Shown: one piece after another, positions 1 through 64,000 of the stretch
Layout of the letters: each line of letters opens with the position of its first letter
Position numbering within the stretch: the stretch's first letter is position 1
Assembly: GCF_036010665.1 (NCBI RefSeq)
Contig: NZ_CP108581.1
Coordinates: forward strand, 193,501-257,500
DNA length: 64,000 bases
Reading direction: 5' to 3'
Source of the DNA: Microbispora sp. NBC_01189
GTDB taxonomy: Bacteria; Actinomycetota; Actinomycetes; Streptosporangiales; Streptosporangiaceae
Program-made: the position numbers and the translations under genes
Notes under the pieces: generated by a model
The model's database searches: none
What the model saw: only the letters and a program-made list of their open reading frames with translations
What the model was told of the DNA's origin: nothing

Positions 1-227
1 GTCGTACGTTCGAGCTGACCGCCCTCGCCACCGTGTATCTGAAGGCAGGAGAGATGACCTGCGGAGTCGACACCGGCCACCAGGCCGTCACGCTGGCGAC
101 GGAGATCCGGTCGACGCGGGTCATCGACCGCCTCGCGCCCCTGCAGGAGGCCGCCATGAGCCGGGCCGCGCACCACTCCGACGCCCGTGACCTCGCGCAG
201 CGCATCTCGGTCCTGCGGGCGGCATGA
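1..227 (+). CDS. C-terminal end of an XRE/BldD-type regulator (partial)
   Basis: An open frame enters from the window edge (first full codon at position 3) and ends with TGA at 225-227. The visible 74 residues are alpha-helical and read like the last TPR-type repeat of actinobacterial helix-turn-helix regulators (a VYLKAGEM segment, then a helix ending VIDRLAPLQEA). The DNA-binding domain lies outside the window. The stop overlaps the next start as ATGA, so it is translationally coupled to the phosphotransferase that follows. The family call rests on the tail alone and is tentative. Confidence 0.6.
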   Translation, partial: RTFELTALATVYLKAGEMTCGVDTGHQAVTLATEIRSTRVIDRLAPLQEAAMSRAAHHSDARDLAQRISVLRAA

Positions 228-1129
228 CAACGACCTCCGCCGCCGGTGCGCTCACGCGCGAAAGGCTCAACGGGCTGCTGGAGTCCGTCTGCGACCGTGC
301 GGGGCTCTCCTCGCGGGACGCCGAGCTCGTCAAGTTCACCAACAACGCGGTCTTCCGCCTTCGTCAGGCGTCCGTCGTCGTGCGCATAGCCGGGTCCACG
401 GCTGCCCGCACCCGCGTGCCGACGGTGGTCCGGGTCGCCCGCTGGCTGGCGCGGCACGACTTCCCGGCGGTCCGGCTCCTGCCCGGCGTGGAGCAGCCCT
501 TGCACGTGGACGGCCATGTGATCACTCTGTGGGAGTACCTGCCGGAGGTCGGCCCGCGCCCGGACGGCAGGGATCTCGGGGCTCTGCTGCGACGCCTGCA
601 CGCCCTGACCGATCCGCCGCCGGACCTGCTCGAGTGGCGGCCGATGACGGAAGTACGCCAGCGCCTCGACGAGCCGGAAGACCTGTCCGCCGACGACCAC
701 GCCTTCCTCCGGTACGAGTGCGACGAGGTCGAAGGACAGCTCGCCAAGCTCAGCTATGTGCTCACGCCCGGGGTCGTCCACGGGGACGCGTTCCTCGGGA
801 ACGTCATCGCGGGACCGCACGGGCCCGTGCTGTGCGACTTCGACGGCACGACGATCGGCCCACGCGAATGGGACCTGACCCCGGTGGCGGTCGGCAGCCT
901 GCGCATGGACTATCCGGAGGACGAACACGGCCCGCTGTCCAAGGAGTACGGCTTCGACGTGACCCGATGGGAGGGCTTTCCGGTCCTGCGGCGGCTTCGT
1001 GAGCTCAAGCTGGTCACCAGCGTGTTGCCCATCCTGCGAAGCAATCCGGCGATCCGTCCGCAATGGGAGCACCGCATGCGCAGCTTCAAGGCCGGCGACC
1101 TGAACGTCAGGTGGCAGACGTACAGGTGA
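224..1129 (+). CDS. Phosphotransferase, aminoglycoside/choline kinase-like (APH fold)
   Basis: This 301-residue cytoplasmic protein has the APH fold. The catalytic loop VVHGDAFLGNV lies near residue 185 and the metal-binding CDFDGTTIGPREWDL motif near 205, so the Brenner HxDxxxxN site (with G-D in the loop) and the DFD aspartate are both present. It should transfer phosphate from ATP to a small hydroxylated substrate that the sequence does not reveal. The ATG overlaps the stop of the upstream regulator (ATGA), so the two form one transcription unit. Family members are not necessarily resistance enzymes, and nothing here points to an antibiotic. Confidence 0.85.
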   Translation: MTTTSAAGALTRERLNGLLESVCDRAGLSSRDAELVKFTNNAVFRLRQASVVVRIAGSTAARTRVPTVVRVARWLARHDFPAVRLLPGVEQPLHVDGHVITLWEYLPEVGPRPDGRDLGALLRRLHALTDPPPDLLEWRPMTEVRQRLDEPEDLSADDHAFLRYECDEVEGQLAKLSYVLTPGVVHGDAFLGNVIAGPHGPVLCDFDGTTIGPREWDLTPVAVGSLRMDYPEDEHGPLSKEYGFDVTRWEGFPVLRRLRELKLVTSVLPILRSNPAIRPQWEHRMRSFKAGDLNVRWQTYR

Positions 1130-1343
1130 AGGACGTGGCCCTCCGCGCACCCCCATGGCCGGCTCCCTCACCGGCCGGCCCACTCCCGGCGGTGCGCTCC
1201 GCCGCCGACCGGCCCGCGACGATCCGGTCGTCCATGCGCGGCCCCCGTCAGCCGGAAGGCATTCGGAAGGCCGCGCAAGGTCAGCCGGAGGCCACAGGGG
1301 GACGACCGGCCTGGCCCGGACGGCCGCTCCGAGGTCGCGCGGG

Positions 1344-1577
1344 TCAGTCGGCCCGGGCGAAGAGCTCGTCGAAGAGCTCCAGCGCGGCCCGCCGTACGTC
1401 GTCGGGAGCGAGGCCGTTCAAGGTGTCGCGCGCCTGGGCGGCGTCGCGGGTCGTGGCGAAGGTGATCGCGACCGATTTGGCGGCCGCGTGGCGCAGCGAC
1501 CCGGTGGGCGCGCTGTCGGCCAGTGCCTCCGCGCTCGCGGCCAGGTCGAGGTTGTCTTTGCCGGTCTGGGTGGTCAA
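1344..1577 (-). CDS. Small conserved-looking hypothetical protein, TTG start
   Basis: This is a 77-residue soluble, alanine-rich and probably all-helical protein without a recognisable motif. The start is TTG at 1577, supported by an AGGAG Shine-Dalgarno at 1584-1588 with six bases of spacing. No ATG or GTG in frame has comparable support. It ends with the acidic helix ELFDELFARAD. It stands alone between the phosphotransferase and the nucleotidyltransferase pair, and I cannot assign a function. Confidence 0.55.
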   Translation of the reverse strand: MTTQTGKDNLDLAASAEALADSAPTGSLRHAAAKSVAITFATTRDAAQARDTLNGLAPDDVRRAALELFDELFARAD

Positions 1578-1717
1578 AGCGTTCTCCTGGTGTGATGGCG
1601 GCTTGACCCATTATCCGTGATGGGTCCGCGACGCGAGGCGGCACCCCGCATTGTTCGCGTGTCCCCTCCCGTTTCGGCCGCCTTTTTCCTGCTTTCCCGG
1701 CCTTCCCGGGGCCCTCC

Positions 1718-2473
1718 TCACCGCCCGCCGAGACGGGTCCGTACGACGAGATCGTGCAGGGCGTCGTGGGCCGAGGATGCGTCCGGCAACGCGGAGGAGG
1801 CCCCGGCGTCCTCCAGGGCCGCGGTGAGCGCGTCGAGGTCGGCCCGAAGGCGTTCCGGGCCGGGCGCGTCGTCCGGTAGCGCGCCGTGCTCGGCCGCGCG
1901 CTTGGCCTCGACCAGACCGGCCAGGTAGGGCGGCGCGCCGTCGAGGAGCAGGGTCAGGTCGGCGACGAGTCCGCCGCCGCGCATGAGGCGGATGCCCGTC
2001 AGCAGCACCCGGAACGCGTACAGCAGCGGTTTCAGCTCTCCCGTGCGGTCGAACAGCCGCCGCTGCGTGCGGGCGAAGCCGAGGTAGTGATGGGCGTGGT
2101 GGCGGGTGAGGCAGCCCGGCGCGAGGGCGCGCATCTCCTCGTGCAGCGGGGACGTGCGCACGACCAGCGGCGACAGGAGCTGTTCCAGCACATATCCGTT
2201 ACGGCTCAGCAGCAGGCGGCAGAACTTGGCCAGGTCGTGGGTCACGAGGTCGACCTCCACGCCCTCCCGCACCCATGACCTGATCATGGTCTCCTCGCCC
2301 GTGCGCAGGCCGGCGACCTCCTCGACGGGCAGCACGTGCACGCCCCGCAGGTCGACGTCGGAGTCCACCGAGGGGAATCCGTACAGGTGCGCGCCGCTCA
2401 CGGTGGCGAAGGCGAGCGGATGCCGCTCGCCCGCGGCCACCTCGGGCAGCCAGGACGGCAGGACGGCGGTCAC
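1718..2473 (-). CDS. RlaP-like nucleotidyltransferase (first of two neighbours)
   Basis: A 251-residue protein of the polymerase-beta-type nucleotidyltransferase superfamily, close to the RlaP group (RNA-ligase-associated). The N-terminal motif VSGAHLYGFPSVDSDVDLRGV (about residues 25-45) carries the G-S/A...DxD signature that binds metal and NTP. The rest is helical. The start is GTG at 2473 behind GGGGAGG. It lies 82 bp downstream of a second gene of the same family on the same strand. The gap is filled by four 15-bp tandem repeats. The substrate is unknown, and no RNA ligase gene is in view. Confidence 0.75.
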   Translation of the reverse strand: MTAVLPSWLPEVAAGERHPLAFATVSGAHLYGFPSVDSDVDLRGVHVLPVEEVAGLRTGEETMIRSWVREGVEVDLVTHDLAKFCRLLLSRNGYVLEQLLSPLVVRTSPLHEEMRALAPGCLTRHHAHHYLGFARTQRRLFDRTGELKPLLYAFRVLLTGIRLMRGGGLVADLTLLLDGAPPYLAGLVEAKRAAEHGALPDDAPGPERLRADLDALTAALEDAGASSALPDASSAHDALHDLVVRTRLGGR

Positions 2474-2497
2474 CGCGCCTCCCCTCTCGCCACCCTC

Positions 2498-2557
2498 ACC
2501 CTGGAAACGCTCACCCCGGAAACGCTCACCTTGAGCACGATCACCTTGGGCAGGCTC
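2498..2557. repeat. Four tandem 15-bp imperfect repeats between the two nucleotidyltransferase genes
   Basis: Four abutting 15-base units begin at 2498, 2513, 2528 and 2543. All start with ACC and have the form ACCnnGGAAACGCTC, with the last two more diverged. They fill most of the gap between two minus-strand paralogues and just reach the stop codon of the upstream one. There are no spacers, so this is a short tandem duplication and not a CRISPR array. Confidence 0.8.
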
Positions 2558-3242
2558 ACAGGGCCGACCTCCGCACCTCGATCAGGAACTCCTCGACGGC
2601 CGCACGGTCCGGCCGGGCCGGCAGCGCGCTCCCGGCCCGCTCGGCCACCTCGTCCAACTCGGCCAGCAGGCGCCCGCGCCACTCCAGCACCTCGGGCCAG
2701 GGCGTCTCCCCTCGCCGTACGGCCAGCAGCCGGTCGCGATGGGCGCCGACCCGGACCAGCGGCTCCCCGTGCCGGGCCAGAAGGGAGGCGCCGAGCAGCA
2801 GCCGGATCATGTGCATCGCCATCTTCCACCGCCTCGCGTCGCCGTACGGCCGCGGCGGGTCGTCCGGGCGGATACGGCGGAACTGCCGGTCGGCGGAGCC
2901 CGCGAAGGCCCGCTCCGCCCGGCGCGACAGGAACGCGCGGCGGATCGCCAGCAGTCGCTCCCCCGGCGGGGTGACCAGTTCGACGAGCGGTGACCACAGG
3001 CACTCCAGCGCGGCGGGGTTGCCGTCCAGCCCGAGCACGCAGAACCGTTCGACCTCCCAGGAGAACTGCTCGGGCAGCGGCCCCTCCACATGGTCGGGCG
3101 GCTTGTCGAGCCGCCAGAACCCCGCCGTCGGCGTCACGAACACGCCGCGCCGGTCGACGTCCGACTCCCCCGTCTCCAGCCCGTACGCGCGTGAGCCGGC
3201 GACGACGGACAGGATGCTGCCGGCGGGGACCGCCGGGGTCAT
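2556..3242 (-). CDS. RlaP-like nucleotidyltransferase (second of two neighbours)
   Basis: A 228-residue protein related to its downstream neighbour. It has the signature VVAGSRAYGLETGESDVDRR near residues 14-33, with the GSxAYG loop and paired acidic residues of RlaP-type nucleotidyltransferases. I chose ATG 3242 because the signature starts about 12 residues later, as in the neighbour. The open frame extends further upstream but overlaps the divergent oxidoreductase gene. The C-terminal half is helical and rich in Arg and Glu. The pair probably arose by duplication and then diverged strongly. The target nucleotide or RNA is unknown. Confidence 0.75.
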   Translation of the reverse strand: MTPAVPAGSILSVVAGSRAYGLETGESDVDRRGVFVTPTAGFWRLDKPPDHVEGPLPEQFSWEVERFCVLGLDGNPAALECLWSPLVELVTPPGERLLAIRRAFLSRRAERAFAGSADRQFRRIRPDDPPRPYGDARRWKMAMHMIRLLLGASLLARHGEPLVRVGAHRDRLLAVRRGETPWPEVLEWRGRLLAELDEVAERAGSALPARPDRAAVEEFLIEVRRSAL

Positions 3243-3303
3243 GTCGCCGGATCTTGTCACAAAGGTAGGCTCCCGGGTCGGGACGCGGAAAGGTAGCGAA
3301 TTA

Positions 3304-4857
3304 ATGGCCGATTTTGGGCATGACCTGTGGTTCGGGGCCTTCCTCAGGCCGGACGCGGCGGGCCACCACCGGATCGTCCGGCAGGCCATGCTGGCCGACG
3401 AGCTGGGGCTCGACATCATCGGCGTCCAGGACCACCCGTACCAGCCGTCGTTCCTGGACACCTGGACGCTGCTGTCGGTGCTCGCGGCCCGCACCGAGCG
3501 GGTGCGGCTCTTCCCCGACGTGGCGAACCTCCCGCTGCGGCCGCCCGCGGTGCTGGCCAGGGCCGCCGCGTCGCTCGACATCCTCAGCGGCGGCCGGGTG
3601 GAGCTGGGGCTCGGGGCCGGGGCGTTCTGGGACGGCGTCGCGGCCATGGGCGGCCCGCGCCGCGACCCCGGCGACGCGGTCGAGGCGCTGGAGGAGGCCG
3701 TCGCGGTGCTGCGCGCTCTGTGGACGCCCGGCGAGGGCGTACGGCTCGACGGCCGGCACTACCGGTTGGAGGGCGCGCGGCCCGGGCCGTTCCCCCCGCA
3801 TCCGATCGGGCTGTGGATCGGCGCGTACAAGCGGCGCATGCTGGAGCTGACGGGGCGGCTCGGCGACGGCTGGGTGCCCTCGTCCGGGTACGCCGCGCCG
3901 GGCGAGCTGGGGGCGATGACGGCGATCCTGGACGCGGCCGCCGAACGGGCCGGGCGCGACCCCGCCGGGATCCGCCGCGTCTACAACATCGAGGGCCGGT
4001 TCTCCGGCGCGGCCGGGGAGGGGTTCCTGAACGGGCCGCCCGCCGTGTGGGCCGAACAACTCACCGGCCTCGTGCGGGACCACGGCATGAGCGTCTTCGT
4101 GCTCGCCGTGGCCGACGACAGGGACCTCAAGGTCTTCGCCGAGGAGGTCGCCCCCGCCGTACGCGAGGCCGTGGCGCGGGAGCGCGGCCGAACCGACCGC
4201 GCCGACCGGGCGGACCAGGCGGACCAGGCGGACCAGGCGGACCAGGCGGACGGGGACGCGGTGGCCCCCGCCGACCACCCGGCCGCGGCCTCACGTACGA
4301 CGGGGACTCCGGCCGTCCTGGACGAGGCCACCCGGCCGCGGCTGCCCAAACGGGACCCCGCAGCGCTGACGCCGCGGCAGCGGGCGGCCGGGCAGCGGCT
4401 CGTACTCATCCACGACCACCTGCGCCGGGAGCTGACCCAGGTCAGGGACGCGCTGGAGCAGGTCGCCGCGGGCCGCTCCGACGCCGCCGCGCTCCGCTCC
4501 TTGATCAACGAGCTCACCATGCGGCAGAACTACTGGACGCTGGGCACGTTCTGCGCGTCGTACTGCCGCCTGCTGACCACCCACCACACGATCGAGGACG
4601 AGCACATGTTCCCGATGCTGGCGGCGGCGCAGGCGTCGCTGGCGCCGGTGGTCGAGCGACTGGAGCAGGAGCACGAGGTGATCGCCGAGGTGCTGACCGG
4701 CCTGGACGCCGCTCTCGTGGCGATGATCGAGGAACCGGACCGGCTCGACGGCGTCCGCGCGCAGGTCGACCGGCTGTCGGACGTGCTGCTGTCGCATCTG
4801 CGCTACGAGGAGGAGGAGCTCGTCGAGCCCATCTCCCGCCTCGGCCTCGACATCTGA
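3304..4857 (+). CDS. Luciferase-like flavin oxidoreductase fused to a C-terminal hemerythrin (HHE) domain
   Basis: A 517-residue fusion. Residues 1-295 are a luciferase-like (LLM class, F420/FMN-dependent) TIM barrel, with GVQDHPYQPSFLDTW, VANLPLRPPAVLARAAASL and the SGGRVELGLGAGAF strand that lines the flavin pocket. A low-complexity acidic linker built of Ala-Asp-Gln triplets (nt about 4199-4250, residues 299-316) joins it to a four-helix hemerythrin domain. That domain has likely di-iron ligands in LIHDHLRREL (near 367), THHTIEDEHMFP (near 425), LEQEHEV (near 453) and LLSHLRYEEEEL (near 495). A typical LLM enzyme ends near residue 300, so the hemerythrin part is extra. The ATG at 3304 directly precedes the barrel's first strand. 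The substrate is unknown. Confidence 0.85.
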   Translation: MADFGHDLWFGAFLRPDAAGHHRIVRQAMLADELGLDIIGVQDHPYQPSFLDTWTLLSVLAARTERVRLFPDVANLPLRPPAVLARAAASLDILSGGRVELGLGAGAFWDGVAAMGGPRRDPGDAVEALEEAVAVLRALWTPGEGVRLDGRHYRLEGARPGPFPPHPIGLWIGAYKRRMLELTGRLGDGWVPSSGYAAPGELGAMTAILDAAAERAGRDPAGIRRVYNIEGRFSGAAGEGFLNGPPAVWAEQLTGLVRDHGMSVFVLAVADDRDLKVFAEEVAPAVREAVARERGRTDRADRADQADQADQADQADGDAVAPADHPAAASRTTGTPAVLDEATRPRLPKRDPAALTPRQRAAGQRLVLIHDHLRRELTQVRDALEQVAAGRSDAAALRSLINELTMRQNYWTLGTFCASYCRLLTTHHTIEDEHMFPMLAAAQASLAPVVERLEQEHEVIAEVLTGLDAALVAMIEEPDRLDGVRAQVDRLSDVLLSHLRYEEEELVEPISRLGLDI

Positions 4858-4895
4858 GGCCGGAAACCGGGGTGCGGCGGCCGGGCAGGCGCGCC

Positions 4896-4901
4896 TAGGC
4901 T
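4896..4901 (+). promoter_or_regulatory. -10 box (TAGGCT) of a probably leaderless transcript
   Basis: TAGGCT fits TANNNT and ends six bases before the GTG at 4908. No Shine-Dalgarno lies between, so transcription probably begins at the start codon. I see no convincing -35 box. Confidence 0.5.
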
Positions 4902-4907
4902 GCCGCC

Positions 4908-5897
4908 GTGCGCGATCTCGCCCTGCTGCCCAAGGCCCACCTGCACGTCCACCTGGAGAGCACGATCCGTCCGGAGACGCTGGCCGAGATCGCGGCGGCG
5001 GGCGGCCTGCCCGCGCCCGCCCGCCCCACCGGGCCCTTCGCCGGCTTCCGCGACTTCGCCGACCACGGTTCGCTCGTACGGGAGTGTCTGGTCCGGCCGG
5101 AGGACTTCCACCGGATCGCCGTGGAGTTCTGCGCGGACGAGGCGGCGCAGGGCACCCGATGGGCGGAGGTGACCTTCACCGCCGCCTCCCACGGTGAACG
5201 GCTCGGCGCCCCGGAGATGCCGCTGGAGGCCGTGCTCGCCGGTCTCGCCGAGGGGCGCGCGGCATACGGCGTGGAGTGCGGGGTGCTGCTCGACCACTCG
5301 CGGCGGCGGCCGGTCGACCGGGCCCGGCGCACGGTGCGGCTCGCCACCCGGTACGCCGGAGAGGGCGTGCTCGGCGTCGGAGTGGCCGGGGAGGAGTCCT
5401 ATCCGCTGACGCCGTTCGCCGAGGTCTTCGCCGCCGCGGCGGACGCGGGCCTGCACGTCGTGCACCACGCGGGCGAGAGCGAGGGCCCCGGCAGCGTCCG
5501 CGAGGCGATCACGGCAGGGCGGGCCGAGCGGCTCGGCCACGGCGTCCGGGTGCTGGAGGACCCGGACCTGACCGCCGAGGTGCGCGAGCGGGGCATTCCC
5601 CTGGAGGTGTGCCCGTCGTCCAACGTCGCGCTCGGCCTGGTGGACGGCCTCGCCGCCCATCCGTTCCCCCGGCTGCGCGAGGCGGGGCTGGCCGTCACGC
5701 TGAACACCGACATCCCGTCCGTCACCGGGACCACCCTGACGGACGAGTACGCCAGGGTCCGTGAGGTCTTCGGCTACGACGACGCGGAGCTGGCCGGGCT
5801 CGCCCGCGCCTCGGCCGACGCGTCCTTCGCACCGGAGGAGACGAAATGGGCGCTGCGCCGCGACATCGACGCCTGGCTCGCCGGTCCCGCCTCCTGA
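4908..5897 (+). CDS. add: Adenosine deaminase family protein
   Basis: A 329-residue metal-dependent hydrolase of the adenosine/AMP deaminase family. It has the metal-binding HLHVHLES near residues 11-18, HHAGESEG near 182 (catalytic Glu of HAGE), LGHGVRV near 207, CPSSNVALG near 227 and LNTDIP near 263 (metal Asp). Length and motif order match adenosine deaminase, which converts adenosine to inosine. The usual HLHLEGT and NTDDP motifs read HVHLEST and NTDIP here, so a related purine or aminodeoxyfutalosine-type substrate is possible. The GTG at 4908 has no ribosome site, but a TANNNT box lies just upstream. Confidence 0.85.
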   Translation: MRDLALLPKAHLHVHLESTIRPETLAEIAAAGGLPAPARPTGPFAGFRDFADHGSLVRECLVRPEDFHRIAVEFCADEAAQGTRWAEVTFTAASHGERLGAPEMPLEAVLAGLAEGRAAYGVECGVLLDHSRRRPVDRARRTVRLATRYAGEGVLGVGVAGEESYPLTPFAEVFAAAADAGLHVVHHAGESEGPGSVREAITAGRAERLGHGVRVLEDPDLTAEVRERGIPLEVCPSSNVALGLVDGLAAHPFPRLREAGLAVTLNTDIPSVTGTTLTDEYARVREVFGYDDAELAGLARASADASFAPEETKWALRRDIDAWLAGPAS

Positions 5898-6053
5898 GTG
5901 TCCGGTGACACGTGGCAGCCGAAGGTAAATAAAGGCGTATTTGTGACGAGCCGGGAGCGAAGTGGCGGGAGTCAGGCGTGTTTCCCCCCACGGAGGCATG
6001 CCCTTCTGGGATGATCTCGGGAAAAACCATCGGACATCGAGAGACCGTGACTG

Positions 6054-7304
6054 ATGCCCCCCATTGACCAATTCACCGCCTTCGTATCGGCCCATCCGGT
6101 CGAAACAGTCATCATCAGCGTCATCGCCCTGGTCTTGCTGGTCCTGGCCTTCTTCGCGCTCCGCGCCCTCATCCGCCTGTACCGCCGCTGGGCGACCGGC
6201 CGTCCCACCGAGGACGTCCTCACCATCGTCGCCGCCAGCATCGCCACCGGCGTGTCCGCGCAGGGCATGTGGCGCTTCTCCGGCGACGTGCTCGGCTTCG
6301 ACGGCCCGCTGCGGTTCCTGCTGTTCGCCTTCATCGAGGTCGCCGTCATCACCAGCGCCGTACGGGCCCGGCGCAACATGCGGGAGAACTACTCCGCCGG
6401 CATCGACGGCATCGCCGTCTGGGCGCTCACCTGCCTGTCCGCGGTCCTGTCGAGCATGGACGCCCGCAGCGTCGCCGAGGCCGTGTTCCGGCTCGCCGCC
6501 CCGCTCGTGGCCGCCTGGCTGTGGGAACGCGGCATGGCGATCGAGCGGGTCCGCATCACCGGCCGCGGCCGCATCAACTGGCGGCTGACCCCCGAGCGGA
6601 TCCTGGTCCGGGTCGGCCTCGCCGAGGTGAGCGACCGTACGGCGAGCGAGGTGGACGCGCACCGCAGGCTCACCCGGGTGGCGCTGGCCGCCAAGCGGGT
6701 CCGCGCGCTGCGCGAGGCCGGGGCGCCCGACCGCAAGATGCGGGCCGCGATGGCGCGGCTCGACAAGGCGATGGACCAGGCCGTCGAATACACCGGGCTG
6801 GCCGTGGACGAGAAGCGGCAGGAGGCGCTGCTCTCGCAGATCGGCGCGCTCTACAACACCTCGGCGCTGATCGACCTCGCCCCGCCGGTGCCGTGGGGGC
6901 CGGAGCCCGAGGCGCCCGCCCCGGTGGCGCTGCCCGCCGCGAGGATCGCGGAGCTGATCGACGACGAGGAGGAGGACCTCCCGGCCGAGCCGGCGCCCGT
7001 CGTCGACACCGCCCAGCGCGCGACCCAGTTGCGAACCGCGCGGCAGTACTGGGACCAGCAGATCGCCCGCAGGTACGTCCCCCGGGCCGCCGACATCGCC
7101 AAGGAGGTCGGCATCCCGATCCTCGTGGCGAAGGAGTGGCGGGCGCTGTGGAAGCTCGAACCCCAGGCGTACGCGCTGATCGAGGCGGCGTACCGGGAGC
7201 ACGGGATCGTCGACACCGGCACGTTCCCGGCCATCGAGGTGCCCGAGCAGGAGCGCGTGCTCGTCGTCAACGGCTCAGCCGGAGCGGCGCACGACGCCTC
7301 CTGA
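6054..7304 (+). CDS. DUF2637-type membrane protein with a helix-turn-helix-like C-terminal tail
   Basis: A 416-residue protein. The N-terminal half has hydrophobic segments near residues 15-43, 56-72, 84-104, 118-138 and 140-160, and resembles the DUF2637 membrane domain of actinobacterial SpdB-like proteins. Residues 190-290 are charged and helical, then comes an acidic Pro/Glu linker (IDDEEEDLP near 303). The tail (330-375) contains ADIAKEVGIPILVAKEWRALW, which looks like a helix-turn-helix. SpdB-type proteins act in mycelial plasmid spread, but no plasmid or ICE genes are nearby, so this may be a chromosomal branch with another role. Confidence 0.65.
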   Translation: MPPIDQFTAFVSAHPVETVIISVIALVLLVLAFFALRALIRLYRRWATGRPTEDVLTIVAASIATGVSAQGMWRFSGDVLGFDGPLRFLLFAFIEVAVITSAVRARRNMRENYSAGIDGIAVWALTCLSAVLSSMDARSVAEAVFRLAAPLVAAWLWERGMAIERVRITGRGRINWRLTPERILVRVGLAEVSDRTASEVDAHRRLTRVALAAKRVRALREAGAPDRKMRAAMARLDKAMDQAVEYTGLAVDEKRQEALLSQIGALYNTSALIDLAPPVPWGPEPEAPAPVALPAARIAELIDDEEEDLPAEPAPVVDTAQRATQLRTARQYWDQQIARRYVPRAADIAKEVGIPILVAKEWRALWKLEPQAYALIEAAYREHGIVDTGTFPAIEVPEQERVLVVNGSAGAAHDAS

Positions 7305-7319
7305 CCGTACGCGTCGAAG

Positions 7320-7352
7320 GGGCGGCGGGCCGGGGAACCGGTCCCGCCGCCC
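7320..7352 (+). terminator. Hairpin after the DUF2637 gene
   Basis: GGCGGCGGG (7321-7329) pairs with CCCGCCGCC (7343-7351), and an inner CCGG/CCGG extends the stem. There is no T-run, as is usual for high-GC actinobacterial terminators. It lies 16 bases past the stop. Confidence 0.5.
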
Positions 7353-7400
7353 TGCGTCTTTCCGGGCCTGCGTCTTTCCGGGCCGGCGTCTTTCCGGGTC
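7353..7400. repeat. Three tandem 16-bp repeats
   Basis: Units start at 7353, 7369 and 7385. The first two are identical (TGCGTCTTTCCGGGCC) and the third differs at two positions. They sit in the 244-bp gap upstream of the anti-sigma-type ATPase gene, followed by a partly matching GCTTTCCCGGG. They may be regulatory or a replication-slippage product. Confidence 0.85.
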
Positions 7401-7482
7401 GCTTTCCCGGGTGCTTACCGCCCACCGTTACCGGACACTTTCCGGCCATTCGGGCAAGGACACTCCTACTTTCCCGTGACAT

Positions 7483-7496
7483 CGCGGGCGCCCGCG
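7483..7496. promoter_or_regulatory. Perfect 14-bp palindrome upstream of the ATPase gene
   Basis: CGCGGGCGCCCGCG is its own reverse complement. It lies 52 bases upstream of the ATG at 7549, where a repressor site could sit. In DNA of this composition a GC palindrome may also arise by chance. Confidence 0.3.
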
Positions 7497-7548
7497 CGAA
7501 CGTCAACTCTGCGGCGACTGACTCGGCTCCCACGCTGAAGGAGTGCTG

Positions 7549-8022
7549 ATGGAGATCTCGGGGGACGGCGCGGGGAACCGCGTGGCGCGGCTCGCGGGCG
7601 GACGGGACCAGGTGGGGCGGGCGCGCAGGCTCGTGTCGGCCGCCCTGGGGCGCGGCCATCCCCGGCACGACGACTGTGTCCTGCTGACGAGCGAGATCGC
7701 GACCAACGCCGTCGTTCACTCCCGCTCGGGGCACGGCGGCACGTTCACGCTCACGGTGTCGTGCCTGCCCGACCGGGTGCGCATCGGCGTGCGGGACGAC
7801 GGCTCCGCCGGGCCGCCCTGCGCCGGTCACCCGCTGCCGAACGCGTCGAGTCAGGGCGGGCGCGGCATGCCGCTGCTCGACCTGCTCTCCGACCGGTGGG
7901 GACTGGTCCGGGAGGGCGGACGCAACGAGGTGTGGTTCGAGATCTGGTTCGACGGCGGGCGGCGCCCGGCCGCCCTGCGGCGCAGGTGGATGTCCACCCG
8001 CATCCGGCTCGTCGCCGGCTGA
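7549..8022 (+). CDS. ATP-binding protein, anti-sigma regulatory factor (RsbW/SpoIIAB-like) type
   Basis: A 157-residue single-domain GHKL ATPase. The N-box ELxTNAVVHS-type motif (SEIATNAVVHSRSG, near 47-60), the G1 box VRDDGS near 84 and the G2 loop GGRGMPLLDLL near 106 are all present. Stand-alone proteins of this kind are very numerous in actinomycetes and act as serine kinases or sequesterers of sigma or anti-anti-sigma factors. No sigma-factor gene is adjacent, so the partner is unknown. ATG 7549 is chosen because GAAGGAG (7537-7543) is spaced five bases from it. A GTG at 7543 would overlap that site. Confidence 0.8.
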   Translation: MEISGDGAGNRVARLAGGRDQVGRARRLVSAALGRGHPRHDDCVLLTSEIATNAVVHSRSGHGGTFTLTVSCLPDRVRIGVRDDGSAGPPCAGHPLPNASSQGGRGMPLLDLLSDRWGLVREGGRNEVWFEIWFDGGRRPAALRRRWMSTRIRLVAG

Positions 8023-8086
8023 CCGGGGTAGACCCACTTGTGGTGATTTCACGCAAGGAAGGGGCAAAAACCAACTAAACTAATCG

Positions 8087-8106
8087 GGAAAGTAGGAGGA
8101 CTTTCC
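8087..8106 (+). promoter_or_regulatory. Hairpin displaying the Shine-Dalgarno AGGAGG in its loop
   Basis: GGAAAGT (8087-8093) pairs perfectly with ACTTTCC (8100-8106). The six-base loop is exactly the Shine-Dalgarno AGGAGG (8094-8099), and the ATG of the sulfotransferase follows immediately at 8107. The 3' arm of the stem therefore forms the whole spacer between ribosome site and start. Confidence 0.75.
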
Positions 8107-9096
8107 ATGGCTCTGCCCGACTTCCTGGTCATCGGCGTACCCAAAGCCGGCACCACCGCCCTGCACGCGGCGCTCGCCCGCCACCCGCGGCTATTCATGT
8201 CACCCGTCAAGGAACCGAAGTTCTTCCTCACCGACGGCCCGCCGCCCGCCAAGGGCGGGCCGGGCGACGCGGAGACCTACCGCGAGCACGTGTGGCGGCG
8301 CGCCGACTACGAGGCGCTCTTCGCGGACGCGGCGCCCGGGACGCTCGGCGGCGAGTCCACCCCCTTCTACCTGTACGACCTGGACGCCCAGCGGCGGATC
8401 AGGGAGGCCGTCCCCGACGCGAAGCTCATCGTGTCGCTGCGCGACCCGGTGGAACGGGCGCACTCCAACTGGACGCACCTGTGGTCGGCCGGCCTGGAGC
8501 CGATCGGCGACGTCATCGAGGCGTGCGCCGCCGAGAAGCGGCGCGTCGCCGACGGCTGGTCGCCGTTCTGGCACTATGTGGGCCTCGGCCGCTACGGCGA
8601 GCAGCTCGCGCACCTCTTCACGCTGTTCCCCCGCGAGCGGGTGCTGGTCTTCCGCTACCGCGATCTGGTGGACCGGCCCGCCGACACGCTCGACCGCATC
8701 TGCGCCTTCCTCGGGGTGGAACAGGGGATCATCGGCGAGGTGCCGAGGGAGAACGTCACCGCCCATCCCCGGCAGAGCCGCAGGCACCGCGTCCTCGCCC
8801 GGATCGCCCGGCTCGGAGACCCCTTCCTGGGGCAGCGGCTGACCAGTCCGCTGGAGCGGATGCTGCAGCGCGACGCGCAGCCCCGGCGGCCGCTCACCTG
8901 GGAGCAGCGCCACGAGCTGCTGGCCTACTTCGCCGCCGACATCGCGCTGCTGCGCGACCTGCTGGAGGAGGACTTCGGCGACTGGCTGCGCCCCCGGGAG
9001 CGGTCGGGCGGCCTGGTGGGCGCCCGGCCGGACGGCCAGCGGCAGGCCCGCAACGGCCGCGTCAGAGGCGCGGACGGCCCGCCCACCGGGCGGTGA
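8107..9096 (+). CDS. Sulfotransferase family protein
   Basis: A 329-residue PAPS-dependent sulfotransferase, likely cytoplasmic. The 5'-phosphosulfate loop VIGVPKAGTTAL is at residues 8-19, and the 3'-phosphate binding motif LIVSLRDPVERAHSNW is near 109-124. A second helix with RYGEQLAHLFTLFP and the FRYRDLVDRPADTL segment match the heparan/Stf0-like family. It would move sulfate from PAPS to a hydroxyl on a carbohydrate, lipid or metabolite, which cannot be told. The last 30 residues are a disordered basic tail. The start is fixed by an AGGAGG presented in a hairpin loop. A strong terminator follows. Confidence 0.85.
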   Translation: MALPDFLVIGVPKAGTTALHAALARHPRLFMSPVKEPKFFLTDGPPPAKGGPGDAETYREHVWRRADYEALFADAAPGTLGGESTPFYLYDLDAQRRIREAVPDAKLIVSLRDPVERAHSNWTHLWSAGLEPIGDVIEACAAEKRRVADGWSPFWHYVGLGRYGEQLAHLFTLFPRERVLVFRYRDLVDRPADTLDRICAFLGVEQGIIGEVPRENVTAHPRQSRRHRVLARIARLGDPFLGQRLTSPLERMLQRDAQPRRPLTWEQRHELLAYFAADIALLRDLLEEDFGDWLRPRERSGGLVGARPDGQRQARNGRVRGADGPPTGR

Positions 9097-9100
9097 TCGG

Positions 9101-9135
9101 CGGCCGGAGCGCGAGCCCTGCTCGCGCTCCGGCCG
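9101..9135. terminator. Strong bidirectional terminator hairpin between convergent genes
   Basis: A perfect 15-bp stem (9101-9115 with 9121-9135) and a five-base loop CCCTG lie just past the sulfotransferase stop and before the stop of the convergent beta-propeller gene. Confidence 0.85.
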
Positions 9136-9169
9136 TCCACCGGAGGCCCGGAGACCCGTCCGGCGGTGG

Positions 9170-10042
9170 TCAGCGCAGCTCGGTACGCAGCTCGTGGCCC
9201 CCGTCGGCGCGGGTCAGCTCGTAGTACAGCCGATGGCCGCCGGGCACGGGCACGACCGACAGGTAGCGCAGGCCCGCGCCGTGCTCCGACTGGGCGACGG
9301 GCGCGGTCCCGGTCGCGGTCAGGGTGGACGGGTCGGGGCCGATCGCCACGCCCGTACGCTCCTCGTAGTTCTCCTCCGCCGACGCGCGGCCGTCGTAGTA
9401 GGCGATGACGGTCTCCCCGCTGAAGGTGACCGCGCTCACCCGCACGCCACGCGAGTCCCACTGGCCGGGCCGCCGGTCGAGCGCCGTCCCCTGCCAGGTC
9501 CAGGCGATCCCGTCCGCGCTGGTGGCGTAGTCCGTCACCATCTGGTCGGCCTCGTCGGGGTCCTCCAGCGGGTGGCAGGACGCCCACAGGTGCCACACGC
9601 CGCCGTGGTGCAGGATGACCGGGTCCTTGACGCCGGTCTTGAGGTCGCCGGGGAGCACCACCCGCGCGTCGGCGGGGTCGAACTCGGCCGGGTCGGCGGC
9701 CTCGATCATCTCGACCCGCCAGTGCTTGGTGCCGTACGTCGCGCAGCTCAGGTAGAGCCGCCACGACCCGTCGGGCGTCGCCACGAGCGTGGGCCGCTCC
9801 AGCGACTCGGTCTTCATCTCGTCCTTGGTGATCGTGAGGATCCGCTCGAACCGCTCGCCGTCGGCCGACCGGGCGATCTCCACGGCATAGCCGCGGCCGG
9901 AGCCGATCGGGCGGCGCAGCCGGTAGGCCAGGTAGATCCACCCGTCCCGGCTCACGGCGCTGGGCGCGCCCGCCCAGTAGCCGGGCCCGTCTCCGGGTGG
10001 CGGAATCGCGACGACTGACCGTTCCGGCTTCGGTGCGAACAC
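9170..10042 (-). CDS. Beta-propeller protein resembling GH43/GH32-type glycosidases
   Basis: A 290-residue soluble protein made of repeating strand patterns such as YWAGAPSAVSRDGWIYLAYR, ERPTLVATPDGSWRLYLS, VKDPVILHHGGVWHLWAS and RYLSVVPVPGGHRLYYEL. This is the layout of five-bladed glycosidase propellers (GH43/GH32/GH130). Acidic residues follow the blade starts, but I cannot name a catalytic triad. GTG 10042 is preferred because GGAG (10050-10053) lies seven bases upstream. An ATG at 10150 and a TTG at 10171 are possible longer starts without a ribosome site, and the TTG would lie in an inverted repeat. No signal peptide is visible. The substrate is unknown. Confidence 0.6.
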   Translation of the reverse strand: MFAPKPERSVVAIPPPGDGPGYWAGAPSAVSRDGWIYLAYRLRRPIGSGRGYAVEIARSADGERFERILTITKDEMKTESLERPTLVATPDGSWRLYLSCATYGTKHWRVEMIEAADPAEFDPADARVVLPGDLKTGVKDPVILHHGGVWHLWASCHPLEDPDEADQMVTDYATSADGIAWTWQGTALDRRPGQWDSRGVRVSAVTFSGETVIAYYDGRASAEENYEERTGVAIGPDPSTLTATGTAPVAQSEHGAGLRYLSVVPVPGGHRLYYELTRADGGHELRTELR

Positions 10043-10411
10043 GTCTCTTCTCCGTGGGTGCGCGACGACGGTGGGCGGCTCGGACGCCGTCCCTTCCTTG
10101 CTGTCCTCAATTACCAGCGGCCCGACGAGGAGGCCAAGTGTCCTCGCCATCGGACGGCCATCTCTATACAAAACCCGCTTAGTTTGCGGGTTTTGTCAGG
10201 ATAGGCCAGAGACACCGATGCGCGCGCCCCCACCTGCGACGGAAAAGGGACCGAACCCGGTACGCCCGCTCAACGCGCTCTCGCCCTCGCATCACCACGG
10301 GAACGGCCCCGCGAGTGGCTACGGCTACGGAGAAGCGGACGAAAGCCCAGCTCACGACGCCCGGCCGCGGACACGCCACCCCGCAGCCGAGCACCCCCAC
10401 CCGGGAGCGGT
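10043..10411. other. Divergent intergenic region between the propeller gene and gndA
   Basis: This 369-bp stretch separates two divergent genes. It contains the perfect inverted repeat at 10168-10196, and a GGGAG ribosome site just before gndA at 10412. If the propeller gene really starts at 10150 the gene-free part is shorter. I see no RNA gene. Confidence 0.5.
10168..10196. promoter_or_regulatory. Perfect 11-bp inverted repeat with a 7-base loop
   Basis: ACAAAACCCGC (10168-10178) is mirrored by GCGGGTTTTGT (10186-10196). It has a terminator-like shape, with a GC stem and an A-run and T-run on the flanks. It sits in a divergent promoter region rather than after a gene, so it may be an operator, an attenuator or a leftover terminator. 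Confidence 0.6.
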
Positions 10412-11845
10412 ATGACTTTAGCCATGAACAAGGCAGACATCGGAGTCACGGGCCTCGCGGTCATGGGCCGCAACCTCGCCCGGAACTTCGCGCACCACGG
10501 TCACGTCGTCGCGGTCCACAACCGCACGGAAAGCCGTACCACCCGTTTCATGGAGGACCACAAGGACGAGGGCGCGTTCGTGCCGGCGGGCACGGTCGAG
10601 GAGTTCGTCGCCGCGCTCGAACGGCCCCGCAAGGCGATCATCATGGTCAAGGCCGGCGCCCCCACGGACGCGGTGATCGAGGAACTCGCCGCCGTCATGG
10701 AGCCGGGCGACATGATCATCGACGGCGGCAACGCCCACTACCTGGACACCCGCCGCCGGGAGGCCGCGCTGCGCGAGCGGGGCATCCACTTCGTCGGCAC
10801 CGGCATCTCCGGTGGCGAGGAGGGGGCCCTGAACGGCCCCAGCATCATGCCCGGCGGGGACCCCGAGGCGTACGCGACGCTCGGCCCGCTGCTGGAGGAC
10901 ATCGCGGCCAAGGTGGACGGCGTGTCGTGCTGCGTGCACATCGGCCCCGACGGCGCCGGCCACTTCGTGAAGATGGTGCACAACGGCATCGAGTACGCCG
11001 ACATGCAGCTCATCGCGGAGTCGTACGACCTGCTGCGGCAGGCCCTCGGGCTGAACCCCAAGGAGCTCTCGGACGTCTTCCGCGAGTGGAACCAGGGCGA
11101 CCTGGAGTCGTACCTCATCGAGATCACCGCCGAGGTGCTCGGCCACGTCGACGCCGCGACCGGGAAGCCGTTCGTGGACGTGGTGGTCGACCAGGCCGAG
11201 CAAAAGGGCACCGGCCGCTGGACCGTGCAGAGCGCCCTCGACCTCGGCGTCCCGGTGACGGGCATCGCCGAGGCGGTCTTCGCCCGGGCGCTGTCGGGCC
11301 ACCCGGAGCAGCGGGCCGCGGCCCGCTCGCTCACCGGCCCGTCCGGCACCGCGGGCGACTCCGGCCTCGTCGAGGACGTGCGCCGGGCCCTGTACGCCTC
11401 CAAGGTGGTCGCGTACGCCCAGGGGTTCGACCAGATGGCCGCGGCGAGCGCGGAGTACGGCTGGAACCTGAGGCTCGGCGACATGGCCACCATCTGGCGC
11501 GGGGGCTGCATCATCCGGGCGCGCTTCCTCGACCGGATCAGGGCCGCCTACGACGCGGACCCGGGCCTGCCGACGCTGCTGGTCGACCCCACCTTCGCGC
11601 AGGCGCTGGACGAGGCCCAGGAGTCGTGGCGGCGGGTCGTGGCCACGGCGGCGACGATCGGGGTGCCCACCCCGGGCTTCTCCTCGGCGCTCGCCTACTA
11701 CGACGGGCTGCGCCGTGACCGGCTGCCGGCGGCGCTGCTGCAGGGGCTGCGCGACTTCTTCGGCGCGCACACCTACCGTCGCACCGACCGGGACGGCGTC
11801 TTCCACACCGACTGGTCGGCGGACCGCGCCGAGCGCTCCGCCTGA
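10412..11845 (+). CDS. gnd: 6-phosphogluconate dehydrogenase (decarboxylating)
   Basis: A 477-residue enzyme of the oxidative pentose phosphate pathway. It converts 6-phosphogluconate to ribulose 5-phosphate and CO2 while reducing NADP. The Rossmann motif GVTGLAVMGRNLARN is at 10-24, VHNRTESR at 35-42 fits NADP preference, and the substrate loop GTGISGGEEGA is near 130. The catalytic GHFVKMVHNGIEY near 185 gives the Lys and Asn. The C-terminal all-helical domain is full length, with a typical HTYRR...FHTDW end. The start at 10412 has GGGAG upstream, and an ATG four codons later has none. A hairpin terminator follows. Confidence 0.95.
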   Translation: MTLAMNKADIGVTGLAVMGRNLARNFAHHGHVVAVHNRTESRTTRFMEDHKDEGAFVPAGTVEEFVAALERPRKAIIMVKAGAPTDAVIEELAAVMEPGDMIIDGGNAHYLDTRRREAALRERGIHFVGTGISGGEEGALNGPSIMPGGDPEAYATLGPLLEDIAAKVDGVSCCVHIGPDGAGHFVKMVHNGIEYADMQLIAESYDLLRQALGLNPKELSDVFREWNQGDLESYLIEITAEVLGHVDAATGKPFVDVVVDQAEQKGTGRWTVQSALDLGVPVTGIAEAVFARALSGHPEQRAAARSLTGPSGTAGDSGLVEDVRRALYASKVVAYAQGFDQMAAASAEYGWNLRLGDMATIWRGGCIIRARFLDRIRAAYDADPGLPTLLVDPTFAQALDEAQESWRRVVATAATIGVPTPGFSSALAYYDGLRRDRLPAALLQGLRDFFGAHTYRRTDRDGVFHTDWSADRAERSA

Positions 11846-11860
11846 CCGGCCCCGGAACCT

Positions 11861-11898
11861 GGTACGGCCCCCGCCCGCGCGGGGGCGAGGGCCGTACC
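11861..11898. terminator. Terminator hairpin after gnd
   Basis: GGTACGGCCC (11861-11870) pairs with GGGCCGTACC (11889-11898), and an inner CCCGCGCGGG extends the stem. It lies between the stops of the convergent gnd and exporter genes and can serve both. Confidence 0.8.
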
Positions 11899-11999
11899 GG
11901 CCGGGTCTCAGCTCACTCTCGGGCCCGGTCTCAAGCTTGGTCCCGATCGGGGCCCCGAACGCGGCCCCGAACGCGGTCCCAAGCCGGCGGCCGGCCGGC

Positions 12000-13598
12000 T
12001 CACTCGAAGGCGGCGGTCAGCGGCTCCGCCTTCTCGCCGCCGGGGGCGGCGGCGCTCGGAGCGCCGGTGCGCAGCGGGACGTGCCTGACGAACGCGGCGA
12101 GCACCGGGACGAGCACGGCGACCACGGCCGCCCAGAGGAAGACCGACCCGATGGCCGTGGCCAGGGCGTCCAGGACGCCTGCCTTGACCTGCGGGGGCAG
12201 CTGCTCCAGGGCCTTGGGGGTGATGCCCGCGCCGGCACTGCCGACCTGCTTGGCCGCCGCCGGGCCGAGCTTGTCGGCCAGGGTGTCGAAGAACCGGTTG
12301 TTGAAGATCGCGCCGAACATCGCGACGCCGAACGAGCCGCCGATGGACCGGAAGAACGTGGAGGCGCTGCTGGCCACGCCGAGGTCCTTCTGCTCGACGC
12401 TGTTCTGCGCGATGAGCATCGTCGTCTGCATCAGGAAGCCCATGCCGAGGCCGAAGACGGCGATGAACGCGCCGGTCTGCCAGGACGGCGTGTTGACGTC
12501 CTGCAGCGACAGCAGCCACATGCCGACCGCCATGATCGCCCCGCCGATGATCGGGTAGATCCGGTACTGTCCGGTCTGGGTGATCGCCTTGCCGACGAAC
12601 AGCGACACGATCATCGACGTGATCATCATCGGCAGCAGGAGCAGGCCGGAGTTGGTGGCCGTGGAGCCCTGCACGATCTGCTGGAACAGCGGGATGAAGC
12701 TGATCGCGCCGAACATCGCGAAGCCCAGCAGGAAGCCGAGCGCCGAGATGAGCGAGAAGTTGCGGTTGGCGAACACGTGCAGCGGCATGATCGGCTCGGC
12801 CGCGCGCCGCTCGATCGGGATGAAGAGCGCGAGCGCGACCACCGCGAGCGCCGCCAGCGACAGGATCTGCCAGGAGCCCCACGGGTAGCCGTGCGCCTGC
12901 CCACCCCACGAGGTGATCAGCACGATCGCGGTGATGCCGATGGTGAGGACGGTCGCGCCGAGCCAGTCGATGCGGTGCTCGGTGCGGTGCTTCGGCAGGT
13001 GCAGCCGGAAGAACAGCCAGACCAGGGCGATACCGCCGAGGGGCAGGTTCACGTAGAACGCCCAGCGCCAGTCGAGGTGGTCGGTGATGAAACCGCCGAC
13101 GAGCGGCCCGGCGATCATCGCGAGCGACATGATCGCGGCCATGATGCCCTGGTACTGGCCCCGCTCGCGGGGCGGGACGAGGTCACCGATGATCGCCATC
13201 ACGTTGACCATGAGGCCCCCGGCCCCGAGGCCCTGCAACGCGCGGAAGGCGATGAGCTCGGCCATGCCGTGCTCGGCGCCCCCGAACATCGACGATCCGG
13301 CCATGCCGCAGAGCGCGGAGCCGACCAGGAACAGCACGATGGACCCGAGGAAGATGTTCTTGCGGCCGTAGAGGTCGCCGAGCTTGCCCCAGATCGGCGT
13401 GGACACCGTGGTGCCCAGGACGTACGCCGTGATGACCCAGGTGAAGTACTCCAGGCCGTTCAGTTCGCCGACGATCCTCGGCATCGCGGTGCCGACGATC
13501 ATGTTGTCGAGCATGGCCAGCATGATCGCCAGCATCAGGCCGGGCAGTACGGCCATCACTTCTTTGGACCGCCCCGGCGCGGGCGGAGCCTCGGTCAT
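12000..13598 (-). CDS. MFS drug exporter, DHA2 (EmrB/QacA) family
   Basis: A 532-residue integral membrane protein with about 14 hydrophobic helices, the size and pattern of DHA2 proton antiporters. Helix 1 carries LAMLDNMIVGTAMPRIVGEL (the D of motif D1), and the loop GKLGDLYGRKNIF near residue 75 is MFS motif A. GFLMQTTMLIAQNSVEQKDLG near 390 is typical of the family. It should pump hydrophobic or cationic drugs out of the cell. It diverges from a TetR gene, and two operator-like sites lie between them, so it is very likely repressed by that regulator. Confidence 0.9.
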   Translation of the reverse strand: MTEAPPAPGRSKEVMAVLPGLMLAIMLAMLDNMIVGTAMPRIVGELNGLEYFTWVITAYVLGTTVSTPIWGKLGDLYGRKNIFLGSIVLFLVGSALCGMAGSSMFGGAEHGMAELIAFRALQGLGAGGLMVNVMAIIGDLVPPRERGQYQGIMAAIMSLAMIAGPLVGGFITDHLDWRWAFYVNLPLGGIALVWLFFRLHLPKHRTEHRIDWLGATVLTIGITAIVLITSWGGQAHGYPWGSWQILSLAALAVVALALFIPIERRAAEPIMPLHVFANRNFSLISALGFLLGFAMFGAISFIPLFQQIVQGSTATNSGLLLLPMMITSMIVSLFVGKAITQTGQYRIYPIIGGAIMAVGMWLLSLQDVNTPSWQTGAFIAVFGLGMGFLMQTTMLIAQNSVEQKDLGVASSASTFFRSIGGSFGVAMFGAIFNNRFFDTLADKLGPAAAKQVGSAGAGITPKALEQLPPQVKAGVLDALATAIGSVFLWAAVVAVLVPVLAAFVRHVPLRTGAPSAAAPGGEKAEPLTAAFE

Positions 13599-13637
13599 CG
13601 TGGTGCCCCCATGAGTAAAGTTTGAAAGAGGTTACTT

Positions 13638-13655
13638 ACTTGCCGACAGGCTAGT
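13638..13655. promoter_or_regulatory. Putative TetR operator, exporter side (partial palindrome)
   Basis: ACTTGCCGACAGGCTAGT shares the half-site ACTTGCCG with the better site at 13678, and 12 of its 18 positions are symmetric. It lies 39 bases upstream of the exporter start, where binding would block its promoter. Confidence 0.5.
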
Positions 13656-13677
13656 GCGGACTTAAGGTATGGTCCTT

Positions 13678-13695
13678 ACTTGCCGGCCGTCAAGT
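13678..13695. promoter_or_regulatory. Putative TetR operator (18-bp near-perfect palindrome)
   Basis: ACTTGCCGGCCGTCAAGT matches its reverse complement at 16 of 18 positions. It lies 20 bases before the TetR ATG and starts 40 bp (about four helical turns) after the second, weaker copy. That spacing suggests two dimers on one face of the helix. Confidence 0.6.
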
Positions 13696-13715
13696 TAATT
13701 AGGGGTCAGCAGGAC

Positions 13716-14276
13716 ATGGGTGCTCAGACCGACACACGCAGCCGCATCCAGGAGGTCGCGATCGGGCTCTTCACCGAGCAGGGATACGAGGCGACATCAC
13801 TCCGGGAGATAGCCGAGGCCCTCGGCGTGACCAAGGCGGCACTGTACTACCACTTCCGCACAAAAGAGGACATCGTCGCCAGCCTGATCGAGGATCGCAT
13901 CGCCGCGCTGGACGAGCTGATCGCGTGGGCGGGCGGGCGGCCCGCCTCGGCGGAGACCCGCCGGGAGCTGATCCTGCGCTACTCGGCGCAGTTGACCCGA
14001 GGGCGCCACCACGAGGTCATGCAGTTCATGGACCGCAACAAGACGGCCTTGCAGGGGCACGTCAAGGTCGACCTGATGCGCGACCGCATGGGCGCGCTGA
14101 TGCAGTCCCTGTACGGACCGGACGATCCCCTGCCGGTGCGGCTCAAGCGCTCCATGGCGCTGTTCGCGATGCACGCGGCGTGGTTCTTCATCCGCGAGGA
14201 GTCGACGACCGACGAGCAGCGGGCCGGGGCGGGCCTGGAGGTCGCGCTGGACCTGGCGGACGCCTCCGGCGTCTGA
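13716..14276 (+). CDS. TetR/AcrR family transcriptional regulator
   Basis: A 186-residue regulator. The helix-turn-helix is at residues 12-56, with IGLFTEQGYEATSLREIAEA followed by LGVTKAALYYHFRTKEDI, a textbook TetR N-terminus. The C-terminal ligand and dimer domain is variable (MQFMDRNKTALQGHVKVDLM, ALFAMHAAWFFIREE). It is transcribed away from the drug exporter, and the intervening palindromes suggest that it represses both genes and is released by an exported compound. ATG 13716 is preferred; an upstream TTG at 13680 lies within the operator. Ribosome site AGGA is close to the start. Confidence 0.9.
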   Translation: MGAQTDTRSRIQEVAIGLFTEQGYEATSLREIAEALGVTKAALYYHFRTKEDIVASLIEDRIAALDELIAWAGGRPASAETRRELILRYSAQLTRGRHHEVMQFMDRNKTALQGHVKVDLMRDRMGALMQSLYGPDDPLPVRLKRSMALFAMHAAWFFIREESTTDEQRAGAGLEVALDLADASGV

Positions 14277-14304
14277 CCCCGGTCCAGCGGGAACCTCGGA
14301 CACG

Positions 14305-14514
14305 CTACCCCTTCGGGCCGAAGCCGTGGCTGACCTCACCCTTGCGCTTGCAGCGCGGGCAGGGACGGTACTGGCGCGACCAGAACCCCGAGTAGACCTT
14401 GCCGGTGCCCTTGCACTTGGAGCATTGCGACAGGTAGTGGCGGATGTAGCTGGCAGCGGCCCAGACGCCGAGACCACCCACGGAAAAGATGATGAGTGTT
14501 GATTGGTCCACCAT
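14305..14514 (-). CDS. Small membrane protein with a zinc-ribbon/DnaJ-type CxxCxGxG motif
   Basis: A 69-residue protein. One hydrophobic helix (residues 6-24, TLIIFSVGGLGVWAAASYI) is followed by CSKCKGTGKVYSGFW near 31 and CPRCKRKGEVSHGFG near 53. The two CxxC pairs, each followed by a K-x-x-G turn, look like one DnaJ-type zinc ribbon anchored to the membrane. Similar tiny proteins occur in actinomycetes, but I know of no assigned function. It is convergent with the TetR gene and divergent from the rhomboid gene. Confidence 0.65.
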   Translation of the reverse strand: MVDQSTLIIFSVGGLGVWAAASYIRHYLSQCSKCKGTGKVYSGFWSRQYRPCPRCKRKGEVSHGFGPKG

Positions 14515-14699
14515 TGCTCCATGCTGGGGAAGAACAGGGCCTGACAGTTCGTGATTACCCGACCACACTGGGTGACCAAAGGAAATAGAGCGGTTGGGCA
14601 TACCGCTTGCCCGGCGTACCACCGAGGGCACGGGCCCCGATGAACCGGCACCAGATGCCCGGCACCCGGTGACTCGCGCGGCCGTCGGCGGTATGTTTC

Positions 14700-14775
14700 C
14701 CGTGATCGCCAGCACCGTGATCCCCGGGCACCGTGATCGCCGACACCGTGATCGCCGGCACCGGGATCCCCGGCA
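14700..14775. repeat. Five tandem 15/16-bp repeats directly upstream of the rhomboid gene
   Basis: Units start at 14700, 14715 (16 bp), 14731, 14746 and 14761. The consensus is CCGTGATCGCCGGCA. The array ends at the ribosome site AGAGGGAGGG and so lies in the leader of the rhomboid gene. There are no spacers, so it is not CRISPR. Confidence 0.85.
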
Positions 14776-14788
14776 GAGGGAGGGTTCC

Positions 14789-15454
14789 GTGAGCGACGGC
14801 CGTACCGCGGAGATCATGGTCGCCGAGGCCCGGAAGGCGTTCTGGGTCATGGTCGGCTTCCTGGCCCTGATCTGGGCCGTGCAGGTGGCCAACTGGGCCT
14901 CCGGCTACTCGCTGAGCTACAGCCTCGGCATCCGGCCGTGGGACGTCGAGCGGCTGCCCGGCATCGTCTCCGCGCCGCTCCTGCACTGGAGCTGGGCGCA
15001 CATCGAGGGCAACTCCGGGCCGCTGTTCATCTTCGGGTTCCTCGCGGCCTACCGGGGCGTGCGGCGCTTCCTCGGCGTCACCGGGCTGATCGCCGTCGCC
15101 AGCGGGCTCGGCTCGTGGTTCACCGCCGACGCCGCCACCGTGGGCGCCGGCGCGAGCGGCCTGGTCTTCGGCTACTTCGGGTACGTGCTCGTCCGCGGCG
15201 CCTTCGACCGGCACCTGATCGACATCGTCATCGGCCTGGTGATGGGCCTGTGCTTCGCCTACCAGTTCGCCGGTCTGCTGCCGGCCGAGGGCATCGGCTG
15301 GCAGGCCCACGTCTTCGGGTTCGCGGGCGGCATCCTCGGCGGCTACCTGTTCCGCGACCGCGGCGCGCGGAGCGTGGACAAGGCCCCCGGTGACACCCCC
15401 GCCGGCGGCTCCCGGCCTGCCCTGCTCAAGGAGATCGAGGATCTGGGCCTGTAG
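14789..15454 (+). CDS. Rhomboid family intramembrane serine protease
   Basis: A 221-residue polytopic membrane protein with about six helices. The catalytic serine motif VGAGASGLVFGYFGY (GxSG) is near residue 118. The catalytic histidine lies in WQAHVFGFAGGILGGYLF near 172, and HWSWAHIEGNSGP near 69 is the conserved H-x-x-x-H-x-x-x-N of helix 2. All rhomboid active-site elements are therefore present. It would cleave single-pass membrane proteins within the bilayer. GTG 14789 follows a strong AGGGAGGG site. Five tandem repeats form its upstream leader. Confidence 0.9.
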   Translation: MSDGRTAEIMVAEARKAFWVMVGFLALIWAVQVANWASGYSLSYSLGIRPWDVERLPGIVSAPLLHWSWAHIEGNSGPLFIFGFLAAYRGVRRFLGVTGLIAVASGLGSWFTADAATVGAGASGLVFGYFGYVLVRGAFDRHLIDIVIGLVMGLCFAYQFAGLLPAEGIGWQAHVFGFAGGILGGYLFRDRGARSVDKAPGDTPAGGSRPALLKEIEDLGL

Positions 15455-15464
15455 GCCTCCCGGC

Positions 15465-16622
15465 TCAGCGCGCCGGCCGCTCGGGCGGGCGGTAGGGGAT
15501 GACCGCGTGGATGGCGAACCCGCCGTCGGCGGTGGGCCCGTACGTGAGCCGCCCGCCCTGCAGCTCCACCCGCTCGCTCAGGCCCGTCAGCCCGTAGCCC
15601 GACCCCTCGTGGGCGGGCACCCGGGCCGGCGCCGCCCGTCCCCCGCCGCCGCCGGACTCTCCGCTGTTGACCACCGACACGTTGAGCGTCTCGCCGCGCG
15701 TCTCGCAGACCACCTGCACGTCCGTCCCGGGGGCGTGCCTGCGCACGTTGTTGAGCCCCTCCTGGACCACCCGATAGCAGGCGTGCCCGGCCTGCCGGGA
15801 GAGCGCCTCCTCCGCGACCTCGTAGTGCAGCGCGACGCGCAGGCCGGTGGCCCGGCCCTCCTCGACCAGCCGCGGGATCCCCTCCACGCTCTCCGCCGAG
15901 GGCGGCAGGTCGCTGCTGCGCAGCGCCGTGAGCAGCTCGCGCAGCTCGGTCAGCGCCCGCACGCCCTTGTCCTCGATGGCCCGGGCCAGCTTGCGGATCT
16001 CCCCGAGGTCCTCGGTGTCCTGGATGAGGCCCGCGTTGAGCACCATCACGGTGACGGCGTGCGTGACCGTGTCGTGCAGCTCCCGCGCGATGCGGCGGCG
16101 CTCCAGCGCCGCCGCCTGCTCCTGGTCCGCCCGCCCGCGTTCCCGCAGCTCCCGGATCATGGCGCGGTAGCGCCACACCCAGTGACCCACCAGCGCGGGC
16201 AGGCAGACCAGCGCCGCCGCCCAGATGATCGCCAGGAGAGGCGCGTGATCGGTGTAGGGGCTGACGCGGTCGACCACGACGTACGCCCCGGCCAGCGCGG
16301 CGACCGCCCCGAGCCGGTGGCGTCCCCCGCGTTCGGCCGTCAGCGCGTACGCCGCGAGCGTCAGCGGCACGAGCTGGCCCGCGAACAGCGCGCACGCGGC
16401 CGTGCCGGTGACCAGGGGCCACGGCGTGCGGCGCCGCACCAGCATGGCCGCCGCCGCGGCCGACGACACGGCCAGCCGTACGGTCTCCGGCACGGGCATC
16501 AGGGAGAAGGAACGGCCGGTGAGGATCGCGGGAACGGCGAAGGCGAGCACGGCGAGCGCGAGCAGCACGTCGCCGAGTGTGTCCCGGCGCCGCTCCACGA
16601 GCCTGGCCCAATTCTCCCCCAC
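15465..16622 (-). CDS. Sensor histidine kinase (NarL-type partner family), orphan
   Basis: A 385-residue kinase. The N-terminal half has about six hydrophobic helices and no large extracellular domain. The HisKA_3 dimerisation helix ERRRIARELHDTVTHAV (phospho-acceptor His near 184) is followed by the ATPase domain with QEGLNNVRRHA (N box) and GSGYGLTGLSERV (G box). An odd Gly-rich insert (SGGGGGRAA) sits between them. HisKA_3 kinases normally pair with a NarL/LuxR response regulator, but none is adjacent: the neighbours are a rhomboid gene and a helicase gene. The GTG start shows no ribosome site. Confidence 0.85.
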   Translation of the reverse strand: MGENWARLVERRRDTLGDVLLALAVLAFAVPAILTGRSFSLMPVPETVRLAVSSAAAAAMLVRRRTPWPLVTGTAACALFAGQLVPLTLAAYALTAERGGRHRLGAVAALAGAYVVVDRVSPYTDHAPLLAIIWAAALVCLPALVGHWVWRYRAMIRELRERGRADQEQAAALERRRIARELHDTVTHAVTVMVLNAGLIQDTEDLGEIRKLARAIEDKGVRALTELRELLTALRSSDLPPSAESVEGIPRLVEEGRATGLRVALHYEVAEEALSRQAGHACYRVVQEGLNNVRRHAPGTDVQVVCETRGETLNVSVVNSGESGGGGGRAAPARVPAHEGSGYGLTGLSERVELQGGRLTYGPTADGGFAIHAVIPYRPPERPAR

Positions 16623-16748
16623 GCGGCCAGTTTGTGGGTTTGACCTGCGGATTCTGGCAGCGCCACACCCCTTTGACGTAGTTGTGCCACAGCTTGCCGT
16701 ACCACCTGCCGGTCGAAACAGTCACGCGGCTTGGGCAGGATAAGAGGC

Positions 16749-19253
16749 GTGACCGAAAGCATGAGCCTCCTTCGCCGCCTGCCCTCCGGCTCCGACCCCG
16801 ACGCGTTGTTCGACGCGTTCGCGTCGTGGAACGCGGAGCGGGGTCTCACGCTGTATCCCGCGCAGGAGGAGGCCCTCATCGAGGTCGTCTCCGGAAACAA
16901 CGTGATCGTGTCGACCCCGACCGGCTCGGGCAAGAGCCTGATCGCCGCCGGAGCGCACTTCGCCGCGATCGCCCGAGACGAGATCAGCTTCTACACCGCG
17001 CCGATCAAGGCGCTGGTGTCGGAGAAGTTCTTCGACCTGTGCGCGTTGTTCGGCACCGAGAACGTCGGGATGATGACCGGCGACGCCACGGTGAACGCCG
17101 ACGCGCCGATCATCTGCTGCACCGCCGAGATCCTGGCCCAGATCGCGCTGCGCGACGGCGCGGACGCCGACGTCGGCACGGTGATCATGGACGAGTTCCA
17201 CTTCTACGCCGAGCCCGACCGCGGCTGGGCGTGGCAGGTGCCGCTGCTGGAGTTGCCGCAGGCGCAGTTCGTGCTGATGTCGGCCACCCTGGGCGACGTC
17301 GAGCGCTTCAAGACCGACCTCGCCCGCCGCACCGGGCGCGACACCGCCGTCGTGAAGAACGCCGAGCGGCCGGTGCCGCTCATCTACTCCTACCGGACCA
17401 CCCCGCTGCACGAGACGCTGGAGGAGCTGCTGTCCACCCAGCAGGCCCCCGTGTACGTCGTCCACTTCACCCAGGCGGCGGCGATGGAGCGCGCCCAGGC
17501 GCTCATGAGCATCAACATGTGCAGCAAGGCGGAGAAGGAACGGATCGCCGCCCTGATCGGGAACTTCCGGTTCACCACCCGGTTCGGCCGGGCCCTGTCC
17601 CGGCTCGTACGGCACGGAATCGGCGTGCACCACGCGGGGATGCTGCCGAAGTACCGCCGCCTGGTGGAGCGCCTCGCCCAGGCGGGGCTGCTGAAGGTCA
17701 TCTGCGGCACCGACACCCTCGGCGTGGGGGTGAACGTCCCGATCCGGACCGTGCTGTTCACCGCGCTGTCGAAGTTCGACGGCACGAAGGTGCGGCGGCT
17801 GCGGGCGCGGGAGTTCCACCAGATCGCCGGGCGGGCCGGCCGGGCGGGCTTCGACACGGTCGGCTACGTCGTCTGCCAGGCCCCCGACTACGTGATCGAG
17901 AACGAGCGGGCGCTGGCGAAGATCGGCGACGACCCCAAGCGGCGCCGAGGCTACGCCCGCAAGAAGCCCCCGGAGGGGTTCGTCGGCTGGAGCGAGGACA
18001 CGTTCGAGAAGCTCCAGACGGCCGAGCCCGAACCGCTGACCTCCCGCTTCAAGGTCAGCAACGCCATGCTGCTGTCGATCATCAACCGCCCCGGCGACTG
18101 CTTCCAGGCGATGAAGCGGCTGCTGACCGACAACCACGAGGACCGCAAGGCCCAGCGCCGCCACATCAGCCACGCCATCGCGATCTACCGGTCCCTGCTG
18201 GCGGGCGGCATCGTCGAGACGCTCGCCGAGCCCGACGAGCACGGCCGCATGGCCCGGCTCACCGTGGACCTGCGGGAGGACTTCGCGCTCAACCAGGCGC
18301 TGGCCACGTTCGCGCTGGCGAGCTTCGACCTGCTCGACCGCGCCTCCCCCACGTACGCCCTGGACCTCGTCTCCATCGTCGAGTCGACGCTGGACGATCC
18401 GCGGCAGATCCTGCACGCCCAGCTCAACAAGGCCAGGGCCGAGGCGGTCGCGCAGATGAAGGCCGACGGCATCGAGTACGAGGAGCGGATGGAGCGTCTC
18501 GCGGAGATCACCCACCCGATGCCGCTGGCCGACCTGCTCTTCGGCGCGTACGAGACCTACCGGCGCGGGCACCCCTGGGTCGGCGACCACGTCGTGAGCC
18601 CCAAGACGATCGTGCGCGACATGTACGAGCGGGCGATGACCTTCACCGACTACATCCAGTTCTACGAGCTGGCCCGCTCCGAGGGCACGGTGCTGCGCTA
18701 CCTGGCCGACGCGTACCGCACGCTGTCGAAGACCGTGCCCGAGCACCTGAAGACCGACGACCTCGTGGACCTCATCGAATGGCTGGGCGAGCTGGTGCGC
18801 CAGGTCGACTCCAGCCTCATCGACGAGTGGGAGAAGCTGGCCAACCCGGCCGAGGCCCTCGCCGCCGGGCAGGAGCAGCTGGAGACGCGGACCCGCCCGG
18901 TCACCGCCAACGCACGCGCCTTCCGGGTGCTGGTGCGCAACGCGATGTTCCGCCTGGTGGAGCTGGCCGCGCTCGACCGCGAGGAGGAGCTGGCCGAGCT
19001 CTATCCGGACGTCGACTGGGGCGCGGGCCTGGACGCCTACTACGAGGAGCACGACGAGATCCTCACCGGCCCGTCCGCCCGGGGCCCTGCCCTCCTGCTG
19101 ATCGAGGAGGAGAAGGAGCTGTGGCGGGTGCGCCAGATCGTCGACGACCCGGCCGGGAACCACGACTGGGGCGTCGGCGCGGAGGTCGACCTCGCCGCCT
19201 CCGACGAGGAGGGCCACGCCGTCCTCCACGTCACCGGCCTCACCCGCCTCTGA
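16749..19253 (+). CDS. DEAD/DEAH-box RNA helicase, Ski2-like (DUF3516 type)
   Basis: An 834-residue superfamily 2 helicase, probably acting on RNA in turnover or processing. Motif I is STPTGSGKSL near residue 58, Ia TAPIKALVSEKF, II DEFHFY (DEFH variant of DExH) near 150, III SATLGD, and VI QIAGRAGRAGF near 358. The second RecA domain and the GVGVNVPIRTVLF segment match the Ski2/Mtr4 group. The long C-terminal half is the DUF3516-type extension found in actinobacteria. Start codons at GTG 16749 and ATG 16761 are both possible. GATAAG lies just upstream, so a leaderless start is plausible. Confidence 0.9.
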   Translation: MTESMSLLRRLPSGSDPDALFDAFASWNAERGLTLYPAQEEALIEVVSGNNVIVSTPTGSGKSLIAAGAHFAAIARDEISFYTAPIKALVSEKFFDLCALFGTENVGMMTGDATVNADAPIICCTAEILAQIALRDGADADVGTVIMDEFHFYAEPDRGWAWQVPLLELPQAQFVLMSATLGDVERFKTDLARRTGRDTAVVKNAERPVPLIYSYRTTPLHETLEELLSTQQAPVYVVHFTQAAAMERAQALMSINMCSKAEKERIAALIGNFRFTTRFGRALSRLVRHGIGVHHAGMLPKYRRLVERLAQAGLLKVICGTDTLGVGVNVPIRTVLFTALSKFDGTKVRRLRAREFHQIAGRAGRAGFDTVGYVVCQAPDYVIENERALAKIGDDPKRRRGYARKKPPEGFVGWSEDTFEKLQTAEPEPLTSRFKVSNAMLLSIINRPGDCFQAMKRLLTDNHEDRKAQRRHISHAIAIYRSLLAGGIVETLAEPDEHGRMARLTVDLREDFALNQALATFALASFDLLDRASPTYALDLVSIVESTLDDPRQILHAQLNKARAEAVAQMKADGIEYEERMERLAEITHPMPLADLLFGAYETYRRGHPWVGDHVVSPKTIVRDMYERAMTFTDYIQFYELARSEGTVLRYLADAYRTLSKTVPEHLKTDDLVDLIEWLGELVRQVDSSLIDEWEKLANPAEALAAGQEQLETRTRPVTANARAFRVLVRNAMFRLVELAALDREEELAELYPDVDWGAGLDAYYEEHDEILTGPSARGPALLLIEEEKELWRVRQIVDDPAGNHDWGVGAEVDLAASDEEGHAVLHVTGLTRL

Positions 19254-19348
19254 CGGCCCCACGTTGCAGGTCACTGAGGGCCACTTGCCCGATCACGCTC
19301 GGTGATGCATACTTGGTGATGCCGCGCCCCCGGTGGGCGTCGGAAGTG

Positions 19349-19384
19349 AGGCCGGGCCTCCCGATGGAATCGGGCGTCCGGCCT
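19349..19384. terminator. Two-part hairpin between convergent helicase and DUF3800-like genes
   Basis: AGGCCGG (19349-19355) pairs with CCGGCCT (19378-19384), and CCCGAT/ATCGGG form an inner stem with a GGA loop. It lies between two converging stop codons. Confidence 0.6.
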
Positions 19385-19399
19385 TCGCGCTTTCCATCC

Positions 19400-19963
19400 T
19401 CAGTCGAGGTCGATGACGCTGACCTTCTCGTGCAGAAGATCGAAGCATGCCGCGCGCCCGTCCAGCCACCATGTCGTGGCCCCGACGACGGCATCGGCCG
19501 CCCAGAGGAGCGGTTCCTGGTACGAGGACCGCCACCCGATCATGATGTTCCTCGACAGCGCACCGGACCTGCGGATGGCCATCACAAGCAGAAGATCGGA
19601 GTGATCCTGTTCGGGTGAGCGACTCTCGATGAGTACGACCGGGACACGGAGCTGATCGAGCTCGGCCAGCAGGCGTTCGAGACACCTCCGCCGGGCTCGC
19701 TCAGCCCGGACCTCCCGATTATGGAGGTGAACGGCGACGATTCCCCGCATCGGCATCGCCGCGATCCGTCCGGCGATGAAGAACTGTCGTATCGAGGACT
19801 CCTCGCGCCAGTGCAGGCGAGGGCTCTTACCGAGGCGAAGGGACTCCAGCTCCGCGCAAATATCGCCATGATCGGGCGAATCTATGATCACCGCGGCCAT
19901 CGCATAGACACTGTCGTCATAAGGACGGCGGCGAAGACTTTCGTCAACGTAAGCAGTAAGCAT
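19400..19963 (-). CDS. DUF3800-like protein of atypical codon use
   Basis: A 187-residue protein beginning MLTAYVDESLRRR, the aspartate-containing first strand of DUF3800 proteins (RNase H-like fold). A later SRSPEQDHSDLL and the C-terminal LLWAADAVVGATTWW correspond to the usual end helix with its Asp. DUF3800 proteins occur in mobile and defence contexts and are suspected nucleases. The first codons use many A/T third positions (CTT, ACT, GCT, GTT, GAA, AGT), unlike all neighbours, which suggests recent acquisition. No partner gene is visible and no clear ribosome site precedes the ATG. Confidence 0.6.
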   Translation of the reverse strand: MLTAYVDESLRRRPYDDSVYAMAAVIIDSPDHGDICAELESLRLGKSPRLHWREESSIRQFFIAGRIAAMPMRGIVAVHLHNREVRAERARRRCLERLLAELDQLRVPVVLIESRSPEQDHSDLLLVMAIRRSGALSRNIMIGWRSSYQEPLLWAADAVVGATTWWLDGRAACFDLLHEKVSVIDLD

Positions 19964-20097
19964 TCCGTGAAGATACCGTTACGCACGGTACGGGCGCCCG
20001 GAGTTGCCGAACAGCGCGGGAGTCGGCGGGGAACTCTCCGAGCGGTATGAAGGCCGGGGCAGGGATTTGTCGGTACGGCTGTCTAGTGTCCCCAGGC

Positions 20098-22667
20098 ATG
20101 GATGATCACTGGGGCGAGATCAGGAAACTGATCGTGACGAGACGCGCCGACCGGCTGGCCGAGAGGGTCAGGACGCTCGGCGACGAGGGCCGCAAGGAGG
20201 TCGCGGCCAGGCTGCCGGCGCTGCTGAAGGAACTGCGCGGCGTCGATCGGTGGGACGACGGCCTGTCCGGCTACCGGGTCGGCCTGCGGGTGGCGGGCGC
20301 CGGCTGCCTCGGCGGCGCGGCGGCCGTGGCGTCCTGGTTGTACCGGCGTGACCTCGCGCCCCGGTGGGGCGGCGCCGACAACGACGTCGATCTCATCCTG
20401 GCGGTGCTCGCCGACCGGCCCGCCGCCTGGCGGGCGGATCTGGCCGAGCGGCTGGTGCTCCGCCTGCGCGCCGCCGACGACCGCGGCGTGGAGCTCGCGC
20501 TGGCTCTGCTCCGCGAGACCGGGATCGAACCGCCCCCGCATGATCCGCTGGTGGCCGGATGGGCGGATCGGGGCCCGGCGCGCCTGGGCGAGGACCAGCT
20601 GCTCGATCACCTGCTGCCGCGTCTGTTCGAGGCCGAGGGCGTCGGCCGGACGCTGCAGTGGGACAGGGAGCCGGGGAGGGGCTGGCTGGGCGCGCTGACG
20701 GATCTGGCCGAGGCCGGCCGGGTGAAGCGCGAGGCGCTCATCGACGGCTGCGTGCGCCGCTTCCTCCGCGGCGGCACCCCGGCCGACCTGCGGTTCTTCG
20801 TCCGCCTGCACGAGGCGCTCGACCCCTCGCCCGCCGAGGCCTCCTGCCACGTCCGCGATTACCTGCATCTGCTGCCCGCGGCGCCCGGGCCGGTCGCCGA
20901 ACTGGCCGTGAAGCGCCTGCGGTCCTGCGAAGATCTGCCCGCCGACGACCTCGCCGAAGCGTGGGACGGCCTGCTGTTCCGCCCCGAGCGCACGCTGGTG
21001 CGGGCCGGGCTGTCGTGGCTCACCCGTTCCGTGAAGCGCGCTCCGGCACTGGCCGGGGTGATCGCCGCACCGCTGGCCCGCGCGTTCGCCGCCGACTCCG
21101 CGGAGCTGCAGGAGACGGCCGTCGAGCTGGCCGTGGCGCACGCGGACGGCATGGGCGAGGAGGGCCGGGCCGCCATCCGTGCGGCGATCGCCTTCCTCCC
21201 GCCCGCGCTCGGCAGGCGGGCCGCCGCGGCGTTCGCGGGTGGCGCGGTGGCCGAGGCCGAGCCCGTGTTCACGCCGCCGTCGCCGCCGCCCGCGCCCGAA
21301 CGCGCCAGCGCCGTCGAGCCCCCGATCGAGTCGGCGGAGGAGCTCAGTCAGTCGATCGCGGGATGGACGGACTCCTGGCAGGCGTGGGAGCGGCTGCTCG
21401 CCGGGTTCGTCCTGCTCGCCGGCCGCGACCGGCCGGGGCTGGTGGCCGCGACGCGTGATCGGCTGACCGACGAGCACATCTGGACCTACTCGCAGGAGAC
21501 CTGGCCCCGGGGCGAGCAGTGGCTGCGGGGCGCCGCCACCGCCCTGACCGGAAGCACCCTGACCCGGCACGCCTGGCGGCGTTTCCTGCCCGGCAGAGGC
21601 CTGGCCGCCCCTGACCTGCTCCTGCTGCACCGCGCGGCCGAGATCCTGCGGGCCGTCGAGGAGGACACGTTGCCCCCGCTGCTGCTGGCCACGCCCACGC
21701 ACGACACCGGCCACGTGGCCGCGGCCGAGCTGGTCCGGCGGCTGGAGGTGATCGAAGCGGCCGGCGCCAAGCCGCTGGCCGCCGACCTCCAGCAGGCGCT
21801 GCTGCGCCTGCCCCGCACCCCCGACCCCGAGGCGGCGGAGCGCGCGGCCCGCCTGACGTCCGCGGCGGGCGGGATCGTCGCCGGGTGGACCTGCCCGGAG
21901 GCCCACGTCACGGTGGACTGGACCTGCACACGGGCAACCAGTGCCCCCTCGACTGGCGCGACCAGAGCCACACGCACGAAGTCCGCCTGGTCCCCGCGGC
22001 CGTCGCCGCGCCCACCGGCCTGCCGCTGATCGACCTGGTGCTGAGCGTGCCGAGCCACTGGTCCGAGTCCGAGCACGTCCATTGGTGGCCCTCGATGCTG
22101 CCCTCACACCGCGAGGTCGCCGCCGCGTACCTCACGCCGCACCTGCTGCAGCGCTACTGGCACGGGCCCGCCGTCCGCGCGCAGGCCCGCCCTCTCGCCC
22201 GGGCCGAGGGACCGGCGGGGCCGGCGTTCGCCACGGTGCTCGCCCGCGCCCTGGGCGACCGGAACACGCAGGAGCCGGTCGACGTGCTGCTGGAGGTCGC
22301 CGCGCGTGGCGAACTGCCCACGGCCGAGATCGGCCGCCAGACGGGCCTGCTGCTGGTCAGCGGCGAGGTCAGGATGATCGACATGGTCGCCGCGCTCGAC
22401 GAGGTGGCCAGGCGGGGCGGGCACGATCAGGTGTGGCGGATCGCCGCCGCGGCGCTGCCCGCGCTGCTGCCCGCGCCGGGCGAGCGCCCGAAGGGCGGCC
22501 TGACCGGCTTCGTCACGCTCGCGAGGATGGCGGCCGAATGGTGCGGCGCCCGCGGCGAGATCCCGGAGGTGCGCGACACGGCCGCCCGCAAGGGGCACAG
22601 CGGCCTGCTCCGGGAGATCCGCCGGCTCCACTCCCAGCTCACCGGCGGCACCGGCCAGGAAGGATGA
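20098..22667 (+). pseudogene. DUF6493-like large helical protein, broken by an apparent 1-base deletion near 21918
   Basis: Residues from ATG 20098 run 643 codons to a premature stop at 22029. The protein is a repeat-rich, all-helical one resembling DUF6493-type proteins of actinomycetes. The natural C-terminus continues in another frame (21885-22667) with DLHTGNQCPLDWRDQ, LPLIDLVLSVPSHW and a RGHSGLLREIRRL-like end. Inserting one C between 21918 and 21919 would restore VTVDLDLHTGN and give one protein of about 856 residues. I therefore read this as one gene with a frameshift (real, or a sequencing error), not two genes. It is probably co-transcribed with the gene at 22670. Function unknown. 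Confidence 0.7.
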
Positions 22668-22669
22668 CC

Positions 22670-24160
22670 ATGAGAACCGGCAACTGGCTCACCCGCCACG
22701 ACGAGGCCCACGCCATGCGCGTGGCGATCGGCGATCTCGCCCGTGCCGCCGCCGCTCCGGGCTGGTCACGACTGGTCGTACGGCATGCCGAGGTGGGCTC
22801 GCACTCGGTGACCACCCTGCTGCGCGACGGCCGGGAGATCCCCGCCGAGGGCATGCGGGAGCCCTTCCGGCGCCTGCGTGAGCTGTCCTACCGCGCCGGC
22901 GCCGGCACCTGGTTCACCTGCGAGCTGGCGTTCGAACCCCGCAGCAGGCGGTACGCCGGCCGGGTCGACTCCTCGGCGCAGCCGTTCGCGGACGTGCCCG
23001 CGACGGCGGCGCTGGCGGAGCTGACCACGTTCTCCCGCGAGACTCCGCCCGGCTGGCTGCTCGCCGCGCTGCCGACCGCCCCGCCCCTCCCCCTCCCCTT
23101 CAGCTATGGCGACCGGTACGAGGGATGGCGGCACGACCCCGGCGAGCACCGCAGGCTACAGCCGCTGCCGATCAGCGGAGAGCTGGCCTACGTGCCGGAC
23201 ACCACCATGACCGCCCGTGCCATGGGCTGCAGCCGGGAGCCCGGCGGTCAGCTGCTCTGTCTCGAGGAGCGGGACGGCGATCCGGACTCCGGGTTCCTCA
23301 TGGTCTCGACCTCCCGGGACAGCTGGTACGTCGGCCGCGACGGCATGCGCGGAACCGGTGAGGGCCTGCTGTCCGTCACGCTGGCCGTCACGCTGGACGG
23401 CCCCGCGCTCCGGCTGGAGCTCACCCCGGAGGCCGCCGACCTGCTGGAGACCGAGACGGTGTTCGAGGTCCGCCTCGACCTGCCGCCGGAGACGGCCGCC
23501 GAGTTGCGCGCCGTACTCCCCCGCATGCTGCGGCCCGTCGCCGGGGCGCCGGACCTGTCCGGCTTCTGGACCGGTGCGGCTCAGCCGCCGGAGGTGGGGT
23601 CCTCCGCGCCGGCGCCGGGGATCGTCATGTCGTCGGGGTCGTCGAGCCAGTTGTGCGGCAGCGACACCTTGGACCTCTCGCCGCTCTTGCCGCGCGGGCC
23701 GTCGGCCTGGTCCGGCCACGGCTGGCCGGCGTCCAGTTCGGCGACCCGCTCGGCCATCTCGGGCAGGGTGTCGACCGAGGTGAGGGCACGGCGGGTCTCG
23801 GCGCCGACCACGAAGCCCTTGAGATACCAGCCGACGTGCTTGCGGAAGTCGGCCAGGCCGTGTCGCTCGCTGCCGATGACCTCGCAGAGCAGCTCGGCGT
23901 GGCGCAGCATCATCGCGCCGACCTCGCCCAGGGCGGGCCGGGTCCGCTCCGGCGACCCCTCGAAGGCCAGGTCGAGGTCGCGGAACAGCCAGGGCCGCCC
24001 CAGGCAGCCCCGGCCGATCACCACGCCGTCGCAGCCGGTCTCGGCGACCATCCGCAACGCGTCGTCGGCGCTCCAGATGTCGCCGTTGCCGAGCACCGGG
24101 ACCTCCGGCACCGCGTCCTTCAGCCGCTTGATCGCGTCCCAGTGCGCGGTGCCGCCGTAG
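22670..24160 (+). CDS. Hypothetical protein downstream of the DUF6493-like gene; reads antisense through half of dusB
   Basis: ATG 22670 lies five bases after AAGGA and two bases past the upstream stop, so it belongs to the same operon. Residues 1-300 look like a real protein. A W-S-R-L-V-V strand, a long helix (REPFRRLRELSYRA) and WFTCELAFEP recall the YezG/DUF600 immunity fold, but weakly. The second part has several strand-rich segments. Past residue 304 (nt 23581) the frame has no stop until 24160 and is simply the reverse of dusB. The C-terminal 190 residues are therefore probably not an evolved domain: either the stop has been lost or the protein has a junk tail. Confidence 0.55.
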   Translation: MRTGNWLTRHDEAHAMRVAIGDLARAAAAPGWSRLVVRHAEVGSHSVTTLLRDGREIPAEGMREPFRRLRELSYRAGAGTWFTCELAFEPRSRRYAGRVDSSAQPFADVPATAALAELTTFSRETPPGWLLAALPTAPPLPLPFSYGDRYEGWRHDPGEHRRLQPLPISGELAYVPDTTMTARAMGCSREPGGQLLCLEERDGDPDSGFLMVSTSRDSWYVGRDGMRGTGEGLLSVTLAVTLDGPALRLELTPEAADLLETETVFEVRLDLPPETAAELRAVLPRMLRPVAGAPDLSGFWTGAAQPPEVGSSAPAPGIVMSSGSSSQLCGSDTLDLSPLLPRGPSAWSGHGWPASSSATRSAISGRVSTEVRARRVSAPTTKPLRYQPTCLRKSARPCRSLPMTSQSSSAWRSIIAPTSPRAGRVRSGDPSKARSRSRNSQGRPRQPRPITTPSQPVSATIRNASSALQMSPLPSTGTSGTASFSRLIASQCAVPP

Positions 24161-24693
24161 TGCTGGCGGGCCGTGCGGGCGTGCAGTGCGACGGCGGCGA
24201 GGCCCTCCTCCACCGCGATCCGGCCCGCCTCAACGTACGTCAGATGGTCCTCGTCGATGCCCATGCGCATCTTCATGGTCACCGGCAGCGGCCCGGCGCC
24301 GGCCACCGCCTCCCGCAGGATGGCGCGCAGCAGGTTCCGCTTGTACGGCAGGGCGGAGCCCCCGCCCCTGCGGGTGACCTTGGGCACCGGGCAGCCGAAG
24401 TTCAGGTCGATGTGGTCGGCCAGATCCTCTTCGGCGATCATGCGCGCGGCCTTGCCGATGATCGCGGGATCGACGCCGTAGAGCTGGATGCTGCGAGGCG
24501 ACTCGCCCGGGCCGAACCGGATCATCTGGAACGTCAGCGACACCCGCTCGACCAGCGCCCGCGAGGTGATCATCTCGGACACGAACAGGCCGCCGCCCTG
24601 CTCCCGGCACAGGGTGCGGAAACCGATGTTCGTGATGCCCGCCATGGGAGCGAGCACCACGGGAGGCCAGACCTCGAGCGCGCCGATTCTCAC
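23581..24693 (-). CDS. dusB: tRNA-dihydrouridine synthase (DusB type)
   Basis: A 370-residue FMN enzyme that reduces specific uridines in the tRNA D-loop using NADPH. It opens with the barrel strand VVLAPMAGITNIGFR, has the active-site loop NFGCPVPKVTRRGGGSAL (catalytic Cys near 103), the tRNA/FMN motif ALHARTARQHYGG near 175 and the phosphate loop VIGRGCLGRPWLF near 237. Length is typical of DusB. The C-terminal 50 residues are a disordered Pro/Asp tail. GTG 24693 is the likely start with GGGAGAA upstream. Its 3' half is overlapped antisense by the gene at 22670. Confidence 0.92.
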   Translation of the reverse strand: MRIGALEVWPPVVLAPMAGITNIGFRTLCREQGGGLFVSEMITSRALVERVSLTFQMIRFGPGESPRSIQLYGVDPAIIGKAARMIAEEDLADHIDLNFGCPVPKVTRRGGGSALPYKRNLLRAILREAVAGAGPLPVTMKMRMGIDEDHLTYVEAGRIAVEEGLAAVALHARTARQHYGGTAHWDAIKRLKDAVPEVPVLGNGDIWSADDALRMVAETGCDGVVIGRGCLGRPWLFRDLDLAFEGSPERTRPALGEVGAMMLRHAELLCEVIGSERHGLADFRKHVGWYLKGFVVGAETRRALTSVDTLPEMAERVAELDAGQPWPDQADGPRGKSGERSKVSLPHNWLDDPDDMTIPGAGAEDPTSGG

Positions 24694-24794
24694 TCATACA
24701 TTCTCCCCGCCGCCGGCCGTGAGCCGTACAAGATCGTGGACGGAGGGCTTTTGTCCCGGTTAATCTGACCTGGACCAATCGTGGGGAGGTCGTC

Positions 24795-25457
24795 ATGCTG
24801 CTGCGCCTGAGAATCGCCCTGCCGGACCGGCCTGGCGCGCTGGGCCAGGTGACCGGGGCCCTCGGCGCCGCGGGCGCCGACATCACACAGGTGACCGTTC
24901 TCGACCGGGGCGAGGGCCGCGCTCTCGACGACTTCACCGTCTACTGGCCGGACGCCGCGCCCCGGGACGACCTCGTACGGGCCCTCGACGACGTGGAGGG
25001 AGTCCGGATCGAGGGGGTCTGGAGCACGCGGGAGGCCCCCGGCACCTATCCGGAGCTGGAGATCCTCAAGTTCCTCAGCACCGCGGGCGACCGCGCGCTG
25101 GCGACTCTGATCGACTCCATGCCGGTCCTGTTCAGCGCCGACTGGGCCGCCGCGGCAACCGAGAAGGACCCGCGCGTCACCGTCTACTCCAGCTGGCGGG
25201 CGCCGGAGGAGGTGCCCTTCCCCGAGGAGACGCCGTCCCGCCCGGCGGCCTCGACGCTGCCGTCCGGCCTGCACGTGATCGTCGCGCCGCTGCCTCCGCT
25301 GGCGCTCACCCTGATGCTCGCCAGGGCCGAGGGACCGGCCTTCCACCGCAACGAGGTGCACCGGTTCACCCGGATCGTGGAGATCTTCCTGACCCTTCCC
25401 GCGATCGAGCGCGGAGCCGACCGCGCGTTCCGCAGACCGGCGGCACGGCCGTTCTGA
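24795..25457 (+). CDS. ACT-domain protein
   Basis: A 220-residue cytoplasmic protein with an N-terminal ACT domain (residues 1-80). Its start, LRIALPDRPGALGQVTGAL, is the classical ligand-binding turn for amino acids. The following VTVLDRGEGRALDDFTVYWP and DVEGVRIEGVW complete the beta-alpha-beta fold. Residues 95-205 form a GAF-like alpha/beta region (ILKFLSTAGDRALATLIDSMP, SGLHVIVAPLPP) of unknown ligand. It may sense an amino acid, but no metabolic gene is adjacent. It diverges from dusB. The start ATG follows GGGGAGG, and a TAATCT box lies further upstream. Confidence 0.75.
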   Translation: MLLRLRIALPDRPGALGQVTGALGAAGADITQVTVLDRGEGRALDDFTVYWPDAAPRDDLVRALDDVEGVRIEGVWSTREAPGTYPELEILKFLSTAGDRALATLIDSMPVLFSADWAAAATEKDPRVTVYSSWRAPEEVPFPEETPSRPAASTLPSGLHVIVAPLPPLALTLMLARAEGPAFHRNEVHRFTRIVEIFLTLPAIERGADRAFRRPAARPF

Positions 25458-25511
25458 GTACGCACACGAGCGGAAAACCCGGTACAGTAGCGACGTCGCC
25501 GCAAGGCGGAC

Positions 25512-25583
25512 GCGGAAGTGGCTCAGTGGTAGAGCATCACCTTGCCAAGGTGAGGGTCGCGGGTTCGAATCCCGTCTTCCGCT
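25512..25583 (+). tRNA. tRNA-Gly (anticodon GCC), copy 1
   Basis: A complete cloverleaf. The acceptor GCGGAAG pairs with CTTCCGC, the anticodon loop TTGCCAA gives GCC, and the T-loop is GGTTCGAATCC. CCA is not encoded. A TACAGT box lies about 24 bases upstream. An identical 72-nt copy lies at 46133. Confidence 0.97.
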
Positions 25584-25613
25584 CCGAGGGGCCGCACTTC
25601 CGGGCCTCACTCT

Positions 25614-25684
25614 GGTGGAGTGGCCGAGAGGCGAGGCAACGGCCTGCAAAGCCGTCTACACGGGTTCAAATCCCGTCTCCACCT
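25614..25684 (+). tRNA. tRNA-Cys (anticodon GCA)
   Basis: The acceptor GGTGGAG pairs with CTCCACC. The anticodon loop CCTGCAAA gives GCA, and the T-arm is CGGGTTCAAATCCCG. CCA is not encoded. It lies 30 bases after tRNA-Gly and is probably co-transcribed with it. Confidence 0.96.
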
Positions 25685-25809
25685 CTGGTTCCGACCTGAC
25701 CCACCCGGGCTCTGATCCATCGAGACAAGTCCGGGCAAGGGTTCTTCTCAACGCACGGCGCCGGGCGCACACTGAAAGAGACACGACAGGCGATTTCGGT
25801 GGAGTAGCC

Positions 25810-26523
25810 GTGCACGGTGACATGCCCGCAGCGATGCCCATGCTGTCTCGTGGCAAGCATCGCAATCCCAGCAAGGGCGCCTGCTTCATGGAGTTCGCGT
25901 CCTACCTCGCCGGTGAACGGTGGAGCGACCACCCGACGTGCACGCATCCGCTGCTCGCCGGGCTCGCCCGCCTCGTCAACGACCACACCTCGGACGCCGC
26001 CCGGCCGCGGCTGGCCGGGCTGATCCCGTCCGTCATCGGCCTGACGGGCGACGATCCGCGCCTCGACGCGCGGATCGCGCTCTGCGCCGCCACGGCCGCG
26101 CTGCCCGTCGTCGCGCACGAGCGTCAGCTCGCGATGGCCGTCTCGATCTTCTCGGCCGAGCACGTGCTCGCCGAGGTGGAGGGCCGGTCGCCCCGCGACC
26201 TCGACCCGCGCAGCAGGGAGGCGCTGGCGCAGGTGCCCGAGGCCGCCCGCTGGGCCCGCGACTTCGGGCGCGGAGTCCGCGTCTCGCCCAAGGGCTTCCG
26301 CAGGTACGCCGCGCCGAACACGGTGCAGCTCGCGGTCAGGGGCATCGCGCAGGCGTGCGTGCCCGACCCCGACACGCTGCTGCGCGACCTGCTGGCCGGC
26401 GCGATCGAGGACTGCCGGGCGCTGCTGCACGGTGGCGCCGAGCCGGCCGGGCCGGTCGCCGGGCCGGGGGTCGACCCGGCCCGCTGGGCGGACGCCTGCC
26501 GCCTCACCGGCCTGTCCGCCTGA
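25810..26523 (+). CDS. Conserved actinobacterial hypothetical protein
   Basis: A 237-residue soluble, largely helical protein. A conserved-looking block at 20-65 reads RGKHRNPSKGACFMEFASYL, then the spaced ERWSDHPTCTHPLL, which suggests a Cys/His/Asp-rich functional site. I recall such proteins in many actinomycetes with no known role. GTG 25810 is chosen because GGAG at 25801-25804 has five bases of spacing. It begins 126 bp after tRNA-Cys. The C-terminus is Pro/Gly/Ala-rich and probably disordered. Confidence 0.7.
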   Translation: MHGDMPAAMPMLSRGKHRNPSKGACFMEFASYLAGERWSDHPTCTHPLLAGLARLVNDHTSDAARPRLAGLIPSVIGLTGDDPRLDARIALCAATAALPVVAHERQLAMAVSIFSAEHVLAEVEGRSPRDLDPRSREALAQVPEAARWARDFGRGVRVSPKGFRRYAAPNTVQLAVRGIAQACVPDPDTLLRDLLAGAIEDCRALLHGGAEPAGPVAGPGVDPARWADACRLTGLSA

Positions 26524-26565
26524 CCCGCACGACCCCGGCCCTACTGACCGGCCCGGCTGATCGGC

Positions 26566-27315
26566 TCAGGCCGGGGCGGCGTCGTGGGCGGTCCGCTTCG
26601 ACGAGGCCCGCCGCGACGCCATGACCGGCCGGATCAGCAGGGCCTGGGCGAGCACGAACACGCAGAAGATCCCGAGCACCCAGCCCCAGCTCACGTCGGT
26701 CAGGTGGTGCATGCCCCGATAGAGCCGCGAAAGGCCGACCGTGAGGGCGGCCCCCGCGCCGAGCAGCCACCACAGCGCCTTCAGGATGGTGTGCCGGTGC
26801 GTGTGCAGGGTCAGCACAAGGGCGACCCCGCAGTAGAACGCCACCGCCGCGCTGGTGTGACCGGAGGGGTAGCTGGACGTCGGCGGCGCGGGGTCGAGGT
26901 GCTGCACGTGCGGCCGGGCCCGCTGCGCGAACACGGTGGCGAGCAGGAAGATCGCCGACTGCGCGCAGACTGCCGCCACCAGGAAGACCGACTCCCGCCA
27001 GCGCCCGTAGGCCAGTCGGAAGACGACGGCCATGATCGTCGTCACCACGATGATCACCGGGGTGTCGGACAGCATCGAGCCGTAGTGGGTGACCGTGTTC
27101 CAGAACGGCGTGCGCTCCTGGGCGATCTCACGGCTGACCGCCTCGTCCTGGGCGATGAGCGACGAGTGCTCCAGGACCCTGGTGAGCAGCAGGCCCAGCC
27201 CCAGGGTGACCAGGGCCATGAGCGTGAGCGGAAGCAGGATGCGCCGGGCCACCTCGGCCGCCGTCGAGGACGACGGCGTGTGAGCGGCGGGGCGGCGTTC
27301 ACGAACGGTGACCAA
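26566..27315 (-). CDS. PAP2-family membrane phosphatase (first of two), TTG start
   Basis: A 249-residue membrane protein with six hydrophobic helices. The three phosphatase motifs are QRARPHVQ near 132, SYPSGHTSAAVAF near 150 and SRLYRGMHHLTDV near 206, so the catalytic His residues are present. Such enzymes dephosphorylate lipid phosphates, for example undecaprenyl pyrophosphate or phosphatidic acid. The start is TTG 27315 behind GGAGG with five-base spacing. The start overlaps the end of the upstream PAP2 gene by 17 bp, so the two are coupled. Confidence 0.85.
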   Translation of the reverse strand: MVTVRERRPAAHTPSSSTAAEVARRILLPLTLMALVTLGLGLLLTRVLEHSSLIAQDEAVSREIAQERTPFWNTVTHYGSMLSDTPVIIVVTTIMAVVFRLAYGRWRESVFLVAAVCAQSAIFLLATVFAQRARPHVQHLDPAPPTSSYPSGHTSAAVAFYCGVALVLTLHTHRHTILKALWWLLGAGAALTVGLSRLYRGMHHLTDVSWGWVLGIFCVFVLAQALLIRPVMASRRASSKRTAHDAAPA

Positions 27316-28069
27316 CTCGTCCTCCTTGGGGGGTGATCTGCCTCTTCGTCTCCGGCCCGACGCCTTCCCGTAAGGGCTGGGCGGGCCGGCGTCCGACCTC
27401 TCTTCGCCAGGTCTCGAAGGCGGCGCAGGTGACCGCGACCACGGCCACGCCGACCACCAGCCCGCCCACGACGTCGCTGAACCAGTGGACGCCGAGCGCG
27501 ATCCGGCTGAAGCCGACCAGCAGCGGGATCAGCACCGCGAGCGTCCACGCGACCGCGCGCCCGCGTCGCCGTACGAGCGGCAGGACGAGCAGCAGCAGGA
27601 TCCCGGCCCCGAGCGTGGCGTTGACCGTGTGCCCCGAGGGGAACGACGCGCCGGGGGCGATGGCGACGGGGTCGGGCAGGTGCGGCCTGGCCCGCGCGAC
27701 CACGACCTTCAGCGCGAGGCCGAGCAGCCCGCCGACGGTGATCGTGGTGCCCGCCCACAGAGCCAGGTGGTAGGCGCGCCGCCAGACCAGCCACGCCACC
27801 GCGGCGCCCACGGCGATCCGCCAGGTCCACGGCTGGAAGACGTCGCTGACCAGCCGCATGAACTGGGCGAAACCCGGGTTCGCGTACGCGTAGGCGTGCA
27901 GGTTGTGCGCCGCGCCCTCGTCGATCCGGGTGAGCGGCCCGAAGGAGGTCTTCACGAAGACGAGCAGCACCGTGAACGGCACCCCGATCAGCGCCAGTGC
28001 CGCGACCGCCACCGTGAGCCGCAGGCCCAGCCTGCTCTGCGGGTCGAACCGCCTGCGCAACCAGTTCAT
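27299..28069 (-). CDS. PAP2-family membrane phosphatase (second of two)
   Basis: A 256-residue membrane protein. It has KVVVARARPHL near 128, ASFPSGHTVNA near 147 and SRIALGVHWFSDVVGG near 197, so the PAP2 active site is complete. It differs clearly from its downstream neighbour, so this is an old duplication or two separate substrates. The ATG overlaps the stop of the YihY-like gene as ATGA (28066-28069), so the three genes form one coupled operon. The substrate is presumably a lipid phosphate on the outer face of the membrane. Confidence 0.85.
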   Translation of the reverse strand: MNWLRRRFDPQSRLGLRLTVAVAALALIGVPFTVLLVFVKTSFGPLTRIDEGAAHNLHAYAYANPGFAQFMRLVSDVFQPWTWRIAVGAAVAWLVWRRAYHLALWAGTTITVGGLLGLALKVVVARARPHLPDPVAIAPGASFPSGHTVNATLGAGILLLLVLPLVRRRGRAVAWTLAVLIPLLVGFSRIALGVHWFSDVVGGLVVGVAVVAVTCAAFETWRREVGRRPAQPLREGVGPETKRQITPQGGRVGHRS

Positions 28070-29067
28070 CGGCCACTCCCCACCGGCTGCTGCTCCCGCT
28101 CCGGGACCCGGGCGACGGTGCCGGGGTCGGGTGCGGCCGGCTCGCCGCAGCCCGCCCGGCAGGCCTCCAGCTGCGCGCTGAAGGCGAGGCCGAGGAAGAG
28201 GGCCATCGAGCTCAGGAACGACCACAGCAGCAGTGCCATGACCGCCGTGAGCGGGCCGTACGTCGCCCCGAAGGTGCCGCTGCTCGCGGTGTAGAGGGCC
28301 AGCAGCCAGGTGAAGAGGGTCCACAGCAGCACCGCGACCGTCGCCCCGACCGCCAGCCAGGTGTGGCCGGGCTGCTTGCGCCGGGGCGAGGAGCCGAAGA
28401 GGACCGAGATCGACAGGACGGCGAGCAGGAAGCCGATCGGCCAGCGCAGCCAGCCGAACAGGCGCTGCGTCGTGTCGCTCCAGTGGTACACCTGGGCCGC
28501 CGCGTCGCCGACCGCCCCGCCGCCGACCAGGATGACGAACCCGACGCTCATGAAGACGCCCGCCGTGACGGCCATCAGCAGCGCCCGGCCGTACTTCGCC
28601 TTGAAGGGCCGGTCGCGCTCCATGCCGTAGATGCGGTTCGCCCCGCGCTCGAACTGGCCCATGGCCGTGGTCAGCGCCACCAGCGCGGTCAGCAGACCGA
28701 ACCACAGCGCGAGCTTTCCCCCGGCGCCCGAGGCGTGGTGGCTCTGGTCGAGCGTCTCCCGGATCACCTGCGAGCCGGCACCCGGGGTCAGCCGCCGCAG
28801 GGTGAGCTCGAGCAGCCGTCCCAGCTGTTCCTGGTGGACGACCGAGCTCAGCCCCACGATCGCGATGGCGCCGGGGATGATCGCAAGGCACACCTGGAAC
28901 GCCAGCGCGCGGGCGTTGCTCGTGCCGTCGCCGTACCTGAAGCGCACGAACGAGTCGCGGATCAGGTGCCAGCCGCCGTAGTGCCGCATCGCGACGTAGG
29001 CGTCGTCGGCCGACAACTCCTCGCCGCCCATGCTCCGGGTCTCCGGTACCGGGGTCGCGGTTCCCAT
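28066..29067 (-). CDS. YihY/BrkB-family inner membrane protein
   Basis: A 333-residue membrane protein. After a cytoplasmic N-terminus (to about 40), hydrophobic helices match the YihY/virulence factor BrkB family (once misnamed RNase BN). Markers are RALAFQVCLAIIPGAIAIVG near 58, ANRIYGMERDRPFKAKYGRAL near 146 and FGATYGPLTAVMALLLWSFL near 264. The family's function is not settled. It heads a three-gene operon with two lipid phosphatases, which suggests a role in envelope lipid handling. ATG 29067 is chosen because it gives the family's usual N-terminus. Confidence 0.85.
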   Translation of the reverse strand: MGTATPVPETRSMGGEELSADDAYVAMRHYGGWHLIRDSFVRFRYGDGTSNARALAFQVCLAIIPGAIAIVGLSSVVHQEQLGRLLELTLRRLTPGAGSQVIRETLDQSHHASGAGGKLALWFGLLTALVALTTAMGQFERGANRIYGMERDRPFKAKYGRALLMAVTAGVFMSVGFVILVGGGAVGDAAAQVYHWSDTTQRLFGWLRWPIGFLLAVLSISVLFGSSPRRKQPGHTWLAVGATVAVLLWTLFTWLLALYTASSGTFGATYGPLTAVMALLLWSFLSSMALFLGLAFSAQLEACRAGCGEPAAPDPGTVARVPEREQQPVGSGR

Positions 29068-29201
29068 GTGAGTCCTCACGTCGTCAGGGGGTGAGGACCA
29101 CCGGAGGCCGGGTCGCGGGCCGGCCTCCGGCGGTCCCCGCAGGCCCACCGACTACCCCGATCACGGCGCTCGGAACATCATCCGCCGCGGCGGGCGTACG
29201 G

Positions 29202-29924
29202 TCACAGGACGGCGCAGCCGACCCGGACGGCGATCCGGGGCGACCAGCGGCCGGAGATCACGTCCTGCGCCTGGGCGTAGGCGTTGGCCGGACGGCCGGC
29301 CCCGGCGCAGTCGAACACGCCGGTCTTCTTGCCGAAGCTGCCGCCGGCGTAGCCGCTGTGGGCGCTCGCGTTCACCGTGCCGCTCCAGTAGAGCCTGCCG
29401 GTGGTGTACCGGATGTAGAGGCGCACCTGGCCGAGGTTGTAGTGGTCGCCGTTGATCTTGAGGCGCGGGATGTCGTCGACGGAGGTGCTGGTGGAGGTGC
29501 CGTCGCCGTTGTCCACCGGCGGCACGGTGTAGCGGCTGATCCAGAGCCGCGCCGAGACCCTGCGGTCGGCGGCCCTGCCGTTGTCGGCGGCGGCCTGCGA
29601 CCGGACGGCCGGGGTGACGCAGACGTCGTCGCCGGTGAAGGCCTCGCGCCAGACGTAGCCGGTCGTGCAGGTATGCGGGCCGTACGCGCCGGAGGTCCAG
29701 CGGGAGGCCTTCGCGGCGTTGTCGGCCTGGGTCTGGGTCCGGGTCGCCGAGGTGACGCAGACGACGTCGCCGGTGCGGGCCTCGCGCCACACGTAGCCCT
29801 GGAGGCAGGTGTCCGGGCCGAAGTCGCCGGTCGCGGCGGCCGGGCCGGCCATGAGCGTGACGGGGGCGGTGACGGCCAGACCGGCGATCGTGGCGGCGGC
29901 CAGACCGAGCAGGGTGCGCTTCAT
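29202..29924 (-). CDS. Secreted protein with two Cys-containing GYVWREA repeats
   Basis: A 240-residue exported protein. The Sec signal peptide (MKRTLLGLAAATIAGLAVTA..., cleavage near AAA at 31) is followed by two 43-residue repeats. Each has the form G-x-x-TCxxGYVWREAxTGDxVCV, at about 36-78 and 80-122, with paired Cys likely to form disulfides. The C-terminal 100 residues are strand-rich (GDHYNLGQVRLYIRYTTGRL) and end with a Cys. Repeats of this form recur in secreted actinobacterial proteins of unknown role. The AGGAG site is six bases from the ATG. It stands alone. Confidence 0.75.
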   Translation of the reverse strand: MKRTLLGLAAATIAGLAVTAPVTLMAGPAAATGDFGPDTCLQGYVWREARTGDVVCVTSATRTQTQADNAAKASRWTSGAYGPHTCTTGYVWREAFTGDDVCVTPAVRSQAAADNGRAADRRVSARLWISRYTVPPVDNGDGTSTSTSVDDIPRLKINGDHYNLGQVRLYIRYTTGRLYWSGTVNASAHSGYAGGSFGKKTGVFDCAGAGRPANAYAQAQDVISGRWSPRIAVRVGCAVL

Positions 29925-30130
29925 GACGATCTCCTGAAGTGTCCGGGGTGCGGGTGCTGTTCGGATCTCCCGATCCGGCCGTCGCCGCCGGGAGGATGCG
30001 TCTTATTGATAGGCGCGCCCGCCTGCACGTCTCTTGACACCCGCTTGCCGGAAGCAGCCGCAAGCCGCCGCAAGCGTCCCGCAAGCGCCCCCGGGAGCGC
30101 CCCCCGGGCGCTCAGTAGTTGTGCGCCCGG

Positions 30131-30853
30131 CTATCGACTGAAGGAACCGGTGAGCCAGACGTATCCGGCGAAGCGGCCGGTGACCCGCTCGCGGCGGTAG
30201 GAGTAGAGATCGGCCGTCTCGATCGTGCACCGGGGGTCGTGCCGCACGTCGGCGACCCCGGCGCGGGCGAGCTGGGCCGCGATCCCGGCCCGGATGTCGA
30301 GCGCGGGCGTGCCGTGCCGGGTGCGCGACCACGTCTCCGGCACCCGGGCGGCCACCCGCTCGCGCAGGTCCTCCGGCACCTCGTAGCACAGCCCGCAGGC
30401 CGAGGGCCCGATTACGGCGACCATCCGCGCCGGCTCGGCGCCCCGGGCCGCCATCGCCTCGACCAGGGCGGGCACCACCCCCGCCTCGGTGCCGGGCCGT
30501 CCCGAGTGCGCGCCGCCCACCAGGCCGGCCACCGGGTCGGCCAGGAGCACGGGCGCGCAGTCGGCGACCAGCACCGCCAGCCCGAGCCCGGGCCGGTCGG
30601 TGAGGATCCCGTCCAGGGCCGGCGGGTCCGCCCCGAACGGCGCGCCGGCGTAGGCGACGTCCGTCCCGTGGACCTGGCGCATGAACACCACCCGGTCGAG
30701 CCCGAGCTCGGCGGCGGTCTTCGCGCGGTTCTCGGCGACCGCCGCCGGGTCGTCCCCCACCGCCCCGCCGAGGTTGCGCGTGCCGTACGGCCCGGTGCTC
30801 ACGCCGCCGTGCCGGTCGGTGAAGGCCATCTCGACCCCGTCGATCGCAATCAC
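30131..30853 (-). CDS. pgeF: PgeF/YfiH-like multicopper polyphenol oxidase-fold protein (peptidoglycan editing factor)
   Basis: A 240-residue cytoplasmic protein of the YfiH/PgeF family, which hydrolyses mis-incorporated amino acids in peptidoglycan precursors. Markers are DRHGGVSTGPYGTRNLG near residues 13-29, the metal ligands MRQVHGTDV near 59, VADCAPVLL near 97 and a GGAHSGRPGTEAGVV segment near 113. Most members read AHAGWRG there, so this loop is somewhat unusual. FIGPSACGLCYEVP-like residues are near 148. The GTG at 30853 has no ribosome site, but TACGCT lies six bases upstream, fitting a leaderless transcript. Confidence 0.85.
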   Translation of the reverse strand: MIAIDGVEMAFTDRHGGVSTGPYGTRNLGGAVGDDPAAVAENRAKTAAELGLDRVVFMRQVHGTDVAYAGAPFGADPPALDGILTDRPGLGLAVLVADCAPVLLADPVAGLVGGAHSGRPGTEAGVVPALVEAMAARGAEPARMVAVIGPSACGLCYEVPEDLRERVAARVPETWSRTRHGTPALDIRAGIAAQLARAGVADVRHDPRCTIETADLYSYRRERVTGRFAGYVWLTGSFSR

Positions 30854-30859
30854 GGCTTC

Positions 30860-30865
30860 AGCGTA
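30860..30865 (-). promoter_or_regulatory. -10 box (TACGCT) of pgeF, leaderless layout
   Basis: TACGCT on the minus strand ends six bases before the GTG at 30853. No Shine-Dalgarno lies between. Confidence 0.5.
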
Positions 30866-30949
30866 CGGCCGGCGTCCCGCTTCGGGGGACTCGCCGGTAG
30901 GGATCTCGGAACCTGGCAGTACGTTTGCGGCCGACGGAAGGAGCGGGGA

Positions 30950-32002
30950 GTGCGCGCGGTGGTGTACGAGGAGTTCGGCGGGCGGCCCGAGGTGCGCCGG
31001 GTGGCGGACCCGGTCGCGCCGCCGCACGGCGTGGTGATCAGGGTCGAGGCGACCGGGATGTGCCGCAGCGACTGGCACGGGTGGATGGGGCACGACGCGG
31101 ACATCACCGTGCTGCCGCACGTGCCGGGGCACGAACTGGCCGGGGTGGTGGAGACGGCGGGCCCGGAGGTGACCGGCTGGCGGCCGGGCGACCGGGTGAT
31201 GGTGCCGTTCATCTGCGCCTGCGGACGCTGCCGCGAGTGCCTGAGCGGCAACCAGCAGGTGTGCGAGCGCCAGACCCAGCCCGGTTTCACTCACTGGGGA
31301 TCGTTCGCCGAACTGGTGGCGATCGACCACGCCGACGTGAACCTCGTCCCGTTGCCCGCCGGCATGTCCTTCGCCACCGCGGCGAGCCTGGGCTGCCGGT
31401 TCGCCACCGCGTTCCGGGCCGTCGTGGAGCGGGGCGGCGTGCGGGCCGACCAGTGGCTCGCCGTACACGGCTGCGGCGGGGTCGGGCTCTCCGCCGTGAT
31501 GATCGGCGCCGCCGTGGGGGCGCGCGTCGTCGCCGTGGACGTCTCCCCCGCCGCGCTCGATCTGGCCCGTCGGTTCGGCGCGGCCGAGTGCGTCCTGCTC
31601 CGGGGCGGCTCCACTCCGGAGGAGTCGGCGTCCCTGGTCAGGGCGGCGACCGGCGGCGGGGCCGCGGTCTCCGTCGACGCCCTGGGCGACGCCGCGACGT
31701 GCGCCGCGTCGATTGCGGGCCTGCGCCGGAGGGGCCGCCACGTGCAGGTGGGCCTGCTGCCCGGGGAGACCGCGCTGCCGATGGGCCGGGTGATCGCGCA
31801 CGAGCTGGAGATCACGGGCAGCCACGGTATGGCCGCCCACGCCTATCCCCCGATGCTGGAGCTGATCACGGAGGGCGTGCTCCGGCCCGACCTGCTCGTG
31901 ACCCGGACGATCGGCCTGGAGGACGCCCCGGAGGTGCTGACCCGGCCCGGGACGTCCGCCGGCGTGACGGTGATCCTCCCGCAGCCCGCCAGGGCGGCCT
32001 AG
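30950..32002 (+). CDS. Zinc-dependent alcohol dehydrogenase family protein
   Basis: A 350-residue medium-chain dehydrogenase. The catalytic zinc ligands are in GMCRSDWHGW near 38 and GHELAGVVE near 63. The structural zinc site CACGRCRECLSGNQQVC spans 88-104 with four Cys. The Rossmann motif VHGCGGVGLSAVMIG is near 166, and AVDVSPAALDLARRFGA matches NAD(P) binding. It should oxidise or reduce an alcohol or aldehyde; the substrate is not predictable. GTG 30950 sits six bases after GGAAGGAG. The last four bases overlap the stop of the convergent glgM. Confidence 0.9.
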   Translation: MRAVVYEEFGGRPEVRRVADPVAPPHGVVIRVEATGMCRSDWHGWMGHDADITVLPHVPGHELAGVVETAGPEVTGWRPGDRVMVPFICACGRCRECLSGNQQVCERQTQPGFTHWGSFAELVAIDHADVNLVPLPAGMSFATAASLGCRFATAFRAVVERGGVRADQWLAVHGCGGVGLSAVMIGAAVGARVVAVDVSPAALDLARRFGAAECVLLRGGSTPEESASLVRAATGGGAAVSVDALGDAATCAASIAGLRRRGRHVQVGLLPGETALPMGRVIAHELEITGSHGMAAHAYPPMLELITEGVLRPDLLVTRTIGLEDAPEVLTRPGTSAGVTVILPQPARAA

Positions 32003-33180
32003 AGCGCGGTCAGCCCGGTGTAGAGGGCCTGGGTCCGCTCGGCGATGCGGGCCCAGGAGAAGTGCTCGACCGCGCGCACGCGGCCGGCTTCGCCCATCGA
32101 GGCCGCGCGGCCGGGATCGCCGAGCAGCGCGTTCACCCGCTCGGCCAGCGCCGCGGCGAACACCTCGGGGTCGCGCGGCTCGCCGTCCCGCCCCTGGTCG
32201 ATCGGGACGAGCAGGCCCGTCTCGCCGTCGGCGACGACTTCGGGGATGCCGCCCGTCGCGGTCGCGACGACGGCGGTCTCGCACGCCATCGCCTCCAGGT
32301 TCACGATGCCCATCGGCTCGTACACCGAGGGGCAGACGAACACGGCGGCGTGGGTCAGGATCTGGATCACCTCGGGCCGGGGCAGCATCTCGGAGATCCA
32401 CACCACGCCCTTGCGGGAGGCCGACAGCTCGCGGACCAGCCCGCTGACCTCCTCGGCGATCTCCGGGGTGTCCGGCGCGCCCGCGCACAGCACGATCTGC
32501 GCCTCGGGGGCGAACGACCGGGCCGCGTGGAGCAGGTGGACCAGGCCCTTCTGCCGGGTGATCCGGCCGACGAAGACTACGTACGGCACGGCCGGGTCGA
32601 TACCGTGCCGGATCAGCGCCCCGGTGCCGCGCGACGGCGCGTACTCCTCGGTGTCGATGCCGTTGTGGATCACCTGCACGCGGTCCGCGGGGACGTCGGG
32701 GTAGGCCGTCAGCACGTCGCGGCGCATGCCCTCGGAGACCGCGATGATCGCGTCGGCGGCGTGCAGCGCGGTCCGCTCCGCCCACGACGACAGCGTGTAG
32801 CCGCCGCCGAGCTGCTCGGCCTTCCACGGGCGCAGCGGCTCCAGGCTATGCGTGGTGACCACGTGCGGCACGCCGTACAGCATCTTCGCGACGTGACCCG
32901 CGAAGTTGGCGTACCAGGTGTGGCTGTGCACGACGTCGGCACCCTCGCAGCCGGCCGCCATCTCGACGTCGACGCCGAGCACCTGGAGAGCGGCGTTCGC
33001 GCCGGTCAGGCCGCCGGGCACCGCGTACGCCCGGACACCCGGCTCCTCGCGCGGCGCGCCGAAGCACCGCACCCGGACGTCGGCCAGCCGGCGGAGCTCC
33101 CGCGCGAGGTACTCGACATGGACTCCGGCACCGCCGTACACCTCGGGCGGATACTCACGGCTCAGCAGATCGACACGCAT
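31999..33180 (-). CDS. glgM: Glycogen/alpha-maltose-1-phosphate synthase (GlgM/GlgA type)
   Basis: A 393-residue GT4-type glycosyltransferase. The N-terminal [20 protein letters not shown] is the actinobacterial glycogen-synthase signature. [18 protein letters not shown] near 200 and [20 protein letters not shown] near 300 carry the donor-binding E-x7-E motif. In Mycobacterium the orthologue next to and divergent from glgC makes alpha-maltose-1-phosphate from ADP-glucose and glucose-1-phosphate, and this gene has the same arrangement. The product feeds GlgE-dependent alpha-glucan synthesis. A TAAGCT box lies six bases before the ATG, so it may be leaderless. Confidence 0.9.
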
Positions 33181-33186
33181 ACGAGG

Positions 33187-33192
33187 AGCTTA
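33187..33192 (-). promoter_or_regulatory. -10 box (TAAGCT) of glgM, leaderless layout
   Basis: TAAGCT on the minus strand ends six bases before the glgM ATG at 33180. The divergent glgC has the mirrored layout. Confidence 0.5.
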
Positions 33193-33301
33193 GGCCGGGC
33201 GTGGCCGGGCAGGGCGCCCGGGAGGTCACACGACGCCCGGTCACGACCGAAATGTTCACTATTTGCCGGTGCGCATGGTGTTTGTTGGGCGTTCGGCGGG
33301 T

Positions 33302-33307
33302 TAAGGT
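33302..33307 (+). promoter_or_regulatory. -10 box (TAAGGT) of glgC, leaderless layout
   Basis: TAAGGT ends seven bases before the ATG at 33315, with no ribosome site between. No clear -35 box is visible. Confidence 0.5.
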
Positions 33308-33314
33308 CCTGCCT

Positions 33315-34541
33315 ATGAAGGTCCTGGCGATCGTGCTTGCGGGTGGTGAGGGGAAGCGGCTGATGCCGCTTACCGCGGACAGGGCCAAGCCCGCGGTACC
33401 CTTCGCCGGGATGTACCGCCTCGTCGACTTCGTGCTGTCGAATCTGGCGAACGCCAACTATCTGCAGATCGTGGTGCTCACCCAGTACAAGAACCACAGT
33501 CTCGACCGGCACGTCTCCCGCACCTGGCGGCTCTCGTCGATGCTCGGCAACTACGTCACGCCGGTCCCCGCGCAGCAGCGGCTCGGGCCGCACTGGTTCT
33601 CCGGGTCGGCCGACGCGCTGTTCCAGAACCTCAACCTGATCTACGACGAGCTGCCGGACCATGTGATCGTCTTCGGCGCGGACCACATCTACCGGATGGA
33701 CCCGCGCCAGATGGTCGAGCAGCACATCGACTCGGGCGCGGACGTGACCGTGGCCGCGATCCGCCAGCCTCTCGAACTGGCCGACCAGTTCGGGGTCATC
33801 GAGGCCGACCCCTCGGGCCGCCGGATCGTGGCGTTCCGCGAGAAGCCGAAGGACGCGGTGGGCCTGCCCGACGCGCCCGACCAGATCTTCGCCTCGATGG
33901 GCAACTACGTCTTCAGAACCCAGTCGCTGATCGAGGCGCTGCGCGAGGACGCGCTCGACGCCGGCAGCAAGCACGACCTCGGCGGCAACATCATCCCGAT
34001 GTTCGTCAAGAGCGGCGGCGCCGAAGTGTACGACTTCGCGCACAACGTGGTGCCCGGGTCCACCGAGCGCGACCGCGGCTACTGGCGTGACGTCGGGACG
34101 CTCGACGCCTACTACGAGGCCAGCATGGACCTCGTCTCGGTCCAGCCGGTCTTCAACCTCTACAACGACCGGTGGCCGATCTACTCGGGCCACGACCCGC
34201 TGCCGCCGGCGAAGTTCGTGCACAACGAGGGCGACCGGGTGGGGCACGCGCTGGACTCGCTGGTGTCCCCCGGGGTCATCGTCTCGGGCGGCACGGCGCT
34301 GCGCTCGATCCTCTCGCCCGGCGTGGTCCTGCACTCCCACTCGCACGTCGAGGACTCGGTGCTGATGGGCTGCGTCAAGGTCGGCAGGGGCGCGATCGTC
34401 CGCAAGGCCATCATCGACAAGAACGTCGTCATCCCCGACGGCGCGCGCATCGGGTTCGACCCCGAGTACGACCGCCAGCGCTTCGCGGTGACCGGCGAGG
34501 GCGTGGTGGTGATCGGCAAGAACGAGATCGTCGACCGCTGA
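33315..34541 (+). CDS. glgC: Glucose-1-phosphate adenylyltransferase
   Basis: A 408-residue enzyme making ADP-glucose from ATP and glucose-1-phosphate, the first committed step of glycogen synthesis. The N-terminal [18 protein letters not shown] binds ATP, DKAKPAVPF appears as DRAKPAVPF near 24, and [12 protein letters not shown] near 95 and [12 protein letters not shown] near 119 follow. The C-terminal left-handed beta-helix starts near 290 ([23 protein letters not shown]). The length is standard. It is divergent from glgM, which uses its product. Allosteric control is expected from the family but cannot be read here. Confidence 0.95.
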
Positions 34542-34580
34542 CCGCGCCCGGTCACGCGCCCGGCTGCCCGGTCCGGCTGC

Positions 34581-34608
34581 CCGGCCCCGCCCGGCCGGGC
34601 GGGGCCGG
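34581..34608. terminator. Perfect 28-bp palindrome between convergent glgC and the Rv1733c-like gene
   Basis: CCGGCCCCGCCCGG is followed at once by its exact complement, so there is no loop beyond the turn itself. It ends at the stop codon of the convergent gene and can end transcription in both directions. Confidence 0.75.
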
Positions 34609-35199
34609 TCAGCGGCCGTTGATGCGCCACATGGGCTCGACGACGGTCCACTGGGCCTCCCACACCCGGCGGGCCCGCCTCTGGTTGACCACGCGGGTGC
34701 AGGTCACCAGCAACGCGAGGAACGCCGCGGCGGCCAGCGGCACCCCCGTGCCGACGGTCATCGCGGCGACCACCGTGGTCTCCCTGTCCTGCGGCCGGGG
34801 GGTGATCACCCCCTTGGCGTCGGTCCAGATGCGCACGGGCTCGCCCGCCCGGCCGCTCGGCGAGACCTCGATCACTCCGGACCTGGGCGTGCCGTCGGGC
34901 GCCCGCCACACCGCCTGGGCGTGGCCCACCGCCGCTCCGGCCACCGACAGCCGGGGCGTCGCCACGTCACCGCTCAGCGTGGCCACCACCTGATACCGGT
35001 CGTGCGCCTGCCGGGCCTCGGTCTTCAGCCCGACGCCATACTCGCGGACGCCCAGCAGCACGCCGAAGACGACGGCGGCCACGACGCCCAGCACCGCGGC
35101 GAGCCGGACCACCGCTTCGACCCGGTCGCACCGGCGTCGGAGCGGATTCCTGTCGAGGCCCAGCCAACGGGCGAACCTGGCGAATGGATTCTGCGACAT
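34609..35199 (-). CDS. Rv1733c-like membrane protein
   Basis: A 196-residue protein with two membrane helices, near residues 32-54 (RLAAVLGVVAAVVFGVLLGV) and 143-163 (VGTGVPLAAAAFLALLVTC). A roughly 85-residue external beta-rich domain between them contains GEPVRIWTDAKGVITPRP, typical of the Rv1733c family. Several actinomycetes carry many copies. The function is unknown, and in mycobacteria the family is linked to dormancy. The N-terminal QNPFARFARWLGLDRNPLRR is positively charged and cytoplasmic. GAGGTG precedes the ATG. Confidence 0.8.
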   Translation of the reverse strand: MSQNPFARFARWLGLDRNPLRRRCDRVEAVVRLAAVLGVVAAVVFGVLLGVREYGVGLKTEARQAHDRYQVVATLSGDVATPRLSVAGAAVGHAQAVWRAPDGTPRSGVIEVSPSGRAGEPVRIWTDAKGVITPRPQDRETTVVAAMTVGTGVPLAAAAFLALLVTCTRVVNQRRARRVWEAQWTVVEPMWRINGR

Positions 35200-35243
35200 C
35201 TCACACCTCACAGGGTCATTACCACTGCGAGTCCCGTTTATGC

Positions 35244-36008
35244 CTATTTTGCATCCCAAGAGAATCCAGGGGAACGCCCCTCCCGATATGCCCGGAGACC
35301 TTCGGCCAATTCGCCGCTCTCGCGAGCCTCCCGCTGCCAGGCGAGCACCTCCGCCTCGTCCGCCCGGCCGTCGACGACCCGCTTGGCCGCCGTCAGCGTC
35401 AACCGGGACCGGGCCGCAATGGTGGCCGCCAGGCCGTACACGCGCTCGCGCAGCCCGCCGGGCGGGCAGACCTCGTCCACGAGGCCCGTACGCAGCGCCT
35501 GGTCCGCGCCGATGAGCTCGGCGGAGAAGAGCAGCAGCTTCGCGGTGGACGGTCCGGCGATCTCCGCCAGCCGCCGGGTGGAGCTGAACGGATAGACGAC
35601 CCCGAGCCGGGCGGGGGTGACGCCGAAGCGGGCCCCGGCCGAGGCGATGCGCAGATCGCAGGCGAGCGCGAGCTGGCATCCGCCGCCGACGCAGTAGCCC
35701 TCGATCATCGCGATCGCGGGTTTCGGAAAGGCGCCTAGTGCGCCTTCCGCGAGGATGGTCAGACCTGTGTCATCTCCTTTATCTCCGAGCTCATTTATTT
35801 CCGAGATATCGGCACCGGAGCAGAAAGTTTTACCCGCGCCGGTAAGGATGAGGACCCGCACTTTCGGATCGGCCGCCAGGTCCGCCAGGATGGCCGGAAG
35901 CGCCCGCCACATCGCGGCGCTCAGGGCGTTGCGCTTCTCCGGCCGGTTGATCGTCAGGGTGGCCACGTGCGCGTCGAGACCCAGTTCGTACCCGTCGGTA
36001 CCGTCCAC
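35244..36008 (-). CDS. Enoyl-CoA hydratase/isomerase family protein
   Basis: A 254-residue crotonase-fold enzyme. VATLTINRPEKRNALSAAMW near 16-35 forms the CoA site, and GKTFCSGADISEI near 66 gives one half of the oxyanion hole. IEGYCVGGGCQLALACDLRIA near 103 gives the other, and FGVTPARLGVVY near 126 completes the core. One catalytic Glu position (Glu144 in rat ECH) is not obvious, so isomerase or hydrolase activity is possible. The GTG at 36008 is directly preceded by GAGGA, which is too close to act well. An ATG at 36068 is the alternative. Confidence 0.85.
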   Translation of the reverse strand: MDGTDGYELGLDAHVATLTINRPEKRNALSAAMWRALPAILADLAADPKVRVLILTGAGKTFCSGADISEINELGDKGDDTGLTILAEGALGAFPKPAIAMIEGYCVGGGCQLALACDLRIASAGARFGVTPARLGVVYPFSSTRRLAEIAGPSTAKLLLFSAELIGADQALRTGLVDEVCPPGGLRERVYGLAATIAARSRLTLTAAKRVVDGRADEAEVLAWQREARESGELAEGLRAYREGRSPGFSWDAK

Positions 36009-36118
36009 TCCTCGATTGTGCGGGCCGCCCCCTTCCGCCCGCCATCGGGGCCCGGCCCCTGATGGCATAATCACCGCGCGACGGGACGACCCCGTACGCG
36101 CGATCTCAGGGAGTGTGG

Positions 36119-37294
36119 GTGTTCGGGATCCTGCGGCCGTGTGCCCGGCACTCCTGCCCGTCGGTCCACGAGGCGTGGCGCGCGCACCTGTGCGGGCTGT
36201 GCCTGACGCTGCGGGACCACCATGGGCAGCTCGCCCGGACGGCCACCAACTACGACGGTCTCGTCCTGTCCGTCCTGACCGAGGCGCAGGCAGGCGTGCG
36301 CCCCGGGGCGAGCCGGCGGACCGCCGGGCCCTGCGCCCTGCGCGGCTTCCGGCCGGCGGAGGTGGTGCCCTCGGCCGACCGGGGCGCCCGCCTGGCCGCG
36401 GTGGTCTCCCTGGCCCTCGCCGCGGAGAAGATCCGCGACCACGCGGCCGACGGGGACGGGATCGCCGGTCGGCGCGTGCGCGGCGCCCCGCTGCGCGCGG
36501 CCGCCGCATCGTGGACCTCGGCCGCGCGCCGCGGCGGGGAGGCGATCGGCTTCGACACCGCCGTCCTGACCGAGGTCTCCGGCCGCCAGGCGCTGCTGGA
36601 GGCGTCCGCCGGCCGTACGCTGCTCGGCCTCACCGAGCCCACCGAGACCGCCGCCGCGGCGGCCTTCGCGCACACGGCCGTCCTCGCGGGGCGGCCGGGC
36701 AACGCCGAGAGCCTGCGCGAGGCCGGTCGTCTCTTCGGCCGCCTCGCGCACGTGCTCGACGCGGTGGAGGACCTCGCCGAGGACCGGGCCCGCGGGGCGT
36801 TCAACCCGCTCGACGCGACCGGCACCTCCCCGGCCGAGGCGCGGCGGGTGTGCGAGGAGGCGCTGCACGGGCTGCGCCTCGCCGTGGCCGACCTCGACCT
36901 GGAGGAGCGCCACCTCGTCGAGGCGCTGCTGTGCGGCGAGACCCGCCGCGCCGTCGCCCGCGCCTTCGGAACTCCCCCGTCGGCCACCCGCCCGCACCAC
37001 CTCGCGGGGCCCGCCGGGGAGCACGGCGAGCCGCCGTGCGTCGCCTTCACGGCGGTGGCCGGGGTGGCGACCTTCGTCACGTGCGGGCTCTACCGGCCGC
37101 CGTGGAGCCCCTACCGGCAGGCGCCGTGGACCGACCGCTGCTTCTGCGACGGCTGCGACTGCCCCGACTGCTCGGGATGCTGCGACTGCTGCTCGGGCGA
37201 CTGCTGCGGCGGGGACGGGTGCTGTAGCGGGGACGGGTGCTGCTGCGGTGACGGCTGCGCCTGCGACGGATGCTGCTGCGACTGCGGCTCCTGA
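36119..37294 (+). CDS. DUF5685 family protein with a metallothionein-like Cys-rich tail
   Basis: A 391-residue protein. The N-terminus VFGILRPCARHSCP continues to AHLCGLCLTLRDHHGQLART, which gives CxxxxxC and CxxC pairs likely to bind metal. A helical middle domain (residues 90-310) resembles the DUF5685 family, loosely similar to helical prenyl-synthase-like folds. The last 53 residues contain 22 Cys in CC, CxC and CxxC spacing with Gly and Asp between, like a metallothionein. GTG 36119 is chosen because GGGAG (36109-36113) is five bases upstream. Function unknown; metal or cluster binding is an inference from the cysteines. Confidence 0.75.
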   Translation: MFGILRPCARHSCPSVHEAWRAHLCGLCLTLRDHHGQLARTATNYDGLVLSVLTEAQAGVRPGASRRTAGPCALRGFRPAEVVPSADRGARLAAVVSLALAAEKIRDHAADGDGIAGRRVRGAPLRAAAASWTSAARRGGEAIGFDTAVLTEVSGRQALLEASAGRTLLGLTEPTETAAAAAFAHTAVLAGRPGNAESLREAGRLFGRLAHVLDAVEDLAEDRARGAFNPLDATGTSPAEARRVCEEALHGLRLAVADLDLEERHLVEALLCGETRRAVARAFGTPPSATRPHHLAGPAGEHGEPPCVAFTAVAGVATFVTCGLYRPPWSPYRQAPWTDRCFCDGCDCPDCSGCCDCCSGDCCGGDGCCSGDGCCCGDGCACDGCCCDCGS

Positions 37295-37300
37295 CGCCGC

Positions 37301-38356
37301 TCAGGGAGCCGGGGCGTCGACGCGCAGCCGCGGCAGGCTGTCGGGGTGCTTCTCGCGGATGAACGTCACGAGGTGCTCGCGGATGTCGCACCGCAGGTCC
37401 CAGGCGCTGGCCGAGTCGGCCGCGCTCATCAGCGCGCGCAGCTCGACCAGCCCGTTCGCGGTGACGTCGGTGACCTGGAGCGTCCAGTCCTTCTGGTCCC
37501 ACAGCGGGTTGTCGCGCAGCGCCCGGTACAGCTCGGCCCGCACCTCCTCCACCGGCACCGACCAGTCCACCCGGAGGTACACGCTGCCGAGGATGCGGCT
37601 CTCGTGCCGGGTCCAGTTCTGGAAGGGATTGCTGGTGAAGTGGGACACCGGCAGGATCAGCCTCCGCTCGTCCCACAGGCGCAGCGCCACGTAGGTGAGG
37701 GTCAGCTCCTCGATGCGGCCCCACTCGTCCTCCACCACGACCACGTCGTCGAGCCGCAGTGCGTCGCTGAAGGCGAGTTGCAGCCCGGCCAGCATGTTGC
37801 CGAGCGTGGACTGGGCCGCGATGCCGCCCACCACGCCGGCGATCCCGGCGGAGGCCAGCAGCCCCGCGCCCAGCGCCCGCACCTGCGGGAAGGTGAACAG
37901 CATCGCGCCCAGCGCGATCACCACGACGACCGCCGCCGACACCCGGCGCACCAGCGCGATCTGGGTGCGGATGCGCCGGGCGCGGCGGTTGCGCTCGCCC
38001 TCGATCCGGGTGAGCCGGTCGAGCACCACGTCCGTCACCGCGTACGCCGCCTGGATCAGCAGCCACGTCACACAGGCGATCAGCAGCAGCGACAGCACCC
38101 GCTGGAAGCCGTGGGAGCCCGATCCCGGCAGGTCCGGGTCGTAGGCCGCCTTGACGGTGCCCACCACGGCCGAGGCGAAGCCCGGCCAGGTGCAGCGGCG
38201 CGCGAACGGCCCGGCGAGCGCCCACCGGTCGCCGATCAGGCGCGACCTGAGCACCCGCCGGACCAGTTCCACCGCCACGATCGCCGCCGCCACCGCGATC
38301 GCCAATGTCGCCCAGTTCCACGCTGCCGCTGTGACGGCGCCCCCGTTCGTCGTCAT
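37301..38356 (-). CDS. MscS-family mechanosensitive ion channel
   Basis: A 351-residue membrane protein. Three or four helices precede the pore helix region (GLLASAGIAGVVGGIAAQSTL near 178). The beta domain follows with FSDALRLDDVVVVEDEWGRI near 210 and YVALRLWDERRLILPVSHFTSNPFQNW near 228, all hallmarks of MscS. It opens under membrane tension to release solutes. ATG 38356 has GGGAA four bases upstream. A 7-bp inverted repeat (38358-38364 with 38379-38385) lies over that ribosome site and may limit its translation or end nrdB transcription. Confidence 0.9.
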   Translation of the reverse strand: MTTNGGAVTAAAWNWATLAIAVAAAIVAVELVRRVLRSRLIGDRWALAGPFARRCTWPGFASAVVGTVKAAYDPDLPGSGSHGFQRVLSLLLIACVTWLLIQAAYAVTDVVLDRLTRIEGERNRRARRIRTQIALVRRVSAAVVVVIALGAMLFTFPQVRALGAGLLASAGIAGVVGGIAAQSTLGNMLAGLQLAFSDALRLDDVVVVEDEWGRIEELTLTYVALRLWDERRLILPVSHFTSNPFQNWTRHESRILGSVYLRVDWSVPVEEVRAELYRALRDNPLWDQKDWTLQVTDVTANGLVELRALMSAADSASAWDLRCDIREHLVTFIREKHPDSLPRLRVDAPAP

Positions 38357-38398
38357 GGGGTTCCCTTTGCCCGGTAGTGGAACCCTCTTAAACAAGGA

Positions 38399-39403
38399 TC
38401 AGAAGGCTTCGTCGAAGGCGACCTCTCCCTCGACCGCCACCTGGTAGGCCGAGACCCGGCGTTCGAAGAAGTTCGCCAGCTCCTGCACGTCCTGGAACTC
38501 CATGAACGGGAAGGGGTTGGCCGTGCCGTACCGCGCGGGCAGGCCGAGCCGGGCGAGCCGGCGGTCGGCGACGTACTCCAGGTAGCGCCGCATGTTCTCC
38601 GCGGTCATCCCGCCGGCGCCGTCGCCGCACAGGTCGCGGGCGAAGGCCAGCTCGGCGGCGACGGCCTCCTCCATCATCCGCACGACCTGGCCGGCCAATT
38701 CGTCGTCGAACAGGTCCGGCTCCTCCCGGCGTACGGTGTCCACCACCTCGAAGGCGAACTCCATGTGCATGGACTCGTCGCGGAACACCCAGTTGGTGCC
38801 GGTGGCGAGGCCGCCCAGCAGCCCCCGGGACCGGAACCAGTAGACGTAGGCGAAGGCGCCGTAGAAGAACAGCCCCTCGATGCAGGCGGCGAAGCAGACG
38901 AGGTTGAGCAGGAAGGCCCGCCGGTCCGCCCGCGTCTCCAGCCGCGACAGCTCGCTGATCGAGTCGATCCAGCGGAAGCAGAACTCGGCCTTGTCGCGGA
39001 TCGAGGGGATGTGCTCCACGGCGGCGAACGCCTTCACCCGCTCGTCGTGGTCGGGCAGGTAGGTGTCCAGCAAGGTCAGGTAGAACTGGACGTGCACGGC
39101 CTCCTCGAACAGCTGGCGGCTCAGATAGAGGCGCGCCTCGGGCGCGTTGACGTGCTGGTAGAGGTTCAGCACGAGGTTGTTGGCCACGATGGAGTCGCCG
39201 GTCGCGAAGAACGCCACCAGGCGGTTGATCAGGTGCCGCTCCCCCGGCTCCAGCGTCGCCAGGTCGGCGAGGTCGGAGGCGAGGTCGACCTCCTCGACCG
39301 TCCAGGTGTTCCGGATCGCCGCGCGGTACCTCTCGTAGAACCCGGGGTAGCGCATCGGGCGGAGGGTCAGGTCCATGCCCGGGTCGAGCAGCATCGTTCT
39401 CAT
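38399..39403 (-). CDS. nrdB: Ribonucleoside-diphosphate reductase small subunit (class I)
   Basis: A 334-residue di-iron protein that generates the tyrosyl radical for ribonucleotide reduction. Iron ligands and radical Tyr are visible: FFATGDSIVANN (Asp), FEEAVHVQFY (Glu, His and the radical Tyr four residues on), AACIEGLFFYG (Glu) and DESMHMEFAFEVV (Glu, His). The C-terminus VAFDEAF should dock on the large subunit. ATG 39403 is preferred over the GTG at 39409. It overlaps the nrdA stop as ATGA and has GAGG seven bases upstream. It is thus coupled to nrdA and shares its B12 riboswitch. Confidence 0.93.
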   Translation of the reverse strand: MRTMLLDPGMDLTLRPMRYPGFYERYRAAIRNTWTVEEVDLASDLADLATLEPGERHLINRLVAFFATGDSIVANNLVLNLYQHVNAPEARLYLSRQLFEEAVHVQFYLTLLDTYLPDHDERVKAFAAVEHIPSIRDKAEFCFRWIDSISELSRLETRADRRAFLLNLVCFAACIEGLFFYGAFAYVYWFRSRGLLGGLATGTNWVFRDESMHMEFAFEVVDTVRREEPDLFDDELAGQVVRMMEEAVAAELAFARDLCGDGAGGMTAENMRRYLEYVADRRLARLGLPARYGTANPFPFMEFQDVQELANFFERRVSAYQVAVEGEVAFDEAF

Positions 39404-41643
39404 TGGCACGCCTCGCAGATCTCGGGGTTCTCAAGGGAGCAGGCGACCGCGGTGTCGGGGGTGACCGCCGTGTCGGGAGTGACGGCCGGCACGGTCGTCT
39501 GGGCGATCCTGGTCGCCGGGCGGGAGCGCAGGTAGTAGGTGGTCTTCAGGCCCGACCGCCAGGCGTAGGCGTACATCGACGAGAGCTTGCCGATGGTGGG
39601 CGCGGCCATGAAGAGGTTGAGCGACTGCGACTGGTCGACGTACGGCTGCCGCGCGGCGGCGAGGTCGACGAGCGCCTTCTGCGGCAGCTCCCAGGCGGTG
39701 CGGTAGAGCGTCTTGAGCTCGCCGGGGATCGTGGGGATGTCCTGGATCGAGCCGTCGTGGAGCTTGATCGCGTCGCGGGTCGCCCGCGTCCACAGCCCGA
39801 GGGCCTGAAGATCGCGGACGAGATACCGGTTGACCTGGAGGAACTCCCCCGACAGCGTCTCGCGCTTGAAGACGTTGGACACCTGCGGCTCGACGCACTC
39901 GTAGCAGCCCGCGATCGAGGCGATCGTGGCCGTCGGCGCGATCGCGACCAGCAGGGAGTTGCGCAGCCCGGTCTCCGCGATCCTCGCGCGCAGCGCCGCC
40001 CACTCCTCCGGGTGCGCCGGGGCGCACGGGTAGTGGTCGGGGTGCAGGACGCCGCCCGCCGCCCGCGTCTCCTCGTACGCCGGGTGGCGCCCGCGTTCGG
40101 CCGCCAGGTCGGCCGAGGTGCCGTACGCCGCGAGCGCGATCTCCTCGGCGATCCGGGTGGAGAGGGCCAGCGCCTCCGGCGAGTCGAACGGCAGGCGCAG
40201 CGCGAAGAAGACGTCGGCGAGGCCCATGACGCCGAGGCCCACCGGCCGCCACCGCTGGTTGGCCGCCTCCGCCTCGGGCGTCGGGTAGAAGCCGAGGTCG
40301 ATCGTGCGGTCGAGGAACCGTACGGCGGTGCGGACCGTGGCGCGCAGCCGGCCGAAGTCGACGGCGTCCCCCTCGGGGGTGAGGTGGGCGGCGAGGTTGA
40401 CCGAGCCGAGGTTGCACACGGCGGTCTCGCCGTCGCTGGTGACCTCCAGGATCTCGGTGCACAGGTTGGACAGGTGGATGACGTTGCGCGGCAGCGCGGT
40501 CTGGTTGGAGGCGCGGTTGGCGGCGTCCTTGAAGGTCATCCAGCCGTTGCCGGTCTGGGCGAGGGTGCGCATCATGCGGGCGTAGAGGGTGCGCGCGGGC
40601 ACCTGCCGGACGTACCGCCCGGCCGCCTCCAGCTCCCGGTAGCGGGCGTCGAACGCCTCGCCCCACAGGTCGGTCAGCTCGGGAGTGTCCTTGGGGTCGA
40701 ACAGCGACCACACGCCGTCCGCCTCGACCCGGCGCATGAACTCGTCGGGCACCCAGTTGGCCAGGTTCAGGTTGTGGGTGCGGCGCGACTCCTCGCCCGT
40801 GTTGTCGCGGAGCTCCAGGAACTCCTCGATGTCGGCGTGCCAGGTCTCCAGGTAGACGCAGGCGGCTCCCTTCCGCCTGCCGCCCTGGTTGACCGCCGCC
40901 ACCGACGCGTCGAGCGTGCGCAGCCAGGGCACGATGCCGTTGGACAGGCCGTTGGTGCCCCGGATCAGCGACCCGCGCGAGCGCACCCGGGTCCAGGCGA
41001 CGCCGATCCCGCCGGAGTACTTCGACAGCCGGGCCACCTGGCCGTACCGCTCGTAGATGCTCTCCAGCTCGTCGCGCGGCGAGTCGAGCAGGAAGCACGA
41101 CGACAGCTGCGGGCGGAGCGCCCCGGAGTTGAACAGCGTCGGCGAGCTGGGCAAGTAGGCGAGCGCGGACATCAGCCGGTACAGCTCGGCCGCCTCGCCG
41201 ACGCTCGCCGACAGGCCGCAGGCCACCCGCAGCAGGAAGTGCTGCGGGCGTTCGAGCACCCGCCGCGTGACCGGGTGCCGCAGCAGGTAGCGGTCGTAGA
41301 CCGTGCGCAGCCCGAAGTACTCGAACCGGTCGTCGGCCGCCGGGTCGATGAGCGCGTCCAGCGCCGCGGCCTCGTCGGCCACGAACGCGGCGACGGCGTC
41401 GCCCAGCAGTCCGGCGGCGTGGGCCGCCGTGACCGACTCGGAGAAGGCGCGCACCCCCTGGCCCGCCGTCTCCTCCTCGATGACCCGCGCGAGCAGCCGC
41501 GCCGCCCGCCGGGAGTTCTCCGGGTCGGCGACGACCCCCGCCGCCGCCTCCTCGATGGCCCGCCAGACATCCGCGGCCGTCTCCGCGCCGCGCGCCCCGG
41601 CGCCGGGGCGCACGGGCGCGGAGACCGGGTCGGTGATCGTCAT
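39400..41643 (-). CDS. nrdA: Ribonucleoside-diphosphate reductase large subunit (class I)
   Basis: A 747-residue enzyme that reduces ribonucleotides to deoxyribonucleotides. Active-site Cys and Glu are in SGALRPQLSSCFLLD near 170, SNLCTEILEVT near 395 and AVCNLGSVNLA near 410. The radical-transfer Tyr pair is in GLKTTYYLRSRP near 707, and the C-terminal shuttle is CEACQ. The N-terminal 100 residues do not show a convincing ATP-cone, so allosteric activity control may be weak. The ribosome site GAGAGGG is covered by a hairpin, and a cobalamin riboswitch lies upstream, so B12 should repress it. Confidence 0.95.
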   Translation of the reverse strand: MTITDPVSAPVRPGAGARGAETAADVWRAIEEAAAGVVADPENSRRAARLLARVIEEETAGQGVRAFSESVTAAHAAGLLGDAVAAFVADEAAALDALIDPAADDRFEYFGLRTVYDRYLLRHPVTRRVLERPQHFLLRVACGLSASVGEAAELYRLMSALAYLPSSPTLFNSGALRPQLSSCFLLDSPRDELESIYERYGQVARLSKYSGGIGVAWTRVRSRGSLIRGTNGLSNGIVPWLRTLDASVAAVNQGGRRKGAACVYLETWHADIEEFLELRDNTGEESRRTHNLNLANWVPDEFMRRVEADGVWSLFDPKDTPELTDLWGEAFDARYRELEAAGRYVRQVPARTLYARMMRTLAQTGNGWMTFKDAANRASNQTALPRNVIHLSNLCTEILEVTSDGETAVCNLGSVNLAAHLTPEGDAVDFGRLRATVRTAVRFLDRTIDLGFYPTPEAEAANQRWRPVGLGVMGLADVFFALRLPFDSPEALALSTRIAEEIALAAYGTSADLAAERGRHPAYEETRAAGGVLHPDHYPCAPAHPEEWAALRARIAETGLRNSLLVAIAPTATIASIAGCYECVEPQVSNVFKRETLSGEFLQVNRYLVRDLQALGLWTRATRDAIKLHDGSIQDIPTIPGELKTLYRTAWELPQKALVDLAAARQPYVDQSQSLNLFMAAPTIGKLSSMYAYAWRSGLKTTYYLRSRPATRIAQTTVPAVTPDTAVTPDTAVACSLENPEICEACQ

Positions 41644-41648
41644 CGGTC

Positions 41649-41694
41649 GCCCTCTCCTCCTCGTCTCCTGACCCGGCCGGCCGGAGGGGAGGGC
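41649..41694 (-). promoter_or_regulatory. Ribosome-site sequestering hairpin of nrdA (riboswitch expression platform)
   Basis: On the transcript, GCCCUCCCCUCC (from 41694-41683) can pair with GGAGGAGAGGGC (41660-41649) at 11 of 12 positions. The second arm holds the nrdA ribosome site, which ends six bases before the AUG. The loop is a GC-rich CCGGCCGG stretch. This is the expected off state for a translational riboswitch. Confidence 0.65.
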
Positions 41695-41788
41695 ACACCG
41701 CGGCGCACGCTCGTGACGGCACGGCGTACGGGCGGCGGGCCCTCCCTCGGGGCACGGCGCGGGCGCGCACGGTGGATCCGCGCGCGGT

Positions 41789-41975
41789 CGCGGGCAGGTC
41801 TTCGGGCTCGCGGGCGACCGGCGGGCACACGCCCGCCGGACCTACTGGCCGTCGCTTCCCGGCGCGCTCGCGCACCAGTGCTCCAATGACGGCGGTCGTT
41901 CCCGCTCACCGCTGCGGGGCAGCCCCGGATTCACACCGGGTTCCCTCTTGCCTCACCGAGGTGAACCAGCGACGC
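41789..41975 (-). promoter_or_regulatory. Adenosylcobalamin riboswitch upstream of nrdAB
   Basis: Read on the minus strand, the B12 box elements appear in order. GAGGGAACCCGGUGUGAAUC (41949-41930) is followed directly by CGGGGCUGCCCCGCAGCGGU. Then come the variable paired arms (GCACUGGUGCGCGAGCGCGCC and following), and the closing CGAAGACCUGCC at 41805-41794. This is the standard cobalamin aptamer. It lies 146 bases from the nrdA start. In Streptomyces, B12 represses nrdAB the same way while the B12-dependent NrdJ works. Confidence 0.93.
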
Positions 41976-42030
41976 GATGGATCCTACATCTAGTGGGCGA
42001 TCACGCAAGCAGCCCTACAAGTTGTGTTAC

Positions 42031-43017
42031 TCACCGGATTCCGAGATCGTCGAGGAGCAGGGCCGTACGACGCGCCTCGCCCGTCAGCCACTGCCGGAAC
42101 TCCGCACCGGCGAGCCACATCGGCGTCCAGCCGTTGCGCTCGCACAAGCGGAGCCAGGCGGGCGAGTCCACGACGGCCCGGCACAGATCGGTCAGCGCGT
42201 CGCGCTCGCGGGCGGTCACCCCGAGAGGGGCGAGCAGGCCGGTCCAGTTCGCGTACGCCACGCGCACCCCCGACTCGGCCAGCGTGGGCGCGTCCAGGCC
42301 GGGCAGACGCTCGGGCGAGGAGACGGCGAGCGGGCGCAGCCGCCCGGCCCTGACGTGGGCGGCGACGTCGCCGCGCCCGCCGAAGGCGAGCGCGGTCGTC
42401 CCCTCGGCCACCGCCGCGACGGCCCGGGCGGGGCTGTCGAAGGCCTCGTACGCCGCCAGGCGCGGGTCGGCCCCGAGCCCCCGGGCGGTCAGGCCGAGCA
42501 GCAGGTGGCCGGGCCCGCGGTCGGGCCCGCCCGCCACCTTCACCCGCTCCGGGGTGTTCAGCAGGGCCGCCGCGACCTGCTCGAACGTTCGGTAGCCCGA
42601 GCCGGGGGAGGCCACCAGCACCTGCCACTCCCCCGCCAGCCTGGCCAGCGGCACGGTCCGGGCGGCGAACGACCCCACGTCACCGGGCGTGTCACCGGGC
42701 GCGTCACCGGGCGCGTCACCGAGTGCGCAGTCGGCGAGCAGGAGGGGGTCGGCGACCATCAGCCGGTCCGCCCGTCCCGCTGCGAAGCGGCCGAGGGCCG
42801 ACGCGCCGCCGCCCTGGGCGTCCCGCGTGATCAGCACCCTCCGGGCCCAGCGGCGGGCCTCGATGAGGGACTTCAGGCTCCGGGCGACGCCGTCCCCCCA
42901 GCACTCCGGCGGGCCGGGGACGAGGAGGGAGATCTCCCCGCGGTACGAAGGCGCCGGAGCGCCGCACCCGCCCGCCAGGGCCAGGACCCCCAGTGCGAGA
43001 ACCGTACGGCGTCGCAT
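42031..43017 (-). CDS. TctC/Bug-type solute-binding lipoprotein
   Basis: A 328-residue exported protein with a lipoprotein signal (RRRTVLALGVLALAGGC, lipobox LAGGC near 18). The fold matches tripartite tricarboxylate transporter receptors, with SLLVPGPPECWGDGVARSL near 30, GGPDRGPGHLLLG near 160 and PERLPGLDAPTLAESG near 250. An odd insertion of four GDAPGD-like repeats near 100-113 (12-bp DNA units, nt 42680-42720) is not part of the family. No TctA or TctB membrane genes are nearby, so the transporter is elsewhere or the protein has another role. Confidence 0.8.
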   Translation of the reverse strand: MRRRTVLALGVLALAGGCGAPAPSYRGEISLLVPGPPECWGDGVARSLKSLIEARRWARRVLITRDAQGGGASALGRFAAGRADRLMVADPLLLADCALGDAPGDAPGDTPGDVGSFAARTVPLARLAGEWQVLVASPGSGYRTFEQVAAALLNTPERVKVAGGPDRGPGHLLLGLTARGLGADPRLAAYEAFDSPARAVAAVAEGTTALAFGGRGDVAAHVRAGRLRPLAVSSPERLPGLDAPTLAESGVRVAYANWTGLLAPLGVTARERDALTDLCRAVVDSPAWLRLCERNGWTPMWLAGAEFRQWLTGEARRTALLLDDLGIR

Positions 43018-43121
43018 GCCGGCACCCTCCCCCCGAAGGCCCCTTATGCGGACACACTATGAGAAACGACCCCATGTCATGACATAACGGACGTTACGGA
43101 TGCGGCAATCGATGCCGGCGT

Positions 43122-43127
43122 TATCGT
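43122..43127 (+). promoter_or_regulatory. -10 box (TATCGT) of the GNAT gene, leaderless layout
   Basis: TATCGT ends seven bases before ATG 43135. No ribosome site is present. Confidence 0.45.
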
Positions 43128-43134
43128 GATCGCC

Positions 43135-43710
43135 ATGGGTTCGACGATCTCTCCCGTGGTCGCCCCCGGCGCCATGCGGCGGCTGCCGCAGCCGTCCCTG
43201 CCCGCCGGCGACCTGCTCCTGCGCCCCTGGACGCCCGGGGACGCCGGGCAGGTGCTCGACGCGTTCCGCGATGCCGAGATCCAGCGGTGGCACCGGGTGG
43301 CGATGACCACGCACGAAGAGGCCCTTGCCTGGGTCGGCCGGTGGGCGGGGGCCTGGGAGGCCGAGACCGCCGCCGGCTGGGCGGTCACCGACGCCGTCAC
43401 GGGCGCCGTGCTCGGCCGGGTGGGGTTGCGCGACATGGACCTGCCGGAGGGGCGGGCCGAGGTCGGCTACTGGGTCCTCCCGGCCGCACGAGGCCGGGGC
43501 GTCGCCGTGCGGGCCGTCTCGGCGGCCGTACGGTGGGGTTTCGAGGGCCTCGGGCTGCACCGGCTCGAACTGCAGCACTCGACGCGCAACCACGCCTCCT
43601 GCCGGGTGGCGGGCAAGGCCGGTTTCGCCGTCGAGGGAGTCCTCAGAGCGGCGCTTCTGCATGCCGACGGCTGGCACGACATGGAGGTGCACGCCCTCCT
43701 CAACGCCTAG
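43135..43710 (+). CDS. GNAT family N-acetyltransferase
   Basis: A 191-residue acetyltransferase of the RimJ/RimL-like group. LLLRPWTPGDAGQVLDAFRD near 26 opens the fold, and VGYWVLPAARGRGVAVRAVS near 112 is the acetyl-CoA P-loop (RGRGxA). HRLELQHSTRNHASCRVAGK-type residues near 140 and the C-terminal GFAVEGVLRAALLHADGWHD are typical. It may acetylate a ribosomal protein N-terminus or a small amine. ATG 43135 is preferred to the GTG at 43126, because a TATCGT box ends seven bases before it. Confidence 0.85.
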   Translation: MGSTISPVVAPGAMRRLPQPSLPAGDLLLRPWTPGDAGQVLDAFRDAEIQRWHRVAMTTHEEALAWVGRWAGAWEAETAAGWAVTDAVTGAVLGRVGLRDMDLPEGRAEVGYWVLPAARGRGVAVRAVSAAVRWGFEGLGLHRLELQHSTRNHASCRVAGKAGFAVEGVLRAALLHADGWHDMEVHALLNA

Positions 43711-43716
43711 CACGAG

Positions 43717-43747
43717 CACGGCTCGCGTCGCTGGGACGCGAGCCGTG
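43717..43747. terminator. Terminator hairpin between convergent GNAT and glmS genes
   Basis: A perfect 13-bp stem, CACGGCTCGCGTC with GACGCGAGCCGTG, closes the five-base loop GCTGG. It lies between two convergent stop codons. Confidence 0.85.
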
Positions 43748-43760
43748 GGTGCCGATGGGC

Positions 43761-45578
43761 TTACTCGACCGTCACGCTCTTGGCGAGGTTGCGGGGGCGG
43801 TCGACGTCGCGGCCGAGGGCGACGGCGGCGTGGTAGGCGAACAGCTGGAGCGGGATCGTGAGCAGGATGGGGTCCAGCTCCACCTCGTTCCTGGGCACCA
43901 CGATGCAGTCGTCGGCCGCCTCCGAGGTGCGGTGGCCGACCATGAGGATGCGGCCGTGCCGGGCCCGGATCTCGCCGAGCGTGGTGAGGTTCTTGTCCAG
44001 CAGTTCGTCGTCCGGCACGACCGCGACGGTCGGCAGCTCGGGGCTGATCAGCGCCAGCGGGCCGTGCTTGAGCTCGCTCGCCGGGTACGCCTCCGCGTGG
44101 ACGTAGGAGATCTCCTTGAGCTTCTGGGCGCCCTCGCGGGCCACCGGGTAGCCCCGGACCCGCCCGACGAACATCATGCCCGGAGCGTCGGCGTACTTCT
44201 TGGCCAGCTCCCTGATCCGGTCCTCCAGGGTGAGGATCTCCTTGATCTGCTCGGGCAGCCGCCGCAGGCCGTCGCAGATCCTGCGGCCGTCGGCCGGCGA
44301 CAGGTCCCGTACGCGGCCGAGGTGCAGGGCGAGCAGCGCGAACGCCACGGCGGTGGAGGTGAACGCCTTGGTGGAGGCCACCGAGACCTCGGGCCCGGCG
44401 TGCAGGTAGATGCCGCCGTCGGTCTCCCGGGCGATGGCGCTGCCGACGGTGTTGACGATGCCGAGCACCCGGCCGCCCTTGCGCTTGAGCTCCTGCACGG
44501 CGGCGAGCGTGTCGTACGTCTCGCCCGACTGGCTGATGGCGACGTACAGCGTGTCGGGCTCGACGACCGGGCTGCGGTAGCGGAACTCCGAGGCCGGCTC
44601 GGCGTCGGCGGGGATGCGGGCCAGCTCCTCGATGAGCTGCGCGCCGATCTGCCCGGAGTAGTACGCGGACCCACAGCCGATGATCTTCACGCGGCGGAAG
44701 GACCGGGTCTCGCGGGCGTCCATGTTGAGGCCGCCGAGGTGGGCGATGTGGAACCGGTCGTCGATGCGCCCGCGCAGGGTGCGGGCGACCGTGTCGGGCT
44801 GCTCGGAGATCTCCTTGAGCAGGTAGTGCTCGTAGCCGCCGTTGTCGTAGTGACCGGCGTCCCAGTCGACCGTGAACGGCTCCTTGGCGGTCTCCCGGGC
44901 GTCGCCGGTGAAGGTGTTGAACCCGTCGGCCTTGATGACCGCCAGCTCGCCGTCCTCCAGGTGGACGACCTGCCGGGTGTAGCGGATGAGCGCGGCGACG
45001 TCGGAGGCGGCGAACATCTCCTTCTCGCCGAGGCCGAGGACGATCGGGCTGCCGTTGCGGGCGACCACGATCTCGCCGGGACGCTGCGCGTCGACGACGG
45101 CGATGCCGTACGTGCCGACCACGCTCTTCAGCGCCCGCTGCACGGCCTCCCGCAGCGAGTCGGTCTCCTTGACCATCCGCCCGACGAGGTGGGAGAGCAC
45201 CTCGCTGTCGGTCTCGCTCTCGAACGTCACGCCCTCGCCCTCCAGGCGGCGGCGCAGCTCGTCGGCGTTCTCGATGATGCCGTTGTGCACGACGGCGATC
45301 CGCTGCTCCCGGTCGAGGTGCGGGTGCGCGTTCACGTCACTGGGCGCGCCGTGCGTGGCCCACCGGGTGTGCCCGATCCCGATCGTGCCCCTGAACTTCG
45401 CGGGCACCACCGCCGCCAGGTCGGCGACCCGGCCCTTGACCTTGCGCGTCTTGAGGCTCCTGGAGTTCACGACGGCGAGGCCTGCCGAGTCGTAGCCCCG
45501 GTACTCCAGCCGCTGGAGACCTTCGAGCAGGATGGGCGCCGCATCCTTCGGCCCGACGTAAGCGACGATTCCGCACAT
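43761..45578 (-). CDS. glmS: Glutamine-fructose-6-phosphate aminotransferase (isomerizing)
   Basis: A 605-residue two-domain enzyme that makes glucosamine-6-phosphate, the entry to peptidoglycan precursors. The N-terminal Cys nucleophile is in MCGIVAYVGPKDAAP, GHTRWATHGAPSDVNAHPH is at 75-93, and HNGIIENADEL is near 100. Two SIS sugar-isomerase domains follow, with ISQSGETYDTLAAVQELKRK near 343. The DRPRNLAKSVTVE C-terminus is invariant in GlmS. GGAG precedes the ATG. The gene lies eight bases after a small conserved gene, so they form an operon. No glmS ribozyme is visible. Confidence 0.96.
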   Translation of the reverse strand: MCGIVAYVGPKDAAPILLEGLQRLEYRGYDSAGLAVVNSRSLKTRKVKGRVADLAAVVPAKFRGTIGIGHTRWATHGAPSDVNAHPHLDREQRIAVVHNGIIENADELRRRLEGEGVTFESETDSEVLSHLVGRMVKETDSLREAVQRALKSVVGTYGIAVVDAQRPGEIVVARNGSPIVLGLGEKEMFAASDVAALIRYTRQVVHLEDGELAVIKADGFNTFTGDARETAKEPFTVDWDAGHYDNGGYEHYLLKEISEQPDTVARTLRGRIDDRFHIAHLGGLNMDARETRSFRRVKIIGCGSAYYSGQIGAQLIEELARIPADAEPASEFRYRSPVVEPDTLYVAISQSGETYDTLAAVQELKRKGGRVLGIVNTVGSAIARETDGGIYLHAGPEVSVASTKAFTSTAVAFALLALHLGRVRDLSPADGRRICDGLRRLPEQIKEILTLEDRIRELAKKYADAPGMMFVGRVRGYPVAREGAQKLKEISYVHAEAYPASELKHGPLALISPELPTVAVVPDDELLDKNLTTLGEIRARHGRILMVGHRTSEAADDCIVVPRNEVELDPILLTIPLQLFAYHAAVALGRDVDRPRNLAKSVTVE

Positions 45579-45586
45579 AACCGCTC

Positions 45587-45862
45587 CTATCCGTAAACGA
45601 TCCTCCGGAGCTGGCGCAGGGTCAGCTCCGGTGCCGCGACACGCCTTCCCGCGAGCTCGGTGGAGATCCTGGGGAAGATCTGGTCGTTGGTCAGCCCCCT
45701 CGACTTGAGTTCGCCGTGGCGGCGCCGCACGTACTCTTCCGCGGGCTCGCCGAAGTACGCCAGGACGTCGGCGACCACGCGGGCCGCCTCACCCGGGCCC
45801 AGCGAGGTGGTCCGGGTGAGATGGCCGATCAGATCCTCGAAGGGATGCCGTGCCGTGGACAC
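45587..45862 (-). CDS. Small conserved protein encoded just upstream of glmS
   Basis: A 91-residue soluble helical protein. RHPFEDLIGHL, LGPGEAARVVADVLAYFGEP, EYVRRRHGELKSRGLTNDQI and the C-terminal LTLRQLRRIVYG give a highly regular, conserved pattern. I recall close relatives next to other actinobacterial genes, all unnamed. GTG 45862 is the likely start. A TTG at 45901 would add 13 unlikely residues. It ends eight bases before glmS and is surely co-transcribed, so a role near amino-sugar or cell-wall metabolism is possible but unproven. Confidence 0.7.
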   Translation of the reverse strand: MSTARHPFEDLIGHLTRTTSLGPGEAARVVADVLAYFGEPAEEYVRRRHGELKSRGLTNDQIFPRISTELAGRRVAAPELTLRQLRRIVYG

Positions 45863-46132
45863 AGAGCAGGACCCTAACGCAGCGCGGATGCCGACTAACA
45901 AGTTTCTTGCCCGTTTTCGGGCAGGATCAGTCCGAAAGCGGCTCCGCCGAGTCGCACGGCTCGTGGAGGCGAAGGCCGCGTCGGCCGCCCACGGCGGGTC
46001 AACGCCTCGCCGCGGCCCCGGGACGCGCCGGGCGCTCTCCGATCACTCTCCGGGTGGGAACAGATGGCACCGGCACCCCCGGGGATCCGCTAGAGTTGAG
46101 CACGCGTCGCCGGGGAAACCCGAGCGATGGCT

Positions 46133-46204
46133 GCGGAAGTGGCTCAGTGGTAGAGCATCACCTTGCCAAGGTGAGGGTCGCGGGTTCGAATCCCGTCTTC
46201 CGCT
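46133..46204 (+). tRNA. tRNA-Gly (anticodon GCC), copy 2
   Basis: Identical over all 72 bases to the copy at 25512, including acceptor GCGGAAG/CTTCCGC and anticodon GCC. Flanking sequences differ. A TAGAGT box lies about 37 bases upstream. Confidence 0.97.
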
Positions 46205-46229
46205 CGGAGCCCGGACGACATCCGGGCAC

Positions 46230-46301
46230 GGGCGATTAGCTCAGCGGGAGAGCGCTTCCCTGACACGGAAGAGGTCACTGGTTCAATCCCAGTATCGCCC
46301 A
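46230..46301 (+). tRNA. tRNA-Val (anticodon GAC)
   Basis: The acceptor GGGCGAT pairs with ATCGCCC. The anticodon stem CTTCC/GGAAG has loop CTGACAC, giving GAC. The T-arm is CTGGTTCAATCCCAG. The discriminator A is followed by encoded CCA (46302-46304). It lies 25 bases after tRNA-Gly. Confidence 0.96.
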
Positions 46302-46904
46302 CCACCCCATCCCGGCACCCATGCAGTGGTGCCTCATCGGCCATGCGGGCCGTCGCCCCACCTCACAGGTAGCCCCATCTCGGGCAGCGCCTTCCCAACC
46401 GTGGCATCCAGTGGCGACGCCCGTGTACAGCCGCAGGCGCGCGCAGTGGCACGGGTCGCCGCGCCGGACAGGCGGCAGGGGTGCCGTGCTTACGCCGCTC
46501 ACGGTGCGGCAACTGTGCTCACGGTGCGGAAATCGGTGGTGCCGACGCCGGCCGCGGCAGGCGTCGGCACCGATATATATGAAACGACCCACGGTGCCGG
46601 ACCCGTTTTCCCGGCGTTCCGCACCGCCGGTACGGCCCCCGCCATGAGCACCGGCGTCGTCGATGGGCGCACCCATCCCTCGTCGTAATCATTTTCTATC
46701 AATTATCGCCATCCGAGCACAATCTAATTTCTGCAACGATCCCGCGACATGATCTCAATATTGTCTACATGGCGACATTTGTCGGCGAATCAGCCCTGTC
46801 CCAGCCCTGCCGTGAATTGCGACAATGACGACAGACGAGAACGAGGCCGCGTCCTCTGGACGATTCTTCTCCGCGTTTGTATGAATCCGCGCGATATGCG
46901 AACC
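46302..46904. other. Gene-free stretch after the tRNA pair
   Basis: About 600 bp without a convincing gene. It holds a 13-bp direct repeat GCTCACGGTGCGG (46497-46509 and 46517-46529) and, just after it, the 12-bp inverted repeat at 46538-46571. From about 46685 the sequence becomes clearly AT-richer than the rest of the window. The 3' side of tRNA genes is a common integration site, so it may be a scar of an excised element, but I see no integrase and no repeat of the tRNA end. Confidence 0.5.
46538..46571. terminator. 12-bp perfect hairpin in the gene-free stretch
   Basis: GGTGCCGACGCC (46538-46549) pairs with GGCGTCGGCACC (46560-46571), with a ten-base loop. It is followed by GATATATATGAAAC, which is unusually AT-rich here. 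It could end transcription from the tRNA pair, although it lies 237 bases downstream. Confidence 0.45.
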
Positions 46905-47513
46905 TCACCAGGACGTGACGACGAGGGCCTGCGGTGCGGCCCGGCGCATCCGGGTCCGCAGCCAGAGCAACTGCATGGCCGTCTCGGGGGCGCACCGGCC
47001 GGCCAGGTCGATGAGCTCGTCGTCCTTCAGCCCGCGGGCGACCAGTGCGACCAGGCTCCAGGAAAGATCGCATTCGGTCGCGAGAAGGTACAGCCTGTGC
47101 AGCTCGCGCAGCAGGACCAGGCCGCCGCCGTCCCCGCCGTCACCGCCGTTCCCGGTGGCGCGTGCGGGCGTCGGCCTCGGGCGCGCCGGCATCACGAGAC
47201 CCACCCCCTCGGGGCCCGCCCGCTGGAGCTCCGCCCGCGTCGCGTCGAGGATTACCGGATCCGGCACCCACGGCTCCATCCGATGCTCTGTCTGTCGCTC
47301 GCCCTGTTGCGGGGCCCGGTACCGCCGCTGGTACGGCTCAAGCCGCTCCGCGTGCGCCCGGCACTGCGCGGCCAGGCGCTCGCACACGCCGCACAGGTCG
47401 GGCTCCCGGGGATGACCGCGCCACAGCGCGTGGAACCCGCCGGACAGCTCCTGCTCCGTCCGCACCAGGAGCGCGAGGTAGTCCGCCAGGTGGACGGTCA
47501 CCGATCGGCCCAC
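46905..47513 (-). CDS. Hypothetical protein next to the molybdopterin oxidoreductase
   Basis: A 202-residue soluble helical protein. The N-terminal VTVHLADYLALLVRTEQELS and CGVCERLAAQCRAHAERLEP (two Cys and a His) are followed by a Pro/Gly/Asp-rich disordered middle. The helical C-terminus contains LRELHRLYLLATECDLSWSL and LKDDELIDLAGRCAPETAMQL. It reads like an accessory or structural protein. It is 77 bp downstream of the oxidoreductase on the same strand, so it is probably co-transcribed. GTG 47513 has GGGGAGG about nine bases upstream; GTG 47501 is the alternative. Function unknown. Confidence 0.6.
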   Translation of the reverse strand: MGRSVTVHLADYLALLVRTEQELSGGFHALWRGHPREPDLCGVCERLAAQCRAHAERLEPYQRRYRAPQQGERQTEHRMEPWVPDPVILDATRAELQRAGPEGVGLVMPARPRPTPARATGNGGDGGDGGGLVLLRELHRLYLLATECDLSWSLVALVARGLKDDELIDLAGRCAPETAMQLLWLRTRMRRAAPQALVVTSW

Positions 47514-47590
47514 CCGGGGGCGGCCTCCCCGCCGGCCGTACGCGCGGTGTCGGTGTCCATGGCCCCACCCCTCTCCGGTGATCGCGGACG

Positions 47591-50029
47591 TCAGACCTCC
47601 TCGTACCGCTCGCGTACGGCGACGCCGTGCCCGAGGGGCGTGACGACAGGGCAGACGCCCTCCGCGGGCGTGAGCTCCTCCGGGGGCGTGAGCTCCTCCC
47701 CGGGCTCATCCGGCCCGGGGGCGGCCCGCACCAGGCGCACCGCCGCCGCGGTGCGCAGCGGCTGCCGCGACACCGGGTCCCACGAGGTGAGCGTGAGCTC
47801 CGCCGCCGCCCGGGCCTCGGCCTCGGCCTCGGACCGGCCGCCGAGCCGCAGGACCACGGCTCCGGGGCGGACGCCCGACAGCCGGGCGACGGCCTCCAGC
47901 GCGCCCCGGGGCGACTCGGCCCGCACGAGGTCGCCCTCCTCCACGCCGTACGCCGCGGCGTCACCCGGATGGACCTCCAGGTACGGCGGGGCGGGAGACA
48001 GGCGCGGCGCCCGGCAGACGAGGAGAACCAGCGGATGCTCGTCGTCGGCCACCTCGGGAGACGGCTCGTAGTCGGCGGCGTGGAGGAACGCCCGCCCTCG
48101 GGGGTCGTCGGCGCGGTACCGCTCCTCACCGTACTCCGCGCCCGTGGCCAGGTCGGCCCCGAACGTCTGGCAGCGCCCCGGCTCGGTGGCGAACCTCCCC
48201 CCGGCGTACAGGCGTTCCGCGCCGTAGGAGCCGGCCGGCGTGCAGGGCCACTGCACGCCGCCGGCCCGCAGCCGGTCGTAGGCGATGCCGGTGTGGTCGC
48301 AGGGGCGGCCTCCGGAGCAGGCCTTCCACGCCTCGAACGCCGACTCGGCGTCGGTCCAGCCGACGAGCGGCAGGCCGTCGCGGTCGCGCAGGTCCATCCG
48401 CCGCGCGTAGTCGAGCAGGACGGCGAGGTCCGCCCTCGCCTCCCCCGGGGGTTCCACCGCCTTCTCGCACAGGTGCACCGTCCGGTCGGCGCCGGTCACC
48501 GTCCCGGTCTTCTCGCCCCAGGCGGCCGCGGGGAGCACGACGTCGGCGAGCAGCGCGGTTTCGGTGAGGTACGGATCCTGGACGACGACGAACAGGTCCT
48601 CGCGGGCGAGGACCTGATCCAGCCCGGGAGTCGTGCTCACGGGGTCGGACGCGGTGATCCACAGCAGCCCGACGGAGCCCTCCTCGGCGTACCTGAAGAT
48701 CTGGGCCGCGTGGGTGGCCGGCCCCCAGTGCGGGATGACGGCGGGGTCGACGTTCCAGAGCGCGGCCAGTTCGCGCACGTGTCCCGGGTCGGCCCAGTTG
48801 CGCAGGCCGGGCAGGTCCCCGGCCGAGCCCGTCTCCAGGGCGTCGCAGCCCGGCCCGCCGAGCTGGAACAGCCCGGCCCCGGGCCTGCCCAGCATGCCGA
48901 GCAGCAGGTGGAGGTTGTCGACCTGGCAGGCCGCGGCCGTGGCCTGGTTGGAGCCGAGGAGGGCCGGGCCGACGGTCGACACCAGCCGTTCGGCGGCGCC
49001 CAGGATCTCGGCGGCCTGCTCGATCCGCGCGACCGGCACCCCGCAGATCTCCGCCGCCCGCTTGGCCGGGTACGCCTCGACGGTCCGCCACAGCCGTTCG
49101 ACGCCGACGGTGTGCGCGGCGGCGTAGGCCGCGTCGTGCCAGCCGTTCGCGAGGAGCTCGTGCAGCAGGCCGTTGAGCAGGGCCACGTTGGTGCCGCGGC
49201 GCACGGCGAGGTGGACGTCGGCCTCCCTGGCGGCGGGCGTCCGGTCGGGATCGGCCACGATCATCGCGGGTGGCCCGGGGCCGAGCCTCCGGTCGAGCAT
49301 CCGCTCCCACAGCACGGGGTGGCAGGCCGCGCAGTCGTGGCCCCACAGCGCGAGCGCGTCGCAGTGGTCCACGTCGGTGTACGAGCCGGGCTGGCCGTCG
49401 GTGCCGAAGCTCGCCGCGAGGGCGGTCGCCGCCGCAGCCGCGCACCCGCGGGTGTCGCCGTCCATGTGCGGGGTGCCGATGCCCGCCTTGCCGATCACGG
49501 CGAGCGTGTAGTGCTCCTCCAGGAACAGCCGGGGGCCCGTGTGGAAGGCGATCCGGGCCCAGCCGCCGGGCGCCGCGAGCAGCCGCCTCGACCGGGTGAC
49601 GACGCGGTCCATCGCGATGTCCCACGTCGACTCGACCAGACGCCCGCCCTCGCGTACGAGGGGCCGGGTCAGCCGTCCCGGGCGTGGCTGCCAGGCGGGC
49701 CACTCGCGCGGATCCAGCCTGCCGTGGTTGACCCGGTCATTGGCCCGGCCGCGTACGCCCACCACCCGCCCGCCGCGCACCGCCAGGTCGACGGCGTCCC
49801 CGTGGGAACCGGCCGCCGAAGCGGCGGGGACCCAGCACTCGACGTCGTCCTCGGTGACGCCGTCTTCCAGGAACACGTCGACCCGCACCGGCCATGGGCT
49901 GCCCCGGCGGATGACCGGGGGAAGCGCGTCGCGCATGCGCCCCGGCAGGGCCGCGGCCAGCCGTTCCACCGCGTCGGGAGGTCCGTACGGCGTGCGCCGC
50001 CCCCTGGGATCGGCGATCCGGTCCAGCAC
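47591..50029 (-). CDS. Molybdopterin oxidoreductase (Nas/Fdh-like) lacking the Fe-S cysteines
   Basis: An 812-residue DMSO-reductase-superfamily protein. The body matches the actinobacterial nitrate reductase/formate dehydrogenase-like family: GKAGIGTPHMDGDTRGCAAA near 181-200 (Cys197 at the Mo-ligand position), GTNVALLNGLLHEL, WVPA, WGEKTGTVTGADRTVHLCEKA and ESAFEAWKACSGGRPCD. The N-terminal segment WVPAASAAGSHGDAVDLAV (66-84) has S, G, D and V where I expect four cysteines of the [4Fe-4S] site. The C-terminal TGRxxxHxHTxTxTGR cofactor motif is also missing near 665-690. GTG 50029 follows GGAGG by six bases. It may be a diverged paralogue with altered chemistry or no activity. Confidence 0.85.
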   Translation of the reverse strand: MLDRIADPRGRRTPYGPPDAVERLAAALPGRMRDALPPVIRRGSPWPVRVDVFLEDGVTEDDVECWVPAASAAGSHGDAVDLAVRGGRVVGVRGRANDRVNHGRLDPREWPAWQPRPGRLTRPLVREGGRLVESTWDIAMDRVVTRSRRLLAAPGGWARIAFHTGPRLFLEEHYTLAVIGKAGIGTPHMDGDTRGCAAAAATALAASFGTDGQPGSYTDVDHCDALALWGHDCAACHPVLWERMLDRRLGPGPPAMIVADPDRTPAAREADVHLAVRRGTNVALLNGLLHELLANGWHDAAYAAAHTVGVERLWRTVEAYPAKRAAEICGVPVARIEQAAEILGAAERLVSTVGPALLGSNQATAAACQVDNLHLLLGMLGRPGAGLFQLGGPGCDALETGSAGDLPGLRNWADPGHVRELAALWNVDPAVIPHWGPATHAAQIFRYAEEGSVGLLWITASDPVSTTPGLDQVLAREDLFVVVQDPYLTETALLADVVLPAAAWGEKTGTVTGADRTVHLCEKAVEPPGEARADLAVLLDYARRMDLRDRDGLPLVGWTDAESAFEAWKACSGGRPCDHTGIAYDRLRAGGVQWPCTPAGSYGAERLYAGGRFATEPGRCQTFGADLATGAEYGEERYRADDPRGRAFLHAADYEPSPEVADDEHPLVLLVCRAPRLSPAPPYLEVHPGDAAAYGVEEGDLVRAESPRGALEAVARLSGVRPGAVVLRLGGRSEAEAEARAAAELTLTSWDPVSRQPLRTAAAVRLVRAAPGPDEPGEELTPPEELTPAEGVCPVVTPLGHGVAVRERYEEV

Positions 50030-50138
50030 CTGGCACCTCCGCGGTGACGATGTGTGAACGACGCTCCCCGTACCCGGCGCAATGTCCTTCTGATCCCGGA
50101 TTCGCCCGAACTGACCGGTTCCTTTTCGAATACTTTCC

Positions 50139-51236
50139 TCAGCGTGATCCGCTCAGTGATCCGTTGAGCGATCCGTTCAGGTAGCGCTCGGCCAGCTCGC
50201 AGCTGTCGCGCGTGTAGCCGGCGCCGAGCCGGGCGGCCCCGGCGGCGGCCGGGTGGGAGCCGATCCAGGCGACGAGGAGGAGGCGGCGGAACAGGATGAA
50301 CGTCCAGATCTCGGCCTCGTCCTCCTTCGGGAGGTCGAGCACGGTCCGGTAGCCGCGCACCCACGACTCCGCCATGTGCGGCACCTCGGGCCGGTGCTCG
50401 ATGAAGCTGACGGCGGCGGCGAGGTCGTACAGGTACCAGCCGAGGCCGCAGTCGTCGAAGTCGATGACGCCGACCTCCGCCTCGCCGTCCACCAGCAGGT
50501 TGGCCAGGCGGAGGTCGGCGTGGATGAGCCCGTACCGGTCCGGGCCCGTGCCGTAACGCCCCAGCCTGCGGCGCAGCTCGGCCTCCAGGCGGGTGAGCAC
50601 GGCGCGCGCCGCACGGTCGACCCCCACGCCGTCCTGCCATCTGCCCCAGCGGGGCGAGGGCCCGAAGGCGGCGTCGAGGTCCCAGTGGAAGCGGGTGAAG
50701 GAGGCCGGCCTCGCCCAGCCCCGGGCGTGCCGGTGCATGCGGGCGGTCAGCGCGCCCAGCCGCTCGAACTCCTCCACCAGCCGGTCCTCGGCCGGTTCGG
50801 CGCCGGGGAGGAACTCGAACATCACGCAGTGGCGGGGCTCGGCGCCCGGGTCCTCGACCGTGACGACACGGGACCCGTCGCGGGCCGGCAGCACGCGGGG
50901 CGTGACGACGCCCGCCTCCTCGCGCAACGCCTCCAGCCAGGCCAGCTCGCTGGCGATGGCGGCCGGCGACTGGTAGCCGAGCCGGTGGACCCGCAGGATC
51001 GCGCGCGTCGCGCCGCGCATGCCGCCGTCCGGCACGCCGTCCGTTCCGCCCTCTGCCCCGCCGTCCGGCACGCCGTCCGTCCCGCCGGTGTGCACGGTGA
51101 AGGTCGCGTTCTCCGACACGTTGAGCAACGTCACGGCGGCGTCCGGGGGCAGCCCGTACCGCTCAAGGGCACGGCGGGCGATCCCCTCGACGCGGGTGAG
51201 GACGTCTCCGCCGCCGGACAGGTCGTGGACCTGCAT
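50139..51236 (-). CDS. Phosphotransferase, APH/choline kinase-like
   Basis: A 365-residue APH-fold kinase. The substrate lobe begins RALERYGLPPDAAVTLLNVSENATF. The catalytic loop GLIHADLRLANLLVD is near 247, and GVIDFDDCGLGWYLYDLAAA near 268 holds the metal Asp, so the active site is intact. Two repeat-derived insertions are odd: a GGTDGVPDGG-type doublet near 50-72 (DNA repeat about 51015-51090), and NGSLNGSLSGSR at the end. Both look like recent tandem duplications. The AGGAG before the ATG is close. It diverges from nothing; the molybdopterin gene lies downstream. Confidence 0.85.
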   Translation of the reverse strand: MQVHDLSGGGDVLTRVEGIARRALERYGLPPDAAVTLLNVSENATFTVHTGGTDGVPDGGAEGGTDGVPDGGMRGATRAILRVHRLGYQSPAAIASELAWLEALREEAGVVTPRVLPARDGSRVVTVEDPGAEPRHCVMFEFLPGAEPAEDRLVEEFERLGALTARMHRHARGWARPASFTRFHWDLDAAFGPSPRWGRWQDGVGVDRAARAVLTRLEAELRRRLGRYGTGPDRYGLIHADLRLANLLVDGEAEVGVIDFDDCGLGWYLYDLAAAVSFIEHRPEVPHMAESWVRGYRTVLDLPKEDEAEIWTFILFRRLLLVAWIGSHPAAAGAARLGAGYTRDSCELAERYLNGSLNGSLSGSR

Positions 51237-51363
51237 GCGCGCTCCTAACGAATCATGTCGGCCGGTCGCCCCTCATCCTCCCCTGTGATCTCCGCTCTCT
51301 TGATCCGACCCCGGGATCCGGCCCCGGATCTCGCCGCGTGATCCGGCCCTGCCGTCTCGGGGC

Positions 51364-51394
51364 CCGGCCCCGGTGGGGTGAGTGCCGGGGCCGG
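51364..51394. terminator. Terminator hairpin after the small secreted protein gene
   Basis: CCGGCCCCGG (51364-51373) pairs with CCGGGGCCGG (51385-51394), with an 11-base loop. It lies just past the stop of the minus-strand gene at 51408. Confidence 0.7.
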
Positions 51395-51407
51395 ATCGCG
51401 TCTCAGC

Positions 51408-51662
51408 TCAGCGGTTGGTCCACAGATGCCAGAACCAGTCGCCCTCGGAGCAGGTGTAGTGCTCCCAGTGGCCGCGGTCGATCCCGCCCTGGCCCTCCGC
51501 CACACAGCGCGCGTGGCTCGTGAACCAGGTGCGGTACACGTCGTCTCCGGCCGGGCGTCCGGCGGCGGCGTGGGCGGCCGGCGCCGCGAGAACCGCCGGG
51601 GCCGCGAACAGGGCGGCGGTCACGAGCGCCGCGATCCCGGCGCGCTCCAGTGATCTGATCAA
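51408..51662 (-). CDS. Small secreted protein, TTG start
   Basis: An 84-residue exported protein. A Sec signal peptide (residues 1-33, ending PAAHAAA) leaves a mature protein of about 50 residues. That part contains two Cys (ARCVAEG and HYTCSEG), likely one disulfide, and aromatic clusters (HWEHY, DWFWHLW). The TTG at 51662 is supported by GAGG six bases upstream. Similar tiny Trp-rich secreted proteins occur in actinomycetes without known function. It stands alone between the phosphotransferase and rbsK. Confidence 0.65.
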   Translation of the reverse strand: MIRSLERAGIAALVTAALFAAPAVLAAPAAHAAAGRPAGDDVYRTWFTSHARCVAEGQGGIDRGHWEHYTCSEGDWFWHLWTNR

Positions 51663-51740
51663 CGGATACCTCTTCTCTGCGAAGCGATGACATAGAACAA
51701 CGCAGAGCTACCCGTCGATCACTCTCTGTATTCAGAGATT

Positions 51741-52637
51741 TTACGTTCGGTCCCGTACGAGCCGGTCGATCTCGGGCCGGTGCGGCATCGAGGTGCTGGC
51801 GCCCTCCCGCCGGACCGACAGCGCCGCCGCCGCCGAGGCGAAGCGCAGCGCATCCCCGGGGCCGAGCCCCTCGGTCCTGGCCACGGCGAGCGCGCCGGCG
51901 AAGGTGTCCCCCGCCGCCGTGGTGTCCACCGCCCGCACCGGGACGGCGGGCTCGTGGAGGCGGACGCCGTCGCGGGAGCCGTACAACGCGCCCCGGGCGC
52001 CGAGCGTCACGACGGCCTCGGGAACGCGTTCGAGCAGCGCCTCCAGCGCGTCGCGGGGGTCGTCGCGTCCGGTGAGGACCGCCGCCTCGTGCTCGTTCGG
52101 CACGACGACGCCGACCGCGTCCAGCAGTTCGGCGGGCAGCGGCACGGCAGGGGCGGGGGTGAGGAGCACCTCCACGCCGGTCACGGCGCCGGCCAGACGG
52201 GCGGCGGCGACCACGGCCTCCATCGGGAGCTCCAGTTGCAGGAGCAGGGCGCGGGACCGCCCGATCGTCTCCGCGTCCTCCGCCGAGGGGCCGGTGAGCG
52301 CGCCGTTGGCCCCCGGCACGACGATGATCGAGTTGTCGCCGCCGTCCTGCACGACGATGTGGGCGACACCGGACGGGCCGGGGACCGTCCGCACCCCGCT
52401 TGTGTCGACGCCCGCCCCGGTGAGCGCCGCGCGCAGCCCCGGTCCGAACGCGTCGTCGCCGACCGCCCCGAGGAACGCGACGCGCCCGCCCGCCCGCGCG
52501 GCGGCGATCGCCTGGTTGGCCCCCTTGCCTCCGGGGATCGTGCGGAAGGCCCGGCCCGTGATGGTCTCCCCCGGCTTGGGGGCCTGCGCCACGTACGCGA
52601 CCAGGTCCATGTTGGCGCTGCCGAACACCGAGATCAC
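51741..52637 (-). CDS. rbsK: Ribokinase (PfkB family)
   Basis: A 298-residue sugar kinase. The first PfkB signature GGKGANQAIAAARAGG near 42 and the catalytic second signature DTTAAGDTFAGALAVA near 243 (anion-hole GAGD-like AAGD with the catalytic Asp) are intact. VISVFGSANMDLV is the typical start. It should phosphorylate ribose to ribose-5-phosphate, although other pentoses are possible. Its GTG overlaps the stop of the LacI gene (GTGA, 52634-52637), so the regulator is read first and the kinase is translationally coupled. No ribose transporter is in the window. Confidence 0.9.
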   Translation of the reverse strand: MISVFGSANMDLVAYVAQAPKPGETITGRAFRTIPGGKGANQAIAAARAGGRVAFLGAVGDDAFGPGLRAALTGAGVDTSGVRTVPGPSGVAHIVVQDGGDNSIIVVPGANGALTGPSAEDAETIGRSRALLLQLELPMEAVVAAARLAGAVTGVEVLLTPAPAVPLPAELLDAVGVVVPNEHEAAVLTGRDDPRDALEALLERVPEAVVTLGARGALYGSRDGVRLHEPAVPVRAVDTTAAGDTFAGALAVARTEGLGPGDALRFASAAAALSVRREGASTSMPHRPEIDRLVRDRT

Positions 52638-53719
52638 GGCCGGTCTCCCCCGGCGAGCGCGAGCGCGCGGGCACTGGCGCGGGCGCGGGCGCGGGTGGCG
52701 AACGCGGTCACCGGCCCGCCTCCGGTCGAGCACCGGACCATCAGGCCCGGCTCCACGGTCACCACGCGCGGCGGCAGCGAACCGTCCCGCAGGCGGTCGA
52801 GCAGCAGCCTCGCGGCGGCCCTGCCGCGCTCGGCCCAGCCGAGCGAGACGCTGGTCAGCGACGGCCAGGCGACCGACGCGAGCTCGGTGTCGTCCATGCC
52901 GACCACGGCGACGTCGCCGGGGACGTCCCTGCCCTGCTCCCGCAGCACGTCGAGGGCGCCGAGCGCGATCAGATCGCTGGCGCACATCAGCGCGTCGAGA
53001 CCGGGAGCGCGCGCCAGCAGCGCCCGCGCGGCTCGCGCGCCGCGGTCGCGCGTGAAGTCGCCCACCTCGACCAGGCCCTCGTCGTACGGCAGGCCGAGCA
53101 GTTCCAGCGCCTCCCGGTAGGCGGCGGCGCGGGCCGCGCCGGGCGCCGTGCCGAGCGGGCCGTTGAGCAGGCCGATCCGCCGCCTTCCGAGGCTGTGCAG
53201 GTGGTCCATCGCGAGCAGGACGCCGGTCCGCGAGTCGCCCCGCACGTTGTCCACCGGCGTGCCCTCCGGCACCGGGCCGACGACGACCACGGGGACCCGC
53301 GCCGTGGTGACGGCCTCGATGTGCTCCGCCCCGACGCCGCGCAGCGGGCTGATGATGAGGCCGTCCACGTAGCGCTCCCGCAGCCCGCGCAGCACGCCCA
53401 GCTCGTCCTCCGGGTCGCCCTCGGTCGAGTGGAGCAGCAGGCGGTATCCGGCCGCCTTCAGCACGGCCTGGATCTCCCGCACCATCGCCACGTAGACGGG
53501 GTTGCCGATGTCGGACAGCGCGAAGGCGATCTGGTGGGTGCGGCGGTTGCGCAGCGAACGGGCCACCGAGTTGGGCACGTAGCCGAGTTCGTCGGCCGCG
53601 CGCATGACCCGGCGCACCGTGTCCTCGCGCGTCGGCAGCCCGTTGAGCACCCGGGACACCGAGGCGATCGACAGGCCGGCGCGTTGCGCGATCGTGGTGA
53701 TCGTGGGACCCTCGGTCAC
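52634..53719 (-). CDS. LacI family transcriptional regulator of rbsK
   Basis: A 361-residue repressor. The helix-turn-helix ITTIAQRAGLSIASVSRVLN is at residues 6-25, followed by a hinge helix (VARSLRNRRTH). The periplasmic-binding-like core includes IAFALSDIGNPVYVAMVREI and ALMCASDLIALGALDVLREQ. The last 25 residues are an Ala/Arg tail unusual for the family. GTG 53719 is selected because GAGG lies six bases upstream; a GTG at 53725 would be too close to it. Two operator-like sites upstream suggest autoregulation. It probably responds to ribose or a related sugar. Confidence 0.92.
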   Translation of the reverse strand: MTEGPTITTIAQRAGLSIASVSRVLNGLPTREDTVRRVMRAADELGYVPNSVARSLRNRRTHQIAFALSDIGNPVYVAMVREIQAVLKAAGYRLLLHSTEGDPEDELGVLRGLRERYVDGLIISPLRGVGAEHIEAVTTARVPVVVVGPVPEGTPVDNVRGDSRTGVLLAMDHLHSLGRRRIGLLNGPLGTAPGAARAAAYREALELLGLPYDEGLVEVGDFTRDRGARAARALLARAPGLDALMCASDLIALGALDVLREQGRDVPGDVAVVGMDDTELASVAWPSLTSVSLGWAERGRAAARLLLDRLRDGSLPPRVVTVEPGLMVRCSTGGGPVTAFATRARARASARALALAGGDRP

Positions 53720-53779
53720 GGCCACCTCACTCTGGGGAGACTCTCGTGTACTCGTCCACGCGTGGCAGCACGCGGGAGC

Positions 53780-53793
53780 TGTAAACGTTTTCA
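53780..53793. promoter_or_regulatory. LacI-type operator 1
   Basis: TGTAAACGTTTTCA is symmetric about the central CG at 12 of 14 positions, the form of LacI-family operators. It lies about 60 bases upstream of the LacI start at 53719. Confidence 0.6.
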
Positions 53794-53848
53794 GCATGGA
53801 CGGCCCTTATCAAAGCGACGGCCACCAGCAGCGTCAAGTAAGCGAGAC

Positions 53849-53862
53849 GGAAAACGTCTAGA
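53849..53862. promoter_or_regulatory. LacI-type operator 2 (weaker)
   Basis: GGAAAACGTCTAGA shares the core GAAAACGT with the first site (read on the other strand). It starts 69 bases further from the LacI gene. It could permit loop formation or act on the divergent gene at 53931. Confidence 0.45.
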
Positions 53863-53916
53863 TCACCAAGCCGCAACAAGCCGCGCGTTGGTTCTGCTCT
53901 TAGACCGGTTTCGCCC

Positions 53917-53922
53917 TAGAAT
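53917..53922 (+). promoter_or_regulatory. -10 box (TAGAAT) of the CbiX-like gene, leaderless layout
   Basis: TAGAAT is a strong -10 match and ends eight bases before GTG 53931. No Shine-Dalgarno is present. Confidence 0.5.
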
Positions 53923-53930
53923 CCGCCGAT

Positions 53931-54806
53931 GTGAACGAAGGTCACGAGGACCCGCCCAAGCTCCCCACCCGGGAGCGATCCTCCCGGCCCGGGACCGGTC
54001 GCCACCGACGTCCGCTGCCGGCCGACCTGCCGGCCGACGCGCCCGCCCTGGTCCTGGCCGTGCCGGGCAGGGCCGGAGATCCGGCGGGCCAGGGCGCGGA
54101 CGTGGCCGCCGAGGTCGCCTCCATCGTCCGGATCGACAACCCGCAACTCGACCTTCGCATCGTCTCGCTGGCCGACGGCGGCACCGACCTGACCAAGGAG
54201 TTCGCCGACATCGCGGCCAAGAGGCCGGCCGGCGGGCCGGCGGCGGTGGTGGTGCCGCTCGTCACCGGACCCCATCCCCGCGTCCGGCGCGCCGTACGGG
54301 ACGCCGTGACGCAGAGCGGGGCGGCGGTGCGGATCACCGAGCCGCTCGGCCCGCATCCGCTGCTGGCCGAGGCCCTGCACGTGCGGCTGTCCGAGGCGGG
54401 CCTGGCCCGCGCCGACCGCATGCGGCTGTTCAACGTCTCCTCGCCCGTCGACGGGATCATCGTCGCGACCGCCGGGGGCGACGAGGCCGCCCGCGGGGCC
54501 GACGCGACGGCCGTCCTGCTGGCCGCCCGTCTGACGCTTCCCGTCGTCCCCGCCGCGCTGGACGGCGTGCCGACGGTGCGCGACGCCGCCGAGCGGCTCC
54601 GCAAGATCGGGGCCAACCGCCTCGCCATGGTGCCGTACGTCATCGGTCCCGAGGCGGACCGCGAGCGGATCACGACGGTGGCCGAGGAGATCGGCGCCGG
54701 CTGCGCCGAGCCCCTCGGCGCCCACGAGTCGGTGGCCCGCATGGTCTGCGTCCGGTACGGCGCCGCCTTCGGCGGTTTCGACGGCTTCGACGACCTGTCG
54801 GACTGA
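53931..54806 (+). CDS. Sirohydrochlorin chelatase-like (CbiX/SirB) protein
   Basis: A 291-residue protein with two CbiX-type halves: ALVLAVPGRAGDPAGQGADVA near 39 and VDGIIVATAGGDEAARGADATAV near 172, each the start of a chelatase domain. Metal-binding His residues usual in CbiX are few here. Position 2 of the first domain has V-P-G-R where HG-S-R is usual, so chelation is doubtful. The first 35 residues are a disordered basic extension. It may be a non-catalytic or divergent chelatase. It stands alone, and no sulfite reductase gene is adjacent. A TAGAAT box lies just before the GTG. Confidence 0.65.
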   Translation: MNEGHEDPPKLPTRERSSRPGTGRHRRPLPADLPADAPALVLAVPGRAGDPAGQGADVAAEVASIVRIDNPQLDLRIVSLADGGTDLTKEFADIAAKRPAGGPAAVVVPLVTGPHPRVRRAVRDAVTQSGAAVRITEPLGPHPLLAEALHVRLSEAGLARADRMRLFNVSSPVDGIIVATAGGDEAARGADATAVLLAARLTLPVVPAALDGVPTVRDAAERLRKIGANRLAMVPYVIGPEADRERITTVAEEIGAGCAEPLGAHESVARMVCVRYGAAFGGFDGFDDLSD

Positions 54807-54857
54807 CCTCCTGGTTCGTCCGGCGGGTCAGGTCAGGCCAGGTCAGGGCGGGGCAGG

Positions 54858-55220
54858 TCAGGGGATCGGGCGGCGGCCGGGGAAGCCGAGGTCGCTGCGG
54901 TGATACCAGCCGAGGGCCGGCTCCCCCTCCAGCCAGCACAGCCGCACGGACACGCCGCCAAGCACGGCGGGGAAGTCGACGAGCAACGGGGCGACGCCCT
55001 TGATCTCGATCTCCTCGGCGTCGAACCAGCTCAGGATCTCGTCCATCCGCGCCTCCAGGCCCTTGGCCTCGGCGAGGCCGCCCAGGGCGGAGGCCCCCGC
55101 CTGCCGCAGGTCGAGGGTGAGCTCCGCGAGGTCGGCGCGGACGGCGACGAACGCGCGGGCGTGCTCCAGCACCTCCGGCATCAGCGACCCGGCCTCGTCC
55201 AGCGTGAAGATCCTCGCCAC
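54858..55220 (-). CDS. DUF2203 family protein
   Basis: A 120-residue soluble protein. It begins VARIFTLDEAGSLMPEVLEH (the DUF2203 pattern FTLxEAxxLLP) and has a helical middle. It closes with the conserved EIKGVAPLLVDFPAVLGGVSVRLCWLEGE near 73-101 and GWYHRSDLGFPGRRP. This matches the family closely in length and end motif. Function unknown in all members I know. GTG 55220 has a TAGCGT box seven bases upstream and no ribosome site, so it is probably leaderless. Confidence 0.85.
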   Translation of the reverse strand: MARIFTLDEAGSLMPEVLEHARAFVAVRADLAELTLDLRQAGASALGGLAEAKGLEARMDEILSWFDAEEIEIKGVAPLLVDFPAVLGGVSVRLCWLEGEPALGWYHRSDLGFPGRRPIP

Positions 55221-55227
55221 GCTCCGG

Positions 55228-55233
55228 ACGCTA
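55228..55233 (-). promoter_or_regulatory. -10 box (TAGCGT) of the DUF2203 gene, leaderless layout
   Basis: TAGCGT on the minus strand ends seven bases before GTG 55220. It lies between that gene and the VOC remnant. Confidence 0.5.
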
Positions 55234-55254
55234 CCGCATCGGCCCGCCGGAAGG

Positions 55255-55433
55255 TCACAGGCGGCGGCGCGGCAGGCAGAACTCGTCGCCCTCCGGGCCG
55301 CCGAGCACGTGCCACCCCTCCTCACCGGTCTGGCCCACATCGGCCCGTGCGGCGCCGGGCTTCAGCGGGCGGTCGAGCTCGTCCCTCCTGGTCGCGGTCG
55401 GCGGGGTCGACGTCGTCGGCCTCTGGAGAGAAC
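55255..55433 (-). pseudogene. Remnant of a VOC-family (glyoxalase-like) protein
   Basis: The minus strand encodes ADVGQTGEEGWHVLGGPEGD followed by EFCLPRRRL and a stop (55255). This is the C-terminal end of a VOC protein, in which a Glu metal ligand lies in the DPEGNEF-like motif. A DVDPADRDQE segment just upstream is in another frame, so a frameshift separates the parts. The N-terminal two thirds are gone, replaced by the end of gdhA. No start codon or ribosome site is suitable. I read it as a decayed gene fragment. Confidence 0.65.
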
Positions 55434-56813
<1,380 letters not shown>

Positions 56814-56850
56814 TCACTTTAGCGATGTCAAAGTTGTGAGAAAGACCGTC

Positions 56851-57849
56851 TCAACTGCCGGGACGGACGACGGCCCGCCAGACGTCGATGACCAGGACCG
56901 GCCGCATGCCGACCGACTCGTACAGACCGAGCGCCGGGGTGACGTTGTTGGAGTCGACGTGCAGGATCGTCCCCACCCGTCCCCGCCGCTCGTCGGCCGC
57001 GAAGGCCCTGGTGAGCAGCAGCTTCCCGAGGCCGCGGCCGCGGAAGCCGGGCCGCACCGCGAGCGTGCGGACATAGCCGCAGTTCTCGTCGGACACGAAG
57101 TGGTCGGTCCCGAGCAGCATCGCCGCCGGTTCGCCGTGGACACGGGCCAGCAGAAGCTGCCCCCAGTCGTTCGCGCTGGACGACTCCATCTCGGCGGTCC
57201 ACTCCTCGAACGTCTTCGGCACGAACCCGAAGTGCTCGGCGAAGCCCTCCTGCTGAACCCGGTGGGCCGCCCGGAGCACCCGCTCGTGGCCGTCGTGCCC
57301 GGGAGAGCCGGCCTCGACCTCGACCCCGGGCACGAAGACCGGCCGTACGCCGGAGTGGTCGGTCCGCATGCGGTGGAAGCTGGTGGCAGGGGCGAAGCCG
57401 CGCCGCTCGGCGGCCTCGCGCATGGGCTTGTCCTGCGCGTAGAGGCTGATGTCCACCACCGCGTGGTCGTGCCCCGCCTCGCGGGCGAGATCGGCGGCCC
57501 GGCCGAGCACCATGTCCCACAGCAGGGCGGCCGCGCCGGGCTCCCGCGCCTGCACGTCGATGTCGACGTTCTCGCTAACGCCGTTGCGCCTGGCGTAGCC
57601 CCAGCCGACGAGCCGCCCGTCCAAGCGGACCAGCCAGCTGTCGTGGTCCAGGTCGAGCTCCTTCAGGGTGTCGGCGATGTCATCGAACGTCCAGTCGGGC
57701 CCGCCGGTCACCTCGATGTCGTGCTCGGCGACCAGTTCGTGCACGGTCGCCGCGTCGGCGACCACCGGCCGCCGGATTTCGTAGTCGTTCACATCGCATT
57801 TGTACGTGTCGTGACTTGTGAGGGACTTGCCGGAGCCTTGTGTCGTCAT
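56851..57849 (-). CDS. Double GNAT-domain N-acetyltransferase
   Basis: A 332-residue protein with two tandem GNAT folds. The first (residues 20-165) has DSWLVRLDGRLVGWGYARRN, AREPGAAALLWDMVLGRA and the C-terminal strand pattern DISLYAQDK, but its P-loop is degenerate. The second (190-330) has CGYVRTLAVRPGFRGRGLGK, a complete R/Q-x-x-G-x-G/A acetyl-CoA loop, and TILHVDSNNVTPALGLYESV. The second domain is therefore probably the active one. This layout is found in mycothiol synthase-like and Eis-like proteins. The substrate is unknown. ATG 57849 is the better start; GGGAA lies upstream. Confidence 0.85.
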   Translation of the reverse strand: MTTQGSGKSLTSHDTYKCDVNDYEIRRPVVADAATVHELVAEHDIEVTGGPDWTFDDIADTLKELDLDHDSWLVRLDGRLVGWGYARRNGVSENVDIDVQAREPGAAALLWDMVLGRAADLAREAGHDHAVVDISLYAQDKPMREAAERRGFAPATSFHRMRTDHSGVRPVFVPGVEVEAGSPGHDGHERVLRAAHRVQQEGFAEHFGFVPKTFEEWTAEMESSSANDWGQLLLARVHGEPAAMLLGTDHFVSDENCGYVRTLAVRPGFRGRGLGKLLLTRAFAADERRGRVGTILHVDSNNVTPALGLYESVGMRPVLVIDVWRAVVRPGS

Positions 57850-58060
57850 GAAAGTTTCCCGCGCCCCGGGCGTCACGCGGGCGAGGCGCCCATCGTAGGC
57901 GCTGATCAGAGAGGGCGATACCGAAAGGCGTCCGCGTCACGGTTGATCCGGACGCGAGGGTCTGGATTCCATGGTCCCGCAGCGACAGGCGGTCGCGGGC
58001 AGTCGCACGCGGCCGCGGGGTTCACAAGCCGCACGGCGGCCCGCCGTCCCGGGAGCATCG

Positions 58061-59623
58061 ATGTCCAAGCACCTCACCGCGAGTCTCACCGCGAGTCTCA
58101 CCCCGAGTCTCGCGGCGCGTCTCAGAGCCCGTCCCGCCGTGGCGCTCGCGACCGCCGTCGCCGCGGCCGCCGCCGGGGCCGCGTTCGCCACGGCCCGCCC
58201 GACGGCGGCGGTGGCCGCGACCGGCGGGTTCGACTTCGCGCGGGCCCAGGTCGCCGCCACGGGCCTGCAGACGCCCTGGGGGCTGACCTTCCTCCCGGAC
58301 GGCAGCGCTCTCGTCTCCGAACGCGACACGGCGAACATCATGCAAGTGAGTCCCGGTTCGTCGCCCGTACGGGTGGCGACCATCCCGAACGTGTCGCCCG
58401 GCGGAGAGGCCGGCCTGCTCGGCATCGCGGTCTCCCCCACCTACGCCCAGGACCAGTGGGTCTACGCCTACTTCACCAGCGCGTCCGACAACCGGCTGGT
58501 CAGGTTCAGGCTGAGCGCTCCGCAGACCCAGCAGGTGATCCTCTCCGGCGTGCCCAAGGCGCAGTTCCACGACGGCGGGCGGATCGCGTTCGGCCCCGAC
58601 GGCATGCTGTACCTCTCCACAGGCGACGCCGGCACCTCCGCCAACGCGCAGGACCTGAACAGCCTGGGTGGCAAGATCCTGCGGATGCGGCCCGACGGCA
58701 CCGTGCCGCCGGACAACCCGTACGGCTCGCGCGTGTACAGCTACGGCCACCGCAACGTCCAGGGGCTCGCCTGGGACGAGGGCGGCCGGATGTACGCCAG
58801 CGAGTTCGGCCAGAACACCTGGGACGAGCTCAACTACATCGTCCCCGGCGGCAACTACGGCTGGCCGACCTGCGAGGGCGTGTGCACCGACTCGCGCTTC
58901 CGCAACCCCATCGTCACCTGGAGCACGTCCGAGTCCTCGCCCAGCGGCCTGGCGTACGCGAACGGCACGCTCTTCGCCGGGGCGCTGGCCGGGAAGCGGC
59001 TGTGGACGGTGCCGGTCAGCGGCGGCAGCAGGACCGGCACCCCGGTGGCCGAGTTCCAGGGCACGTACGGCCGGCTGCGCGCCGTGGCCGTCGGGCCGGA
59101 CGGCTGGCTCTGGGTCGGCACGAGCAACCGCGACGGCAGGGGGACCCCCGCCGCCAGCGACGACCGGATCCTCCGCGTCCCGCCGGCCGGCGGCTCGTCG
59201 CCCAGCCCCTCGCCCAGTGCCTCGCCCAGCCCGTCGGCCACGCCCTCGCGCAGCCCCTCGGCGTCGCCGAGCCCTTCTGTGAGCCCCTCCGCGAGCCCGT
59301 CGCCGTCGGCCGGCCCCCGCGCGTGCTCCGCGGCGTACCGGATCGTGAACCAGTGGCAGGGCGGCTTCCAGGGCGAGCTCGCGGTGCGCAACTCCGGGAC
59401 GGCGGCCATCACCTCGTGGACCGTCACCTTCGCCTTCCCCGACGGCCAGCGCGTCACGCAGTCCTGGAGCGGCCGCTTCACCCAGTCGGGCGCCACGGTG
59501 ACCGTCGCGAACGAGACGTACAACGGCGCGCTGGCCCCGAACGCCTCGACGACGGCCGGATTCAACGCGAGCTGGTCCGGGGCCAACCGGGTCCCGTCCC
59601 CGATCAGCTGCACCGCCGCGTGA
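58061..59623 (+). CDS. Secreted PQQ-dependent sugar dehydrogenase with C-terminal CBM2
   Basis: A 520-residue exported protein. The N-terminus contains an SLTASLTPSLAA repeat and a signal-type hydrophobic stretch (VALATAVAAAAAGAAFATA). A six-bladed glucose/sorbosone dehydrogenase domain (about 60-365) follows: LQTPWGLTFLPDGSALVSER, GEAGLLGIAVSP, QFHDGGRIAFGPDGMLYLSTG, YSYGHRNVQGLAWDEGG. Then come a Ser-Pro linker (nt about 59190-59310) and a 100-residue carbohydrate-binding module of family 2 (CSAAYRIVNQWQGGFQGELAV, TWNxxF-like). It probably oxidises sugars at cellulose or chitin surfaces, using PQQ made or scavenged elsewhere. ATG 58061 has GGGAG upstream. Confidence 0.9.
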   Translation: MSKHLTASLTASLTPSLAARLRARPAVALATAVAAAAAGAAFATARPTAAVAATGGFDFARAQVAATGLQTPWGLTFLPDGSALVSERDTANIMQVSPGSSPVRVATIPNVSPGGEAGLLGIAVSPTYAQDQWVYAYFTSASDNRLVRFRLSAPQTQQVILSGVPKAQFHDGGRIAFGPDGMLYLSTGDAGTSANAQDLNSLGGKILRMRPDGTVPPDNPYGSRVYSYGHRNVQGLAWDEGGRMYASEFGQNTWDELNYIVPGGNYGWPTCEGVCTDSRFRNPIVTWSTSESSPSGLAYANGTLFAGALAGKRLWTVPVSGGSRTGTPVAEFQGTYGRLRAVAVGPDGWLWVGTSNRDGRGTPAASDDRILRVPPAGGSSPSPSPSASPSPSATPSRSPSASPSPSVSPSASPSPSAGPRACSAAYRIVNQWQGGFQGELAVRNSGTAAITSWTVTFAFPDGQRVTQSWSGRFTQSGATVTVANETYNGALAPNASTTAGFNASWSGANRVPSPISCTAA

Positions 59624-59787
59624 CCCGGCACGCTTATCGGTCCTACTAATAATCGAATAAAAGCCTGACCTGTATATGAATCTCATTGTTCGGCGATGTG
59701 AACGGCCCCTCCCCCCGCTACTGTGGGCTGGCCCTGAACGATCAAGGGCGCGCTCCCCAGTTTCCGGGCACCGAGGACAACTCAAAC

Positions 59788-61287
59788 GTGACAAGAGGTC
59801 ACATCGCCGCACTTGCGCTGCTTTCTGGTATCGCAGGGGCCGTCTACGCCACTCTCGGACTGGTCGAGCTGCACACCTTCCGGAGTGGCGTCTACGACCT
59901 CGTGATCTTCGACCAGGTGGTGCGCGGATACGCGGAATTCACGCTGCCCGGCTCACTCGTCAAGGGCCAGTGGAACCACATCGGCATTCCCCTGCCGATT
60001 TTCAGCGACCACGTCTCGCCGATTCTCGCCCTGCTGGGGCCGCTGTACTGGATACACGACGGGCCCGCGACGCTGCTCGTCGCCCAGGCCATGCTGTTCG
60101 CCGCCGCGATCCCCGTCCTGTGGGTCGCCGGGCGGCGCCTGCTGGGCGCCACCTGCGCCTACGCGATGGTGTGCGCCTACGCCCTCAGCTGGCCGATCGC
60201 CGAGGCGGCCGCGTTCCAGTTCCACGAGTTCGCCTTCATGCCGCCGCTCACCGCGCTGCTCTTCGAACGGTGGCAGGCCGGGCGGCGCTCCCACGTCGTC
60301 GTGGCCGCCGTGCTTCTGCTCGCGGTGAAGGAGGACGTCGGCCTCCTGGTCGCGGGGTTCGGGGCCGCCCTGCTCTGCGGGCGGCGCCGGCGGCACTGGC
60401 GACCCGTCGCCGCTCTGCTGGTCACCGGCGGCCTCGCCTGCACCGTGATCGCGACCCGTGTGGTCATCCCGGCGTTCGGCGGGAGCCCCTACCGCTACTG
60501 GGCGTACGGCGGTCTGGGACCGGACCTCGGCGCCGCCCTCAGGCACGTCGCCGCCGACCCTCTCGGGTCCATCGCCGTACTGGTCACCCCCGCGGCCAAG
60601 GCGGGGACCACGCTGTGGCTCCTCGCGCCCTTCGCCTTCACCTCGCTCGCGTCCCCGTTCGTCCTGACCGCGCTCCCCATGCTGCTCACGCGGCTGCTCG
60701 CCACGGATCTGCCGAGCTGGTGGGGGATTCACTACCACTACAACTCGGCCATCGTCGTTCCGCTCCTTCTCGCCGGCGCCGACGGCGCGAGGCGGATCGC
60801 CCTGGTGATCGAGAAGCGGTGGCCGGGCCTCGACCATCGCGTCGTCGCCAGGGCGTGGGCCGGGTGGCTGGCGATCGCGGCCGTCGCGTCCATACCGCAG
60901 TTCGCCTTCCGCACCCTGTTCGACCCGTCGTTCTACTCCGGGGCCCCACGCCAGGAGGCGGCCGCCGCGGCGGCCGCCCTGATCCCGGACGGCGCGCTCG
61001 TCGAGGCCGCCAACCAGCTCGGCCCGGCTCTCACCTCCCGCGCCAAGGTCGTGATCTGGCGCGACATGCCGTTACGCGCACCGTGGGTGATCGCGGACAC
61101 CGGCGGCCCGCAGCCGATGTTCTCGTCACGGATGGCCCAACTGGCCGACGTACGGCTGCTCCGCGACTGCGGCTACGAGCAGGTGTACGACCGTGACGGC
61201 TATCTGGTGCTCCATGCCGCCTCGCCGGGCTCCGCCGCACCCGACCTGACCCCCCACCGGTGCGCCGCGCAGCCGGACGGCGCCTGA
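59788..61287 (+). CDS. DUF2079 multi-pass membrane protein
   Basis: A 499-residue integral membrane protein with about ten to twelve hydrophobic helices. The N-terminal block HTFRSGVYDLVIFDQVVRGY and HIGIPLPIFSDHVSPILALL near 63-82 is the DUF2079 signature, resembling membrane glycosyltransferases of the GT-C fold (Asp pair D/H in the first loop). AAAFQFHEFAFMPPLTALL near 155 is also conserved. The C-terminal 130 residues are soluble and probably outside. The substrate is unknown, perhaps a lipid-linked sugar. GTG 59788 is the most likely start, as the sequence further upstream is not conserved-looking. Confidence 0.8.
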   Translation: MTRGHIAALALLSGIAGAVYATLGLVELHTFRSGVYDLVIFDQVVRGYAEFTLPGSLVKGQWNHIGIPLPIFSDHVSPILALLGPLYWIHDGPATLLVAQAMLFAAAIPVLWVAGRRLLGATCAYAMVCAYALSWPIAEAAAFQFHEFAFMPPLTALLFERWQAGRRSHVVVAAVLLLAVKEDVGLLVAGFGAALLCGRRRRHWRPVAALLVTGGLACTVIATRVVIPAFGGSPYRYWAYGGLGPDLGAALRHVAADPLGSIAVLVTPAAKAGTTLWLLAPFAFTSLASPFVLTALPMLLTRLLATDLPSWWGIHYHYNSAIVVPLLLAGADGARRIALVIEKRWPGLDHRVVARAWAGWLAIAAVASIPQFAFRTLFDPSFYSGAPRQEAAAAAAALIPDGALVEAANQLGPALTSRAKVVIWRDMPLRAPWVIADTGGPQPMFSSRMAQLADVRLLRDCGYEQVYDRDGYLVLHAASPGSAAPDLTPHRCAAQPDGA

Positions 61288-61314
61288 CACCGCTCGCTCC
61301 TCCGTCCGCGGCCT

Positions 61315-62631
61315 TCAGGGTGTCGAGGGTGTCGAGGGTGTTGAGGGCCGCCAGCCGTAGATGACGGAGGTGGACGCCGACATCTCCGTCGCCGCCGGGA
61401 AGGCCGCGCCCACCGCCCAGAAGCGGTGCGTCCCCGGGACCCTGGCCAGCCCGCGCAGCACCACCCGTCCGCCCGGGATCCGCGGCCCGGCCGGCGTGGC
61501 GAGGCCGGCGGGCGTCAGTGAGAGAACGGCGGTCTCGGCCTCGACGGCGTCCTCGTCGCCGGTCGTGCTCGCCACCACGACCCGCAGCCCGCCTCGCCCG
61601 TCGGGAACCGCCGCGTCGGTGAACCGCCAGCCATTGGGCACGGCCACGGCCCGCCAGGCCCGCCCGTCCCAGTGCGCGGCGACCGGGTGCCTCACGAGGT
61701 CGCTGTGCTCCTCCGGATCGGGGCGTGTCCCGTACGTGCCGTACGCCCAGACGTCGGCGTCGGAGGCGGCAACCACTCCCTGGAGTTGGAGCGAGTTCTC
61801 AGCCGTGTCCTTCGGCAGCGCCCCGCCGAAGGCGACCGGCTGCCACCGGCCACCGGGCGCACCCCGGTACAACGCCGTGCGCAACCCCTGGCGCCGTCTG
61901 TCGTCGTTGATCGCCCAGTATGTGCCGGATGCGGATACCGAGAGCACCTGCGGAATCCCCGCTCCGGGGCCCGGCACCCGCCGCCAGGGGCCGCCGTCTG
62001 ACAGCCAGACGGCCGATTCCCTGCCGTTCAACGCCCACGCCCGCCCCCGGCCCGCCGAGCCGAGCCGGAAGAACGACGCGCCGCCGCCGACCGGCGCCCA
62101 CCGTACCCCGTCCCAGTGCAGGACCTGCCCGCGATGTGCCTCCCGCAGCAGCAGCCAGACGTCGTCCGGCCCGGAGGCCGCCGCGGCCACCGGGTCGGCC
62201 CGCCGATCCCAGGCATACCTGGTCCAGCGGGTGCCATCCCAGCGCAGTGCGACCAGCCGGCCCCGCCACCTCCCATCGGTCCCGAACGCCCAGGCCGATC
62301 CGGGCGCGGTGGCCACGACACAGCTGACCAGGTCGAACACCCCGTAGTCTGCGACCAGACGCAGCCGCCACGGTCCCGACTCGTCGACGGGAAGCGTCAC
62401 GGGACGGTGCCGCCCGGACGGATGGTCCGGGTACAGGTAGTCCCAGGCCCCCCGGAAGCCCGCCTCGCTCGCCTCCGGCGTGGCCGGTGAGGCATCCGTG
62501 CCGGCCGGCGAGGATGCCCGCGCGGACATGCGCTCGCGGGCGGGCGAGGCGGTGCAGGCGGCGCTCAGCACTGCTACGGCGACGGCGGCCGACAGGGCCG
62601 GGACGGGCAGCGCACGCGGGCTCATGCGCAT
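61315..62631 (-). CDS. Secreted lipoprotein of beta-propeller type
   Basis: A 438-residue lipoprotein. The signal sequence ends in lipobox LSAAC (Cys near 26), then a Ser/Ala/Pro-rich stretch (to about 55) leads to a repetitive strand-rich body. Repeats contain HWDGVRW, ALRWDGTRWTRYAW, AAHWDGRAWRAVAVP and PDDVWLLL/ADVWAYGT, each a beta-propeller-like WDGxxW blade. The end PSTPSTPSTP is a repeat tail. No catalytic motif is visible, so it may be a binding or structural cell-surface protein. Convergent with the DUF2079 gene. Confidence 0.7.
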   Translation of the reverse strand: MRMSPRALPVPALSAAVAVAVLSAACTASPARERMSARASSPAGTDASPATPEASEAGFRGAWDYLYPDHPSGRHRPVTLPVDESGPWRLRLVADYGVFDLVSCVVATAPGSAWAFGTDGRWRGRLVALRWDGTRWTRYAWDRRADPVAAAASGPDDVWLLLREAHRGQVLHWDGVRWAPVGGGASFFRLGSAGRGRAWALNGRESAVWLSDGGPWRRVPGPGAGIPQVLSVSASGTYWAINDDRRRQGLRTALYRGAPGGRWQPVAFGGALPKDTAENSLQLQGVVAASDADVWAYGTYGTRPDPEEHSDLVRHPVAAHWDGRAWRAVAVPNGWRFTDAAVPDGRGGLRVVVASTTGDEDAVEAETAVLSLTPAGLATPAGPRIPGGRVVLRGLARVPGTHRFWAVGAAFPAATEMSASTSVIYGWRPSTPSTPSTP

Positions 62632-62712
62632 TGGACGCCCGGCCGCGTCGTGAAGTTCGTCTCGACCCTGCCCTGATCGCGCCGCCGCTCGTACTCCTCC
62701 TGCGCCGAGGCC

Positions 62713-64000
62713 TCAGTCTTCGTCCCAGTCCGGCCAGGGGAGACCGAGCCTCTCCGCGAACTTCCGGCTGCCGCCGACGACCTTGGCGTGGGGCTTGGGG
62801 TCGTTGCCGCGCAGCCAGTCCACCAGACGCGCCGCCTGGCCGCCCGCGTCCGCGTCGTCGACGGGGACGGTCCATTGGAGCTGCACCCAGGGCTCGTCTT
62901 CCGGCCAATCCTCCCCGTCGAACGACGGCTCACGCGGATGCCAGAAGACGACCTGGATTACGTCCCGCCGGTCGGCCTCCGCGCAGATGAAGCCCGCTTC
63001 GCACTCCCACGCCGCCAGGAGGCCGGGATCCTCGCGCAGCGAGCGGCGCACCTCACGGGCGACCGTACGGGCGGGCCACTCCCAGTCGTGATCGTCCACG
63101 GCCCGGGCGACGACCTCGTCGTAGGAGCCGGCGGCGAAACGGAACGGCTCCAGGTCGACCGCCGGCGAATCGGGGTCGCGCCAGCCGCGCCAGACGACCG
63201 TGTCACCGTCACGGACGATCGTGACATAGAGGGCCCCGCAACACCCCTCGGTGCAGTACGCCTCGGCCAGCCGCGCCTCCCGGGCCTCCTCGGCCGCTGC
63301 AAGGCCGCCCAGCAGGTGCTCCGGATCGTACGGCCGGCCCTTGCGGAACGCCCGCGCGACGACCGGGAGGCCGTTGACCAGCGGCCTCGTCTCCACCCGG
63401 CCCGGCAGCGCCGGATCGGGGACGACGACATGCACCGCCAGCCGGTCCCGCCCATCCTCGGGAGGCCGCGAGGGGAACCCCGGCACGACCGGCAGGGCGG
63501 CGATCGCCCGGCGTGCCCAAGCCGCCCGGCGGCGGGTCATCGGGTCGGGCGATCGCGCCGCCCTGGCGAGCGTCTCCACCGCGCGCGCCGAGGTGAGCAG
63601 GCGGCGCAGCCGCTCCAGCGTCGTCTCCCGGACGCCGGGCCGCCACGGCAGGCACGCGGCGTGACCGCTGGTCAGGTCCTCCGCGAGAGCGACGGCCGGG
63701 GCCAGCGAGTCCAGCACCGGGGGCACGGCCGCCGCGCGTACGGCGAAGGCCGCGAGGGCCCGGCAGGCGTCGTCGTAGTCACGCAGCGCGGAGAAATCCT
63801 CCCAGGCCATCGCCTGGAGGAGCCGGCCCGCCACGAGGACCGCCTGGTCGTCGGTCTCGCCGTCTTCGAGGATGTCCGCGAGGCGTACGGACTGGGCCAC
63901 CCGCTGCGCGTGCCCGCCGGCCGTGGGGTCCTGGTCCGTGGCGTGCCGGAGCAGCCAGGCGACGGCGACGGGATCATCCGCCCGGCACATCGCCTCGATG
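62713..64000 (-). CDS. Hypothetical protein, N-terminus outside the window (partial)
   Basis: At least 425 residues are visible. The frame is open through the window end (63991-64000 continues in frame), so the ATG at 63990 is not necessarily the start. The N-terminal part is helical with HEAT-like repeats (ADDPVAVAWLLRHATD, RPGVRETTLERLRRLLTSA). A Cys-rich AYCTEGCCGALYVTI lies near 250. The C-terminal acidic region has FWHPREPSFDGEDWPEDEP and ends GNDPKPHAKVVGGSRKFAERL. I do not recognise a family. Confidence 0.6.
   Translation of the reverse strand, partial: IEAMCRADDPVAVAWLLRHATDQDPTAGGHAQRVAQSVRLADILEDGETDDQAVLVAGRLLQAMAWEDFSALRDYDDACRALAAFAVRAAAVPPVLDSLAPAVALAEDLTSGHAACLPWRPGVRETTLERLRRLLTSARAVETLARAARSPDPMTRRRAAWARRAIAALPVVPGFPSRPPEDGRDRLAVHVVVPDPALPGRVETRPLVNGLPVVARAFRKGRPYDPEHLLGGLAAAEEAREARLAEAYCTEGCCGALYVTIVRDGDTVVWRGWRDPDSPAVDLEPFRFAAGSYDEVVARAVDDHDWEWPARTVAREVRRSLREDPGLLAAWECEAGFICAEADRRDVIQVVFWHPREPSFDGEDWPEDEPWVQLQWTVPVDDADAGGQAARLVDWLRGNDPKPHAKVVGGSRKFAERLGLPWPDWDED

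Follow-up and report, generated by a model that had tools for sequence, protein, structure and literature searches.

What remains of a molybdopterin oxidoreductase once the cysteines of its [4Fe-4S] cluster and its cofactor motifs have gone is the question raised by a gene on the minus strand at 47591..50029 of the window, that is, of the whole 64,000-nucleotide stretch of Microbispora sp. NBC_01189 DNA analyzed here. The frame encodes a MopB-fold (Nas/Nap/Fdh-like) protein of 812 residues without stops from a GTG start, and the strong ribosome site noted in a preliminary description corresponds to a Shine-Dalgarno-like GGAGGTG, read from the sequence just upstream of that start (50034..50040, minus strand). 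The same description had named Ser71, Gly74, Asp78 and Val80 as the residues standing in place of the cluster cysteines. All four residues are as given, and the loss holds at the first three positions (71, 74 and 78; 49796..49819, minus strand), which are Cys/Cys/Cys in relatives with three cluster cysteines and Ser (Thr or Ala)/His/Asp in relatives with none. The fourth canonical ligand, however, aligns not with Val80 but with residue 106, in the segment DPRE (residues 106-109; 49703..49714, minus strand). Within this segment the alignment places Arg108 of the query at a position of conserved Lys among its relatives and Glu109 at a position that is Gly in the three-cysteine and Asp in the cysteine-free ones. 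The TGR-type cofactor motif is missing, as had been described, and so is PFHYGYWD, another motif found toward the C-terminus in the relatives; the site of TGRxxxHFHTRTKT falls at residues 670-690 (47960..48022, minus strand) and that of VFxPFHYGYWD at residues 724-745 (47795..47860, minus strand). The molybdenum-ligand cysteine reported as Cys197 is present in the query, but as residue 196 (49442..49444, minus strand), and Cys stands at this position in only 3 of 15 Microbispora, with Gly, Gln or Asp in the other 12.

Pfam model PF00384 (Molybdopterin) matches the query with 140 bits against a cut-off of 24 (E 1e-40), and PF01568 (dinucleotide-binding domain) matches in part, from profile position 26 on, while the Fe4S4 model PF04879 stays below its cut-off (12.9 vs 22.7 bits). 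An AlphaFold model of the query (pLDDT 85, pTM 0.88) has as its closest PDB match, by sequence and by fold, the NapA of D. desulfuricans (Foldseek E 2e-55, TM 0.84 by target, 28% identity), with ForC1 also among the fold matches. By fold, the query belongs to the MopB (DMSO reductase / Mo-W-bisPGD) superfamily. It shares fold, length and domain order with NapA, NasC, NasA and NarB, but it differs from them in lacking the cluster cysteines and the cofactor motifs, and it falls far under the nitrate reductase equivalog cut-offs (NasA 276 of 1000, NasC 247 of 1100 and NapA 187 of 904 bits). All 25 NCBIfam models listed for the query stay below their cut-offs, including those for the formate dehydrogenase alpha subunit (TIGR01591, 298 of 666 bits), NuoG (67 of 470) and QrcB (58 of 440), and scores are low for TorA (34 of 909) and the bisC family (72 of 1018). 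No signal peptide is visible by eye in the query family, which is probably cytoplasmic.

Homologues were gathered through overlapping searches of 60 relatives, 296 genomes of the phylum, 250 of the family and 394 of the class, together with the best 80 of at least 436 loci from a scan of named genomes and with annotated plasmids; outside the phylum, the sources were a few plasmid records only. The resulting alignment has 194 rows, 193 of them distinct (the query is present twice), distinctness meaning only a non-identical core sequence, with near-copies remaining among the 193. The closest named loci, among the best 80 of at least 436, belong to Microbispora, in the family Streptosporangiaceae. 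The gene occurs with an open frame throughout in all 15 Microbispora genomes searched, and it is not general in the family, where a match at E 1e-200 was found in 67 of 250 genomes. The agreement of the 15 Microbispora genomes dismisses a frameshift or sequencing artefact. The proposal of a diverged paralogue is not supported: each of the 15 genomes, with a few best candidates scored per genome, has a single family match at E 1e-200, the next best match in the query's own genome is a Nas-like protein only 37% identical, and no intact paralogue was found among those candidates.

The cluster cysteines divide the 193 distinct homologues into two groups. Three are present in 24 rows and none in 168, and no intermediate with one or two was found; the one row outside this count (L136) is a fragment without the site. 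At the fourth ligand position (106, RLC-x-KG in canonical rows) every one of the 24 three-Cys rows has Gly; among these rows are Deinococcus, Halomonas, Hymenobacter and several actinobacteria. The named 0-Cys rows are all actinobacterial, in a sample that is thin beyond that phylum. The loss of the cluster cysteines is not accompanied in most of these rows by loss of the molybdenum site: 144 rows without cluster cysteines carry both the Mo-Cys and the TGR motif, and 140 of these have the HYG motif as well. One Planotetraspora row (L046, by its NCBI name) is counted both among the 144 and among 24 rows with decayed cofactor sites, and a further 0-Cys row of the intact type (L205) has NGR instead of TGR.

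Set against the three-Cys rows, the undecayed 0-Cys rows (L046 left out) display a precise exchange at the former cluster site. His74, Asp78 and Asp109 are each found in 143 of 143 rows, where all 24 rows of the three-Cys group have Cys, Cys and Gly, and these three are the only columns fixed differently (at 90% or more) between the two groups of 143 and 24 rows. A smaller comparison (86 vs 11 rows) had also passed residue 8 as a fourth such column. In the 0-Cys rows position 71 holds Ser, Thr or Ala, and Lys108, which lies between cluster and pterin, is retained in 142 of the 143. The idea that the catalytic protein gained a cysteine in compensation is rejected, only positions 74, 78 and 109 being fixed differently. 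Because these positions are invariant and are the sole differently fixed columns, the cysteine exchange looks like replacement and not decay. The clean exchange of Cys/Cys/Gly for His/Asp/Asp among the relatives of the query, as read from the alignment, is the wider and more interesting point about this locus.

The phylogeny of the losses was examined in a rooted tree of 54 rows, including ten four-Cys Nas-like outgroup rows, from which 15 of 59 ingroup rows had been dropped. The three-Cys rows are basal in this tree and the 0-Cys rows form one clade (99/96), within which eight decayed rows form a clade of their own (100/100) adjoining Planobispora (97/84). Two further trees (98 and 60 rows), neither of them usefully rooted, also separate the 0-Cys rows from the others by a single branch, and in a 28-row tree 19 decayed rows make up a single clade (100/100). 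A Gloeothece row, outside the 193, is labelled three-Cys in the 54-row and 60-row trees though its frame as read starts past those positions. The 24 decayed rows comprise 15 Microbispora, six Planotetraspora (L046 included on its NCBI name, although its genome bears another genus code), two of Sphaerimonospora type and one of another genus, the genus being partly inferred. Judged from these alignments and trees, the cysteine loss is old and common to the whole 0-Cys clade, which answers the question, posed at the outset, of whether it is shared by a clade and disposes of a loss peculiar to the query genome; further losses are common to the 15 Microbispora rows.

These patterns are best explained by two steps. 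The ancestor would have been a two-gene molybdoenzyme family, made up of a Nas/Fdh-like catalytic protein and a small helical partner, whose three-Cys members lack the fourth Fe-S cysteine. The sequences show that one branch then lost the other three cysteines and fixed His74, Asp78 and Asp109 where the cluster had been, with the Mo-Cys and the bis-MGD motifs preserved. Within it, the query's Streptosporangiaceae branch lost the molybdenum-ligand position along with TGRxxxHxHT and PFHYGYWD, and two of its genera lost the C-terminal cofactor domain too, the remainder of the protein and the partner gene being retained. It seems plausible that the intact 0-Cys clade runs a molybdenum center without a proximal cluster, with His/Asp/Asp filling the cavity or binding a single metal ion. 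The preliminary description had offered two readings of the query, altered electron flow and an inactive regulator or scaffold. Both fit, at different levels of the tree: the first suits the 0-Cys clade as a whole, with its Mo-Cys and cofactor motifs and no cluster cysteines, and the second the query's own branch, with its lost molybdenum site and purifying selection.

We read the invariant triad as either a packing or hydrogen-bond plug or a metal site. It is taken to be a functional substitute because a cavity that served no purpose should be free to change, and in the decayed branch position 74 does vary. A metal-free structural filler, in a wider clade whose enzymes may be inactive too, comes somewhat short of an even chance. 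Our search of the open-access literature found no assay of a 0-Cys enzyme, in keeping with this reading, nor any biochemical, expression or metal measurements on members of the family. The joint presence of the Mo-Cys, TGR and HYG motifs in 140 of 144 rows speaks against inactivity, and the invariance of the triad in 143 of 143 against neutral drift. More tentative, and on balance unlikely, is a fuller scheme suggested by the same residues, in which the 0-Cys clade would have exchanged its Fe-S cluster for a new mononuclear metal site at His74/Asp78/Asp109 (perhaps with residue 106), molybdenum chemistry would proceed next to a hard-ligand metal or with no relay, a metal-binding helical partner would serve as redox or docking subunit, and one branch would later have dropped the molybdenum site to survive as a scaffold.

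In the decayed branch, the losses affect the molybdenum ligand and the C-terminal cofactor motifs. The molybdenum-ligand position in the 24 decayed rows is Cys in 4, Gly in 14, Ser in 2, and Gln, Asp, Trp or a gap in one each; for the 15 Microbispora the figures are Cys 3, Gly 10, Gln 1 and Asp 1. A complete TGRxxxHxHT is found in none of the 24, and both C-terminal motifs are lost in all 15 Microbispora rows. The C-terminal cofactor domain itself is gone in 7 of the 24, in two genera (Planotetraspora, 5 of 6 rows; Sphaerimonospora, 2 of 2). Five Planotetraspora rows have 16 residues there vs a median of 119 in 140 intact rows, an in-frame loss of about 100 residues, and in the two Sphaerimonospora-type rows the domain is replaced by mostly low-complexity stretches, 56 and 72 residues long.

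Selection on what is left was assessed with pooled Nei-Gojobori (NG86) estimates of w, in which codon bias is ignored; w is if anything overstated, since high GC tends to deflate dS. To the question of constraint, also raised at the outset, the answer is that the gene is constrained (w 0.28, and 0.15 in intact relatives). For six Microbispora pairs, pooled w is 0.278 overall. By region it is about 0.22 in the first and in the second, 0.253 in the third and 0.507 in the C-terminal domain, and all four values lie well under 1 (Fisher p 3e-7 to 9e-59). For six intact pairs it is 0.147 overall and 0.162 in the C-terminal domain. When the 270 columns that are constant in 95% or more of 97 intact rows are counted as invariant, the query retains 25 of 28 in residues 1-115, 129 of 167 in residues 116-540 and 28 of 30 in residues 541-655, but 22 of 45 from residue 656 on. 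Taken together, the regional w values and the retained invariant columns show that the query protein is under purifying selection that is relaxed chiefly in the cofactor domain. Relaxed constraint could mean slow decay instead of a new role: wide pairs within the decayed branch reach w values of up to 0.36 overall, and residues of the partner drift as well. Against this, w for the C-terminal domain is 0.17 and 0.28 in the close pairs of the query itself, with few changes and no clear relaxation.

Since the molybdenum site has been lost in its branch while the protein is still under selection, the query is probably a one-time enzyme that has been retained in a different role. Our main reading, at a probability of about 0.72 and drawn from sequence comparison, is that it is a cofactor-free pseudoenzyme maintained together with its partner, descended from a cluster-less molybdoenzyme family. 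Such a protein would do without molybdenum redox chemistry, keeping the fold and perhaps a guanosine pocket, and would form a structural or regulatory complex with the partner. Retention of this pocket is possible by analogy, because in the structures of apo-NarG it is GDP that occupies the sites of the cofactor, according to PMC10609526.

Against this, the query might still be a working Mo/W enzyme with unusual cofactor binding, either through Cys196 or without any protein ligand, and with direct electron transfer. The query and its two nearest relatives carry Cys at the molybdenum position, which makes residual cofactor binding by the query possible; domains II and III are largely conserved (129 of 167 invariant columns), purifying selection persists, and AioA holds its Mo-bisPGD cofactor without an amino-acid ligand, as described in PMC10100899. 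This reading is nevertheless improbable in view of the Gly, Gln or Asp at the molybdenum position of 12 of 15 Microbispora, the loss of both C-terminal motifs in all 15 rows and the absence of the C-terminal domain from most Planotetraspora and both Sphaerimonospora rows. Cys196 adjoins Gly195, where the other Microbispora have Trp, and in the 28-row tree a regain would fit in 3 changes and retention would need 4 losses (losses counted by hand); the residue may be either kept or secondary. Less probable still is a functionless gene on its way to loss, to which the relaxed w (0.278 vs 0.147, most marked at 0.507 in the C-terminal domain), drift of the partner at conserved sites and losses that differ between genera would be congenial, but which is at odds with a frame that stays open in every one of the 15 Microbispora genomes searched, with w well below 1 in all four regions and with the retained partner.

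The cysteine-containing unknown protein that had been remarked at 46905 beside the gene proves to be this conserved partner. Its gene lies directly 3' of the catalytic gene on the minus strand (46905..47501; the open frame spans 46905-47513, and homology favors the start at 47501) and encodes a helical protein, predicted to be a four-helix bundle. A partner profile matches the fetched stretch at 189 of the 193 distinct loci, and the partner follows immediately after the MopB stop codon, in the same orientation, in 119 of 121 loci with positions listed, some genomes being counted twice. The loci without it are one at a contig end (L133) and three with room yet no match (L135, L241 and L242). 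In Halomonas the two are fused, with the partner at the C-terminal end of the catalytic protein, and a complex of the two proteins is well supported by this fusion. Wider conservation of the neighborhood is rejected: among the best 80 of at least 436 named loci, under crude gene calling, the partner cluster occurs at 44 and the next one at 13.

The partner model (pLDDT 83) consists of four long helices, and ferritins and bacterioferritins top its Foldseek list with probabilities of about 1.0. A [DE]xxH on helix 2 of many 0-Cys partners also recalls such bundles. No match reaches E 0.001 or below; the leading ones stand at E 0.02, with rmsd of 8-13 A and TM by query of at most 0.60 in the rows listed. 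DUF2383 matches 11 of 42 partner sequences scanned (best E 9e-5). In residue statistics over 103 rows of usable length, 9 of the 19 decayed ones among them, [DE]33-x-x-His36 is carried by most 0-Cys partners (His36 in 72 of 85, and in 3 of 9 three-Cys partners). On account of this motif and of the ferritin-like fold matches, a metal site in the partner is possible; a second ExxH, or a full di-iron ligand set, was not established in the partner alignment rows. Partners of decayed rows have Gly at position 36 in 9 of 9 and His in none, and they drift further at His48 (still present in 3 of 9), Gln151 (in 5 of 9) and Lys184 (in 0 of 9). The notion that the partner arose to replace the lost cluster is rejected, as it is already found beside three-Cys enzymes, though its His36 is commoner beside 0-Cys than beside three-Cys ones.

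Cluster-less DMSO reductases such as DorA, TorA and BisC, which have Ser as molybdenum ligand, resemble the 0-Cys clade in being MopB catalytic proteins without an N-terminal cluster. The 0-Cys clade, however, is Cys-ligated by sequence, has an invariant His/Asp/Asp and arose within a Nas-like lineage. MopB proteins without the cluster, or without molybdenum, are already known (PMC10100899, PMC6303296), and the same papers name Nqo3/NuoG, ActB and QrcB as having the fold without Mo/W-bisPGD. These sit in complexes with other redox subunits, whereas the query itself lacks any Fe-S motif and is accompanied by a single small helical partner. A parallel in gene arrangement is the ForCE formate dehydrogenase (Bacillus YjgCD), in which, according to PMC8808070, a Mo-bisPGD catalytic subunit is encoded alongside a small essential partner. 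The two-subunit set-up is alike, but ForE has a DUF1641 domain, and DUF1641 is absent from the 20 families matched by the 42 partner sequences scanned.

The steps between cluster-less and cofactor-less MopB proteins are otherwise hard to see, and here a single family displays them as a series among living relatives, from four cysteines (in the outgroup) to three, to none with a fixed His/Asp/Asp, and then to the loss of the molybdenum site, with the same partner gene present from the three-Cys stage on. Such a series makes it testable how metalloenzymes lose or exchange their cofactors. It also flags the annotation of relatives as "nitrate reductase" in several plasmid records, applied to proteins without the cysteines for the cluster of those enzymes. 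Hints of nitrate/nitrite or formate chemistry come from the gene neighborhoods of some relatives: HPP-family genes lie nearby in Curtobacterium, Deinococcus, Halomonas and Gloeothece, and some relatives are also near FNT, fdhD or molybdopterin-binding genes. The intact molybdenum motif of the family reads RLCTAT, with Thr after the Mo-Cys, vs R[LF]CM, with Met, in the canonical rows examined.

In several relatives the partner gene directly overlaps the catalytic gene, and this arrangement suggests that the coupling of the MopB and partner genes may have been rebuilt in the window. Between the two genes runs a short open frame, roughly 20 codons long from ATG to TGA (47498-47560, minus strand); its stop codon overlaps the GTG favoured as the partner's start, as GTGA. 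Just upstream of the MopB gene, on the same strand, lies an APH-family (PF01636) kinase-like gene (50139-51236, minus strand), for which tblastn matches close to the MopB gene are found in a few Microbispora loci and in one Planotetraspora locus. Downstream of the pair are the genes for tRNA-Gly(gcc) (46133-46205) and tRNA-Val(gac) (46230-46304), both on the plus strand; the long ORFs listed across these tRNA genes are probably spurious.

Among the compared loci, a Halomonas KO116 plasmid (L155) encodes a MopB protein of 942 aa that keeps three cluster cysteines and has the partner domain fused at its C-terminus; HPP family, fdhD, DUF1641 and formate dehydrogenase genes lie 3' of the fused gene. 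Stress-type or HPP genes (four-helix copper-binding protein, thiamine-pyrophosphate protein, GH15, trehalase and HPP) occur near the family gene in 8 of the 10 annotated plasmid neighbourhoods (L149-L158). In two Sphaerimonospora-type loci (L053 and L194), low-complexity, repeat-like sequence stands in place of the C-terminal cofactor domain, and the frame is open.

The genome of the window also contains a separate formate-dehydrogenase-like gene (L005; G000:C1:2605683-2607155) with an in-frame TGA, likewise present in several congeners, which possibly encodes selenocysteine.
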